Positions 1 through 52,770 of a stretch of 52,770 nt of DNA are shown here, one piece after another (position 1 is the stretch's first letter; each line of letters begins with the position of its first letter). Source of the stretch: Chloroflexota bacterium (lineage in GTDB: Bacteria > Chloroflexota > Dehalococcoidia > UBA2979); assembly GCA_009837285.1 (NCBI GenBank), contig VXTU01000037.1, forward strand, positions 1-52,770, written 5' to 3'. A program made the position numbers and the translations under genes. The notes beneath the pieces are model-generated. The model had not been told where the DNA came from, searched no databases, and saw only the letters and a list, made by a program, of their open reading frames with translations.

Positions 1-274
1 GGGTTAGGGTGAGGGGGGTCTGCTGGGTGAGACGCGCCGTCGAAGAGGCCGCCGGACCCTCACCCCCGCCCTCTCCCGCACTGCGGGAGGGGGGCCGGAC
101 GCCCCCGTTGAGAGCCTCGTCGAGGAGCGAGTCGAGCCGGCCGGCCTCGGAGTCAGCCTCAATCTGCTTGTCCCACCGCTCCCAGTCGAGTTCGCTCAGC
201 CACTTCCTGAGCTCGGCGTACTGGGTCTCGGGCAGATCGAGAATGGCCTTCTGGATCTCTGTGATGCTCACCAT
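1..274 (-). CDS. Small antitoxin-like (addiction-module) protein, partial; ORF reads through a repeat and off the window edge
   Basis: Reverse strand from ATG at 274 translates MVSITEIQKAILDLPETQYAELRKWLSELDWERWDKQIEADSEAGRLDSLLDEALNGGVRPPSRSAGEGG... with no stop before base 1; the core resembles small RelE-partner antitoxins ending in LDEAL. Confidence 0.5.
   Translation of the reverse strand, partial: MVSITEIQKAILDLPETQYAELRKWLSELDWERWDKQIEADSEAGRLDSLLDEALNGGVRPPSRSAGEGGGEGPAASSTARLTQQTPLTLT
54..98. repeat. Dispersed GC-rich palindromic repeat at the window start
   Basis: GGACCCTCACCCCCGCCCTCTCCCGC-ACT-GCGGGAGGGGGGCC; near-identical to 52677..52718. Confidence 0.85.
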
Positions 275-287
275 TGCGCGCGCCCCG

Positions 288-737
288 CTACTGGCCTGAC
301 TCCGACGGAACCGTTCCGTTGCCGTCCGAGGGCTCGCCGTCGGACGCTGCGCGCGTGGGCTCGTCGCCCGCCGGGGCGACCGCCTCGACGGTGACGCCGG
401 TCTCGTCCTCGGCCATCTCATCGTCCAGCGGGCCCGAGCCATTCACGGGCATATCCTCGGGGAGCTCGACGCGGCGGCCGTGCAGCTCGTCCTCGGTGAG
501 CGAGGCGATCGCCTCCTCCTCGGTCTGGCCGCTGCGCATGCGCCGCGCGATGGCGACGCCTGCGAGTGCGACGAGCGAGGTGGAGATCGCGGCGCCGCCG
601 GCGATGAACTTGTGGCGGCGCACCACGTCCGGGAAGCGCTCCAGGGCCTTGTGGGCGCCCCGGATCGCGTCGCCCGCGGTGTGCGTGACGCGTTCGCCAC
701 CGCTGGGGTGCTTGAGGTCGTCGGGTATGAGATTCAC
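288..737 (-). CDS. Hypothetical small membrane protein
   Basis: Part of ORF 288..914; GTG start at 737 (VNLIPDDLKHPSGG...), one hydrophobic segment (FIAGGAAISTSLVALAGVAIA), acidic tail; follows the rib genes. Confidence 0.6.
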   Translation of the reverse strand: MNLIPDDLKHPSGGERVTHTAGDAIRGAHKALERFPDVVRRHKFIAGGAAISTSLVALAGVAIARRMRSGQTEEEAIASLTEDELHGRRVELPEDMPVNGSGPLDDEMAEDETGVTVEAVAPAGDEPTRAASDGEPSDGNGTVPSESGQ

Positions 738-777
738 GGTGTTGCCCCTGCTGCGGCCCGGCTGGGAGGGCCTTCCC

Positions 778-1251
778 TTAGGCGCGCTCTCCGAGCGCGC
801 GGAACAGGTTCGCCATCTCGATGGCGGCTCGCATCGCTTCGTCACCTTTGTTGCCGGCAGAGCCGCCGGAACGGGCCCGCGCCTGCGCCATGGTGTCGCA
901 GGTGAGGACTCCAAAGGCTACCGGGAGGTTGAACTCCTGCGCCACCAGTGTAGCGCCACGAGCTGCCTCACTGCAGACGTAATCAAAGTGCGGCGTCTCG
1001 CCTCGCACCACCGCGCCGAGCAAAACGATGGCGTCGTAGCCCCCGTTGCCGGCGAGCCGGCGCGCCGCCTGTGGCAGCTCGAACGCCCCCGGCACGCGCA
1101 CCACGTCGAGGGCGTCGTCGGCCACGCCCAGGTCTTTCGCGGTGGCCCGCGCGCCGTTGAGCAGCGGCTCCGTCACGATCTCATTGAAGCGTGAAACCGC
1201 GACGGCGACGCGCAGGCCGGATCCGTCGAGGCCGCCCGTGGTCTCCGGCAC
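778..1251 (-). CDS. ribH: 6,7-dimethyl-8-ribityllumazine synthase
   Basis: 157 aa; VAVSRFNEIVTEPLLNGA, VPGAFELPQAARRL, LGAVVRGETPHFDYVC, PVAFGVLTCD motifs; rib operon context. Confidence 0.96.
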   Translation of the reverse strand: MPETTGGLDGSGLRVAVAVSRFNEIVTEPLLNGARATAKDLGVADDALDVVRVPGAFELPQAARRLAGNGGYDAIVLLGAVVRGETPHFDYVCSEAARGATLVAQEFNLPVAFGVLTCDTMAQARARSGGSAGNKGDEAMRAAIEMANLFRALGERA

Positions 1252-1252
1252 G

Positions 1253-2524
1253 CTACTCCAGCTCCTCGGATTCGAGCAGGTGCCCCATCCGCTCGCGCTT
1301 GGTGCGCAGGTAGCCCTCGTTGTGCGGGTTGGGCGCCATCTCGATCGGTACGCGCTCGACGATCTCCAGTCCGAAGCCCTCCAGGCCGGAGCGCTTCACC
1401 GGGTTGTTCGTCATCAGGCGCATCTGCTTCACGCCGAGGTTGACCAGGATCTGCATCCCGATGCCGTACTCCCGGTTGTCGGCGGGCAGTCCCAGCGCCT
1501 CGTTCGCCTCGACGGTGTCCATGCCGCTGTCCTGCAGCTGGTAGGCGCGGATCTTGTTGTGGAGGCCGATCCCGCGGCCCTCCTGATCCATGTAGAGCAC
1601 GATCCCGCGGCCCTCGACGGCGACGCGGCGGATCGCCTCGTCGAGCTGCTCGCCGCAGTCGCAGCGCTGCGAGCCGAAGACGTCGCCGGTGACGCACTGG
1701 TCGTGGACGCGCACGAGCACCGGCTCGTCGGTCGACACGTCACCCATCACGATCGCGACATGCACCTTCTCGTCGATCAGCGTGCTGAAGTGGATGGCGT
1801 TGAAGACCCCGTGCGCGGTGGGCAGCTCGGTCTCGCTGGCGCGCTCGATGAGCGAGTCGACGCTCAGGCGGTACTTGATGAGGTCGTTGACAGTGACGAT
1901 CTTGAGGTTGTGCTCGGCGGCGAACTCGACGAGGTCGGGCATGCGCGCCATCGTGCCGTCGTCGCTCATGACCTCGCAGATCACGGACGCCGGTATCCGG
2001 CCCGCGAGCTTCGCGAGGTCGACCGACGCCTCGGTCTGGCCGGCGCGCACCAGCACGCCGCCCTCTCGCGCGCGCAGCGGGAACATGTGGCCCGGCTGGG
2101 TGAGGTCCTCGGGTCGCGAGTTGGGGTCGGCGAGGACCTGCACGGTGCGCGCGCGGTCGGCCGCCGAGATGCCGGTCGTCACGCCCGTGGCCGCCTCGAC
2201 GCTGACGGTGAACGCCGTGCCGAGCGGCGCGGTGTTCTGCGAGGTCATCTGCGGGATGCCGAGCGCGTCCAGGCGCTCGCCCGTCATCGCCATGCAGATC
2301 AGGCCGCGCGCGTGCATCGCCATGAAGTTGATCGCGTCGGCGTCGACGACGTCGGCCGGGTAGCAGACGTCGCCTTCGTTCTCGCGGTCCTCGTCGTCGA
2401 CGATGATGATCGCGCGCCCGCGGCGGAACTCCTCGATCGCCTCGGGCACCTCGACCACGTCGCGCTCGCCGAGGTTGGCGGCGTCGGTGATTTCGTTTGC
2501 CGTGGCGGCTAGCTGGTCGCTCAC
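1253..2524 (-). CDS. ribBA: Bifunctional 3,4-dihydroxy-2-butanone 4-phosphate synthase / GTP cyclohydrolase II
   Basis: 423 aa; DDEDRENEGD (RibB) and HDQCVTGDVFGSQRCDCGEQL (RibA) motifs; 4-bp overlap with ribE. Confidence 0.97.
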   Translation of the reverse strand: MSDQLAATANEITDAANLGERDVVEVPEAIEEFRRGRAIIIVDDEDRENEGDVCYPADVVDADAINFMAMHARGLICMAMTGERLDALGIPQMTSQNTAPLGTAFTVSVEAATGVTTGISAADRARTVQVLADPNSRPEDLTQPGHMFPLRAREGGVLVRAGQTEASVDLAKLAGRIPASVICEVMSDDGTMARMPDLVEFAAEHNLKIVTVNDLIKYRLSVDSLIERASETELPTAHGVFNAIHFSTLIDEKVHVAIVMGDVSTDEPVLVRVHDQCVTGDVFGSQRCDCGEQLDEAIRRVAVEGRGIVLYMDQEGRGIGLHNKIRAYQLQDSGMDTVEANEALGLPADNREYGIGMQILVNLGVKQMRLMTNNPVKRSGLEGFGLEIVERVPIEMAPNPHNEGYLRTKRERMGHLLESEELE

Positions 2525-3126
2525 GCGGTGCTCCCGGTGTCCCCGGCCGAGCGGGCATCCAGGAGTTGCTCGATGTACCGGGCGACGATGTCGGTCTCGA
2601 GGTTGATGCTATCACCCGGCTTCCGGCTCGTCAGGTTCGTGTGCTCCTGTGTGTACTGCACGAGCGAGACGGAGAACGTGTCCTCGTCCTTCGCCATCAC
2701 GGTCAGCGACGCGCCGTCCAGGCACACCGGCCCCTTCATCAGCACGTACTGCATGTAGTCGGGGTCGGGCCGGTAGCGCACGATGACCGCGTCCTCTTCG
2801 GGCGTCAGGCTGACGACCTCGCAGGTCGTCTCCACGACGCCGCGCACGATGTGCCCGGAGAGCCGGTCCATCGGCCTCACGGAGCGTTCGAGGTTGACGC
2901 GGTCGCCGGCCTCGCAGTTGCCGAGGTTGGAGCGCCGGAACGTCTCCGGCATCACGTCGAACGTCATCGACTGGTCGTCCATCGACCGCACGGTGAGGTC
3001 GACGCCGTTGATGGCGATGGAGTCGCCGAGCTGCGTGTCCTCGTTGATCTCGGCGCACTCGATGACGAGCTCGCCGCCCACGCGCGAGCGCACGGTGCCG
3101 ACCTCTTCGATGATTCCCGTGAACAT
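2521..3126 (-). CDS. ribE: Riboflavin synthase alpha chain
   Basis: MFTGIIEEVGTV start; two lumazine-binding repeats; operon context. Confidence 0.96.
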   Translation of the reverse strand: MFTGIIEEVGTVRSRVGGELVIECAEINEDTQLGDSIAINGVDLTVRSMDDQSMTFDVMPETFRRSNLGNCEAGDRVNLERSVRPMDRLSGHIVRGVVETTCEVVSLTPEEDAVIVRYRPDPDYMQYVLMKGPVCLDGASLTVMAKDEDTFSVSLVQYTQEHTNLTSRKPGDSINLETDIVARYIEQLLDARSAGDTGSTA

Positions 3127-3186
3127 GCACGCCCCTCCGCCGCCGTGCCGCTCAGGGTACTGCGCGTGGGCCCGGTTGTGCGCGGC

Positions 3187-4293
3187 TCAGTCTCCCGGCC
3201 ACACCGGGTACCCGGTAATCAGGGTGTCCTCGCCCAGCCGCTCCACCGTCACGTCGCGCAGGCGCGGCGCCTGCGCCATGCGGTCCACCCCGCGGCCCGC
3301 GACGGCCGACGGTGCATCGAACGCGCCGATGACGAGCGGGGCGATCACGGCGTGCACCTTGTCGACAAGACGCCGGTCGAACAGCGAGCCGAGCAGCACC
3401 CCGCCACCCTCGAACAGCACCGTCAGCGCGCCGCGCGCTTCAAGCGCCTCAAGCAGGGCGGAGAGGTCGACGCGGCCGTCGTCGGCGGGCAGCTCAGCCA
3501 CCTCCGCCCCGCGCCCCACCATGCGCTCGCGCCAGGCCGCGTCGGACGCCTCGGTGGTGGCGATCAACGTGGGGGAGGGGCCCTCGAGGATGCGAGCGGT
3601 GTCCGGAACACGCCCGCGCGAGTCGACCACGACGCGCAGCGGTTGCGGCGCCCCCTCGGTCGTCCCGCCCGGTCGGGCCGTGAGCTGCGGGTCGTCCACG
3701 ACGACGGTGTTGGACCCCACCACGATGGCGTCGAGGTGCGGGCGATGGCGGTGCGCCCACTCCAGCGTCTCTGGCCCCGACACCCAGCGTGAGTCGCCCG
3801 AGGCGGCCGCGATGCGCCCATCGAGCGAGGCGGCGTACTTCACGACCACGAACGGCCGCCCGGTGCGGCGGTGGTGCAGGTAGCCCTCCATCACCGCCGA
3901 GGCCTCCTCGGCTCCGTCGCCCGTCTCCACGTCGATGCCTGCCTCTTCCAGCGCCTGTCGCCCGGCGCCCGAAACGTTGAGGTCGGGGTCGGCGATCGCG
4001 TAGCGGACGGCCGCGACGCCGGCCTCGATGAGCGCGTCCGTGCAGGGGGGTGTGCGGCCGTGATGGGAGCACGGTTCGAGCGTGACGTAGACGGTGGCGC
4101 CCCGCGCCTGTTCGCCCGCGGCTGCGAGCGCCTCGACCTCGGCGTGGTTCCCGCCGGGCGGCTGCGTGTGGCCTGCTCCCACGATCTGCCCATCCCGCAC
4201 CACGACTGCGCCGACGGCGGGGTTCGGCGATGTCCAGCCCAGCGCGGTCCGAGCCTCGGCGAGCGCGGCCGTCATGAAGTCGGATGCCGGCAC
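3187..4293 (-). CDS. ribD: Bifunctional deaminase/reductase RibD
   Basis: WTSPNPAVGAVVV, HAEVEALAAAG, YVTLEPCSHHGRTPPC deaminase motifs plus C-terminal reductase; GTG start at 4293. Confidence 0.96.
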   Translation of the reverse strand: MPASDFMTAALAEARTALGWTSPNPAVGAVVVRDGQIVGAGHTQPPGGNHAEVEALAAAGEQARGATVYVTLEPCSHHGRTPPCTDALIEAGVAAVRYAIADPDLNVSGAGRQALEEAGIDVETGDGAEEASAVMEGYLHHRRTGRPFVVVKYAASLDGRIAAASGDSRWVSGPETLEWAHRHRPHLDAIVVGSNTVVVDDPQLTARPGGTTEGAPQPLRVVVDSRGRVPDTARILEGPSPTLIATTEASDAAWRERMVGRGAEVAELPADDGRVDLSALLEALEARGALTVLFEGGGVLLGSLFDRRLVDKVHAVIAPLVIGAFDAPSAVAGRGVDRMAQAPRLRDVTVERLGEDTLITGYPVWPGD

Positions 4294-4296
4294 GTC

Positions 4297-4328
4297 GGTC
4301 CCCCTCGGAGGCGAGGATACCGCGCGAC
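4297..4328. repeat. 32-bp direct repeat, left copy (flanks the DUF2971 islet)
   Basis: GGTCCCCCTCGGAGGCGAGGATACCGCGCGAC; 30/32 identical to 5464..5495. Confidence 0.9.
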
Positions 4329-4575
4329 CTCGTGACCTTCACCGTGCTCAACGAGACTGCGAGCCCAGTTGCAAACGGCGCCGCATGCAGCAGTGGAGGC
4401 AGCGTTGTCGTAGATTGTCTGGACGAGGGGAGTGGCCTAAGCCCCTTCGACTGCTGCTGCCGGACCGAAGCACACTCATGGGGTACTGCGCGGAGCATCT
4501 GGCGCAACGAACGACGATGGCTCTGGTGTCTTACTCAAACCTGAATAGGGCATCGCACTCAAGGGGACGCAACAA

Positions 4576-5409
4576 TTGACGCACGAATATGGAAGGCCGC
4601 TAGTCGGCATAGCTTTGGGCGATCAACGGTTATTTGGTGGTGTCGACGCCCGTTGGGAAGATCGTTGGGAGCCGTCCTTACCGGACGGAGCCGCCGCTCT
4701 ATGGCGCTACATGAGCGTTGCTAAGTTCTGCTCCTTGCTGGAACGCGAATCACTGTTCTTCTCTCTGGTCGGAGACATGGAGGACAGGTACGAAGGGTTC
4801 ATCTTCCCCCCAGCGCCGCGCGAGCTAGGAGATCGTCTGGAACACGCTGAGCGCGTCGGCCACGGCGTGCTACGCAAGATCACACGGAGCGCGTTAGTAA
4901 GTTGCTGGACGGAGTCGAGCCACGAGTCAAGCCTGATGTGGAAATCCTACGCTGGCTCAGAAGGAATAGCGATTCGAACCACCTTCAAGGATTTGCAGGA
5001 CTCGATTCTCTCAGTTGGTGAGCTGCCAGTCACATTCGGGCAAGTGGAGTATGTTGAATACCGCTCAGGAGAGGTGCCGAGGTTCGGCTGGGCGCCGCTC
5101 TTCCATAAGCGGACGGAGTACCTTGGGGAAAGCGAGGTACGCGCAGTTTTGCCCGGGCCGCCCGCCGATGGATGGCTGGGGAAGCACTCTGGCGAAGTAT
5201 CAGATGTTGCGCTTGATCCGGATGTCGCGGAGCAGAGAGGCCGATACATTCCTGTAGACCTTGAACTCCTGATCAAGGAAATCGTGCTTCCGCCGCATGC
5301 TGCACCGTGGTTCGCCGAAGTTGTGAAGTCGGTCATGCCCAGTTCGCTTCTGAGCAGGCCCGTCACGCGATCATCCATTGAATCGCCGCCCCATCAGTCG
5401 AAGAGCTGA
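4576..5409 (+). CDS. DUF2971-like protein
   Basis: 277 aa, TTG start; LWRYMSVAKFCSLLERESLFFSLVGDMEDRYEG and ALVSCWTESSHESSLMWKSYAGSEGIAIRTTF match the DUF2971 pattern; visibly lower GC than neighbours. Confidence 0.75.
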   Translation: MTHEYGRPLVGIALGDQRLFGGVDARWEDRWEPSLPDGAAALWRYMSVAKFCSLLERESLFFSLVGDMEDRYEGFIFPPAPRELGDRLEHAERVGHGVLRKITRSALVSCWTESSHESSLMWKSYAGSEGIAIRTTFKDLQDSILSVGELPVTFGQVEYVEYRSGEVPRFGWAPLFHKRTEYLGESEVRAVLPGPPADGWLGKHSGEVSDVALDPDVAEQRGRYIPVDLELLIKEIVLPPHAAPWFAEVVKSVMPSSLLSRPVTRSSIESPPHQSKS

Positions 5410-5463
5410 GACAACCCTTAACGAGAATCGCGAAGACCAGCGCCGCCCGGGTCCGCGGGGCCT

Positions 5464-5495
5464 GGTCCCCCTCGCAAGCGAGGATACCGCGCGAC
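5464..5495. repeat. 32-bp direct repeat, right copy
   Basis: GGTCCCCCTCGCAAGCGAGGATACCGCGCGAC; both mismatches to the left copy lie in the loop of a CCTCG-NNNN-CGAGG hairpin. Confidence 0.9.
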
Positions 5496-5591
5496 GGCTC
5501 GGTGCCGGTTCGGGGGCTGGGCAGCGAGGGGAGCCTGAGGCGCGACGTTCCTCGGCCCCGAGTAGGCGGGGGGATCCCGTGGCGCCGGGCG

Positions 5592-6047
5592 CTACAGCGT
5601 GTCGAAGCCGTCCCAGCCGGGCAGGTCGGCGGCCTGCCGGACCCACTCGGCCATCTGCTCCTCGTCGAGTTCGCCCTCGTGGATGTCGACCCAGCGCGAG
5701 TCGGGGTCCTTGCCGGAGCCGGGGGGTGGCGGGTCCAGCGACGCGCCGTTGAGGAAGGTCACTTTCACGTAGCGGGTGAAGACGTGGTAGCTCGCGAACC
5801 AGCCCGCGCCCTCGATGCCGTACCACGGCGAGTTCCACCGCACGGCCTTACGGACCTCGGGAACCGTGCGAACGATGAGATCGTCGAGGCGACGCCCCAC
5901 GTCGCTCTTCCATTCCGGCATCGCCGCGATGTACGCCTGCACCGGCGCGTCGCCGTCGCCCTTGGGGATCTGCGGGTTGCCGCCCGAGAGCAGCCGGACT
6001 TCGCCGCTGCCAGCATTCCCCGACTTCCGGGTTGTCTTGCCTGCCAT
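5592..6047 (-). CDS. DUF1801 domain-containing protein
   Basis: Start MAGKTTRKSG at 6047; VQAYIAAMPEWKSDVGRRLDDLIVRTVPEVRKAVRWNSPWYGIEGAGWFASYHVFTRYVKVTFLNGASLDPPPPG. Confidence 0.8.
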   Translation of the reverse strand: MAGKTTRKSGNAGSGEVRLLSGGNPQIPKGDGDAPVQAYIAAMPEWKSDVGRRLDDLIVRTVPEVRKAVRWNSPWYGIEGAGWFASYHVFTRYVKVTFLNGASLDPPPPGSGKDPDSRWVDIHEGELDEEQMAEWVRQAADLPGWDGFDTL

Positions 6048-6293
6048 TGCGATCACCCTGCTCGCGGTTCGATGGATAAAGCCTGCGAGATCCGTCTGGT
6101 GGGGCCTGCTCGTACAGTATGGCGGACTGCCTCCCGTGCTGTGCACGGCTCGGCGGCGCGTTCGGCGTCCTGGCCGGGGATCGGGGCGTCCCGGGTGCCG
6201 CCGGCGCCTCCGTACTTGCCGTGCAGGTGGCTGGCGATGACGGGCAAGCTGTGCGGGCGGTTCCTCGCCCGCCGCTGGAGTGAGCCCGTCAGG

Positions 6294-7118
6294 TCAGGAG
6301 GCCGGCTTTCGGGCTATGACTTCTCCGTAGGCGAAGGCGAACAGGGCTCCCGGCTGTTCCTTCCATTCGTCATAGGCAACCTTGAACTCGTCGACCATCT
6401 GTTCCGTCGTCGCCCCATACTTGATAGCCGCGGTCGAGGTCTCGTCCGACAGGAGCCACTGGCTGATCAGGCGATAGATGCTGGCGATTTCCTCCTCGGA
6501 GCTGTAGATGCTGAGGGAGCCGCTCATTCGGATGTCGGTAAAACCGGCCTGCAGGATGTGGCCCTTGAGCTCCTTGCCCATCTGGGGATGCCCGTCGTCC
6601 GACTCGACCAGGTCTTCGAACATCTCCCACGACCTTCGCATGATGCCGGAGTCCGGATGCGTGAAGGCCGACTCGCAGATCATTTCGCGGCAGGCGATGA
6701 TGCCGCCGGGCTTCAGGACGCGTCTGACCTCGGACAGGACGGCCGCCGTGTCCGGTACGTGCATCAGCACGCTGCGGCAGTGGGCGACGTCGAACAGGCT
6801 GTCCTCAAACGGAAGATCGATCACGTCTCCAACGTGGAATACGGCGTTCTCCTGACCCTGCGACGCGGCCACGGACACAGCCCGTTCAATCTGGGCCTCG
6901 TCCATGTCGATGCCATGCATCTCGCCGGGCGCTACGGCTCTGGCCAGGCCCACCGAGATGGTGCCCGGTCCACAGCCGAAGTCCAGCAGGCGCTGGCCGG
7001 GTCGGAGGTGGGGAAGCAGAAACGCAGCACTGGTCTCGGCCGTAGCGCGCAGCTGGGTCTTCAGGATCTCCTCGCTGTAGCCCATCGTGTAGTCGGGCGT
7101 CGATGTCTCTTGAATCAT
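6294..7118 (-). CDS. Class I SAM-dependent methyltransferase
   Basis: LLDFGCGPGTISVGLA motif I; 274 aa. Confidence 0.9.
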   Translation of the reverse strand: MIQETSTPDYTMGYSEEILKTQLRATAETSAAFLLPHLRPGQRLLDFGCGPGTISVGLARAVAPGEMHGIDMDEAQIERAVSVAASQGQENAVFHVGDVIDLPFEDSLFDVAHCRSVLMHVPDTAAVLSEVRRVLKPGGIIACREMICESAFTHPDSGIMRRSWEMFEDLVESDDGHPQMGKELKGHILQAGFTDIRMSGSLSIYSSEEEIASIYRLISQWLLSDETSTAAIKYGATTEQMVDEFKVAYDEWKEQPGALFAFAYGEVIARKPAS

Positions 7119-7373
7119 GGTTGCCCTTGCCTGGTGGACCGGCAGGCTTCGTGCCCACGGCTAGCAAATGCCAGGTCTGCGCATGCCTCCACAACACTTC
7201 CGGTCCAGGGACGTACCTCAATCTCGAAATGCATCGGGAACTGTACAACAATCCTGGTGCCAAGTCTGCGCGACTCCAAAGCACCTGGGACGACGCAGCC
7301 GGGGCCTTCTTGATCCTGCTGCCCCGCGCCCCGAGGCTCGCCGTTCCCGCGCACCCCGTGCGAGGATCGCCGC

Positions 7374-8204
7374 ATGCCGCTCGTTGGAGGCAAGGAGCTG
7401 CTCGATCGCGCCGAGCGCGGCGGCTACGCCGTGGCGGGCTTCAACGTCTCCAACATCGAGCTCGCGCTCGGCGTCATCGACGCCGCCGAGGCGCGTCGTG
7501 CGCCCATCCTGCTCCAGTTCAACCCCTCGAACATCGAGCACTTCGGCGGGATCGAGATTGCGGGCGCGACGGCGCGGGCGCTCGCGCAGGCGTCCGACGC
7601 GCCCGTCGCCGTCCACCTCGACCACGGCCCGGACATCACGCTGCTGCGCGCCGCCTGCCAGGCCGGCTTCACGTCGCTGATGTTCGACGGCTCCACCACC
7701 CCCATCGACCGCAACATCCAGGACTCGCGCCTCGCCGGCGCGCTGGCGATCGAGTACGGAGTGGCGCTCGAGGCCGAGCTCGGCCACGTCGGCGGGCGCG
7801 AGCCGGGGGTCGCGACCTCCGAGTCGGTCCTGACCGATCCCGCCGCGGCCCGGCGCTTCGTCGACGAGACGCAAGTCGACTCGCTCGCCATCTCCGTGGG
7901 GACGGCGCACGGCCTGGCAGGCGACGTCGACGTGGCGCTGGTGCGCGAGCTACGGGCGGCCACGCGAGGCTTGCCGCTCGTGTTGCACGGCGGATCGGGC
8001 GTTGCGCCCAACGCCCTGCGCGACTGCGTGCGGGCGGGGATCCGGAAGCTCAATGTGAGCACCGAGATCCACGCTGCGTTCACGCAGGCGGTGGCCGGCG
8101 CGAGCGGCTCCGACCCGCGTCCGGCGCTGCGCGAGGCGCGCAACGCGGTGGCCGCGGCGGCCTCGCTCCGCATCGACGCGCTGGGGTCGGCGCTGCGGGC
8201 CTGA
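7374..8204 (+). CDS. fba: Class II fructose-bisphosphate aldolase family protein
   Basis: YAVAGFNVSNIE, VHLDHGPD, SLMFDGS, LEAELGHVGGRE, LVLHGGSGV motifs. Confidence 0.92.
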   Translation: MPLVGGKELLDRAERGGYAVAGFNVSNIELALGVIDAAEARRAPILLQFNPSNIEHFGGIEIAGATARALAQASDAPVAVHLDHGPDITLLRAACQAGFTSLMFDGSTTPIDRNIQDSRLAGALAIEYGVALEAELGHVGGREPGVATSESVLTDPAAARRFVDETQVDSLAISVGTAHGLAGDVDVALVRELRAATRGLPLVLHGGSGVAPNALRDCVRAGIRKLNVSTEIHAAFTQAVAGASGSDPRPALREARNAVAAAASLRIDALGSALRA

Positions 8205-8243
8205 GGCGTTCCCGGCGCGGCTTCCGGCACCGGGACGCGCGGC

Positions 8244-8249
8244 TATACT
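8244..8249 (+). promoter_or_regulatory. Putative -10 box (TATACT), 7 nt before lepB ATG
   Basis: cgcggcTATACTcgatgggATG; implies a leaderless transcript. Confidence 0.45.
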
Positions 8250-8256
8250 CGATGGG

Positions 8257-9036
8257 ATGGCCAGTTCGGACGGATCCCAGCGCGGCTACGCCGACGCGTC
8301 GGAACGCGATCGCGCCGCCGGGGTCCCCCCGGCGGCCAGACGCCTCGTACCCCCGCTCCTCGACCTCTCCCACGTCGGCATCGAGGAGTTCGACCCCTGG
8401 ATCCCGGAGCCGCCCGCCGTCTCGCGCCCTCCTTCCGTGGCCGGCGCACTGTGGCCGTGGGGGCTGCGCGGGCTCGCCGACACGCTCGAGGTCGCCGCGC
8501 TGGCGCTGCTCATGTTCATCCTCGTGCGCGGCGTTGCCCAGAACTTCGTCGTCGACGGCGGCTCGATGGAGCCGACGTTCAGCAGCGGCCAGATGCTGAT
8601 CGTCAACAAGCTCGCGTACTCCGAGTGGGACCTCGGCTGGGTGCCCGCGGTCGGCTCCGACGACTGGCGCCCCTTCGGCGAGCTCGAGCTCGGCGACGTG
8701 ATCGTCTTCGAGTTCCCGCACGGGCAGGAGCGCGACTTCGTGAAGCGGGTGATCGGCCTGCCCGGCCAGACCGTGGAGGTCACCAACGGGCAGGTGCTCC
8801 TCGACGGTGTCGCCCTGGTCGAGCCCTACCTGATCGACCTGCCGCGCTACAGGTACGGGCCGGAGACCGTGCCACCGAACCACGTGTTCGTCCTGGGCGA
8901 CGCGCGGAACAACTCCTACGACTCGCACTCGTGGGGGATGCTGAACCAGCAGTTCATCATTGGCCGCGTCGAGCTGCGCTACTGGCCGGTGGACCGCGCC
9001 GGCGTTGTCGGTCGTGAGACGCCCTCGACGCCGTGA
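8257..9036 (+). CDS. lepB: Signal peptidase I
   Basis: FVVDGGSMEPTFSSGQ (catalytic Ser), RDFVKRVIGLPGQ (catalytic Lys), VLGDARNNSYDSHSWG. Confidence 0.95.
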   Translation: MASSDGSQRGYADASERDRAAGVPPAARRLVPPLLDLSHVGIEEFDPWIPEPPAVSRPPSVAGALWPWGLRGLADTLEVAALALLMFILVRGVAQNFVVDGGSMEPTFSSGQMLIVNKLAYSEWDLGWVPAVGSDDWRPFGELELGDVIVFEFPHGQERDFVKRVIGLPGQTVEVTNGQVLLDGVALVEPYLIDLPRYRYGPETVPPNHVFVLGDARNNSYDSHSWGMLNQQFIIGRVELRYWPVDRAGVVGRETPSTP

Positions 9037-9091
9037 GGCGGCCGGGACGGTGATAGGATGCGCCTACTCCCCCCACTGAGTGAGGACTCGT

Positions 9092-9691
9092 ATGCCGTCT
9101 GACATGGATGACCTCGCGCGCAGGCTGGAGCAGCGCTGCATCCTCAGGGGCGACTTCACCCTGAACTCGGGAAAAAAGAGCAAGTACTTCTACGACGGCA
9201 AGCGCGCGCTCCTGGCCGCGGACCTGAAGGTCGACATCGCTGCGGCGATGCTCGACCGGGCGGCAGAGACGCCCTACGACATCATCGGGGGAATCGCGAT
9301 TGGGTCGCTGCTGATCTCCGAGCCCATGTCGGTGCTGTCGTCCCTCCGCGACGGGCGGCGAATCGACACGTTCTACGTGCGAGACGAGCGCAAGACCTGG
9401 GGGACCGGGGAGAGCACGTACCAGGCGATTCGCGCCGACGACACCGAAGTGCTGCAGCCCGGCACACGCGTCCTGCTGGTCGACGATGTCATCACAACCG
9501 GCAACTCGCTCAAGCAGGCGCTCAATGTGATCGAAGATCGAGGCGCCTCCGTGGCCGCCATCAGCGTCATCGTCGACCGCATGGACCCGGATGCCGACTG
9601 GCTGCGCGACGGGTACGAATTCCTGCCCCTTTTCGAGGTCGACGAGTCCGGCAGTCTGCATGTCGCGCGTAATCGCGCTACCGTGAACTAG
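9092..9691 (+). CDS. pyrE: Orotate phosphoribosyltransferase
   Basis: FTLNSGKKSKYFYDGKRALL and VLLVDDVITTGNSL PRPP motif; ATG at 9092 (ORF track starts at 9080). Confidence 0.85.
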   Translation: MPSDMDDLARRLEQRCILRGDFTLNSGKKSKYFYDGKRALLAADLKVDIAAAMLDRAAETPYDIIGGIAIGSLLISEPMSVLSSLRDGRRIDTFYVRDERKTWGTGESTYQAIRADDTEVLQPGTRVLLVDDVITTGNSLKQALNVIEDRGASVAAISVIVDRMDPDADWLRDGYEFLPLFEVDESGSLHVARNRATVN

Positions 9692-9724
9692 CGAGCCATC
9701 CGGACCCCTCGAAGCCCCAACACA

Positions 9725-9750
9725 GAGCCGCTGCCAGATGGCAGCGGCTC
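9725..9750. terminator. Hairpin terminator between convergent genes
   Basis: GAGCCGCTGCC-AGAT-GGCAGCGGCTC: perfect 11-bp stem, 4-nt loop, no clear T-tract. Confidence 0.7.
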
Positions 9751-9801
9751 CACGGTGGTGGCCCCGGCCGCAGCCGGAGGCGGTTCGCCGATGGTTGCGG
9801 G

Positions 9802-10479
9802 CTAGATGCCCATGAACTCGCTTTGCGCGCTCAGCATCATCACGTCGATCTTCGCCTGGAACTCGTCCACGTCCAGGCTCATGATCTGGAGGTCGTGCAG
9901 GACCGAGTCGCGGTCCATGACCTGGTTGCGCAGCCGGGCCTCACGCTGGAAGCCCATGCGCGTGAACACGCGGATCGCGCCGCCCTGGTCCGTGGTCATC
10001 TGCGCCACCATCTTCTTCACGTCGCGCTCCCGTGCGATCGCGAACGCCTGCTCGACGAGCAGCCGTCCCAACCGCTTCGAGCGCATCGACGCGTCGACCA
10101 GCACGCGCAGCTCGGCGACATGCCGGGTCCAGCTCATGCGGTCCGAGTTGACGCCCGCGTAGCCGACGATCGCGTCGTCGTGGGTCGCGATGACGGTGGT
10201 GTTGAAGCCCTCCTCGATGTCCTGCAGCCAGGCACTCACGACGGCCGGCTGGGTGATGTCGCGGCGCAGGAAGAGCAGGTCATGCACGGGCTGGGCCCGC
10301 GCAAACGTGACCATCGCGTCCCGGTCGCCTGACTCGAAGAGGCGCAGCGTGATCTCGGTGCCGTCGAGGTTCAGTACGGCGGGATACTCGAGCTTCTGCG
10401 CGGCCTGCGCGGCGGCCTGATCGGCCACCTTCCAGCCGTGCCCTCCCAGCGCCCGACCTACCGACTGGAGCACTCCCAT
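9802..10479 (-). CDS. GNAT family N-acetyltransferase
   Basis: Likely start MGVLQSVGRALGGHG; AELRVLVDASMRSKRLGRLLVEQAFAIARERDVKKMVAQM. Confidence 0.85.
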   Translation of the reverse strand: MGVLQSVGRALGGHGWKVADQAAAQAAQKLEYPAVLNLDGTEITLRLFESGDRDAMVTFARAQPVHDLLFLRRDITQPAVVSAWLQDIEEGFNTTVIATHDDAIVGYAGVNSDRMSWTRHVAELRVLVDASMRSKRLGRLLVEQAFAIARERDVKKMVAQMTTDQGGAIRVFTRMGFQREARLRNQVMDRDSVLHDLQIMSLDVDEFQAKIDVMMLSAQSEFMGI

Positions 10480-10685
10480 GATCGTCCTCCCTGACTCCTC
10501 GCCCTGGGGAACGAGGCGAATGCGGCCCCGATGCGGCAAGTATGGTGCGCACGGCACGCCATCACAACTCTGACGCGCACGCGAGCATCACGAGCCCGTA
10601 CGTGGTGGACAGCCGACGACGTTGCCGTCGACGAGGACCGATCCCGGCTACCCTAGCCCTCGCACACCACAAGGGAGACACGAGC

Positions 10686-11885
10686 GTGGAGTGGTGGCCG
10701 GTCGCGGGTGGCGAGGCGTGGAGCTGGGCGTGGCGCGCCTACCCCGGCGTCTGGCTCTTCATCGCCGCCATCGGAGCCATCTACGTCCTGCTCGTCCGCG
10801 CCGAGCAGGCGCGCCTGCGCCGGCGCGGGGAAGCGGGCTTCGAGGGCTGGCGCGTCGCGTGCTTCGCCGGTGGCCTCGCGCTGCTGTGGGCCTCGCTCGA
10901 CTGGCCGCTCGGGCCGATGGCGGCGGGCTACCTGGCGACCGCGAATGCGGCGCAGGACCTGCTCGTCACGCTCGGCGCGGCGCCGCTGATGCTGGTCGGC
11001 CTGCCGCCGTCGAGAGACCGCCAGCGCCAGCCACTCAGCCTGCTGGGCCGCGCGCGCGGCATCCTCGGGCAACCGATCATCGCCGCGGTCATCTTCGGCG
11101 TGGCGCTCATGGTCACGCACCTGCCGAGCGTCGTGGATGCGCTGCGGCCCCACATGCTGGGGTCGGCGGCGATCACCACCACCTGGCTGGTCTCGGCGGT
11201 CGTGCTGTGGTCCCCGCTGACGGGGCCGCTGGCCGGGCGGCACCGGCTGCCGTACTTCGGCGCGCTCATCTTCCTCGCGGTGCCGTTCGTGTTCCCCAAG
11301 ATCGCCGGCGCCTTCTTCGTCTTCGCCGACGAGCCGCTCTACAAGGTCTACACCACCGCGCCGCGCGTCTTCGACGACGTGTCGGCGATGCAGGACCAGC
11401 ACGCCGCGGGGTTCGTGCTGTGGGTCATCGGCAGCCTCATGGTCGTCGCCGCGCTCGGCGCGCTGTTCCGGCGGTGGTACATGGAGGACCGCCGCATCGC
11501 CGCGCCCCCGAGCCTCGAGATCCCCGCCGACCCGCGCGCCGTCGACCTGCTCTTCGAGGTGCAGGGCGGCTGGGCCGCGCTGGAGCAGCTCGTCGCGAGC
11601 GTCGAGCAGGCGCTACCAGTGAATCGCACCGGCACGGCGCTCGCGTTCGGATACCGCGAGCGCGCGGAGGACGGCGACGCGGAGACCGGGGCCGAGGAGA
11701 TGCCCTCGACGCAGGTCATCCTCGAGCTGTACCTCGCGCTCGGCGCGGCCGCCGAGGCGGGCATCGCGCAACGTATCGAAGCCGACTACGGGGCGTACCT
11801 CGGTCGGCTGCCGCGCCGCCGTAGGGCGGCCGTGTCGCGGGCGCTGGCGTTCCGCGTGGTGGGCTACGGGAGCCGCGTCACCTAG
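10686..11885 (+). CDS. Cytochrome c oxidase assembly protein, Caa3/CtaG family
   Basis: GTG start; polytopic membrane protein with LGAAPLMLVGLPPS, THLPSVVDALRPHMLG, VVLWSPLTG. Confidence 0.8.
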   Translation: MEWWPVAGGEAWSWAWRAYPGVWLFIAAIGAIYVLLVRAEQARLRRRGEAGFEGWRVACFAGGLALLWASLDWPLGPMAAGYLATANAAQDLLVTLGAAPLMLVGLPPSRDRQRQPLSLLGRARGILGQPIIAAVIFGVALMVTHLPSVVDALRPHMLGSAAITTTWLVSAVVLWSPLTGPLAGRHRLPYFGALIFLAVPFVFPKIAGAFFVFADEPLYKVYTTAPRVFDDVSAMQDQHAAGFVLWVIGSLMVVAALGALFRRWYMEDRRIAAPPSLEIPADPRAVDLLFEVQGGWAALEQLVASVEQALPVNRTGTALAFGYRERAEDGDAETGAEEMPSTQVILELYLALGAAAEAGIAQRIEADYGAYLGRLPRRRRAAVSRALAFRVVGYGSRVT

Positions 11886-11937
11886 CCGTCCCCGGAGCGC
11901 GCGGTGGTACGATCTCGCCCCGGACGAGGAGTGTTCG

Positions 11938-12204
11938 GTGCTCTACTTCCTTGCGATGGTCTTGCCGCCGCTGGCCGTGCTCTTCACCGGCCGCAAGGCG
12001 GCCGCGATCCTGAACATCCCGCTCACCCTTGCCGGCTGGCTGCCCGGCGTGCTGCACGCCGTGCTGGTCGTGAACGAGCACAAGGCCGACCAGCGCGCCC
12101 GGCGCGACTTCTTCGCCGAACTCCCGGAGCACATCCTCGATCGTCTGGGCGAGCAGGACACCGGCGAGGAGGATGCCGAGGAGTTCGAGGAGGAGGACGA
12201 GTAG
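11938..12204 (+). CDS. YqaE/Pmp3 family small membrane protein
   Basis: MLYFLAMVLPPLAVLFTGRKAAAILNIPLTLAGWLPGVLHAVLVV plus acidic tail. Confidence 0.85.
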   Translation: MLYFLAMVLPPLAVLFTGRKAAAILNIPLTLAGWLPGVLHAVLVVNEHKADQRARRDFFAELPEHILDRLGEQDTGEEDAEEFEEEDE

Positions 12205-12307
12205 GCTCCTCGTCTCCCTCGCGCGAATCCCGACTTTCGGCTTGACACGCCCCGCCTCGCAGTTGAGGCTCCGCGAGGGCGCGGTCCTGCGCACGAGGAG
12301 GGGCCAC

Positions 12308-13576
12308 ATGACGATCTCGACCGAGCGAACCTCGGCACTCCCGACGGCCACACCGGACGGACGGCCGCTGCCGCTTGCCGGCGTGCGTGTGGTCGACTTC
12401 ACGTGGATCGTCGCCGGGCCGCAGGCGACGCGGATCCTCGCGGACTTCGGCGCAGACGTGATCAAGGTGGAGAACGAGAGCCACCTGGACTCCGTGCGGA
12501 TGGGCGGCTCGCCGGCGGACGACGCGGCGCGCTTCAACAGCTCCGGCCTCTTCAACAACCTCAACCGCAACAAGCGCAGCCTGACCATCAACCTCTTCCA
12601 CCCGCGCGGCCGCGAGCTCCTGGAGGAGCTGATCGCGGGCGCCGACGCGGTCACGGAGAACTTCAGCCCCGGCGCCTTCGAGCGCATGGGATTCGGCTGG
12701 GACCGCCTGCGCGAGCTCAACCCGAACATCATCTACATGTCGCTCTCGGGCTTCGGGCACCTCGGGCGTGACTCGTCGTACGTGACGTGGGGCCCCACGG
12801 CGCAGGCGATCTCCGGGCTGACGTACCTGTCCGGCCTGCCGGATCAGCCGCCGGCCGGGTGGGGCTACTCCTACCTCGACCACTCCGCGGGCTACTACGG
12901 CGCGATCGGCCTGATGCTCGCGCTGCGCAAGCGGTCGCGCGAGGGGGGCCCGCTCCGCGTCGACCTCTCGCAGGCCGAGACGGGGATGGTGATGACCGGC
13001 GCGCAGATGCTGGACGCGCAGGTCAACAACCGGCCCTCGCAGCGCTCCGGCAACCTGCTGCCGTACCCCGAGATCGCCCCGCACAACACCTACCGCTGCG
13101 CGGGCGAGGACCGCTGGATCGCCCTCGCCGTCGAGACCGACGACCACTGGGCGGCGCTCTGCGACGTGCTCGGCGCCGACGCGCTCGCCTCCGACCCGCG
13201 GTTCGGCACCAACAGCGGGCGCGTCGAGGCGCGCGAGGAGCTGGACGCGGCGATCGACGCGCTCACGCGCGGCTGGGACACCCGCGAGCTGATGTACGCC
13301 CTGCAGGCGCGCGGCGTGCCGGCCGGCGTCGCGCAGACCACCGAGGACAAGATGGAGCTGGACCCGCAGCTCGCTGCGCGCGGCTTCTATCCCCGCGCCG
13401 ACCACCCGATCCTCGGCGAGCACCGCTTCGAGTCGCTCCCGTTCCAGCTCTCGCGCTTCGGCTGGCACCTGCGCCGCGGGGCGCCGCTGCTCGGCGAGCA
13501 CAGCGACGACGTGCTCGCCGAGTTGGGCTGCGACGAGGACGAGATCGCGCGGCTGCGCGAGGAGCTGGCGATATGA
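12308..13576 (+). CDS. CaiB/BaiF CoA-transferase, A-type
   Basis: VRVVDFTWIVAGPQATRILADFGADVIKVE; putative catalytic Asp in LRVDLSQAE; LQARGVPAGV. Confidence 0.93.
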   Translation: MTISTERTSALPTATPDGRPLPLAGVRVVDFTWIVAGPQATRILADFGADVIKVENESHLDSVRMGGSPADDAARFNSSGLFNNLNRNKRSLTINLFHPRGRELLEELIAGADAVTENFSPGAFERMGFGWDRLRELNPNIIYMSLSGFGHLGRDSSYVTWGPTAQAISGLTYLSGLPDQPPAGWGYSYLDHSAGYYGAIGLMLALRKRSREGGPLRVDLSQAETGMVMTGAQMLDAQVNNRPSQRSGNLLPYPEIAPHNTYRCAGEDRWIALAVETDDHWAALCDVLGADALASDPRFGTNSGRVEAREELDAAIDALTRGWDTRELMYALQARGVPAGVAQTTEDKMELDPQLAARGFYPRADHPILGEHRFESLPFQLSRFGWHLRRGAPLLGEHSDDVLAELGCDEDEIARLREELAI

Positions 13577-14832
13577 GCACCGGCGCTGAAGGACTCCGCA
13601 TCATTGAGATCGGCGACCTCGGCGAGGTCGCCGGGAAGCTGCTGGCCGACGCCGGAGCCGACGTCATCCGCGTCGAGCCGCCGAACGGCGCGCCCGCCCG
13701 CCGCATCGGCCCGTTCCCGGGCGACCGCCCGGACACGAACAGCTCGCTGCACTGGGCCCACTTCAACACGAGTAAGCGCGGCATCACGCTCGACATCGAG
13801 ACCGCCGACGGCCTCGCGCTGTGGTGGCGGCTGGTCGACGGCGCCGATGCGGTCATCGACGCCGCCGGTCACGGCGTGCTCGACGCCGCGGGCGCCGGCT
13901 GGGACGAGGCGGCGCGGCGCTACGACGGCAAGTCGCTCACCTGGTGCTCGGTCACGCCGTTCGGCCGCGAGGGGCCGTGGGCGGACTGGGCCTCTAACGA
14001 CCTGATCCAGATCGCGCTCGGCGGCCCGATGATGAGCACCGGCTATGACGACCACGAGCTGCCGCCGATCCGCGGCGGCTACGACCACTCGCTGTGGATG
14101 GGCGGCGAGTACGCCGCGATCTCCATCCTCGGCGCGACCGCCGGCTTCGAGGCCGGCCTCGCCGACGGCCCGGAGCTCGTCGACCTCTCGATCCACGAGT
14201 GCGTGAGCTGCACCGTGGAGGGCGCGTTCCCGAACTGGGAGTACGACGGCCGACTGGTGCAGCGCCAGACCGGGCGGCACTCCTCGCCGGACCCGACGCC
14301 CGCGTGGCAGTTCCCCAGTGCCGACGGCCACTACATGAACGTCATCGGCGGCGGGCTGCCTCGCTCCGAGCAGGGGCTCGCCGACGTGCTCGACTGGATG
14401 GAGTCGCTCGGTCAGGTCGGCGACCTGCGCGACCCGAAGTATACCGAGGCGATCCACGCCTCGCCGATGTCGCCGAACGCGGACCGCCGCCACTTTGCGG
14501 AGGCGATCCAGCACTTCATCGGCACCCTCGACGCCGAGGACAGCTACCGCGGCGCGCAGGGCCTGCACCAGCCGTGGGCCATCGTCCGCGCGCCCGAGGA
14601 GAACCTCGACGATCCTCACTGGACCGACCGCGGCACATTCGCGGAGGTCGAGGTGCCCGGCCACCCCGAGCCCGTCCGCGTGCCCACCGCCCCGTATCGC
14701 TTCGACGGCGTCACGCGGCAAGTGCGCCGCCGCGCGCCCATGCTCGGCGAGCACAACCGCGAGGTGTACGTGACCGAGCTCGGCCTGAGCGACGCGGAGA
14801 TCCTCCGCCTCGCGCAGATCGAGGTGGTCTAG
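13573..14832 (+). CDS. CaiB/BaiF CoA-transferase, B-type
   Basis: ATGA overlap with the previous gene; GEVAGKLLADAGADVIRVEPPNG; ELVDLSIHE. Confidence 0.92.
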   Translation: MSTGAEGLRIIEIGDLGEVAGKLLADAGADVIRVEPPNGAPARRIGPFPGDRPDTNSSLHWAHFNTSKRGITLDIETADGLALWWRLVDGADAVIDAAGHGVLDAAGAGWDEAARRYDGKSLTWCSVTPFGREGPWADWASNDLIQIALGGPMMSTGYDDHELPPIRGGYDHSLWMGGEYAAISILGATAGFEAGLADGPELVDLSIHECVSCTVEGAFPNWEYDGRLVQRQTGRHSSPDPTPAWQFPSADGHYMNVIGGGLPRSEQGLADVLDWMESLGQVGDLRDPKYTEAIHASPMSPNADRRHFAEAIQHFIGTLDAEDSYRGAQGLHQPWAIVRAPEENLDDPHWTDRGTFAEVEVPGHPEPVRVPTAPYRFDGVTRQVRRRAPMLGEHNREVYVTELGLSDAEILRLAQIEVV

Positions 14833-14840
14833 CTCCGGCC

Positions 14841-14865
14841 CCCTCTCCCGCACTGCGGGAGAGGG
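14841..14865. repeat. Dispersed palindromic GC-rich repeat
   Basis: CCCTCTCCCGC-ACT-GCGGGAGAGGG (perfect 11-bp stem) followed by a G-run and TGAGGGTCC. Confidence 0.85.
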
Positions 14866-14930
14866 GGGGGTGAGGGTCCGTAGGGCTTCTCGACCTTGCG
14901 ACGCGGCTGTGCCGCGCCCACACTGGCGAT

Positions 14931-15626
14931 ATGGCGCGACTGCTGGTAGTCGAGGACGACGCCGCGATCCTCGAAGCGGTCTCTTACAACCTCGAACGTC
15001 AGGGGCACGAGGTCGTGCGCGCCGAGGACGGCGTCTCGGCGCTCGAACTGTCGCGGTCGATCGAGCCGGACCTGATCGTGCTGGACCTCATGCTGCCGCG
15101 CATGTCGGGCCTCGATGTCTGTCGCGTGGTGCGCGAGGAGCGCCCCGTGCCGATCGTCGTGCTCACGGCCCGCGACACCGAGGCGGACACAGTGGCCGGG
15201 CTCGACCTCGGCGCCGACGACTACATCACCAAGCCGTTCTCCATGCGCGAGCTGCTCGCCCGCGTCGGCGCCGTGCTGCGCCGCGACGAGCTGTCGAGGG
15301 CGGCCGGCGGCGGCCCAGTTCGGGGCGCCGTGCTGAGCGGCGGCGGCATCGAGCTGCGCTCTGACGCACGGGAGGTGACGCGCGCCGGCGAAGCGGTCGC
15401 GCTCCGCCCCAAGGAGTTCGAGCTGCTGGAATACCTCATGCGACACCCCGGCCAGGCGCTATCGCGGGACACCATCCTCGAGCGCGTCTGGGGCTACGAG
15501 TTCAGCGGCGGCACTCGCACCGTCGACGTTCATATCCGCTGGTTGCGCGAGAAGATCGAGGACGACCCCTCCAGTCCGGTGCTGCTCCAGACCGTGCGGG
15601 GGGTCGGATATAAGTTCGTCGCGTGA
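14931..15626 (+). CDS. OmpR/PhoB-family response regulator
   Basis: LLVVEDDAAILEAVSYNLERQGHEVV, LDLMLPRMSGLDVCR, DDYITKPFSMRELLAR, C-terminal wHTH. Confidence 0.95.
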   Translation: MARLLVVEDDAAILEAVSYNLERQGHEVVRAEDGVSALELSRSIEPDLIVLDLMLPRMSGLDVCRVVREERPVPIVVLTARDTEADTVAGLDLGADDYITKPFSMRELLARVGAVLRRDELSRAAGGGPVRGAVLSGGGIELRSDAREVTRAGEAVALRPKEFELLEYLMRHPGQALSRDTILERVWGYEFSGGTRTVDVHIRWLREKIEDDPSSPVLLQTVRGVGYKFVA

Positions 15627-16891
15627 GCACCGCGCGCTGGCTCGCCCTGACCTTCGCCACGGTGGCCGTCGTGGGCACGGTCGCGCTGCCACAGGGATGG
15701 GCGGCGCTGGTCGCCCTCGTCGCCGTGCTCGCACTGCTTGGGGTTGCGTTGCGCTCGGGTCGCCCGCCGCCTCTCGCCGAGCGATTCGCGCCGGAGCCGG
15801 AGCCCCTCGAGGCTGTCGAGCCCGCCCCTGCCCACGCCTGGCGCGAAGTCGTCGACATGCTCCCGCTCGGCATCGCGCTGCTGGACGAGGAGCTAACGGT
15901 CCTTGACGCGAACCCGGCGTTCGCGCGGCTGGTCGGTCACCCGATCAACAGCATGATCGACGTGTCGCTCATTCGCGCGACACGCGAGTACGACCTGAAC
16001 GCAGCAGTGCGTGATCGACCCGCCGAGCCTGTGGAAGTGCGGCTCACCGGTGGGAGGCATGTCCGCGTCCAGCTTGCTCCGCTGGACCCTCCTCTGCTCG
16101 CCGGTCGGGCCACGCTCATGCTCTGCATCGAGGACGTGACCGCGCTCCACGACGCGCAGCGTGCCCGCACCGACCTCGTCGCGAACCTCTCGCACGAGCT
16201 GCGCACCCCGATCTCCGGAGCGCGCGCCATCGCCGAGACGCTGCAGTCAGCGTCCGAGGACCCCTCAGGGCGCGAGCGCTTCCTCGGCCTGCTCAACGAG
16301 GAGCTGGAGCGGATGGGCGACCTGGTGCAGCGTATGCTGCGCCTCGCGCAGCTTGAGTCGGAGCTGGAGCCGCTGGAGCTCGAGGCCGTCTCCCCGGCCT
16401 CGCTGCTGGAGGCCGCAGCAGAGCGCTTCGGCCCCGTCGCGGGCCGCCAGGACGTGCGCATCGAGGTGGAACCTTCGGCGACCGACCCGGTGAGCGCGAA
16501 CCCGGCGCGTGCGGGCGAGGTCCTCGCGAACCTCCTCGACAACGCCCTGCGGCTCAGCCCGCCCGGCTCGCGTATCACGCTCGCCGCCCTCGCCGATGAC
16601 GGCAGCGACGCGGGCGCGGTGCGCTTCGAGGTACACGACGAGGGTCCCGGCATCCTGCTGCAGGAGCGCGACCGCGTCTTCGAGCGCTTCTACACGGGCG
16701 ACGCCGCGCGCGAGGGGGGCTCGCACACCGGCCTTGGCCTCGCGATCGCGCGGCGGCTGGTGCAGCAGCAGGGCGGGCGCATCTGGGTCGCGGACCGCTT
16801 CCCCGGCGCGACGCTGTGCTTCACGCTCGAACGTGCCGATGGATCCCTACCGGTCGACCCGGGTGATGAACCGGGCGCGGCGCCCGGCTAG
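15623..16891 (+). CDS. PhoR-like sensor histidine kinase with PAS domain
   Basis: NLSHELRTPISGARAIAETL H-box, NLLDNALRLSPPGS N-box, GLGLAIARRLVQQQGG G-box; GTGA overlap with the regulator. Confidence 0.94.
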   Translation: MSTARWLALTFATVAVVGTVALPQGWAALVALVAVLALLGVALRSGRPPPLAERFAPEPEPLEAVEPAPAHAWREVVDMLPLGIALLDEELTVLDANPAFARLVGHPINSMIDVSLIRATREYDLNAAVRDRPAEPVEVRLTGGRHVRVQLAPLDPPLLAGRATLMLCIEDVTALHDAQRARTDLVANLSHELRTPISGARAIAETLQSASEDPSGRERFLGLLNEELERMGDLVQRMLRLAQLESELEPLELEAVSPASLLEAAAERFGPVAGRQDVRIEVEPSATDPVSANPARAGEVLANLLDNALRLSPPGSRITLAALADDGSDAGAVRFEVHDEGPGILLQERDRVFERFYTGDAAREGGSHTGLGLAIARRLVQQQGGRIWVADRFPGATLCFTLERADGSLPVDPGDEPGAAPG

Positions 16892-17308
16892 GGCCTGTGG
16901 CCGCTGCTACCATCGCGGGTACGTGACGCGCCTGAGCCGCTAAGGCAGGTGTGGCTCGAAGGGTAGTTCCGACATGCCCGAATGGGGTTGCGAGCTCTCG
17001 AATACATCGTCGGCGCGGTGCTGCTCGGGCTCGTGCTCGTCGTGACCACGTCCTCCAAGCCGCAATGTCCCCTCGATAACCCGTGGTCCTTCGCCTACAA
17101 CAGTCCCAAGTGGAGTGGCTTCATCATTCCGGGCATGGAGTCCCCTATCCGCCGGAATGCGGTTGGCATGGGAACTGGAAGAGCCCCTGAAGGTAGACGG
17201 GCCCTAGGCCTCTGGCTCCGTACGGGCGGGCGCGGGAGATGGAGCGGTGGGCCGACAGGCGGTTACGGCTGCACACGTCTGCCTTCGATGTACCCGTGAT
17301 GCCGAGAT

Positions 17309-18142
17309 TCAGTAGAACCATGTCGACTTAATGACCTGCTCCAACAGATCGATGACCCACTGCCGCGTGGCGTTGTTGCCTTCAAAGGAGTAGAGCTGGT
17401 ATCCCCCCGACCCCTCATTCGAGACCTGGATCCAGACTTGAGCGCCGGTCGCGGGGTCTTCAAGGCTCATGTATGTGTAACGGGACAGGATCGTGGCGCG
17501 GTACTGCAACGTCAGGCCCTCCGGGACGTCGAACATGAAAGGCCGTCCCTCCTTCGTCACCCGGTAGGTGCCGGGCGTAAGCACCGTGTCGTATGACATC
17601 AAGGGCGGACGGTCGCACTCGTGGAGGCCAGTCGCTGTCACGTCGTTCGTCGCCGTAGCCACCAATACCGGCGGCATGCAGCCCACGAAGCTCGTCCCCG
17701 CCAGGGAGACATTCCTCAGCCTCGTCAGGCGGGCCAGCTTGGACGGGAGCCTCCCCGTGAGATGGTTCGCGCTGAGGTCCAGCGTCGTTAGCCCCGTGAG
17801 GTCGCCCAGCAGCCCCGTCAGATAGCCGTCTAGCCCCATCCCCGACAGATTCAGGCCCGTCACTCGTTGTGGTGGTCCAGCGATGGTGACGCCAGCCCAG
17901 TCGGCCATCGGCGTGTTGGCTGCCCAGTGGAGGTCACCCGACCCTTGCAGATCATCGCGGATGCTCAGCAGCGTCTCGCAGTCGGCCACGAGCTCAGTGC
18001 TCTTGCTCGGGTTCGTCACCGCGAACCCCGAGGAACACGTGATGACCTTTTGCTCCCAGTCAGTCATCCGGGCAACGACCAGCAGGCCGAGGACCAGACC
18101 GATGGCGATGAAGAAGTCGAAGCGTGGCGCTCGTGCCGTCAC
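17309..18142 (-). CDS. Membrane-anchored leucine-rich-repeat protein with C-terminal beta-rich domain
   Basis: N-terminal TM; VTGLNLSGMGLDGYLTGLLGDLTGLTTLDLSANHLTGRLPSKLARLTRLRNVSLAG. Confidence 0.75.
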   Translation of the reverse strand: MTARAPRFDFFIAIGLVLGLLVVARMTDWEQKVITCSSGFAVTNPSKSTELVADCETLLSIRDDLQGSGDLHWAANTPMADWAGVTIAGPPQRVTGLNLSGMGLDGYLTGLLGDLTGLTTLDLSANHLTGRLPSKLARLTRLRNVSLAGTSFVGCMPPVLVATATNDVTATGLHECDRPPLMSYDTVLTPGTYRVTKEGRPFMFDVPEGLTLQYRATILSRYTYMSLEDPATGAQVWIQVSNEGSGGYQLYSFEGNNATRQWVIDLLEQVIKSTWFY

Positions 18143-18271
18143 AGCTACCTGCTCTCGGCGTCGACCTCGATCCGGGGCTCGCGTGCGTCATTGCGGAGGA
18201 GCGCCGACTCCTCCACAACGAGGTCGAGGATCACTTCATCCGTCTACGGGAGGCCGTACTCCTGGAACTCG

Positions 18272-19567
18272 CTAGGCCTCGGAGGCGACGGCGACGGGCT
18301 CCGGGCGCTCGCGGAAGTTGCCGGTCGTCACCAGTGAGCGGACCTCGGGCAGGAACATCGTCGCGGCAGTGAATCCCGCGATCCAGGCGATGGCCGGGAT
18401 CAGCAGGAGCACCCGCACGCCGGTCTCGTCGGAGAGCCAGCCGAAGCCGAAGTTCACGAACGCCATGTGGCCGGCCGCGAGCACCACATACAGCGCCATC
18501 ACGCGCCCGCGGAACTCGTCGGGCGTGATGCGCTGCACGAACGTCGCCGACATCGCCATGTAGCTCGCTTGCGTCGCCCCGGCTAGGACGCCGCCTGTCA
18601 CCGCGAGGAATGGCGTGGTGGCGAACCCGACGACGAACATCGCGAAGCCGCTGCCGATGCCAATGATGAAGAACATCCGGCCCATCGCGGCGTCGTTCTG
18701 GAGCATTGAGACGATCAGCGTCCCGATAATCGATCCGACGCCGATGCCCACGATGATGCCGCTGTACGTCACGTCGGCGCCGCCGACGATCGTCGCAAGC
18801 GTCGGCATCATCGAGTCGAACGCCATCGTCGCCCCGCAGTGGAAGCCGACGAGCACGAGCATGATCAGCACGCGCGGGTCGCGCTCGACGTACCGCACGC
18901 CCTCGAGGATGTCGTGGTAGACGCCGCCGATCGCGAAGGCCGACTCGGCGCCGCTCGGCCGCGGCGGGCTGCGGTACTCGAGGCGCGCGAGCTCGATAAG
19001 GGCGAACGTGAGGAAGACGCCTGAGAGCACGAAGACCGAGCCTGCGCCGAACGTGGTCAGGAGCGCGCCGCCGATGAGTGGACCCGCGATGCGCGAGCCG
19101 TGCCGGGTGATGCCGGAGAGCGCCACGGCGTTGAGCAGGTGCTCGCTCGGCACCACGTTGGGGATGATCGCCTGCTCCGCAGGCGTGCCGAACGCGCGGC
19201 CCAGCCCGCCGATGATCGCAAACACGAGCACGTGCCAGGCCTCGACCAGCCCCGCGAAGGTGATGGCGGCAAGCGCGACCGCGGCGAAGATGCCGACGGC
19301 GTCGGCGACGATGGCCATCATCCGCCGGTCCGCGCGGTCGGCCAATGCGCCGCCGATGGGCCCGAAGATCGTCATCTGGATCATGCCGGCGAAGGTGACC
19401 GCGCCGACCCATGCGCCCTGCCCGGTCAGCTCGAACACGAGCCAGCCACGGGCGAGCAGCATGGTCCAGAACGAGGCCGAGGCGAAGAAGGCGTTCCAGA
19501 AGACGTGCCGGAAGTCCGAATACAGCAGCGCCGGGTGTCGGTCGGTGATACGCGTCAGCATGGGCAA
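18272..19567 (-). CDS. MFS transporter (EntS-like)
   Basis: 431 aa, 10-12 TM; GPIGGALADRADRRMMAIVADAVG, GLGRAFGTPAEQAIIPNVVP. Confidence 0.9.
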   Translation of the reverse strand: MPMLTRITDRHPALLYSDFRHVFWNAFFASASFWTMLLARGWLVFELTGQGAWVGAVTFAGMIQMTIFGPIGGALADRADRRMMAIVADAVGIFAAVALAAITFAGLVEAWHVLVFAIIGGLGRAFGTPAEQAIIPNVVPSEHLLNAVALSGITRHGSRIAGPLIGGALLTTFGAGSVFVLSGVFLTFALIELARLEYRSPPRPSGAESAFAIGGVYHDILEGVRYVERDPRVLIMLVLVGFHCGATMAFDSMMPTLATIVGGADVTYSGIIVGIGVGSIIGTLIVSMLQNDAAMGRMFFIIGIGSGFAMFVVGFATTPFLAVTGGVLAGATQASYMAMSATFVQRITPDEFRGRVMALYVVLAAGHMAFVNFGFGWLSDETGVRVLLLIPAIAWIAGFTAATMFLPEVRSLVTTGNFRERPEPVAVASEA

Positions 19568-19582
19568 AGTGTACCGCGCGTC

Positions 19583-20230
19583 CTACGTTGACGTGAGGGT
19601 TGCCGCCTGCTCGAGGATCGCCTCCGACCGCTCGTCGTACGCCAGATCGCGAGCGGCCTCGCGGCCCCGGGCGCTCATCTTGCGCAGCGTGCGTGCGATG
19701 ATCCGCGCCATCTTCTCGTCGTCGTCGAGGCGCGCGGTGATCTCGGCGAACTGGGTCTCGAGGAAGACGAGGCTGAGTCCGTCCTCGAAGGTCTGGACCT
19801 CCGGGTCGGTGGTCGCCGGGTCGCGCGTCAGACCCTGCTTGAGCACGATCTGCCGCACGCGCTCAATCGTCGCGTCGTCATAGCCGACGCCACGGAGCAG
19901 GCGCTCGGCCTCGTCGGCGTGGAAGCCGCGCAGGTGCGCGCGCCACCGCAGGTAGCCGCCGCGCCCCGCGGGGAACGAGTCGCGAGGGACCGTCCAGCGC
20001 CGGACGTGGTGCGCGCGCGCGGCCAGCAGCAACGCCTCGCTCGCGTCGGGATCCAGCCGCCGCACCCAGGCGTCGACCATCCGCGCGTGCGTGAGTTCCT
20101 TCGGCCCTTCGACGCCCTCGACCTCGATGCGGTTCGGGTCGTCGGCGTTGGCTGAGTCGATGGCGGCGATCGCGAGGGCGAAGCGCCCCCTTGAAGGCGG
20201 GTGGGGCGTGGCGCGGGCGTCGTCGGTCAT
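19583..20230 (-). CDS. DUF4202 domain-containing protein
   Basis: FALAIAAIDSANADDPN, AHHVRRWTVPRDSFPAGRGGYLRWRAHL, DGLSLVFLETQF. Confidence 0.82.
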   Translation of the reverse strand: MTDDARATPHPPSRGRFALAIAAIDSANADDPNRIEVEGVEGPKELTHARMVDAWVRRLDPDASEALLLAARAHHVRRWTVPRDSFPAGRGGYLRWRAHLRGFHADEAERLLRGVGYDDATIERVRQIVLKQGLTRDPATTDPEVQTFEDGLSLVFLETQFAEITARLDDDEKMARIIARTLRKMSARGREAARDLAYDERSEAILEQAATLTST

Positions 20231-20311
20231 GGTGAGCCCATTATGTGCCAACGCCTCGCCATGCGCGGTGCTGACCGCGTTGACACGATGAGCGCGGATG
20301 GTAGGATCCCG

Positions 20312-20347
20312 TATTGTCGATAAACTTGATAAAGTTACTCGACAATA
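20312..20347. promoter_or_regulatory. Nested inverted repeat, candidate operator in the DUF4202/sir intergenic region
   Basis: TATTGTCGA-TA-AACTT-GATA-AAGTT-AC-TCGACAATA: 9-bp outer and 5-bp inner arms. Confidence 0.75.
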
Positions 20348-20420
20348 TGCCGGTCAGGGCCCGGCGACTGATGGAGGGGCGAGCGACCGCGACACCGCCT
20401 CGCCCAGGATGGAGCGCCCT

Positions 20421-22205
20421 ATGACGACCGCCACACGTACCGACCGCCCGGGCCGCGTGATCGCGATCCTCGAGGAAGAGTTCGAGGACTTCCAGACCGA
20501 GGCTACCGAGTTCCTGGCTCAGAACCGCGAGGCCGACGACTTCACCAAGTTCCGCCTGCGCCAGGGCGTCTACGGTCAGCGCCAGCCGGACCGGCAGATG
20601 ATGCGCGTGAAGCTGCCCTTCGGCGGCACGACCTCGGAGCAGCTCGAAGCCTTCGCGGTGATCGCCGAGGACTTCGCGCCGCTCGGCAAGGGCCACCTGA
20701 CGACGCGCGAGGCAGTGCAGCTGCACCACCTACCGCTCGCAGACACGCACGACATCATGCAGATCCTCGGCGCCTCCGGGCTGTCGACTCGCGAGGCGTG
20801 TGGCAACACCGTCCGCAACGTCACCGGCGACGCCTGGGCGGGCATCCGCGACGACGAGCCGTTCGACGTGACGCCGTACGCGGGCGCCTTCGTACGCTAC
20901 TTCGTGCGCAGCGACCTGACGCAGCTGCTCCCGCGCAAGTTCAAGGTGGCCTTCTCCGGCAGCGACGAAGACGCCGCGCTCACGCAGATCCACGACATCG
21001 GCTTCATCCCGGAGATCCGCGAGGTCGACGGCGTGCCCACCAAGGGCTTCAAGATGGTCACCGGGGGCGGGCTCTCGATCATGGCCCGCCACGCGGTCGT
21101 GCTGCGCGAGTGGGTCTCCGTCGACGACTACCTGCTGGTCTCCGAGGCCGTGCTGCGCATCTTCGATGCCGCCGACGCGCTGCGGAAGAACATCGCCAAG
21201 GCGCGCCTCAAGTTCCTGGTCCACCGCGTCGGCGAGGAGGAGTTCCGCCGCATGGTCGACGAGGAGCTGGCGAAGGACTGGGCGCAGGGCCGTGACGCCT
21301 CGCCCGACCCGCTTCTCTTCCTCGACGACGAGGAGGCCGAGGCACCCTCGGCACCGGCCAACCCCGACCAGCCGACCGACGCCGACCGCTCAGCGTTCGA
21401 GGAGTGGTCGCGGACGGCGGTGCGCGCGCAGAAGCAGGCGGGCTACTCGGCGATCGAGGTGAAGGTGCCGGAAGGCGACCTGAACCCCGAGCAGTTCCGC
21501 GGCCTCGCCGCGTTGCTGCGCGAGCACGGCTCCGGCCGCGCGCGCACCACGCCGTGGCAGAACATCGTGCTGCGCTGGATCCCGGACGGCAGCGTCTACA
21601 CGGTCTGGAAGGGCCTGGTCGAGCTCGGCCTCGGCGACTCGGGCACCCTCGAGATCGAGGACGTCGTGAGCTGCCCCGGGACGGACAGTTGCAAGCTCGG
21701 CATTACGAGCTCGATGGGGCTCAACCGTGCGATCGCGGACCGTGTGCGCGAGATGGTGGTGACCGACCCGCTGACGCGTCGCATCCTCATCAACGCCAGC
21801 GGCTGCCCGAACTCGTGCGGGCAGCACCACATCGCGAACATCGGGTTCCACGGTGCCGCCATCAAGTCCGGCGAGCGCCAGGTACCGGCCTACCACGTCT
21901 TCGTCGGCGGCAACCGCCGCCCCGGCGCGGACCTCGAGCTCGGCACGCTGCTCAAGGTCCGGCTCCCCGCCAAGCGGGTGCCCGACGCCGTCGAGCGGCT
22001 CGTCCGGCTCTACGAGGCCGAGCGCGCGGACGGCGAGGAGTTCAACGCGTTCTTCGAGCGCGCGGGCAAGGTGCACTTCGAGGATGCGCTGCGGGACCTC
22101 ACGCTTCCGCCCGAGTTCTCGCTCGACACCATGAACGAGTTCATCGACTGGGAGCGCGACCGCATCTACGTCCTCGAACGTGGCGAGGGCGAGTGTGCGG
22201 TCTAG
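20421..22205 (+). CDS. Nitrite/sulfite reductase, siroheme/4Fe-4S (probably assimilatory sulfite reductase)
   Basis: ATG at 20421; CPGTDSCKLGITSS and INASGCPNSCGQHHIANIGFHG cluster-binding motifs; cysH-like gene downstream. Confidence 0.92.
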   Translation: MTTATRTDRPGRVIAILEEEFEDFQTEATEFLAQNREADDFTKFRLRQGVYGQRQPDRQMMRVKLPFGGTTSEQLEAFAVIAEDFAPLGKGHLTTREAVQLHHLPLADTHDIMQILGASGLSTREACGNTVRNVTGDAWAGIRDDEPFDVTPYAGAFVRYFVRSDLTQLLPRKFKVAFSGSDEDAALTQIHDIGFIPEIREVDGVPTKGFKMVTGGGLSIMARHAVVLREWVSVDDYLLVSEAVLRIFDAADALRKNIAKARLKFLVHRVGEEEFRRMVDEELAKDWAQGRDASPDPLLFLDDEEAEAPSAPANPDQPTDADRSAFEEWSRTAVRAQKQAGYSAIEVKVPEGDLNPEQFRGLAALLREHGSGRARTTPWQNIVLRWIPDGSVYTVWKGLVELGLGDSGTLEIEDVVSCPGTDSCKLGITSSMGLNRAIADRVREMVVTDPLTRRILINASGCPNSCGQHHIANIGFHGAAIKSGERQVPAYHVFVGGNRRPGADLELGTLLKVRLPAKRVPDAVERLVRLYEAERADGEEFNAFFERAGKVHFEDALRDLTLPPEFSLDTMNEFIDWERDRIYVLERGEGECAV

Positions 22206-22254
22206 CGCGGCAACACGGCAGCATCGACGGTTCAGCTCAGGAGAGGGTGGCTGC

Positions 22255-23034
22255 GTGACGACTTCAACGGGCGAGCACCAGGTGGTGCGGGGGAGCCGCG
22301 GCGAGACGCCGACTGGCCGCCTCGCCGTACCAATCGACTACGGCGAGGCGGAAGTCATCCGTGTCGCGAACGAGGAACTCGACCGCGCCGGGCCCGGTGA
22401 CATTCTCAGCTGGGCCATCGACCGCTACGGCGAGGGCCTCACGCTCGCCTGCTCGTTCGGCGGCACGTCCGGGATGGTGCTGGTCGACATGATCCAGCGC
22501 CTCCAGCCCTCGACCGAGGTGTTCTACATCGACACCGACTACCTGTTCCCGGAGACGCACGACACCATCCGCGCCGCTCGGCTCCACTGGCCCGAGGCCA
22601 ACATCGTCGGCTACGGCCCGGAGCTCACCACGGAGGAGCAGGCCGAGCTGCACGGCGAGGCGCTCTGGGACCGGGACCCCGACCTGTGCTGTGACATCCG
22701 CAAGGTCGAGCCCAACCGCGAAGCGCTGCGCGGCAAGCGCGCGTGGGTCTCCGGCCTTCGCCGCGACCAGGCGGGCCGCGAAGAGACGCCGGCCGTGCAG
22801 TGGGACGAGAAGTTCGGGCTGGTCAAGGTCAACCCGATCATCAACTGGACCGAGAAGCTGCTCTGGTCCTACATCTTCGAGCGCGGGCTGCCATACAACC
22901 TGCTCCTCGACCGCGGCTTCCCGAGCATCGGTTGCACGAACTGCACCCGCGCCGTGCAGCCCGGCGAGGACGCCCGCGCCGGCCGCTGGTCGGGCTTCGA
23001 CAAGCTGGAGTGCGGCCTGCACACCACCTCCTGA
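22255..23034 (+). CDS. cysH: APS/PAPS reductase (four-Cys, APS-reductase type)
   Basis: GTG at 22255; LACSFGGTSGMVLVDM, YIDTDYLFPET, CCDIRKVEP, GCTNCTRAVQPGEDARAGRW, ECGLHT. Confidence 0.93.
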   Translation: MTTSTGEHQVVRGSRGETPTGRLAVPIDYGEAEVIRVANEELDRAGPGDILSWAIDRYGEGLTLACSFGGTSGMVLVDMIQRLQPSTEVFYIDTDYLFPETHDTIRAARLHWPEANIVGYGPELTTEEQAELHGEALWDRDPDLCCDIRKVEPNREALRGKRAWVSGLRRDQAGREETPAVQWDEKFGLVKVNPIINWTEKLLWSYIFERGLPYNLLLDRGFPSIGCTNCTRAVQPGEDARAGRWSGFDKLECGLHTTS

Positions 23035-23051
23035 GCCTCGTTCACACGTGA

Positions 23052-23086
23052 CACAACAGCCCGCTTCGGCGGGCTGTTGTGCGTTT
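23052..23086 (+). terminator. Rho-independent terminator after cysH
   Basis: CACAACAGCCCGC-TTCG-GCGGGCTGTTGTG then cgttt; 13-bp perfect stem with UUCG loop. Confidence 0.92.
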
Positions 23087-23214
23087 AACGGGCAGGTATT
23101 CTGTGTGTGAATCACGTAAGTGAAATGCCAGGCTGATCGCGTCCTATTATGAACGTAAAATGCGGCAGATATGTTGACAGGATCGTGCTCTCGACTGCAT
23201 CCTGAGACTCGAAT

Positions 23215-23553
23215 GTGGCAGGAAGCTTCAGCGTGACAACCGACGCATTCGACGCCCGCGACGTCTTCGCCACGAAGGCAGACCTGTTCGCAACGCGCTC
23301 CGAACTCCGCGAGGAGATCGCGGCAGTCAGGGCCGACCTGCTTGCGACGAGGGCGGAGCTCAAGGAGGAAATCGCTGCCCTGCGGGTCGAACTCACGGGT
23401 GAGATCGGCTCGTTGCGAACCGAGATGCATGCCGAGATCGGCGCGCTCCGGGCTGAGATGCACCAGATGGAGGCGCGCCTGATTCGCTGGATGGCCGGTG
23501 TCCTCGTCGGCGGGATGGTCGCTGCTGCCACCATCTCGCGCCTGATCGCCTGA
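23215..23553 (+). CDS. Coiled-coil protein with C-terminal TM segment
   Basis: Heptad-like repeats (FATKADLFATRSELREEIAAVRADLLATRAELKEEIAALRVEL...) then WMAGVLVGGMVAAATISRLIA. Confidence 0.6.
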   Translation: MAGSFSVTTDAFDARDVFATKADLFATRSELREEIAAVRADLLATRAELKEEIAALRVELTGEIGSLRTEMHAEIGALRAEMHQMEARLIRWMAGVLVGGMVAAATISRLIA

Positions 23554-23574
23554 TCGCCTGATCGCCTGATCGCC
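23539..23574. repeat. 8-bp tandem repeat (CGCCTGAT)x4 plus partial unit
   Basis: cgcctgatcgcctgatcgcctgatcgcctgatcgcc, spanning the stop codon of the upstream ORF. Confidence 0.9.
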
Positions 23575-23603
23575 GCGTCGCTCCGCCCCGCTAAGCTGGG
23601 GGC

Positions 23604-24578
23604 GTGACGAAGCTCCTGCCCGGCACCGCGTCCTGGACCGACAAGCCACTGATCGAGGGCGGACGCTTCTACCCGCCGGATGCGAAGTCCGCCGAGGCGC
23701 GCCTGCGCTACTACGCCACCCAGTTCCCGCTCGTCGAGGTCGACGCGCCGTACTACGGCTTGCCCACCGTTGCGCAGGCCGAGCGCTGGGTGGAGCGGAC
23801 GCCTTCGGCCTTCACGTTCGACGTGAAGGCCTACTCGCTGTTCACCGAGCACCCGACGCCAGTCGCACGGCTCCCGAAGGCGATCCAGGCCGAGCTCCCG
23901 CCCGACCTGCGCATCAAGCGCCAGTTCTACCGCCGCGACGCCCCCGATGACCTCGTCGCCCTGTGCTGGTCGACCTACCTCGACGCGCTGCTGCCCCTGC
24001 ACGACGCCGGGAAGCTGGGCGTGATCGTGTTGCAGTTCCCGCGCTGGGTGACGCCCAACCGCCGTAGCCACGCATACCTCGAGGAGGTGCGCGAGCGGCT
24101 CGGCCACTACCGCGGAGCCGTCGAGTTCCGCAACCACCGCTGGCTCGACGCCGAAAACCGCGAGTCCACACTCGACCTCCTGGGCGACCTCGAGCTGACG
24201 TTCATCTCCGTCGACGAGCCGCAGGGCTTTGACAGCTCGGTTCCGCCGATCGCCGCCGCGACCACGGGCCTGGCGTTCGTGCGGTTCCACGGCCGCAATG
24301 CCGCGATGTGGGAGGAGCGCACGCGCACCTCCTCGGAGCGCTTCGACAACTGTTACGAGGCGGCCGAGCTGGACGAGTGGACGCCGCGCATCAGCTAGCT
24401 CGCGGAGGAGGCGTCCGAGGTGCATCTGGTGGTGAACACCAACAACTTCGACCAGGGTCCGGTCAACGCCCGGCTGCTCGCCGAGCGCCTCTCGGAGGTC
24501 GGCCTCGATACGGAGCCCGGATTCGACCCTGCTCCAATCGAGCCACCCGCGCCGACCGCGCAGGGCCGTCTCCTGTAA
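23604..24578 (+). pseudogene. DUF72 protein interrupted by in-frame TAG at 24396-24398 (ORF 23604..24398 plus 59 further codons to TAA)
   Basis: After ...WTPRIS-TAG the same frame reads LAEEASEVHLVVNTNNFDQGPVNARLLAERLSEVGL..., the usual DUF72 C-terminal motif. Confidence 0.75.
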
Positions 24579-24616
24579 GATCGCTCCGCGAACCCGCTCC
24601 CACCGGGACGCTCACG

Positions 24617-25684
24617 ATGAGTGAACCTCGCTTCCGGCTGCACTCACGGCGCCAGGCGCTGCACCTCGGTGCGCTGAGCGGTGTCGCGTTGCTCGCCGCG
24701 TGCACGCGGTCGACCCCGTCGGCGTCCGACGACACGGCGCTCCGCTCCGAGGCCTCCGAAGCGTCCGAGGCATCCGAGGCGACTGTCCTGCCCGTGGTCC
24801 CTTCGCCGCCGACCCTGACGTCGGCGCGAGGCCCAACCGCGACGCCGACCCCGACACCAACACCCGTCCCCACGCCGGCACCCGCGCCTCCGCCGCCTCG
24901 CGGGCGCCAGGAGGTCGCGCTGATGGGTGGGACCGAGTGGGAGACGTCGCTCGTCGTGACACACAGCGGCGTCGAGGGGCCCACGCTGCTCGTCCTCGGC
25001 GGCGTGCATGGCAACGAGCCCGGCAGCTGGCTAGCGGCCGACGACATCGCCGAGTGGGAGCCGGCCCGCGGCAGCCTGCTCGTCGCCCCTCGCGCGAACG
25101 TGCTCGCGATCGCGGTGCTTCAGCGCACCACCGACGAGCTCGGCGACCTCAACCGCCTGTACCCGGGTGCACACGACGCCGAGTTGCCGATGGCGCGGAT
25201 GGCGGCGCAGATCGTCGACGTCGCCCGGCACTACGAGGTCGACGTGGTGCTGGATCTGCATGAGTCGTGGGGGTTCTATGCCGAGCGCGGCGAGAACCAG
25301 GGGACGGCGTTCCTCGGCCAGACCATTACGACCGGCCCTTCGGTAGACCGCACGCCGCTCGCGCGCATCATCGCCGACCTCGTGAATGCGCAGATCGAGG
25401 TGGAGCGCGACCTGCTGATCGCGCGCGATTGGACGCAGTGGCCCGCCGTGGTCACGGACGGCGAGATAGGCGCGGGCATTCCGGAGTCCGCAACGGCGTC
25501 CGCGTTCGCCCGTACACGCTGGCGGCCCGGCCGTGGCAGGAGTTCGCTCTCCCTCGGGATCATCGTCCCGGGCGTGCTGCCCGTGCTGGTCGAGATGGGT
25601 CAGCGAGAGCAGCCCATCGAGCGGCGTATCGAGCTGCACCAGTTGGTCGTGCGCAGCGCGATGGAGCTGCTGCGCATGGCGTAG
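24617..25684 (+). CDS. Secreted lipoprotein with succinylglutamate desuccinylase/M14-like metallopeptidase domain
   Basis: SRRQALHLGALSGVALLAAC lipobox; (SEA)n and TPTPTPTPVPTPAPAP linker; LGGVHGNEPGSW and VVLDLHES. Confidence 0.75.
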   Translation: MSEPRFRLHSRRQALHLGALSGVALLAACTRSTPSASDDTALRSEASEASEASEATVLPVVPSPPTLTSARGPTATPTPTPTPVPTPAPAPPPPRGRQEVALMGGTEWETSLVVTHSGVEGPTLLVLGGVHGNEPGSWLAADDIAEWEPARGSLLVAPRANVLAIAVLQRTTDELGDLNRLYPGAHDAELPMARMAAQIVDVARHYEVDVVLDLHESWGFYAERGENQGTAFLGQTITTGPSVDRTPLARIIADLVNAQIEVERDLLIARDWTQWPAVVTDGEIGAGIPESATASAFARTRWRPGRGRSSLSLGIIVPGVLPVLVEMGQREQPIERRIELHQLVVRSAMELLRMA

Positions 25685-25693
25685 CGCGGAGGG

Positions 25694-26626
25694 CTACAGA
25701 AGCGGAAGCGAACGCAGGAGTGCTTCGACGCGCTCGCGGAGCTCGGTGACCCCCTCCTCGCCCAGCACCGCCCACGGCGCGAAGAACCACTCGTCCGTCT
25801 GCCGCTCGACCTCGTCACGCAACGCCTGTCCCGCCGCCGTCGTGCGGTACTCGGTCCCTTCCGCCACGAGCCACCCGCGAGCTTCGAGGTCCCTGAGGGC
25901 CTGCTCGTAGAACGACGCGTCGTACCCGCGGAACGCGGCGGCCAGGGCGATACCCTCGGCGCTGCTCGCCGCGCCAGACCAGACGTGGCTAAAGGCGTTC
26001 CAGAGTCCCCCCTCGGTCGCGGGGTCGGCGCGGGCGCTCCACGCGGCGAGGTGCACATCGTCTCGGTAGGCGAGCAGGTCCAGGGCGGCCTCGCGGATGC
26101 GGCCGGGCGGCGGCGTGCTCTCGTCGGCTGAGCGGAAGCGGCGCTCGGCACCCCACCGCGCGGGCGGCTCGGGCGCCGCGAGATTGGCGGCGTGGATCGT
26201 GGCCAGCAGCTCGTGGATCCGCGCGAGCTCTGCGTCGGGTACGGCAACGAGATCGCCGAGCAGCGCGTCGCCAGCAGCGTCGATGGCTCGCACCGCCTCG
26301 CGAGCGTGCGGCAGGACGACGTAACGAGTGATCATGGGGTCATCGCTGCCCCCGATGGCATCGAGCCATCCGGCGGCGGCGAGGCGCGCAAACTCCTCGG
26401 CGAAGTCCTCAGGGCGCGAGTACGGGTCACGGCGGAGCGCGTCGGCGACCGAGAGCGTCTCGAGGCCCAGTTCGGCGTAGTTGTGCAGCGCGAGCGGGAT
26501 GCCCTGCTCCTCCGCCAACGCGTTCATGGCCGGACGCGCGAGGCCCCAGAACTCGAACACGGTCGTCTCGATGGGCGGCCATGCCCCGGCGAGGGGATGC
26601 GGGTCTGGCGCGGGCGGGATGGTCAC
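25694..26626 (-). CDS. SCO6745-like helical/winged-helix protein
   Basis: 310 aa; LWNAFSHVWSGAASSAEG and C-terminal LEARGWLVAEGTEYRTTAAGQALRDEVERQTDE; family call tentative. Confidence 0.5.
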   Translation of the reverse strand: MTIPPAPDPHPLAGAWPPIETTVFEFWGLARPAMNALAEEQGIPLALHNYAELGLETLSVADALRRDPYSRPEDFAEEFARLAAAGWLDAIGGSDDPMITRYVVLPHAREAVRAIDAAGDALLGDLVAVPDAELARIHELLATIHAANLAAPEPPARWGAERRFRSADESTPPPGRIREAALDLLAYRDDVHLAAWSARADPATEGGLWNAFSHVWSGAASSAEGIALAAAFRGYDASFYEQALRDLEARGWLVAEGTEYRTTAAGQALRDEVERQTDEWFFAPWAVLGEEGVTELRERVEALLRSLPLL

Positions 26627-26634
26627 GGGCCGCC

Positions 26635-27963
26635 CTACGTGACGACCCTGCGGACGATCTCGTACGTCAGCTCCGTGCCCATCTCGAAGTTGTCGACGGT
26701 GAGGAACTCGTTGTGGGCGTGGAGGCCCGAAAGCTCTTCGGGGCTGAGCAGGCAGGGGATAAATCCGTACGCGGGGATGCCGAACTCGCGGAGGAAGCGG
26801 TTGTCGGTTGCGAACGTGGCGAGGCCCGGCACCACGATGGCGTCCTCGACGGCCTCGGTCATCGTGTCGCGGATGGCGAGGAACAGCTCGCTCTCCCAGT
26901 CTGACGGGTTGGTGCCGTAGACATCGCGGGCCTCAGGCTCGACCTCGACGAGCGGGTCGTCGATCTGGGCGCGCACCGCCTCCATCCAGCCCTCGATGTC
27001 CTCGCCGGGGAGCAGCCGGCAGTCGAGGACGGCCTCGGCGCGCGGCGGGATCACGTTGGCCTTGATGCCTGCTTCCACCAGCGTGACGTTGAGCGTGTGC
27101 ACGAACATCGCGTGCGAGCGGGGGTCGGACCGCAGCGCGGCGTCGAGGGCGTCCCGGTCGGCGGGGTCCGGCAGGATCCCGGCGTCGGCGAGCCGCTCGA
27201 CGAGCGCCGTCGTGCCTGGCGTGAACGTGAGGCCGCGGTCCCAATCGGCGAGGCGCAGCAACGCGCCCAGCAGGCGCACCGCGGGGTTCTCGGTGGTCGG
27301 CACACTGCCGTGGCCGCCGGGGCCGGTGGCGCGCAGCCGTAGCCACGCGACGCCCTTCTCGTCGATGGTCGGCATGAAGATGCGGCCCTCGCCTCCGGCG
27401 AACTCAGTGATGCCGCCCACCCCCTCGTTGAGCGCGAAGTCGATGCCGTCGAGGAGCTCCGGGCGGTGGCGGATGACCCAGCGGATGCCGCGGATACTCC
27501 CGGCCTCCTCGTCCGGCACTGCGAGGAAGATCACGTCGCGCCCCAGAGGGACGCCGAGTCGGTGCAGCAGCAGCACCGTCATGAGCTGCATCACGCCGCA
27601 GCCCTTCATGTCGAGCGCGCCACGGCCGTAGATGCGGCCGTCCCGCACCAAGCCCTCGAACGGGGGCACGTCCCACGACTCCTCCTCGACGGGCACGACG
27701 TCGAGGTGGTTGCCGAGCAGCAGCGCGCCGCCCCGGCTGCCGTCGCCGCGCAGGCGCGTCATCACCAGCTCGCGGTTGGGGTGCGTCTCGATGTAGTCGC
27801 ACTGTAGCCCCTCGGCCTCGAGTATCTCGCCGAGGAAGTGAGCCGCGGGCGCCTCGTTGCCCGGCGGGTTCGACGTGTCGATGCGGATGTAGCGCTGGAG
27901 GATATCGAGCGCCTCGCGGTGCACGGTCGGCCAGTCGATCGCGTCCGGAGCCTGTCCCGCCAT
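26635..27963 (-). CDS. M20 family metallopeptidase
   Basis: LLLGNHLDVVPVEEESW, YGRGALDMKGCGVM, DEEAGSIRG, GPGGHGSVPT. Confidence 0.93.
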   Translation of the reverse strand: MAGQAPDAIDWPTVHREALDILQRYIRIDTSNPPGNEAPAAHFLGEILEAEGLQCDYIETHPNRELVMTRLRGDGSRGGALLLGNHLDVVPVEEESWDVPPFEGLVRDGRIYGRGALDMKGCGVMQLMTVLLLHRLGVPLGRDVIFLAVPDEEAGSIRGIRWVIRHRPELLDGIDFALNEGVGGITEFAGGEGRIFMPTIDEKGVAWLRLRATGPGGHGSVPTTENPAVRLLGALLRLADWDRGLTFTPGTTALVERLADAGILPDPADRDALDAALRSDPRSHAMFVHTLNVTLVEAGIKANVIPPRAEAVLDCRLLPGEDIEGWMEAVRAQIDDPLVEVEPEARDVYGTNPSDWESELFLAIRDTMTEAVEDAIVVPGLATFATDNRFLREFGIPAYGFIPCLLSPEELSGLHAHNEFLTVDNFEMGTELTYEIVRRVVT

Positions 27964-28006
27964 CGCGTCCCGCCCGCCGTCCTGCCGAGGTGCCGTCGAG
28001 ACGGCG

Positions 28007-28261
28007 CTAGGTCCCTCTCGGATCAGAGGTGTCGTCTACCACCGTTGTGTCTGAGACCAACTGAACCGGGAACTCAATTGGTCGGCCGTTCCGGTCTGTG
28101 AGACGCCAGTCGTAGACAACTACATCGGCACCGTCGAAGTCCGTTCGGTCTACTAGGGCGTGGGTTGTGGCTGTCTGGGCTGGGGGGAGCGGCTGCGCCG
28201 CCAGGACTCCCAGCAGTTCATCCTCGCTCTCCCACCTGTAGACAATCTCTGACTGGGGCAT
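28007..28261 (-). CDS. Hypothetical small protein
   Basis: 84-aa ORF filling a gap; no recognised motif. Confidence 0.4.
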   Translation of the reverse strand: MPQSEIVYRWESEDELLGVLAAQPLPPAQTATTHALVDRTDFDGADVVVYDWRLTDRNGRPIEFPVQLVSDTTVVDDTSDPRGT

Positions 28262-28297
28262 AGGTCTCCTGCTTTCAGGCTGCGGGGAGATCGGTAT

Positions 28298-29152
28298 CTA
28301 GAAGATGACGTTCATCAGCCGGCCGCGGTAGCGGACCGTCAGTTCGTGCGTGTCGCCGAGCATCGCGAAGGCGTCGAGCATGCGCAGGCGCCCGCCGTCC
28401 TCGTCCAGCTCGCGGTCCAGGCGCACGGTCGCGAGCAGGTGCTCGAGGGCGTCCTGCCACTCGCCCGCGAGGGCGAGCACCGCGCCGAGGTGGTACCGGG
28501 CCTCGGCGTCGCTGTCGTCTGCGGCAACGCGTGCCTCGAGCGCCGCGCGGTCCTTGCCGGAGGCCAGCTGGCTGAGCGCGATCCGGCCCAGCGCGCGGCG
28601 GGCGCGCGGGTCGTGCTCGAAGGGCTCGGCCAGCTCGCGGGCGCGCTCGATGTCGGCCGGCTCCGCGCTCGCGGAGAGGATGTCGGCGAGCTCGAGCGAG
28701 GCATCGACGTGGTTCGGGTCGTCGGCCAGCACCGCCTCGAACTGCTCGCGGGCTGCCGGATCGTCGCCGAGGGCGCGCAGTCGCTGCGCCGCGGTCATCG
28801 CGTGGTCCGTCTGGGACGGCACGAGGATGTCGAAGAAGGCGCGGACCTGGTCCTCCGGCTGTGCGCCGGCGAACTCGCTGGTCATTGCCCCGCCCTCGAA
28901 GGCCTTGACCGCGGGGATGCTCTGGATGCCGAACTGCTGGGTCACCATCGGGTTCTGGTCGATGTTGACCTTCACGAGCTGCACGCGCCCGGCGTACTCG
29001 TTGGCGAGTCTCTCGAGGATCGGGCTGAGGATGTGGCACGGCTCGCACCACGGCGCCCAGAAGTCGACGATGACCGGCATCTCGTGTGAGCGCCGCAGCA
29101 CGACGTCGGTGAACGTCGCGTCGGTGGCTTCGAGCACCGCTCCGGTGGTCAT
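28298..29152 (-). CDS. Thioredoxin-TPR fusion (CnoX/YbbN-like)
   Basis: VIVDFWAPWCEPCHILSPILERLA, QFGIQSIPAVKAF; TPR-like C-terminus. Confidence 0.88.
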   Translation of the reverse strand: MTTGAVLEATDATFTDVVLRRSHEMPVIVDFWAPWCEPCHILSPILERLANEYAGRVQLVKVNIDQNPMVTQQFGIQSIPAVKAFEGGAMTSEFAGAQPEDQVRAFFDILVPSQTDHAMTAAQRLRALGDDPAAREQFEAVLADDPNHVDASLELADILSASAEPADIERARELAEPFEHDPRARRALGRIALSQLASGKDRAALEARVAADDSDAEARYHLGAVLALAGEWQDALEHLLATVRLDRELDEDGGRLRMLDAFAMLGDTHELTVRYRGRLMNVIF

Positions 29153-29216
29153 CGCACTCCTCCCTTGCGCGCTCTCAGGGTAACGCGCCGCGGGTGGTGG
29201 TTCAGTTCCCCAGGCG

Positions 29217-30116
29217 TCAGTCCGCCTGCAGCTCCGCGAGGTAGTCCGCGGCGAAGCGCTGCGCCAGGTCCGGGGCATCCTCGATCTGGCGGGGGTGCAG
29301 CCCGATGATCGCGTGGTTTACGCCCGAGTCTCGCGCGGTGTGCAGCCGCTCGGCGGCCTGCTCCAGCCGGCCCTCGGCGAGGATCCCCACGTTGTTCATC
29401 CCGATCCGGAGCGCGGCTGGGTCTCGCCCCGCGGCCTCGGCGGCCTCGCGGGCGGGCGTCATCGCCTCCTCGGCGCGGCTGATGTACCCGGCGTGGGCCA
29501 GCCAGCCGTCCCCGATCTCGCCGATGCGGCGCATCTGCTGTGCGCTGTCGCCGCCGATCCAGATCGGCACGTGGCGGGGAGGCAGCGGTCGCGCCGTCCA
29601 GCCGTCCACCGTGTGGAACTCGGTCTCGAGGCCGTCCACCCAGTCCTCGTCCAGCAGCGCGCGGATCACGCGCACGTTCGCCTCGAAGCGGTCGCCGCGG
29701 CGGTTGGAGGGCTGGCCCAGGACCTCCATCTCCTCGCGCGCCCAGCCCATCCCCGCGCCGAGCACGAAACGCCCGCCCGCGAGGTGGTCGATGCTCGCGA
29801 TGAGCTTCGCCGTGTAGGTCGCCGACCGGTAGTTGAGCACGAGCACCGAGGTGCCGAGCCCGATGGTGCTCGTCACGCCCGCCACGAACGTCAGCTCCGC
29901 GAGCGGCTCGATGATCGAATGGTCGACGTAGGTGCGCGCCGGGACCTCGCCGTCGGGCGCGTAGGGGTACGGCGAGCGCCACTCGCGCGGGAACATGACG
30001 TGGTCGTTGACCCACAGGGCGTCGAACCCGGCCTCCTCGGCGGTGCGCGCGTGCCGTATCACCAGGTCGCGCGAGGCCCGTTCGCCAAGCTGTGGGAGCT
30101 GCACTCCTACCTGCAT
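29217..30116 (-). CDS. LLM-class, probably F420-dependent, oxidoreductase
   Basis: MQVGVQLPQLG start; AEEAGFDALWVNDHVMFP, LGAGMGWAREEMEVLG, HVPIWIGGDSAQQMRRIGEIGDGWLAH. Confidence 0.88.
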   Translation of the reverse strand: MQVGVQLPQLGERASRDLVIRHARTAEEAGFDALWVNDHVMFPREWRSPYPYAPDGEVPARTYVDHSIIEPLAELTFVAGVTSTIGLGTSVLVLNYRSATYTAKLIASIDHLAGGRFVLGAGMGWAREEMEVLGQPSNRRGDRFEANVRVIRALLDEDWVDGLETEFHTVDGWTARPLPPRHVPIWIGGDSAQQMRRIGEIGDGWLAHAGYISRAEEAMTPAREAAEAAGRDPAALRIGMNNVGILAEGRLEQAAERLHTARDSGVNHAIIGLHPRQIEDAPDLAQRFAADYLAELQAD

Positions 30117-30210
30117 CACGCCTCCGTTCGCGTCGCGAGGAACGTAGGGAGGGGGCGCAGCTGGCGTCAAGGCGCTCACACGTATCGACGGCAGCCTCTG
30201 GCGTCGGATA

Positions 30211-30216
30211 TATAAT
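30211..30216 (+). promoter_or_regulatory. Putative -10 box (TATAAT) for mazEF
   Basis: ggataTATAATgggtatgcg upstream of ATG 30240; ggaggt RBS-like sequence between. Confidence 0.5.
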
Positions 30217-30239
30217 GGGTATGCGTCACGGAGGTCGGT

Positions 30240-30479
30240 ATGGGAGCCAGATCACACGTCACGAGGTGGGGCTCCAGCCTCGCGATCCGCATCCCGAAGC
30301 CGATTGCGGAGCAGTGGGGTGTGCACGAGGGCTCCGCGATCGAGATTGTCGCCAGTGGCGACGAGGTCGTGCTGCGCAAGCGCAAGTACGACCTGGCGGA
30401 CCTCGTGGCCCAAATGCGTCCCGAGCACCAGCACCCCGAGCAGGACTGGGGCGCGCCGCAGGGTGAAGAGGTGTGGTAG
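30240..30479 (+). CDS. mazE: AbrB/MazE family antitoxin
   Basis: RWGSSLAIRIPKPIAEQWGVHEGSAIEI; overlaps mazF by 7 bp. Confidence 0.88.
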   Translation: MGARSHVTRWGSSLAIRIPKPIAEQWGVHEGSAIEIVASGDEVVLRKRKYDLADLVAQMRPEHQHPEQDWGAPQGEEVW

Positions 30480-30814
30480 ACGCCGACTACATCCCCGCGC
30501 GCGGGGACATCATCTGGCTGAACTTCACACCGCAGGCTGGTCATGAGCAGGCGGGACGCCGGCCCGCACTCGTGGTGAGCCCGCGCGTATACAACGAGCG
30601 TTCGAGCGTCATCCTCGTGTGTCCCATCACGTCGCGGCGCAGGGATGGCCCGTTCGAGGTTGCCCTGCCCGCGGGTAGTCCCGTCGAGGGCGTGGTGCTG
30701 GCCGACCAGATTCGAAGCCAGGACTGGCGTGCCCGCGGCGCGAGCTTCGCGGCTCAGGCTCCCCGTGCGGTCATGGGCGATGTGCTGGCGAGAGTGCAGC
30801 TCCTCGTCGAGTAG
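30473..30814 (+). CDS. mazF: MazF/PemK family endoribonuclease toxin
   Basis: IPARGDIIWLNFTPQAGHEQAGRRPALVVSP, VCPITSR. Confidence 0.92.
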   Translation: MVDADYIPARGDIIWLNFTPQAGHEQAGRRPALVVSPRVYNERSSVILVCPITSRRRDGPFEVALPAGSPVEGVVLADQIRSQDWRARGASFAAQAPRAVMGDVLARVQLLVE

Positions 30815-30929
30815 TGCGGGAGACGCGCACCACCGGTGAGTCGCCGCGTCGCTCCGCCGCCACGCTGGCCCGTTGCGGTGCAAGGCCCGCCCCGCGCCGC
30901 TACCATGCGGGCCGAGGGGGAGGCCCACG

Positions 30930-31646
30930 ATGCACGAGGCGCTGACAGTCGAACGAGACGGCGGGATCGCGACCTTCACGATCACGCGACCGCGCGTCAA
31001 CGCGCTCAGCCTCGACCTGCTCGAGTCGTTCGCCGAGGAGCTCCATCGCGCCGCCGATGACCCCGAGGTCGTCGTCGCCGTGTGGCGCAGCGGCCTGCCC
31101 AACATCTTCAGTGGCGGCTTCGACCTGGCCGACGAGGGTCCGAGCGCCGTGCACCACATGCCCGGCGAGCGGACCGTGCGCGTCCGCAACGCCCAGACCG
31201 CGCTGCTGGACATCCCGATCCCGATCATCGTCGCCGTAAACGGCCCGGCCGTCGGCCTTGGCCTGCTCATGCCGGCGCTCTGCGACATCGTGGTGGCGGG
31301 GCGCAGCGCGCGCTTCGGGCTGCCCGAGGTCCAGATCGGCGCTATCGGCGGCGCAGGCCACGCGCGCCGCATCCTGCCCGAGCCCGTCCTCCGCTACATG
31401 ATGCTCACCGGCCGGCGCGTCTCGCCCGAATACCTCCAGCAGTGCGGCGCCATCTCGCTCGTCGTCGACGACGACCAGCTCGAGGAGGAGACGATGGCGA
31501 TCGCGCGCGAGATCGCCTCGTACGACCCGGTCGTCGTGCGCAACAACAAGATCGCGCTCCAGATGCTGCGGGGCGTCGACGACGTCGCCACCGTCTACGC
31601 GATCGAGCACAAGTGGGGCGCGGCGATCCGCGCCTCCCGCGAGTAG
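30930..31646 (+). CDS. Enoyl-CoA hydratase/isomerase (crotonase) family
   Basis: ATG at 30930; FSGGFDLADEG, VNGPAVGLGLLMPALCDIVVA, RFGLPEVQIGAIGGAGHARR. Confidence 0.88.
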   Translation: MHEALTVERDGGIATFTITRPRVNALSLDLLESFAEELHRAADDPEVVVAVWRSGLPNIFSGGFDLADEGPSAVHHMPGERTVRVRNAQTALLDIPIPIIVAVNGPAVGLGLLMPALCDIVVAGRSARFGLPEVQIGAIGGAGHARRILPEPVLRYMMLTGRRVSPEYLQQCGAISLVVDDDQLEEETMAIAREIASYDPVVVRNNKIALQMLRGVDDVATVYAIEHKWGAAIRASRE

Positions 31647-31658
31647 CGAGGAGCCCCG

Positions 31659-32894
31659 ATGCCGAAGGCCCTCGCGGGCTACCGCATCTGCGACTTCACC
31701 GGCCAGCTCGCCGGCGCGGGGGCGACGCGTCACCTCGCGGCATTCGGCGCGGAGGTCATCCGCATCGAGGACCCGGTGAACGAGGGGCGCTGGGACATCC
31801 TGCGCGGCCAGCCGCCGTACAAGGACGAGCGGCGCGGCATCAACCTCGGCGGCTCGTTCAACAACCACAACGTCGGCAAACGCGGGATCACCCTCAACCT
31901 CCGCACGGAGCGCGGCAAGGAGCTGCTCACCGAGCTTGTCGAGGTATCCGACGTGGTCTCGGAGAACTTCTCGGCGGGTGTGATGGACCGCCTTGGGTTC
32001 GGCTACGACCAGCTACGGGCGATCAAGCAGGACATCGTCTACGTATCGAACAGCGGGTTCGGGAAGCAGGGGCCGTACGGCACGTACAAGACGTGGGGCC
32101 CCATCGTGCAGGCGGTGTCCGGGTTGACGTGGACCTCGAAGCTGCGCGACCTGGAGCCTGCCGGGTGGGGCTACTCCTACATGGACCACACCGGCGGCTA
32201 CTACATGTGCATCGCCATCCTCGCCGCGCTGCACCACCGCAACATGACCGGCGAGGGCCAGTGGGTCGACATGTCGTGCACCGACGCCGGCGCGACGCTC
32301 ACCGGGCCGGCGGTCCTCGACTACACCGCCAACGGCCGCCCGACGCGGCGCGACGGCCTGCCGGACTCGAACCACAACCGCTGGCCGCCGATGGCGCCCC
32401 ACGCCGTCTACCCCGCCGAGGGCGAGGACAACTGGATCGCCATCGCCTGCCGCGACGAGCAGGACTGGCACGCGCTCGCCGCTGAGGTCGGCGAGCCCTG
32501 GACCGGGGACCCGCGCTTCGCCACCCTCGACGGCCGCATCGAGCACGAGGCCTCGCTCGACGAGGCGCTTGGCGGCTGGACGGCGTCGCGTGACAGGTTC
32601 GAGACAGCCGAGCGGCTGCGCGCGGCCGGGGTGCCCGCCTCGGCTGTGCAGCGCCCCGGGGACCGCATCGACCACGACGTGAACACGAGCGCGTGGGGCC
32701 TGTGGCCCACCGTGCGGCAGACGGACATGGGCGACGTGCGCGTCGACGGCGTACCCGCCCACCTGAGCGAGACCGAGTGGGAGCTGGAGCACGGCGCGCC
32801 GAACCTCGGCGAGCACAACGAGGAGGTCTACGGCGAGCTGCTCGGCCTCGACGCCGACGAGATCGCGAGCCTGCGCGAGGAGGGCGTGATTTGA
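31659..32894 (+). CDS. CaiB/BaiF CoA-transferase, A-type
   Basis: YRICDFTGQLAGAGATRHLAAFGAEVIRIE; GEGQWVDMSCTDAG; RAAGVPASAV. Confidence 0.93.
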   Translation: MPKALAGYRICDFTGQLAGAGATRHLAAFGAEVIRIEDPVNEGRWDILRGQPPYKDERRGINLGGSFNNHNVGKRGITLNLRTERGKELLTELVEVSDVVSENFSAGVMDRLGFGYDQLRAIKQDIVYVSNSGFGKQGPYGTYKTWGPIVQAVSGLTWTSKLRDLEPAGWGYSYMDHTGGYYMCIAILAALHHRNMTGEGQWVDMSCTDAGATLTGPAVLDYTANGRPTRRDGLPDSNHNRWPPMAPHAVYPAEGEDNWIAIACRDEQDWHALAAEVGEPWTGDPRFATLDGRIEHEASLDEALGGWTASRDRFETAERLRAAGVPASAVQRPGDRIDHDVNTSAWGLWPTVRQTDMGDVRVDGVPAHLSETEWELEHGAPNLGEHNEEVYGELLGLDADEIASLREEGVI

Positions 32895-34144
32895 CCGCCC
32901 CGGCCGGCCCCCACGGACCCATGCACGGCCTGCGCGTGGTCGAGCTGTGCGAGGAGATCGGCGAGTTCGCCGGCAAGCTCCTCGCTGACATGGGTGCGGA
33001 CGTGGTCAAGGTGGAGCCCCCCGGCGGCTCGCAGACGCGCTCGTTCGCGCCCTTCCTGGACGACGAGCCGCACCCGGATCGCAGCCTCTTCTTCTGGCAC
33101 TACAACACCAGCAAGCGCTCCGTCGCGCTCGACCTCGACAGCGAGGATGGCCGCGAGGCGTTCCGCAGACTGGTCACCGGCGCCGACGTGCTGGTGGAGG
33201 ACCGTGCGCCCGGCTGGATGGCCGAGCGCGGCCTCGACTACGAGGACCTGCGCGGCGACAACCCGGACCTCATCCACTGCGCCATCACGCCGTTCGGGCG
33301 TTCCGGCCCGCGCGCCGACGACCCCGCCACCGACCTCACGATCCTCGCGGGCGGCGGCCCGATGTGGTCGTGCGGCTACGACGACCACTCGATCCCACCG
33401 GTGCGAGGTGGTGGCAACCAGGGCTACCAGACGGGGTGCCACTGGGCGCTGATCACCATCCTGACGGCGCTGCTCTACCGCGACGGCGGTGGCGGCGGCC
33501 AGTTCATCGACGTGAGCCTGCACGCCGCCTCGAACGTGACGACCGAGGCGGGGAGCTACCAGTGGCTGGTCGCGCAGGAGACCGTGCAGCGCCAGACGGG
33601 CCGCCACGCGGGCGTGAGGGAGTCCGGGCCGACGCAGGTGCAGGCGAAGGACGGGGTGTGGATGAACACCGGCCTGTTCCCGCGCCGCCCGCACGAGTTC
33701 CGCACCCTCATCGAGTGGATGCAGGAGCTCGGCCTCTACGACGAGTACGAGCAGTCGCCACTGCTCGAAGTGGGCGCGGGTATGGACCGCATGCTGGACA
33801 TGGCCCGCGCCGCCGAGGACGACGAGGAGGCGGCGCTGCTTACCGCGGGGCGCGAGGCGATGATCTTCCTCGTGGAGCGCATGGACGCGTACGACTACTT
33901 CTACGGAGCGCAAGAGCGCGGCTTCCAGGTCGGCATCATCTACGCGCCCGAGGACGTGATCGAGGACCCGCACTTCATCGCGCGCGGCTTCCGCACGGAG
34001 GTCGAACACCCGGAGTTGGGCCGTTCGTTCGTCTACCCCGGCGCGCCGTACGCCTTCCAGGGATCCCCGTGGGCCATCACACGCCGCCCGCCACTACCGG
34101 GCGAGCACACCGCGGAGGTGCTCGCCGAACTGGACCACGCCTGA
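32891..34144 (+). CDS. CaiB/BaiF CoA-transferase, B-type
   Basis: TTG start overlapping previous stop (alternative ATG 32921); LRVVELCEEIGEFAGKLLADMGADVVKVEPPGG; GGGQFIDVSLH. Confidence 0.92.
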   Translation: MTAPAGPHGPMHGLRVVELCEEIGEFAGKLLADMGADVVKVEPPGGSQTRSFAPFLDDEPHPDRSLFFWHYNTSKRSVALDLDSEDGREAFRRLVTGADVLVEDRAPGWMAERGLDYEDLRGDNPDLIHCAITPFGRSGPRADDPATDLTILAGGGPMWSCGYDDHSIPPVRGGGNQGYQTGCHWALITILTALLYRDGGGGGQFIDVSLHAASNVTTEAGSYQWLVAQETVQRQTGRHAGVRESGPTQVQAKDGVWMNTGLFPRRPHEFRTLIEWMQELGLYDEYEQSPLLEVGAGMDRMLDMARAAEDDEEAALLTAGREAMIFLVERMDAYDYFYGAQERGFQVGIIYAPEDVIEDPHFIARGFRTEVEHPELGRSFVYPGAPYAFQGSPWAITRRPPLPGEHTAEVLAELDHA

Positions 34145-34154
34145 GGACGGAACC

Positions 34155-36647
34155 ATGACCGCATCACCATCCCCCAACGGCCACGCGAGGCCCCTCGATG
34201 GCATCCGCGTACTGGACCTCGCCACCGGGCACTGCGAGATCGCGGGTCGGCTGCTCGCCGACGTCGGCGCCGAGGTGATCAAGATCGAGCCGCCCGGCGG
34301 CCACCCCTCGCGCCGCATGCCCCCATTCGTCGACGGCCGCGAGGGCGAACTTGACGGCTCGCTGCACTGGGCCGCGTACGGCATCGGCAAACGCAGCGTC
34401 GTGCTCGACCTGGACGGCGAGGCCGACCGTGAGCGGCTGCGCGAGCTGGCGCGAGGGGCCGACGTGCTCGTCGAGTCGCTGGAGCCGGGCGTACTCGCAG
34501 CGATGGGACTCGGCTACGACGACCTGCGCGCGCTCAACCCCGCACTCGTCTACGCCTCGATCAGCCCGTTCGGGCAGACGGGCCCGCACGCGCACCGCCC
34601 CGCGACCGACCTGACGCTCCAGGCCGCAGGAGGACTCGTCTCGATGCAGGGCGACCCGGACCGGCCGCCGATCCCGGTCGGCTTCCCGCAGGCGGGCCTG
34701 CACGCCGGCGTACAGGCTGCCGCGGACGTGGTGGTCGCCCTGAACGAGCGTGACGACTCCGGGCTCGGCCAGCACCTCGACACCTCGATGCAGGCGTGCG
34801 TCGTCTGGACGCTGCTGGATGCGACTGGCTACCCGCCGAATGAGGGTGGCGACAAGCCGGGCTACGGCGACGACCGCGCCGACGCCGCCCCGCCCCGGAC
34901 ACCCGGCCTCGACCTCCCGACCATGCTCGAGGTGGCCGACGGGTACACGACAAGCACCCTCGGCGCCCAGGCCACGATGCTGAATACTGCGAACCAGGCC
35001 GTTGCCTGGCTGCTGCGAGACGGCCCTGGACTCCCCGAGCACCTGCGCGGCATCGACTGGGAGCACTGGCACGAGGATTGGGTCGAGCCCGGCGTCGCGC
35101 CCGAGAGCGCTCCGCTCGTGAACGAGGCCTTCCAACACGTGCTCACGTTCCTCCGCTCCAAGACCAAGGCGGAGCTGCATCCGTGGTCGCTGGAGACCAA
35201 GGCGCTGGTCGCGAAGATCGCGAACGCGAAGGACCTGATCGAGGATCCGCAGCTGGCGGCCCGTGGCTACTGGCGGGAGGTCGGCGGGCACACCGTGCCC
35301 GGCCCCTTCGTGCGCTTCACACGCACGCCGGTCGGCTCCGTCGAGCCCGCCCCCACGCTCGATGAGGGCGCCACGCTGCTCGACACGCCGCGTCACCCCT
35401 CGGTCAACGGCAACGCCTCGAACGGTACGAGCGGGCAACGCCCACGGACGTTCGAGGGGCTCAAGGTCGCCGACTTCTCGTGGTACGGAGTCGGGCCGCT
35501 CATCGCCAAGGCGCTCGCCGACCATGGCGCGACCGTCGTGCACGTTGAGTCCGAGCGCCACTTTGACGGACTGCGGCTGGGCCCCCCGTTCAAGGACGGC
35601 GAGATCAACATCGACAAGGCACAGTTCTTCGCCAACTTCAACTCCTCGAAGCTCGGGATGTCGATCGACCTCTCGCACGAGGTCGGCCGCGAGATCGCGC
35701 GCGACCTGACGCAATGGGCCGATGTGATGGTGGAGAGCTTCACGCCGGACACGATGGAGCGGCACGGCCTGGACTGGGCGACGCTCGGCCCCGACCACCC
35801 CGAGCTGGTGATGGTCCGGACCTGCCTGCGAGGGCAGACCGGGCCCGAGCGGCGCTACACGGGCTTCGGCATGCAGGGCGCGGCGCTCGCCGGTTTGCAC
35901 GCCGTGACGGGCTGGCCGGACCGGCCGCCCATCGGCCCCTACGGCGCCTACACCGACTTCATCAACCCTCGCTTCGGCCTCCTCGCCGTTGCCTCCGCCC
36001 TCTACGAGCGGCGGCGCAGCGGCAAGGGGCAGCTCGTCGACCTCTCGCAGGCCGAGGCCGCGATCCACTTCCAGTCGCCGCTCGTACTCGACTACGCCGC
36101 CAACGGCCGCATCGCGGGCGCCGCCGGGCACAACTCGATGACCGACGCGCCCAACGGCGTCTACGCCTGCCGGGGTGTCGAGCGCTACATCGCGATTTCG
36201 TGCGCGACGACGGAGCAGTGGCATGTCCTGCGCGACCTCGCCAGGCTCGATGGATTCGACGGGCCGGAGTACGAGACGTACGCAGGCCGCCAGGCCGACC
36301 GCGCGCGCATCGACGACGCGCTCGCGGCGTGGTGCGCGGACCAGGACGGCCACGAGCTGGCGGCGCGGCTGACCGACGACGGCGTACCCGCCTCGGCGGT
36401 GCTGCGCGCGACCGACCTCTACGAGGACGCGCAGCTCGCGCACCGCGAGTTCTTCGTGACGCTGGACCACCCGGCGATGGGACCGACGCCGTACGACGGC
36501 CTCGCAACGCAGTACTCGGGTTCACCCGGCAGGCTCAGCAAGGCCGCTCCGTTGTTCGGCGAGGACACGTACTACGTCCTCACCGAGCTACTAGGCGCGG
36601 ACCCCGAGGATGTGGCGCGGTACGCGGAGAGCGGCGCACTTTCCTAG
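34155..36647 (+). CDS. Tandem-domain CaiB/BaiF CoA-transferase (B-A order)
   Basis: 830 aa; N-domain IRVLDLATGHCEIAGRLLADVGAEVIKIEPPGG / GLGQHLDTSMQ; C-domain LKVADFSWYGVGPLIAKALADHGATVVHVE / GKGQLVDLSQAE; junction near 35440. Confidence 0.93.
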   Translation: MTASPSPNGHARPLDGIRVLDLATGHCEIAGRLLADVGAEVIKIEPPGGHPSRRMPPFVDGREGELDGSLHWAAYGIGKRSVVLDLDGEADRERLRELARGADVLVESLEPGVLAAMGLGYDDLRALNPALVYASISPFGQTGPHAHRPATDLTLQAAGGLVSMQGDPDRPPIPVGFPQAGLHAGVQAAADVVVALNERDDSGLGQHLDTSMQACVVWTLLDATGYPPNEGGDKPGYGDDRADAAPPRTPGLDLPTMLEVADGYTTSTLGAQATMLNTANQAVAWLLRDGPGLPEHLRGIDWEHWHEDWVEPGVAPESAPLVNEAFQHVLTFLRSKTKAELHPWSLETKALVAKIANAKDLIEDPQLAARGYWREVGGHTVPGPFVRFTRTPVGSVEPAPTLDEGATLLDTPRHPSVNGNASNGTSGQRPRTFEGLKVADFSWYGVGPLIAKALADHGATVVHVESERHFDGLRLGPPFKDGEINIDKAQFFANFNSSKLGMSIDLSHEVGREIARDLTQWADVMVESFTPDTMERHGLDWATLGPDHPELVMVRTCLRGQTGPERRYTGFGMQGAALAGLHAVTGWPDRPPIGPYGAYTDFINPRFGLLAVASALYERRRSGKGQLVDLSQAEAAIHFQSPLVLDYAANGRIAGAAGHNSMTDAPNGVYACRGVERYIAISCATTEQWHVLRDLARLDGFDGPEYETYAGRQADRARIDDALAAWCADQDGHELAARLTDDGVPASAVLRATDLYEDAQLAHREFFVTLDHPAMGPTPYDGLATQYSGSPGRLSKAAPLFGEDTYYVLTELLGADPEDVARYAESGALS

Positions 36648-36704
36648 AATCGCGGAACGGGCGTCCCGATCGGCATCGGGGCATCGGCGGGCGAAGGAGG
36701 ATCC

Positions 36705-37877
36705 ATGGCGGGGACGATGCGAGGGACGACGGCGATCGTCGGCCTTGCCGAGACTACCTACTACAAGCGCGGCGGCGCCGAGGACGCTGAGTTCAAGCTT
36801 GGCCTCATGGCCGTGCGCGCAGCCGCCGAAGACGCGGGCATCGACGTCCGTGACATCGACGGCTTCTGCTCCTACAGCAACGACCGCAACGACCCGACGC
36901 GCTTCCACACCGCGCTCGGCCTGCACGACCTCAAGTGGGCCTCGATGGTGTGGGGCGGGGGCGGCGGTGGCTGCGCCGGCGCCGTGGCCATGGCCGCCGC
37001 GGCCGTACACGCCGGGATCGCGACGAACGTCGTCGTGTTCCGTGCGTTGGCGCAGGGCCAGTTCGGCCGCTTTGGCGCGGCGAGCCAGACCGGCGCGCTG
37101 CAGGGCGCGGCGGCCTACACCCAGCCCTACGGGCAGATGTCGCCGGCGCAGTCGTACGCGATGAAGGTCACGCGCTTCATGCACGACCACGGGGTGGAGC
37201 AGAGCGCGCTGCGGGCCGTCTCGCTCGCGAGCTACTACCACGCCCAGCGCAACCCGCGAGCCGTGATGTACGGCCGGCCGTTGGACGAGGAGAAGTACGA
37301 CAGCTCGCGCTGGATCGTCGAGCCGTTCCACCTGTACGACTGCTGCCAGGAGAACGACGGCGCCGCCGCAGTCATCGTCACGACGGCCGAGCGCGCCCGC
37401 GACATGAAGAACAAGCCGGTCTACATCCTCGCCGGCGGGCAGGGCTCGCAGCACCGGCAGTCGGCGTGGGCACACAACGCGCCGGACTACGGCACCTCGA
37501 ACTTCAAGAACAACGCGAAGTCGATGTTCGACATGGCGCAGGTCAAGCCGGAGGAGGTCGACGTCGCGCAGGTGTACGAGAACTTCACCGGCGGCGTGGT
37601 GATGAGCATCATCGAGCACGGCCTGATCCCGGTGGAACGGGCCAACGAGGAGTTCACACTCGACAACTTCCGCTTCGACGGCGGCAAGCTGCCGCTCAAC
37701 ACCTCGGGCGGCAACCTCGCAGAGTGCTACATGCACGGCTTCGAGCTGATCACGGAGGCTGCGCGACAGATCCGCGGCGAGTCGACCGCGCAGGTCGACA
37801 GCCCCGAGATCTCGCTCGTCGCCGGTGGGCCGATGGTCGAGCCGACGAGCAACCTGCTCCTCGGCGCGCAGGTCTAG
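36705..37877 (+). CDS. Thiolase-superfamily protein (lipid-transfer/SCP-x type)
   Basis: TTAIVGLAETTYYKRGG, VRAAAEDAGIDVRDIDGFC, GGGGGGCAGAVAMAAAAVHAGIATNVVVFRA, LNTSGGNLAECYMHG. Confidence 0.88.
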   Translation: MAGTMRGTTAIVGLAETTYYKRGGAEDAEFKLGLMAVRAAAEDAGIDVRDIDGFCSYSNDRNDPTRFHTALGLHDLKWASMVWGGGGGGCAGAVAMAAAAVHAGIATNVVVFRALAQGQFGRFGAASQTGALQGAAAYTQPYGQMSPAQSYAMKVTRFMHDHGVEQSALRAVSLASYYHAQRNPRAVMYGRPLDEEKYDSSRWIVEPFHLYDCCQENDGAAAVIVTTAERARDMKNKPVYILAGGQGSQHRQSAWAHNAPDYGTSNFKNNAKSMFDMAQVKPEEVDVAQVYENFTGGVVMSIIEHGLIPVERANEEFTLDNFRFDGGKLPLNTSGGNLAECYMHGFELITEAARQIRGESTAQVDSPEISLVAGGPMVEPTSNLLLGAQV

Positions 37878-37891
37878 GAGGGAGGCCGACA

Positions 37892-38362
37892 ATGGCGAAC
37901 GCAAGCAGGGCCGACATCGAGGCCGGCGGCAGCTACCTCCCGACGCCCGTCGCCACGCCGGTGGCTATGGCGGACGGCCTCGACACGCCTCACTACGAGG
38001 GCAAGGAGCGCGACGAGCTGTGGGTGCAGTACTGCGCGGAGTGCTCGGAGCACCAGTGGGGCCCCGAGTGGATCTGCCACGGCTGCCACAGCTACGACGT
38101 CGGGTGGCGGCAGGTGGCGCCCGAAGGGAAGATCTTCTCGTGGGAGCGGATCTGGCACCCCGTCCACCCCGACCTCGCCGAGGCGGTGCCGTACGTGGTG
38201 GTGCTCATCGAGCTGCCGCACGCGGACGACATCCGCATGGTCGGCAACCTCCTCGGTGACCCCGAGGAGGAGATCGTGATCGGGACGGAGGTCGAGGCGG
38301 TGTTCGAGCACCACCCCGATCACGATCCGCCCTACACTCTCGTCCAGTGGTCCCGGAAGTAA
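37892..38362 (+). CDS. DUF35 Zn-ribbon/OB-fold protein
   Basis: QYCAECSEHQWGPEWICHGCHSYDVGWRQVAPEGKIFSWERIWHPVHP; paired with thiolase. Confidence 0.9.
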   Translation: MANASRADIEAGGSYLPTPVATPVAMADGLDTPHYEGKERDELWVQYCAECSEHQWGPEWICHGCHSYDVGWRQVAPEGKIFSWERIWHPVHPDLAEAVPYVVVLIELPHADDIRMVGNLLGDPEEEIVIGTEVEAVFEHHPDHDPPYTLVQWSRK

Positions 38363-38452
38363 GCGAACGCGCACCGGGTAACGAGGACGCGCTGGCTACC
38401 GCCTGAGCGCGGCGACCGCTCCCCGGACACGGGGGCGGGGAAGGAAGAAGAC

Positions 38453-39613
38453 ATGGACTACGAGATGCCCGCGGAGGTGCTCGAATTCCGCAAGCAGGTG
38501 CAGGACTTCATCACCAGTCACCGCACCCCCGAGCTCGAGGCGGAACTCGCCGAACACCACATCCACGGCTACGGTCCGGCCTCGCAGGCGTTCATGCAGG
38601 CGATGGCGCGAGAGGGCCTCGCCGCCGTCTCCTGGCCGGAGGAGTACGGCGGCCAGGGCAAGGGCGCCCTCTTCCTGTGGACCCTCGCCGAGGAGTGCGC
38701 GCGCGAGGGCGTGCCCTTCGACAACCTCACCTTCATCTCCGTCGGGCCGATGATCATGCGCAACGGCACCGAGGAGCAGAAGCAGGAGATCCTGCCCAAG
38801 GTGCTGCGCGGCGAGATGAACTTCGCGTTGGGATACACCGAGCCGAACGCCGGCACCGACCTCGCGTCGATGCAGACGCGCGCCACCCGTGACGGCGACG
38901 AGTGGGTGATCAACGGGCAGAAGATCTACACGTCGTCCGCCCACCTCGCGACGCACGTCTGGCTCGCGGCGCGGACGGAACCCGAGGCGCCGAAGCACCG
39001 CGGCATCTCGACCTTCGTGCTGCCGCTGAACACGCCCGGGATCACCGTCCGCCCGCTCTGGGTGATGGGCGAGGGCCGCACCAACGAGACCTTCTGGGAG
39101 GACGTGCGCATCCCCGCGGACTCGCTCATCGGCGAGGAGAACCGCGGCTGGTACATCGTCAGTGGCGCGCTCGACCTCGAGCGCGTGGCGATCGGCACCT
39201 ACCGCCCGCTCGAGAAGACCGTGTCCGACATGGTCGAGCACATCAAGGCAGAGCGGCCGGAGCTTGCAGATGACGCCTTTGCCCGGAACGCGGTCGCCGA
39301 CGCGCTGATGCGCGTCGAGGTGGCCCGTGCGCTCGCGACGAACAACGCGGCGATGGTGCACAGCGGGCTGATCCCGACGATGGAAGCCTCGATGGGCAAG
39401 ATCTGGACGACTGACTCCCGCGAGCGCGTCAACGACGCCTTCATGGACCTGCTCGGCCGCAGCGGCGGCATGCAGGCCGAGAACGGCGACGCCCCGCTCG
39501 ACGGCGCGCTCGACGCGGCGTGGCGCGGCGCCCCGGTGGGACGGTTTGGCGGCGGCACCAACGACATCCAGCGGCGCATCATCGCCAACCGCGGCCTCGG
39601 GCTGCCTCGCTAG
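38453..39613 (+). CDS. Acyl-CoA dehydrogenase, long subunit
   Basis: SWPEEYGGQGKG, LGYTEPNAGTDLASMQTRATRDGDEWVINGQKIYTS, GGTNDIQRRIIANRGLGLPR. Confidence 0.94.
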   Translation: MDYEMPAEVLEFRKQVQDFITSHRTPELEAELAEHHIHGYGPASQAFMQAMAREGLAAVSWPEEYGGQGKGALFLWTLAEECAREGVPFDNLTFISVGPMIMRNGTEEQKQEILPKVLRGEMNFALGYTEPNAGTDLASMQTRATRDGDEWVINGQKIYTSSAHLATHVWLAARTEPEAPKHRGISTFVLPLNTPGITVRPLWVMGEGRTNETFWEDVRIPADSLIGEENRGWYIVSGALDLERVAIGTYRPLEKTVSDMVEHIKAERPELADDAFARNAVADALMRVEVARALATNNAAMVHSGLIPTMEASMGKIWTTDSRERVNDAFMDLLGRSGGMQAENGDAPLDGALDAAWRGAPVGRFGGGTNDIQRRIIANRGLGLPR

Positions 39614-39624
39614 GCTGCTATATC

Positions 39625-39645
39625 CCCTCTCCCTTCGGGAGAGGG
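39625..39645. repeat. Dispersed palindromic GC-rich repeat
   Basis: CCCTCTCCC-TTC-GGGAGAGGG followed by TGGGGCCGAGGG. Confidence 0.75.
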
Positions 39646-39682
39646 TGGGGCCGAGGGCCAGAGCCCTCTCAGGGAGGACGAC

Positions 39683-40756
39683 ATGGATCTCCGACTCAGC
39701 GAACTGCAGGAACTGCTCCGCGCCAACGCGCAGGAGTTCTTCGAGCGCGAAGTCACGTTCGAGCGCATCCGCGAGATCGAGGCGGCGGACACGCCGGACA
39801 CCCAGCTCTGGGAGCAGATGGTCCAGCTCGGCTGGACGTCCCTCCCCATCGCCGAGCAGTACGGCGGGCAGGGCGGCACCCTGCTCGACACCTCGATCCT
39901 CGTCAACGAGGCGTGCCGCGTCGCGCTACCCAGCCCGTTCACGTCGACGCTGATCGGCGCGGCGGCCGTGCAGGCGCACGGCTCCGAGGACGTCAAGAAC
40001 TCGCTGCTGCCCCGACTCGCCGACGGCGTGGCGATCTCCTCGGCCGTGCTTGAGTCCGACGACGCCATCTACGGCGACCCGCAGACCACGTCGGACGGCT
40101 CGACCGTCAGCGGTGAGAAGCGCTTCGTCGAGTTCGGCGCGACCAGCGACGTGCACCTCGTCACGGCGACACGAAACGGCTCGCAGGGCATCGCCGTGGT
40201 GTCGCGAGACCAGGCCGGGGTGGAGCTGAGCCCCGTCCAGACCATCGGCGCCATCCCGCAGGTCCACGTTCGCTACGACGGCGCCGCCGTGGAAGGCTGG
40301 ATCGAGGGCGCCGAGGCCGTCGACGGCCTGCGCGACCTCGGCACGGCGCTCACCGCGTTCGAGGCTTACGCGTACGCACAGAAGGCGCTCGACCTCACGG
40401 TCGAGTACGTGCAGCTGCGCGTGCAGTTCGGCCAGCCGCTCGGCGCGTTCCAGGCGGTGCAGATGCGCTGCGCCGACATGGCGACGATCGTCGAGGGCTC
40501 GCGCTTCCTCGCGAACGAGCTGCTGTGGAAGCTCGACCAGGGCGAGGCGACGCGCCGCGATGTGGCGATGGTGAAGGCGATCACCTCGAAGATGGCGCCG
40601 CAGGTGCTGCAGGACTGCCACATGCTCCACGGCGGCATTGGCTACATGCAGGAGTACGACCTGCACTTCTTCACGCGGCGCGGCAAGGAGGCCTCGCTGC
40701 GGTGGGGCTCCGCCCGCGAGGCGATGAACGTCGTCGTGGACACCGCCTTCGCCTAG
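39683..40756 (+). CDS. Acyl-CoA dehydrogenase, short subunit
   Basis: LGWTSLPIAEQYGGQGGTLLDTSILVNEA, QLRVQFGQPLGAFQAVQMRCADM, HMLHGGIGYMQEYDLHFFTRR. Confidence 0.93.
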   Translation: MDLRLSELQELLRANAQEFFEREVTFERIREIEAADTPDTQLWEQMVQLGWTSLPIAEQYGGQGGTLLDTSILVNEACRVALPSPFTSTLIGAAAVQAHGSEDVKNSLLPRLADGVAISSAVLESDDAIYGDPQTTSDGSTVSGEKRFVEFGATSDVHLVTATRNGSQGIAVVSRDQAGVELSPVQTIGAIPQVHVRYDGAAVEGWIEGAEAVDGLRDLGTALTAFEAYAYAQKALDLTVEYVQLRVQFGQPLGAFQAVQMRCADMATIVEGSRFLANELLWKLDQGEATRRDVAMVKAITSKMAPQVLQDCHMLHGGIGYMQEYDLHFFTRRGKEASLRWGSAREAMNVVVDTAFA

Positions 40757-40791
40757 GCTCGGGACCGGGCTGGGCAGCACGACCGCAGCCG

Positions 40792-40817
40792 GGGGCGTCG
40801 TCAGGCGACGACGCCCC
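40792..40817. terminator. Hairpin between convergent genes, overlapping the CaiB stop codon
   Basis: GGGGCGTCGTC-AGGC-GACGACGCCCC: 11-bp perfect stem; minus-strand stop at 40801-40803 lies inside. Confidence 0.7.
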
Positions 40818-41994
40818 TCTCTTTGAGCGCCGCGATCGACTCGGCCGACTCGCCGAGCTCGGCGAGCACCTCGTCGGTGTGCTGGCCGAGGTAGGCCGCT
40901 GCGCTGCGCACGTTGCCGGGCGTGCCCAGCAGCTTCGGCGCGACGCCCACCTGGCGCACCGTGCCAGCGTCTTCGTCCTCGACGTCGAGTGCCATCTCGC
41001 GCTCCTGCTGGTGTGGGTCGTCCATCATCTCGTCGAGATCGAGCACGGGCGTAAGGCACGCGTCGAGGTGGCCGAAGTCGGCGAACCACTCGTCGCGAGG
41101 GCGCTCGCGGAAGCGCGCTGCGAACGCCGCCTGCATGTCGGCCTGCCGGTCAGGGTCGTTCTGATGCGGGATGAACTCCTCGAAGCCGAGCGCCCGGCAC
41201 AGCTCCTCGAAGAAGTACGGCTCGATCGCGCCCACGCTGATCCAGCGGCCGTCGGCGCACTCGTAGACCTGGTAGTAGCAGCGCGCGCCGGCGAGCGCGT
41301 GGTCGCCGCGGCGCGGGGGGCCCGCGCCGCCAAGCATCGCCGCCACGTGCGAGACCATCAGCGAGGCGACCCCGTCGGACATCGCGGCGTCCACGTCCTG
41401 GCCGCGGCCGGTGCGCTCGCGTGCCTGCAGCGCGAGCAGGATGCCGAAGGCGGCCATCAGCCCGCCGCCGGCGAAGTCGGCAATGATGTTGAGCGGAAGC
41501 ACCGGCTCGCCCTGTGCGTTCCCGATCGACCCCAGCGCTCCACCGATCGAGATGTAGTTGATGTCGTGCCCCGCGCGGGGCTCGTACGGCCCGCTGCGCC
41601 CGAAGCCGGAGACCGAGCAGGTGATGATCCGCGGGTTGATAGCCTTGAGGCGCTCGTAATCGATGCCGAGCCGCCTCGTCACCCCGGGGCGGAACCCGTC
41701 GATGACCACGTCGGCGCGCTCGACGAGCGCGCGGAAGATGCGTTGGCCGTCCTCGTCGCGGAGGTTGATGGCGGCGCCGCGCTTGTTGCGACGCAACGCC
41801 TGGTGGGCGAGCGCGGTTGCCTCCTCGTCCGTCTCCGGCGGGCCGTTGCGCACCTCAAAGCGGGCGACGGCGCCCGGGGGCACCTCGACCATGAGGACGT
41901 CGGCGCCGAAGTCCGCGAGGAGCATGGAGGCGTACTGGCCTGGCGGGGTGCGGGAGAGGTCGAGGACGCGAACGCCCTCTAGCGCCATGGTCAT
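40801..41994 (-). CDS. CaiB/BaiF CoA-transferase (racemase/formyl-CoA-transferase-like)
   Basis: VRVLDLSRTPPGQYASMLLADFGADVLMVEVPPG; GRGQDVDAAMSDG. Confidence 0.93.
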   Translation of the reverse strand: MTMALEGVRVLDLSRTPPGQYASMLLADFGADVLMVEVPPGAVARFEVRNGPPETDEEATALAHQALRRNKRGAAINLRDEDGQRIFRALVERADVVIDGFRPGVTRRLGIDYERLKAINPRIITCSVSGFGRSGPYEPRAGHDINYISIGGALGSIGNAQGEPVLPLNIIADFAGGGLMAAFGILLALQARERTGRGQDVDAAMSDGVASLMVSHVAAMLGGAGPPRRGDHALAGARCYYQVYECADGRWISVGAIEPYFFEELCRALGFEEFIPHQNDPDRQADMQAAFAARFRERPRDEWFADFGHLDACLTPVLDLDEMMDDPHQQEREMALDVEDEDAGTVRQVGVAPKLLGTPGNVRSAAAYLGQHTDEVLAELGESAESIAALKERGVVA

Positions 41995-42096
41995 GGGGTG
42001 GCCTCCTCGGTGCGCCTGTCCTGTCTGCGCGAGAGTAGCTTGCGGCGCGGAGCCGAACGAGGGGCGGCGGACCTGGCCACAGGGCGCCGTAACCTC

Positions 42097-42127
42097 TTAT
42101 TTTCGACAAGACTTGTATCGATAATAA
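42097..42127. promoter_or_regulatory. Imperfect palindrome upstream of fic (candidate operator)
   Basis: TTATTTTCGACAAG-A-CTTGTATCGATAATAA; a further GATAATCGATAATAG at 42185-42199. Confidence 0.55.
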
Positions 42128-42216
42128 CGGGCGAGGCTGTTTGCGGAGCCGCTAACAAGGCCTCAGCTTGTTTTCATTTGTATGGATAATCGATAATAGA
42201 TGTCCGAGGAGCCATT

Positions 42217-43389
42217 GTGACATCACTCACCGACCGGATCCGCACACCGCACGGGCGGGCCGTGCAGGGCCTCGGCGGCTATCGCGCCTAGGTGCCTGCC
42301 CCCGCACCGCCGCCGCTGGCGTGGGACATCGACCTCGTGGTGAGCCTGTCGGCCGCAGACCTCGCAATCGGCCGGCTCGCCGGCGAGGGGCGGCGTCTAC
42401 CCAACCCGCACATCCTGATCCGCCCGTTCGTCCGCAAGGAGGCCGTCCTGTCGAGCCGCATCGAGGGGACCCAGGCCACGCTCGGCGAGCTCCTCGCGGC
42501 CGAGGCGGGAGCCTCGGTTGAGCGCAGCCGCGACGATCTCCGCGAGGTGGGAAACTACGTCATTGCGCTCGAGTACGGGCTGGCGCGTCTGGAGTCGCTG
42601 CCCGTCTCGCTGCGGCTCGTGCGCGAGTTGCACGAGCGCCTCATGCGCGGCGTCCGTGGCGACGTGGCGACTCCCGGCGAGTTCCGGCGCAGCCAGAACT
42701 GGATCGGGTCGCCCGGGGCCACGCTCAACGACGCGACATATGTCCCCCCGCCGCCGCCCGAGCTGATGCCGTGCCTGGACGCGTGGGAGCGGTTCATGCA
42801 CGACGAGACGCTGCCGCCGTTGCTGCACGCGGCCATCGCGCACGTCCAGTTCGAGGCGATCCACCCGTTCCTCGACGGCAACGGCCGCGTCGGGCGCCTG
42901 CTCATCACGCTGTCGCTGGTCGCGCAGGGCGTCCTGCCCTCGCCGCTGCTCTACCTCAGCGCCTGGTTCGAGGCGACGCGCGACGAGTACTACGCGCGCC
43001 TGCTGGCCGTAACGCAGCGCGGCGAGTGGGAGGAGTGGCTGACCTACTTCCTCCGCGGCGTCACGCGCCTGTCCGACGACGCCGTCGGCCGGCTCCAGCG
43101 CCTCGACGACCTGCTTGCGGGATGGAGGCGCGAGCTCGCCGGGGCCAGGTCCCGGCAGCCGGAGCTCGCCCTCGACCTGTTCGCCGAGAACCCGTTCTGG
43201 GCCGTCGGCGGCGTGGCGGAACGGCTGGGAGTCGCGTTCACCACGGCCCAGCGCGCCATCGACCGGCTGGTCGAGGCGGGAATCGTCGCGCAGGTCGGCG
43301 AGGCGCAGCGCAACCGGGTGTACTGCGCCGGCGCGGTCCTTGACCTGCTGGAGGAGGAGCCGCGCTTCCCTACCAATGGCGTCTCGTGA
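42217..43389 (+). CDS. Fic/DOC-family AMPylase-type protein with C-terminal wHTH; in-frame TAG at 42289-42291 after a 24-codon N-terminal segment (ORF track 42292..43389)
   Basis: SSRIEGTQATL inhibitory motif, HPFLDGNGRVGRL Fic core. GTG at 42217 gives VTSLTDRIRTPHGRAVQGLGGYRA-TAG-VPAPAPPPLAW..., matching the usual GYRAFxPxPLPP N-terminus. Confidence 0.85.
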
Positions 43390-43401
43390 CCGGAAGGCTC
43401 T

Positions 43402-43433
43402 TTATTAGCGATTAGGTTATGAATCGCTAATAA
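43402..43433. promoter_or_regulatory. Perfect 12-bp inverted repeat downstream of fic
   Basis: TTATTAGCGATT-aggttatg-AATCGCTAATAA. Confidence 0.8.
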
Positions 43434-43504
43434 GCGTCCCGGCTACTTTCATACCCGCAAATAGCGACCTGGAAGTCGGCGCGGGCGGCAAGGCGATCGA
43501 TGCG

Positions 43505-45976
43505 CTACGTCAGCGCGTCGGCGGCCGCGAGCTCGGCGATCTCGTCCGGGGCGAGGCCGAGGAGTTCGGCGAGCACGTACTGCGTGTCCTCGCCGAGCGC
43601 GGGGGCCGCCTTGCTGAGCAGCCCGGGCGTCGCCGAGAAGTGCGTCGCCAGTCCGTCGTACGGCGTCGGACCCATCACCGAGTGGTCCAGCGTCACGAAG
43701 TGGCCGCGATGCGCGAGCTGGGCGTCCTCGTACAGGTCCAGCGGGCGCAGGCACACCGAGGCGGGCACGCCGGCGTCGCGCAGCCGCTTTGCCAGCGCCC
43801 ACGGATCCTGTCCCGCGCACCAGGCCGCCATCCCCTCCTCGATCGCCTCGCGGTCGGCGAGGCGCGCCGAGGCCGCCTCGTAGCGCGGGTCGCCGTGGTC
43901 GGGCAATGCCCCGAGCGAGTGCAGCGCGCGCCACTGCTCGGCCGTCTGGACCTCGATCGCGACGTAGCGCTCCAGGCCCGCCGTCGCGTAGACGCCGTGT
44001 GGGCAGCTGGTGAGCGAGGCGTGTCCCACGGGGCCGGCGACGCGGCCGTTGACGGTGTAGTCGAGGATCAGCGGTTCGATGAAGTGGATCGAGGTCTCCA
44101 CCTGCGAGAGGTCGACGTACTGGCCGCGCCCTGAGCGGTTGCGTTCGAAGAGCGCCGAGGCCAGCGTCGCGATGCCGTAGCGGGGGTTGATGAAGTCCGT
44201 GTAGGCGCCCCACGGCCCCGCCGGGTCGCGGTCGGGCCAGCCCGTGATGGCCGAGATACCGGCCATCGCGGCGCCGTGGCTGCCGAAGCCGCTGATGGTG
44301 CGGAGCGGGCCGGTCTCCCCGCGCATCGATGTGCTCAGCATGATGAGCTCGGGATGGTCGGCGCGGAGCTCCTCCCAGCCGAGGCCCAGCCGGTCCGCGA
44401 CGCCCGGCGTGAAGCTCTCGGTGACGATGTCCGCCCAGTCGCAGAGCCGCCGCGCCAGCTGGCGCCCCTCGGGCGTCCCGAGGTTGACCGAGGCGCCGAG
44501 CTTCGAGGAGTTGTAGTTCGCCATGAACTGCGCGCGATTGATGTCCACGATGCCGTCCTGGAACGGCGGGTTGAGCCGCGTGCCGTCGATGCGCGTCGCC
44601 GACTCGACGTGCACGACGGTCGCGCCGTGGTCCGCGAGGCCCTTGCTGATGAGCGGCCCCACCCCGAACCACGCGAAGTCGGCCACCTTGATGCCCTCGA
44701 AGGCCCGACCGCGCGCGCCGTATTGCCGGGCGGCGGGTAGCAGCGGCTCGCGCGGCTGCCGCAGCAGGCCGTTGGCCTCGCCCGGCTCGGGCGGCGGCGC
44801 GTGTGGTCCGAGGGGGGTGCGCGAGAGCTTTGCGAACGGGCCGGGGTAGGTGCGTCCGCCGATCTCTCGCCAGTAGTCGCGCGACCGTAGTTGCGGGTCG
44901 TGGAAGAGGTCGTGGGCCGTGTTGAACGGCGCGACCATCAGCGTGACCTGCACGGCGCGTTCGACGAGCTCGATCTTGGTCTTGCTCGCGAGGAACTCGA
45001 CGGCGAGGCGAATCGCCTCGTCCGCGACGTCGAACGGCAGCTCACCGCGCTCGTACAGGTTCTGCCAGTCGTACCAGTCGACGGCGCGCACGTGGTGCGG
45101 CAAGCCCTGCCCCTCATCGATCCACGCGAGGGTGTTCGCGAGCGTCTGCCATCCGGCCGGGCCGTGCCCGATGGTCAGCGCGACGAGCCCGTCAGCGACC
45201 TCGAGGACGCTCGGCAGCTCCAGGTCGCCGACGGTGGGTGCGGCGCCCGTGCCGAGAGCACGCTCCGCCCCCGTGCCCGGCGGATCGATGCCGAGGAGGG
45301 GCGGGAACCCCGTGGCGTGCATGAGCGTCCAGACCATGCACGACTGCATCGAGACGTCGAGGTGCTGGCCCATGCCGGAGCGGTCGCGCTCGAACAGCGC
45401 GACGACGGCGTCGGCGGCGGCCTGCGCGCCCGCGTGAAACGACGCCTGCGGGTAGCCGACGGGAATGGGCGGGCGGTCGCCGTCACCCTGCAGGCCGACA
45501 AGGCCGCCCGCGGCCTCAATCGTGAGGTCGGTCGCTGGCGCGTGCGCCAGCGGGCCGTCCTGCCCCCACGGCGATACCGATACATAGACGAGTGCGGGGT
45601 TGAAGATGCGCACGTCGTCGTACCCGAGCCCGAGGCCGTCGAGGTAGCCGGGCGGCGAGGACTCGACGAGCACGTCGGCGCCCGCGATGAGCCGGCGCAG
45701 CGTGTCGCGGTCACGGTCGGCGGCGATGTCGAGCGTGACGCTGCGCTTGCCCAGCGAGACCGCCGCCCAGCACAGCGAGCCGTCCGGCGAGTCATCCTCG
45801 CCGTCGGTGAACGGGGGGCGCCTGCGGCCGGGGTCGCCGCCCGGCGGCGAGAACCGGATTAACACGGCCCCGAGGTAGGCGAGCCCCCGCCCCGCGAGCA
45901 CCGCGAACGAGGGAGCGCGGTCGACGACTCGGACGCCAGCGAGGGGGCCGGTGACCTCGGCCGCGGCGTCCGTCAC
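43505..45976 (-). CDS. Tandem-domain CaiB/BaiF CoA-transferase (B-A order), paralog of 34155..36647
   Basis: 823 aa; GMGQHLDVSMQS and GRGQYVDLSQVE; same domain order and C-terminus (YDGLATHFSATPGLLSKAAPALGEDTQYVLAELLG); junction near 44705. Confidence 0.93.
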   Translation of the reverse strand: MTDAAAEVTGPLAGVRVVDRAPSFAVLAGRGLAYLGAVLIRFSPPGGDPGRRRPPFTDGEDDSPDGSLCWAAVSLGKRSVTLDIAADRDRDTLRRLIAGADVLVESSPPGYLDGLGLGYDDVRIFNPALVYVSVSPWGQDGPLAHAPATDLTIEAAGGLVGLQGDGDRPPIPVGYPQASFHAGAQAAADAVVALFERDRSGMGQHLDVSMQSCMVWTLMHATGFPPLLGIDPPGTGAERALGTGAAPTVGDLELPSVLEVADGLVALTIGHGPAGWQTLANTLAWIDEGQGLPHHVRAVDWYDWQNLYERGELPFDVADEAIRLAVEFLASKTKIELVERAVQVTLMVAPFNTAHDLFHDPQLRSRDYWREIGGRTYPGPFAKLSRTPLGPHAPPPEPGEANGLLRQPREPLLPAARQYGARGRAFEGIKVADFAWFGVGPLISKGLADHGATVVHVESATRIDGTRLNPPFQDGIVDINRAQFMANYNSSKLGASVNLGTPEGRQLARRLCDWADIVTESFTPGVADRLGLGWEELRADHPELIMLSTSMRGETGPLRTISGFGSHGAAMAGISAITGWPDRDPAGPWGAYTDFINPRYGIATLASALFERNRSGRGQYVDLSQVETSIHFIEPLILDYTVNGRVAGPVGHASLTSCPHGVYATAGLERYVAIEVQTAEQWRALHSLGALPDHGDPRYEAASARLADREAIEEGMAAWCAGQDPWALAKRLRDAGVPASVCLRPLDLYEDAQLAHRGHFVTLDHSVMGPTPYDGLATHFSATPGLLSKAAPALGEDTQYVLAELLGLAPDEIAELAAADALT

Positions 45977-46794
45977 CCGATCTCCCCCGCGGTGCGATCA
46001 CCTGCGTCGAAGTCCTGGAACATCTCGGCGTAGTACCGTTCGAGCGCCGGCCGGGTCTCCGGGTGGGTGAAGATGTAGCGCCGGTTCTCGCGCACGCCCT
46101 GGAGCAGGCGAGGCATGACCGCGTCGGCCGGCTCCCAGTCGCCGGCGAAGTTCGACGTGGCCGTCAGCGGACCGCCGTACTCGTCCTGGCGCACGCGCGC
46201 GGCGTCGCCGATGCGCGTTGCCATGCCGCCTGGGCACCAGCACGAGACGGCGACGCCCTCGGGCTCCAGCTCGTCGCGCAGCACGTTGCTGTAGGCGACA
46301 ACGGCGTGCTTCACCGCGGTGTAGACGCCGTTGCGGTTGCGCCGCACGAGCACGCCGGACATCGAGGCCGTGACGACGATGTGCGCGTCGCGCTCCTGCG
46401 CCAGCATGCGCGGCACGAAGGCCTGCACGGTGTTCACCACACCGTGGAGGTTGACCGCGAATACCCAGTCCCAGTCGGCCCGCTCGGCGTCGACGAGCGG
46501 CGAGGGCTTCGCCACACCGGCGTTCGGGAAGAGCAGGTGTACCTCGCCGTACTCGCGGTAGGCGCGCGTGGCGAGGTCATCCATGGAGTCACGGTCGGCG
46601 ACATCGGCGTGTACAACGAGCGCGTGCGGCCCGGCGAGGCGGACGAGGCTGGCGGTCTCCCGAGCGGCGGCCTCGTCGATGTCGGCCACCACGACCCCGT
46701 GGGCCCCCTCGCGCGCGAGCGCGAGCGCAATGGCGCGGCCTGCGCCGCTGCCCGCGCCCGTGATGACCGCGACCCGGCCGGCAAAGTCCTGCAT
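45973..46794 (-). CDS. SDR family oxidoreductase
   Basis: VAVITGAGSGAGRAIALALA, LFPNAGVAKPSPL, YTAVKHAVVAYS (catalytic YxxxK). Confidence 0.92.
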   Translation of the reverse strand: MQDFAGRVAVITGAGSGAGRAIALALAREGAHGVVVADIDEAAARETASLVRLAGPHALVVHADVADRDSMDDLATRAYREYGEVHLLFPNAGVAKPSPLVDAERADWDWVFAVNLHGVVNTVQAFVPRMLAQERDAHIVVTASMSGVLVRRNRNGVYTAVKHAVVAYSNVLRDELEPEGVAVSCWCPGGMATRIGDAARVRQDEYGGPLTATSNFAGDWEPADAVMPRLLQGVRENRRYIFTHPETRPALERYYAEMFQDFDAGDRTAGEIG

Positions 46795-46884
46795 CGCCCG
46801 CCCCCCGCATTCGGGCGCAGGCTACGCAACGGGCGAGGGGATGTCACCGGCCCCGGGCATGGGGCTCTTGCAGCGCGGATAGCA

Positions 46885-46910
46885 AGACGCCCGCCGGATG
46901 GCGGGCGTCT
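46885..46910 (-). terminator. Hairpin terminator downstream of the permease operon
   Basis: AGACGCCCGCC-GGAT-GGCGGGCGTCT, 26 nt past the dppC-like stop. Confidence 0.75.
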
Positions 46911-46935
46911 GCGTGTTGCGACTGGTGCGCGGCTG

Positions 46936-47838
46936 CTAGCGCGAGCCTCGCAGGCGCGGGTCGAGCACGTCGCGGACCACGTCGCCGAGCAAGTTGAAGC
47001 TCAGCACCGTGACTGCGATGGCGAGGCCGGGGAACAGCGCCAGCCACGGCGATGTCTCGATCGACTCACGGCCACGGCTCAGCATCAGGCCCCACGAGGC
47101 GTCGGGCGGCTGTGTCGCCAGGCCGAGGAAGCTCAGCGCGCCCTCGATGAGGATGGCCGAGCCGAACCCCGCCGAGACGAGGATGAGGATCGGCGCCACC
47201 ACGTTCGGGAGGATGTGCTGCATCATCACCCGCAGCGGGCTCGCGCCGATCGACCGGGCGGCCTCGATGTAGGTGTTCTCCTTCACCGATAAGACCGCGC
47301 CTCGAATCACACGCGAGTTGTTCACCGCGACGATGAGCGCGATGGCGAGCACCCCGTTCGTCGTCGACGGGCCGATGACGCTGACGATGGCCATCGCCAG
47401 CAGGATCGCGGGGAACGACTGGATGGCGTCCACGACACGCTGGATGACGAGGTCGATCCAGCCGCCGGCGAAGCCGGAGAACAGGCCAATGACCGCGCCG
47501 GCGAGCGTGCCGAACCCGACAGTGAGGAACCCGACGTACAGCGAGATACGCGCGCCGTACATGATGCGCGTCAGGATGTCACGTCCGATGCCGTCCGAGC
47601 CGAGCCAGTGTCCCGCCTCGCCTGGCGCCACGAACTTGTCGCGGGAAATCGCCTGCGGGTCGAAGGGCGAGACGTAGGGGGCCGACAGCGCGACGGCGAT
47701 CAGGATCAGGATCACCACGCCGGAGCCGGCGCCCACGGGGCTCTTGACGATCTTGATCGTTGCGTCTACCGCCGGATGACGCTGCCTTGCGGCAAGGTCT
47801 GAGAAGGTAGTGTCTTCAACTCGTGCCGCTGAAGCCAT
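46936..47838 (-). CDS. ABC transporter permease, DppC/OppC type
   Basis: HWLGSDGIGRDILTRIMYGARISLYVGF, EAARSIGASPLRVMMQHILPNV, LLGDVVRDVLDPRLRGS. Confidence 0.94.
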   Translation of the reverse strand: MASAARVEDTTFSDLAARQRHPAVDATIKIVKSPVGAGSGVVILILIAVALSAPYVSPFDPQAISRDKFVAPGEAGHWLGSDGIGRDILTRIMYGARISLYVGFLTVGFGTLAGAVIGLFSGFAGGWIDLVIQRVVDAIQSFPAILLAMAIVSVIGPSTTNGVLAIALIVAVNNSRVIRGAVLSVKENTYIEAARSIGASPLRVMMQHILPNVVAPILILVSAGFGSAILIEGALSFLGLATQPPDASWGLMLSRGRESIETSPWLALFPGLAIAVTVLSFNLLGDVVRDVLDPRLRGSR

Positions 47839-47877
47839 CTCTCACTCCGCTCTCTCTGCGCTGGTTCCGCGCCGTGC

Positions 47878-48828
47878 CTAGGAGTACCGGATCCGCGGGT
47901 CGATGATCGCGTACGACAGGTCGACCAGCAGGTTCGAGGTGATGAAGAGGATCGCGGTGAAGAACACCACGCCCTGCACCACCGGGTAGTCGCGCACCTG
48001 GATTGCCTCGAAGCCCAGCGTCCCCACGCCCGGCAGCGAGAACACCACCTCGATGATGACGAGACCACCGAGCAGGAACGTCAGCTGGCTGCCGATGATG
48101 GTGATCACCGGGATGAGCGCGTTCCGCAGCGCGTGCTTGAAGATGACGATGCGCTCGACCAGGCCCTTGGCGCGGGCGGTGCGCACGTAGTCCTGCCGCA
48201 GCACCTCGAGCATTGCCGACCGCGTCATGCGCGCGGTGATGGCGCTCAGGCGGTAGCCCACGATGAGGGCGGGGAAGACGAAGGCCTGCATGTTCGCCCA
48301 GGGGTCCTCCCAGGGCGGCGTGTAGCCGAAGTCTGGTAACCATCCCACCCAGACCGACAGCACGTATAGCAGCATGGTCGCCAGGAAGAAGTCCGGGACG
48401 GACAGGCCGGTGATGGAGAACAGCCTGGCGACGTAATCCATCCAGCTGTCCTGTTTAACGGCGGATACGATGCCTAAGGGAATGGCCGTACAGATAGCCA
48501 CGACCATCGACATGATCGCGAGCTGGATCGAGACTCGCGAGCGCGTCGCCAGCGTCTCCAGCACGTCGCGGCCGGTCCACAGCGAGACGCCGAGGTCACC
48601 CTGGAACACGCCCGTGACCCAGTCGACGTACTGCTCCGGGAAGCTCTTGTCGAGCCCCAGCTCGGCGCGCATCTCGTCGACGTCCTCCTGGGTGAGGTAG
48701 CCCGACTCCGAGAGCCGCGCCATGACGACATCGCCAGGCTGCAGTCGCAGCAGGCCCGCGATGAGCACGGTCACGATGGCCAGCGAGGGCATCGCGACCA
48801 CGATCCGGCGAATGATGTATCGACCCAT
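47878..48828 (-). CDS. ABC transporter permease, DppB type (copy 1)
   Basis: MGRYIIRRIVVAMPSLAIVTVLIAGLLRLQPGD, RTARAKGLVERIVIFKHALRNALIPVIT, LLVDLSYAIIDPRIRYS. Confidence 0.95.
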   Translation of the reverse strand: MGRYIIRRIVVAMPSLAIVTVLIAGLLRLQPGDVVMARLSESGYLTQEDVDEMRAELGLDKSFPEQYVDWVTGVFQGDLGVSLWTGRDVLETLATRSRVSIQLAIMSMVVAICTAIPLGIVSAVKQDSWMDYVARLFSITGLSVPDFFLATMLLYVLSVWVGWLPDFGYTPPWEDPWANMQAFVFPALIVGYRLSAITARMTRSAMLEVLRQDYVRTARAKGLVERIVIFKHALRNALIPVITIIGSQLTFLLGGLVIIEVVFSLPGVGTLGFEAIQVRDYPVVQGVVFFTAILFITSNLLVDLSYAIIDPRIRYS

Positions 48829-48906
48829 AGGTCAGGCCCTTCCCCCAGTGCCCGCCGTGAGGCGGCCGGGCACCATCATAGGCGAGGCTGAATCATAGTG
48901 TGCAAC

Positions 48907-49012
48907 CCGGCCTCGCGTCTCCCCTCGTGTCCCTCGTTGCGTCTCGGATCCGGGGATCCAGCGCCGTGGACGCCACGTCCACCACCAGATTCGCGCCCAT
49001 GGCCTTCGCCGC
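48907..49012 (-). pseudogene. 3'-end relic of a third DppB-type permease
   Basis: Reverse strand reads TGAAKAMGANLVVDVASTALDPRIRDATRDTRGD, compare TANLLVDLSYAVIDPRIRYS in the flanking copies. Confidence 0.6.
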
Positions 49013-49111
49013 GCCTGTTACAGGAGGTACGCGCCGGGCGGCGTGCGGGATCCTCGACGTGCTGGTGGCGGCGCGCGCCCGCCCTCCCGCCGGCGCACGC
49101 CTCGCGCCTCC

Positions 49112-50062
49112 CTACGAGTAGCGGATCCGCGGGTCGATCACCGCGTACGAGAGGTCGACCAGCAGGTTCGCGGTGACGAACAGCAGGGCGGTGAACAGCA
49201 CCACTCCCTGCACCATCGGGTAGTCGCGCACCTGGATCGCCTCGAACCCCAGCGTCCCCACGCCCGGCAGCGAGAACACCACCTCGATGATCACGAGGCC
49301 GCCGAGCAGGAACGTGAGCTGGCTGCCCATGATCGTGACCACGGGGATGAGCCCGTTCCGCAGCGCGTGCTTGGTGATGATGATGTGCTCAACGAGCCCC
49401 TTGGACCGGGCGGTACGGACGTAGTCCTGCCGCAGCACCTCGAGCATCGCCGACCGCGTCATGCGCGCGCTGATGGCGCTGAAGCGGTAGCCGACGATGA
49501 GCGAGGGGAAGATGAAGGCCAGGAAGTTCGACCACGGGTCTTCCCACGGCGGGATGTAGCCGAACGCCGGCAGCCAGCCGATCCACACCGACAGGACGTA
49601 CAGCAACATGGTTGCGAGGAAGAAGTCCGGCACGGACAGCCCCGTAATGGAGAACATCCTGGCCGCGTAGTCCATCCAGGTGTTCTGTTTCACCGCCGAG
49701 AGAATGCCGAGCGGAATCGCCGCCGCGATCGCGACCGTCATCGCCATGATCGCCAGCTGCACGGAGACGCGTGAGCGTGTCGCGAGCGTCTCCAGCACGT
49801 CGCGGCCGGACCACAGTGACTCTCCCAGGTCGCCGCGCAGCACGCCGCCCATCCACTCGACGTACTGGACGGGGAAGCTGCGGTGCAGGCCGAGCTTCTC
49901 CTGCATCACCTTGATGTCCTTCTCGGTGACATGACCGGAGTCCGCGAGTCGGGCCATGACGACGTCGCCGGGCTGCAGGCGCGCCAGGCCGGCGATGAGG
50001 ATGGTCACGATAACCAGCGACGGTATCGCGATCAGCAGCCTGCGAATGATGTACGAACCCAT
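49112..50062 (-). CDS. ABC transporter permease, DppB type (copy 2)
   Basis: MGSYIIRRLLIAIPSLVIVTILIAGLARLQPGDVVMARL...; same 316-aa length as copy 1 and closely similar throughout. Confidence 0.95.
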   Translation of the reverse strand: MGSYIIRRLLIAIPSLVIVTILIAGLARLQPGDVVMARLADSGHVTEKDIKVMQEKLGLHRSFPVQYVEWMGGVLRGDLGESLWSGRDVLETLATRSRVSVQLAIMAMTVAIAAAIPLGILSAVKQNTWMDYAARMFSITGLSVPDFFLATMLLYVLSVWIGWLPAFGYIPPWEDPWSNFLAFIFPSLIVGYRFSAISARMTRSAMLEVLRQDYVRTARSKGLVEHIIITKHALRNGLIPVVTIMGSQLTFLLGGLVIIEVVFSLPGVGTLGFEAIQVRDYPMVQGVVLFTALLFVTANLLVDLSYAVIDPRIRYS

Positions 50063-50295
50063 GGTGAGGCCCCCATCCCGGACGCCTGCGGGATTGGCGC
50101 GGCGCCCACGGCCGACGCCTTCCGGCGGTGCGTCCGTGCTCCCGGCGGGACCCTCTGGCCCCGCCGTCCCCCCGAGCCGTTCGCGAGGGGAAAACGGGGA
50201 CTCTAGCGATCCGGCAGGATTTGTCAAGCACGACGAGCCCGCGAATCCGTTGCAGCGCAACGAGAAACGGGCACCGAGGCTGTCCGAGGGTCGAG

Positions 50296-51855
50296 CTAGC
50301 GGGGCCAGGTGTGGTCGGTGAACGCCCACTCGATGAGCGTGGCGGCCGCGCTGGAGCGGTCGGGGGCGTTGAGCAGCACCGCGATCACGCGCCGGCCGTC
50401 GCGTGTCGCGGAGGCGACCAGCGTCTTTCCCGCCTCCTCGGTGAAGCCCGTCTTCACGCCGTCCGCGTCGTCGTAGCTCGACAGGAAATGGTTCAGCGTG
50501 CGCATGAGGATGACCACGGATCCCGATGTAGTCCACGAGTGCTCGCCTGCGATCGCCTCGAACGTCGGGAGCGTCATCGCGTAGCGCGCGAGCAGGGCCA
50601 GGTCGTAGGCGGTGCTGAACTGTGCGGCGTCGTGCAGGCCGTGCGGATTCACGAAGTGGGTGTCGGCCAGACCGAGCCGATCGACGAACGCATTCATCGA
50701 GGACACGAACGCCTCGTCGGACCCCGCGACGTGGCGGGCGATCGTCAGCGCGGCGTCGTTGCCCGACCACAGCATCAGCCCGTACAGCAGGTCGCGCACG
50801 GTGAAGCAGTCACCGGCAGCCAGGCCCATCAGGCTGCTGTCCGCGTCCAGCATCCCGTAGTCGCCATCCGCGCTGACCCAGGCATCGAGGTCGCTCCCCT
50901 CGATGGCGAGCAGCGCGGTGGCGATCTTGGTCAGGCTGGCTGGTGGGAGCCGGGTGCGCGCGTTGTGCTCGTGGAGCACCTTGCCGGACGCAGCATCGAC
51001 GACGATCACCGCGGCGGCCTCGACCTCCGGCGCGGGCCCGCCGGAGTGCCTTGGTGCGTTCGCGGTGGTGACGGGGAGCGCGATGCTCCCTGTGGCGGGA
51101 CCGGTCCCCGGGGGCTCTGCGATGACGAACAGCGCCGTGGGCGAGGGGATCCGCCCGCCCGGGAAGTGCTCGTACCAGCGCTGGTTGACGAAGCGCGGCG
51201 CGCCCACGATGTACGAGGTCCAGCGACCCGCGTCGTTGAGCACCCACACGGAGCGGAGCGTGACGCCGCGCAGTGCGGCCTGGTGCACGATCCCGGCGGT
51301 GGTGCCGCCGCCCCACACGACGAGCGCGGAGCCGCCCTGCGTGGGCAGGTCGCCGAACAGCCCCGGCGGCGTGCCTCGCGTGTCGCACACCGGATCGGGG
51401 TCGGTGGCGACGGGCTCGACCGGCTCAACCGGTGCGATGGGCTCGGGATCCTCTGGCGCGGTCGGCACGAGGTACATGTCGGCCGCCCAGCCGACCGCCG
51501 AATTGGACCGGACTTGTTGCCATGTGTAGCCGTCGGCCTCGACGCTGCCCTCCAGCACGGTGACCGTCGACCCGTCCTCGGCGCACGCGACCTGGGTGGC
51601 CCCAAGGCCGGGAGCGACGCGGATGCGCAAGCAGTCACCGTCGGCGTCGACGACCGCGGTGGCGCCCGGTACGAGCTGGGCGGGGATCGGCGTCTCGAGG
51701 CCCACGAGCGGCGCCGGGGTGGCGCGCGCGTCAACGCGCGCCTCGCCGGTGGCGAGCGCTCCGAGGACGAGCGCGATCAGTGCGAGCAGGAGGACGGGGC
51801 GACGCACGCCGGAGCGACTCCAACGACTAACCCCGCTCCATCGAGGATACAGCAT
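50296..51855 (-). CDS. D-alanyl-D-alanine carboxypeptidase (PBP, S11) with N-terminal SH3-like region
   Basis: PPASLTKIA (SxxK), LMLWSGNDAA (SxN), ADGVKTGFT (KTG); start MLYPRW at 51855. Confidence 0.9.
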   Translation of the reverse strand: MLYPRWSGVSRWSRSGVRRPVLLLALIALVLGALATGEARVDARATPAPLVGLETPIPAQLVPGATAVVDADGDCLRIRVAPGLGATQVACAEDGSTVTVLEGSVEADGYTWQQVRSNSAVGWAADMYLVPTAPEDPEPIAPVEPVEPVATDPDPVCDTRGTPPGLFGDLPTQGGSALVVWGGGTTAGIVHQAALRGVTLRSVWVLNDAGRWTSYIVGAPRFVNQRWYEHFPGGRIPSPTALFVIAEPPGTGPATGSIALPVTTANAPRHSGGPAPEVEAAAVIVVDAASGKVLHEHNARTRLPPASLTKIATALLAIEGSDLDAWVSADGDYGMLDADSSLMGLAAGDCFTVRDLLYGLMLWSGNDAALTIARHVAGSDEAFVSSMNAFVDRLGLADTHFVNPHGLHDAAQFSTAYDLALLARYAMTLPTFEAIAGEHSWTTSGSVVILMRTLNHFLSSYDDADGVKTGFTEEAGKTLVASATRDGRRVIAVLLNAPDRSSAAATLIEWAFTDHTWPR

Positions 51856-51925
51856 CGCCTCGGCTCGGTCGGCGCGAGACGCCCGCGACGTTGCGGAACG
51901 AGCGCCGATCGGGTACCTGAAGGCC

Positions 51926-52654
51926 ATGCTCGAATGGATCGGCGACGCCATCGACGACGGTGAGGTGATGGAACGGCGCTTCGACGTCGTGCGCGACGGC
52001 GACCGCGTGCCCGGCGTGCTGTGGACGCCCGCCACGGCGACGGGCCCGACGCCGCTGGTGCTCCTCGGTCACGGTGGCGCGGGTCACAAGCGCGACGACA
52101 GCCGCCTGGACTACGCCCATAGCTACGTGGCGAGCGGCCTCGCGGCCGCTGCCATCGACGGGCCGTTCCACGGCGACCGCGCGCCGGCTGAGCCCGGCGA
52201 CCGCCCGTACGACGAGGCGCTGGTCGACTCGATGGTCGCCGACTGGCGAGCAACCCTCGACGCGCTGACGGGGCTCGAAGAGATCGACGGCGACCGCGTC
52301 GGCTACGGCGGCGTCTCGATGGGGACGATGTTCGGCCTGCCGTTCCTGGTCGCCGACGGCCGGGTCGGCGTAGCCGTGCTTGGCCTGTGCGGGCTGCGCG
52401 GCGACGGCGAGGTGGACGGCGGCCTGTACGGCCGGATCGCCGCGGACGCACCTCGCCTCGAGTGCCCCGTGCTGTTCGTGATGCAGTGGGACGACGAGCT
52501 GTTCGAGCGCGACTCGGTGCTCGCGCTGTACGACGCGCTCGGCTCAGCCGACAAGCGGCTCGTCGCCAACCCTGGCGGCCACGCCGAGACGCCACCCCAC
52601 GTGCGCCTGACCACCCACGCCTTCCTCGTCGACGCACTCACCGCAGCCGAGTGA
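51926..52654 (+). CDS. Alpha/beta hydrolase (dienelactone-hydrolase-like)
   Basis: PLVLLGHGGAGHKRD, VGYGGVSMGTMFGLPFL nucleophile elbow (GVSMG), GGHAETPPHV. Confidence 0.85.
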   Translation: MLEWIGDAIDDGEVMERRFDVVRDGDRVPGVLWTPATATGPTPLVLLGHGGAGHKRDDSRLDYAHSYVASGLAAAAIDGPFHGDRAPAEPGDRPYDEALVDSMVADWRATLDALTGLEEIDGDRVGYGGVSMGTMFGLPFLVADGRVGVAVLGLCGLRGDGEVDGGLYGRIAADAPRLECPVLFVMQWDDELFERDSVLALYDALGSADKRLVANPGGHAETPPHVRLTTHAFLVDALTAAE

Positions 52655-52675
52655 CGGGGGTCTGCGGGAGGCCTC

Positions 52676-52770
52676 CGGACCCTCACCCCAGCCCTCTCCC
52701 GCGGTGCGGGAGAGGGAGCCTGACTCCGATCCCCTCTCCCCCCGGCGGGGGGAGAGGGTGAGGGTGAGGG
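52676..52770. repeat. Two dispersed GC-rich palindromic repeats at the window end
   Basis: CGGACCCTCACCCCAGCCCTCTCCCGC-GGT-GCGGGAGAGGGAGCC then CCCCTCTCCCCCCGGCGGGGGGAGAGGGTGAGGGTGAGGG. Confidence 0.88.

Follow-up and report, generated by a model that had tools for sequence, protein, structure and literature searches.

Family III CoA-transferases are built from subunits that form interlocked dimers (PMC9196870). Tandem CaiB fusions and heteromeric family III enzymes are already known, as is the expansion of CaiB in related Chloroflexota. Among the heteromeric enzymes, BbsEF belongs to the benzylsuccinate pathway, together with the thiolase BbsAB, and consists of two separate polypeptides, one with the catalytic Asp and one without it. 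In DddD, which has DMSP lyase activity and a ddd gene context, two CaiB domains stand in tandem in one chain of about 820 amino acids, and the catalytic residue, Asp602, is in the second domain. The two domains of DddD span residues 1–416 and 439–821 (PMC7174347). In SAR202 and sponge Chloroflexota, paralogues of the same enzyme family, CaiB/BaiF, are greatly expanded; the available portions of the studies that report this describe neither a split into A and B partners nor fusions in both orders (PMC5395668, PMC6306507).

Here we describe an 830-amino-acid chain from a Chloroflexota genome of 2.4 Mb (91% complete) that very probably represents a heteromeric CoA-transferase of the BbsEF type merged into a single polypeptide. 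The window, that is, the whole stretch of DNA analysed, is 52,770 nucleotides long and constitutes one entire contig of this genome. Like BbsEF, the protein combines an Asp-bearing and an Asp-less unit, but as two domain types (A and B) of one chain. With DddD it shares the tandem layout, the only feature compared, whereas activity and gene context set DddD apart. The novelty is modest: one small genome carries at least 12 fusions, with both domain orders represented.

A two-domain CoA-transferase in the window

The reading frame predicted for the fusion is uninterrupted, with no internal stops, both domains complete and all of the motifs originally quoted for it in place (Table 1). A Pfam search matched PF02515 twice (E = 3e-159), and this domain together with the catalytic Asp of the C-domain places the protein in family III; against the NCBIfam CoA-transferase equivalogs, its best score was 284 bits, below the curated cut-off of 750. 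In alignment, Asp601 falls on Asp178 of the BbsEF Asp chain, for which the title of PDB entry 9fol names a D178-CoA adduct, and it is invariant in 19 aligned fusions. The corresponding position of the N-domain has no Asp. Identity between the C-domain and the BbsEF Asp chain is 35% (TM up to 0.95), and the N-domain matches the other BbsEF chain over almost its entire length.

Table 1 Coordinates of the CoA-transferase genes, fusion parts and neighbouring genes in the window
Feature	Position	Strand	Remarks
Split A subunit	12308..13576	+	First A-then-B pair
Split B subunit	13573..14832	+	First A-then-B pair
Enoyl-CoA hydratase/isomerase family protein	30873..31646	+	
Split A subunit	31659..32894	+	Second A-then-B pair; Asp present; separate clade
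Split B subunit	32891..34144	+	Second A-then-B pair; Asp absent
B-A tandem family III CoA-transferase fusion	34155..36647	+	830 aa
N-domain, B type	34155..35408	+	Residues about 12–418; without catalytic Asp (PQAGLHAG)
Linker	35409..35444	+	GNASNGTSGQRP; low-complexity; lowest pLDDT at residues 422–426
C-domain, A type	35445..36644	+	Residues about 431–830; catalytic Asp601 (GAYTDFINPRFG)
Ltp2-like aldolase, SCP2-thiolase superfamily	36705..37877	+	TcLtp2 catalytic Tyr pair kept (Y291, Y342)
DUF35/ChsH2-C OB-fold protein	37889..38362	+	Probable aldolase partner; E = 5.5e-11
Acyl-CoA dehydrogenase	38453..39613	+	Closest to Tcur3483 and PDB 4x28
Acyl-CoA dehydrogenase	39683..40756	+	Closest to Tcur3481 (partner subunit of Tcur3483)
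Family III CoA-transferase or racemase, single-domain	40801..41994	-	Outside the A and B clades
Second B-A fusion	43505..45976	-	823 aa; 57% identical to the fusion at 34155–36647

Relatives of the fusion (41–82% identity) are present in 10 further family genomes and in two more distant ones, and we therefore reject an assembly artefact as its source. The nearest relative found is in the Chloroflexi MAG SB0661_bin_44 (81% identical), where the gene neighbourhood is the same; in one of the 10 family relatives, the B part is split across frames. Matches at E ≤ 1e-150 occurred in 11 of the 40 family genomes sampled, including the source genome, and a sample of 151 genomes from the phylum yielded two besides the source at E ≤ 1e-140 (40% and 38% identity). 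Outside the phylum, the close matches found are split B-A pairs and a single B gene truncated at a contig end; more distant fusions are carried on plasmids of Rhodococcus and Diaphorobacter. A close relative in genome G013 (locus L103, 5038–7712, +) is apparently broken by a frameshift between the domains, possibly through assembly error or as a pseudogene. Its overlapping frames resemble a frameshifted fusion, so we set it aside as a candidate split orthologue and kept it out of the evidence.

Two further genes lie around the second fusion in the window, which the original prediction had overlooked: a gene for an SDR adjoins it, and a Fic-domain protein (42292–43389, +) is encoded between it and the single CoA-transferase gene.

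Domain origins, domain order and operon order

With the 830-amino-acid protein as query, the genome yielded 77 matches, the loci of which were then read. At least 12 fusions were recognized: nine in B-A order (two in the window, two adjacent on contig C34, and one each on C16, C57, C105, C74 and C31), two in A-B order (C50 and C89) and one from another lineage (C68). Split B-then-A pairs number eight (C70, C90, C39, C12, C44, C124, C92 and C145, with those on C124 and C145 cut by contig ends), and single-domain CoA-transferase genes number about 12. Split A-then-B pairs number two, both within the window and both with a 4-base overlap between their genes. Their places and order are as originally noted, and the A and B assignments are confirmed independently by the catalytic Asp and by the tree.

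Loss of the Asp is not universal in B-type domains, as those on C34 and C90 retain one. At locus L038 (3340–8315, +), two neighbouring, similar B-A fusions have an Asp at the catalytic position in both domains of each, and their split relatives on C90 (L039) keep it as well. A tandem fusion at L054 (1542–4034, +) seemingly lacks the catalytic Asp in both domains, which cluster with single-domain enzymes on long branches. The A-B fusions of the source genome include L048 (3616–6234, -), kept in three other family genomes, and L051 (4642–7224, +).

In a quick, midpoint-rooted tree of 100 domains, the B type separated from the A type plus single-domain enzymes with 88% SH-aLRT support, and a careful tree of 48 domains recovered the same split (support of 100/98). 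In both trees, every N-domain of the B-A fusions falls within B and every C-domain within A, which is the domain placement that had been predicted. Both halves belong to one Pfam family, as they would if a single CoA-transferase gene had been duplicated internally and one copy had then lost its Asp. This origin can be ruled out and has a negligible probability in our estimate: each half is nearer to a different split subunit, and an approximately unbiased (AU) test rejects it at p ~1e-77 under the model used. The pairing of both domains in one place on the tree, named in advance as the outcome that would overturn the prediction, did not occur. The AU values given here are approximate because the clades were partly named after the first tree was seen.

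The clade of B-A fusions is flanked on both the A and the B sides by split B-then-A pairs. These neighbours come from Binatota and proteobacterial MAGs (L032–L035), from C70 of the source genome and from a plasmid of Aromatoleum aromaticum EbN1. The EbN1 pair (EBN1_RS22145/RS22140) and that of a Binatota MAG (L033) are among the nearest split relatives of both halves, with the same order as the fusion but in two genes, and some pairs of this kind have overlapping stop and start codons. The C70 pair is sister to a fusion from another genome (L074 in G026), again on both sides. The fusion does not fall inside the BbsE or BbsF clades on these trees; the Bbs chains join a Variovorax pair, in a group close to that of the fusion yet distinct from it. 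The window's A-then-B pairs group with the A-B fusion on C50 in a clade distinct from that of the B-A fusions. The C50 fusion is itself conserved at 55–59% identity in genomes G023, G011 and G035, and in G011 an A-B fusion stands beside a split A-then-B pair.

These placements bear on the claim that the B-A order is an anomaly, for which an A-then-B operon like its neighbours would have had to reverse its gene order before fusing. Such a pair (31659/32891) does lie directly upstream of the fusion on the same strand, yet we regard a reversal as highly improbable. For both sides, AU tests reject a common group of the fusion and the A-then-B clade (p = 6e-4 for the B-type and 6e-8 for the A-type domains), which also rules out stop-codon loss in the neighbouring pair as its origin, and the nearest split relatives on both trees are already B-then-A. 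Furthermore, two order changes suffice for the whole set and set a few A-first rows apart from the rest; in the quick tree, the A and the B sides each required two order changes and seven changes between fused and split states, a count that leaves their directions unsettled. Judged from these trees, domain order follows operon order, lineage by lineage, because the nearest split relatives are B-then-A and the A-then-B clade has A-B fusions of its own; the ancestry of the fusion needs no reversal. The family III CoA-transferases of this genome have undergone several independent fusion events. Of the original prediction, the origins of the domains and the pseudo-heterodimer considered below stand, and the anomalous order, which came from comparison with the wrong operons, does not.

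The junctions of split B-A pairs are short or overlapping, with an ATGA or GTGA overlap in four (L037, L041, L075 and L078), and the linker GNASNGTSGQRP stands at this place in the fusion. With several such junctions in pairs of the same order as the nearest split relatives, a small deletion or frameshift would suffice for fusion; as the B and A genes are in different frames in most pairs, this, and not stop loss alone, would be the usual minimal route. Starting from a B-then-A operon, a small change at the junction would delete the B stop and bring A into frame, leaving the B half joined to the A half by a flexible linker of about 15–30 residues.

Predicted structure, catalysis and possible function

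AlphaFold2 was run on 19 fusions, with two plasmid rows left out of the alignment. The model of the window's fusion has a mean pLDDT of 89 and a pTM of 0.92, and residues with a pLDDT below 50 are found at the N terminus and in the linker, which is predicted with low confidence and is probably flexible. The best PDB matches are the Asp chains of BbsEF (TM of 0.93–0.95 on the target), followed by other family III enzymes. A pTM of 0.92 indicates confident relative placement of the two predicted halves, and does not by itself demonstrate an interlock. The A-B fusion L048 was modelled from 7 similar sequences, with a pLDDT of 50, too low to be informative.

With this pTM and with both halves matching BbsEF, the single-chain pseudo-heterodimer originally suggested is the best structural reading. 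The halves could instead pair between chains, as domain-swapped dimers or higher oligomers in which the fusion would be a mere tether. We consider this unlikely: family III subunits are interlocked dimers (PMC9196870), BbsEF entries hold chains A–D and the linker appears flexible, but the prediction for one chain is a single body of high confidence. On the model, the fusion is most likely a one-chain, BbsEF-like pseudo-heterodimer with a single live active site, the two halves adopting, inside the one chain, the interlocked two-ring arrangement typical of such dimers. An acyl-CoA donor would pass its acyl group to Asp601, in the Rossmann domain of A, and this residue would become an aspartyl-CoA thioester, from which the carboxylate acceptor would receive CoA. 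The Asp601 site would be shut by B's small domain, and B's own site would be dead. Given the approximate two-fold symmetry of the dimer, B-A and A-B junctions should be geometrically equivalent, which fits the finding of both fusion orders.

Downstream of the fusion, the aldolase resembles the steroid aldolase Ltp2 (E = 3.5e-66) more than it does the thiolase subunit of BbsAB (E = 1.1e-15), and we therefore reject a Bbs-like thiolysis module: the neighbour is not the partner thiolase BbsAB of bbs-type systems. The aldolase, DUF35 protein and dehydrogenase pair (36705–40756, +) recall steroid side-chain degradation, here in a Chloroflexota genome. Genome G020 has the same hydratase, dehydrogenases and DUF35 protein around the fusion, with two MaoC-hydratase-like proteins (judged by eye) in place of the aldolase. 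The module is common to the source and two same-genus genomes, and, among the other relatives examined, most have the fusion in a different place.

A function of the DddD type, in which a CoA thioester (for example of DMSP or a related onium compound) is formed and then cleaved, would be consistent with the shared two-CaiB-domain architecture (PMC7174347). In the available portion of the SAR202 study, moreover, DddD is the top Swiss-Prot match for a subset of acyl-CoA transferases, and lyase roles are suggested (PMC5395668). The dehydrogenase, Ltp2-type aldolase and DUF35 neighbours fit steroid-like side-chain oxidation better, and the DddD type seems to us improbable. Because the module resembles those for steroid side-chain shortening, CoA would most likely be transferred to a bulky carboxylic acid, a tentative assignment that is weakened by the fact that the fusion mostly occurs without the module in more distant relatives. 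As a BbsEF-like transferase, the fusion would probably supply the neighbouring module of dehydrogenase, hydratase and Ltp2-type aldolase with a bulky or branched carboxylic acid that it activates without using ATP.

Fusion among interlocking paralogues

The apparent evolutionary puzzle posed by the B-A fusion is removed, as fusion order tracks operon order. Fusing may keep the numerous paralogous A and B subunits from joining the wrong partner. As a general solution to such mispairing, genomes with dozens of interlocking paralogues would fuse catalytic with non-catalytic subunits repeatedly and in both orders, keeping the fused chains private and non-exchanging; this is a possibility that we regard as rather doubtful. 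Within a single small genome, the same obligate dimer occurs in split pairs as well as in fusions, in both orders, which offers a natural experiment in which interlocked heterodimers become single chains.
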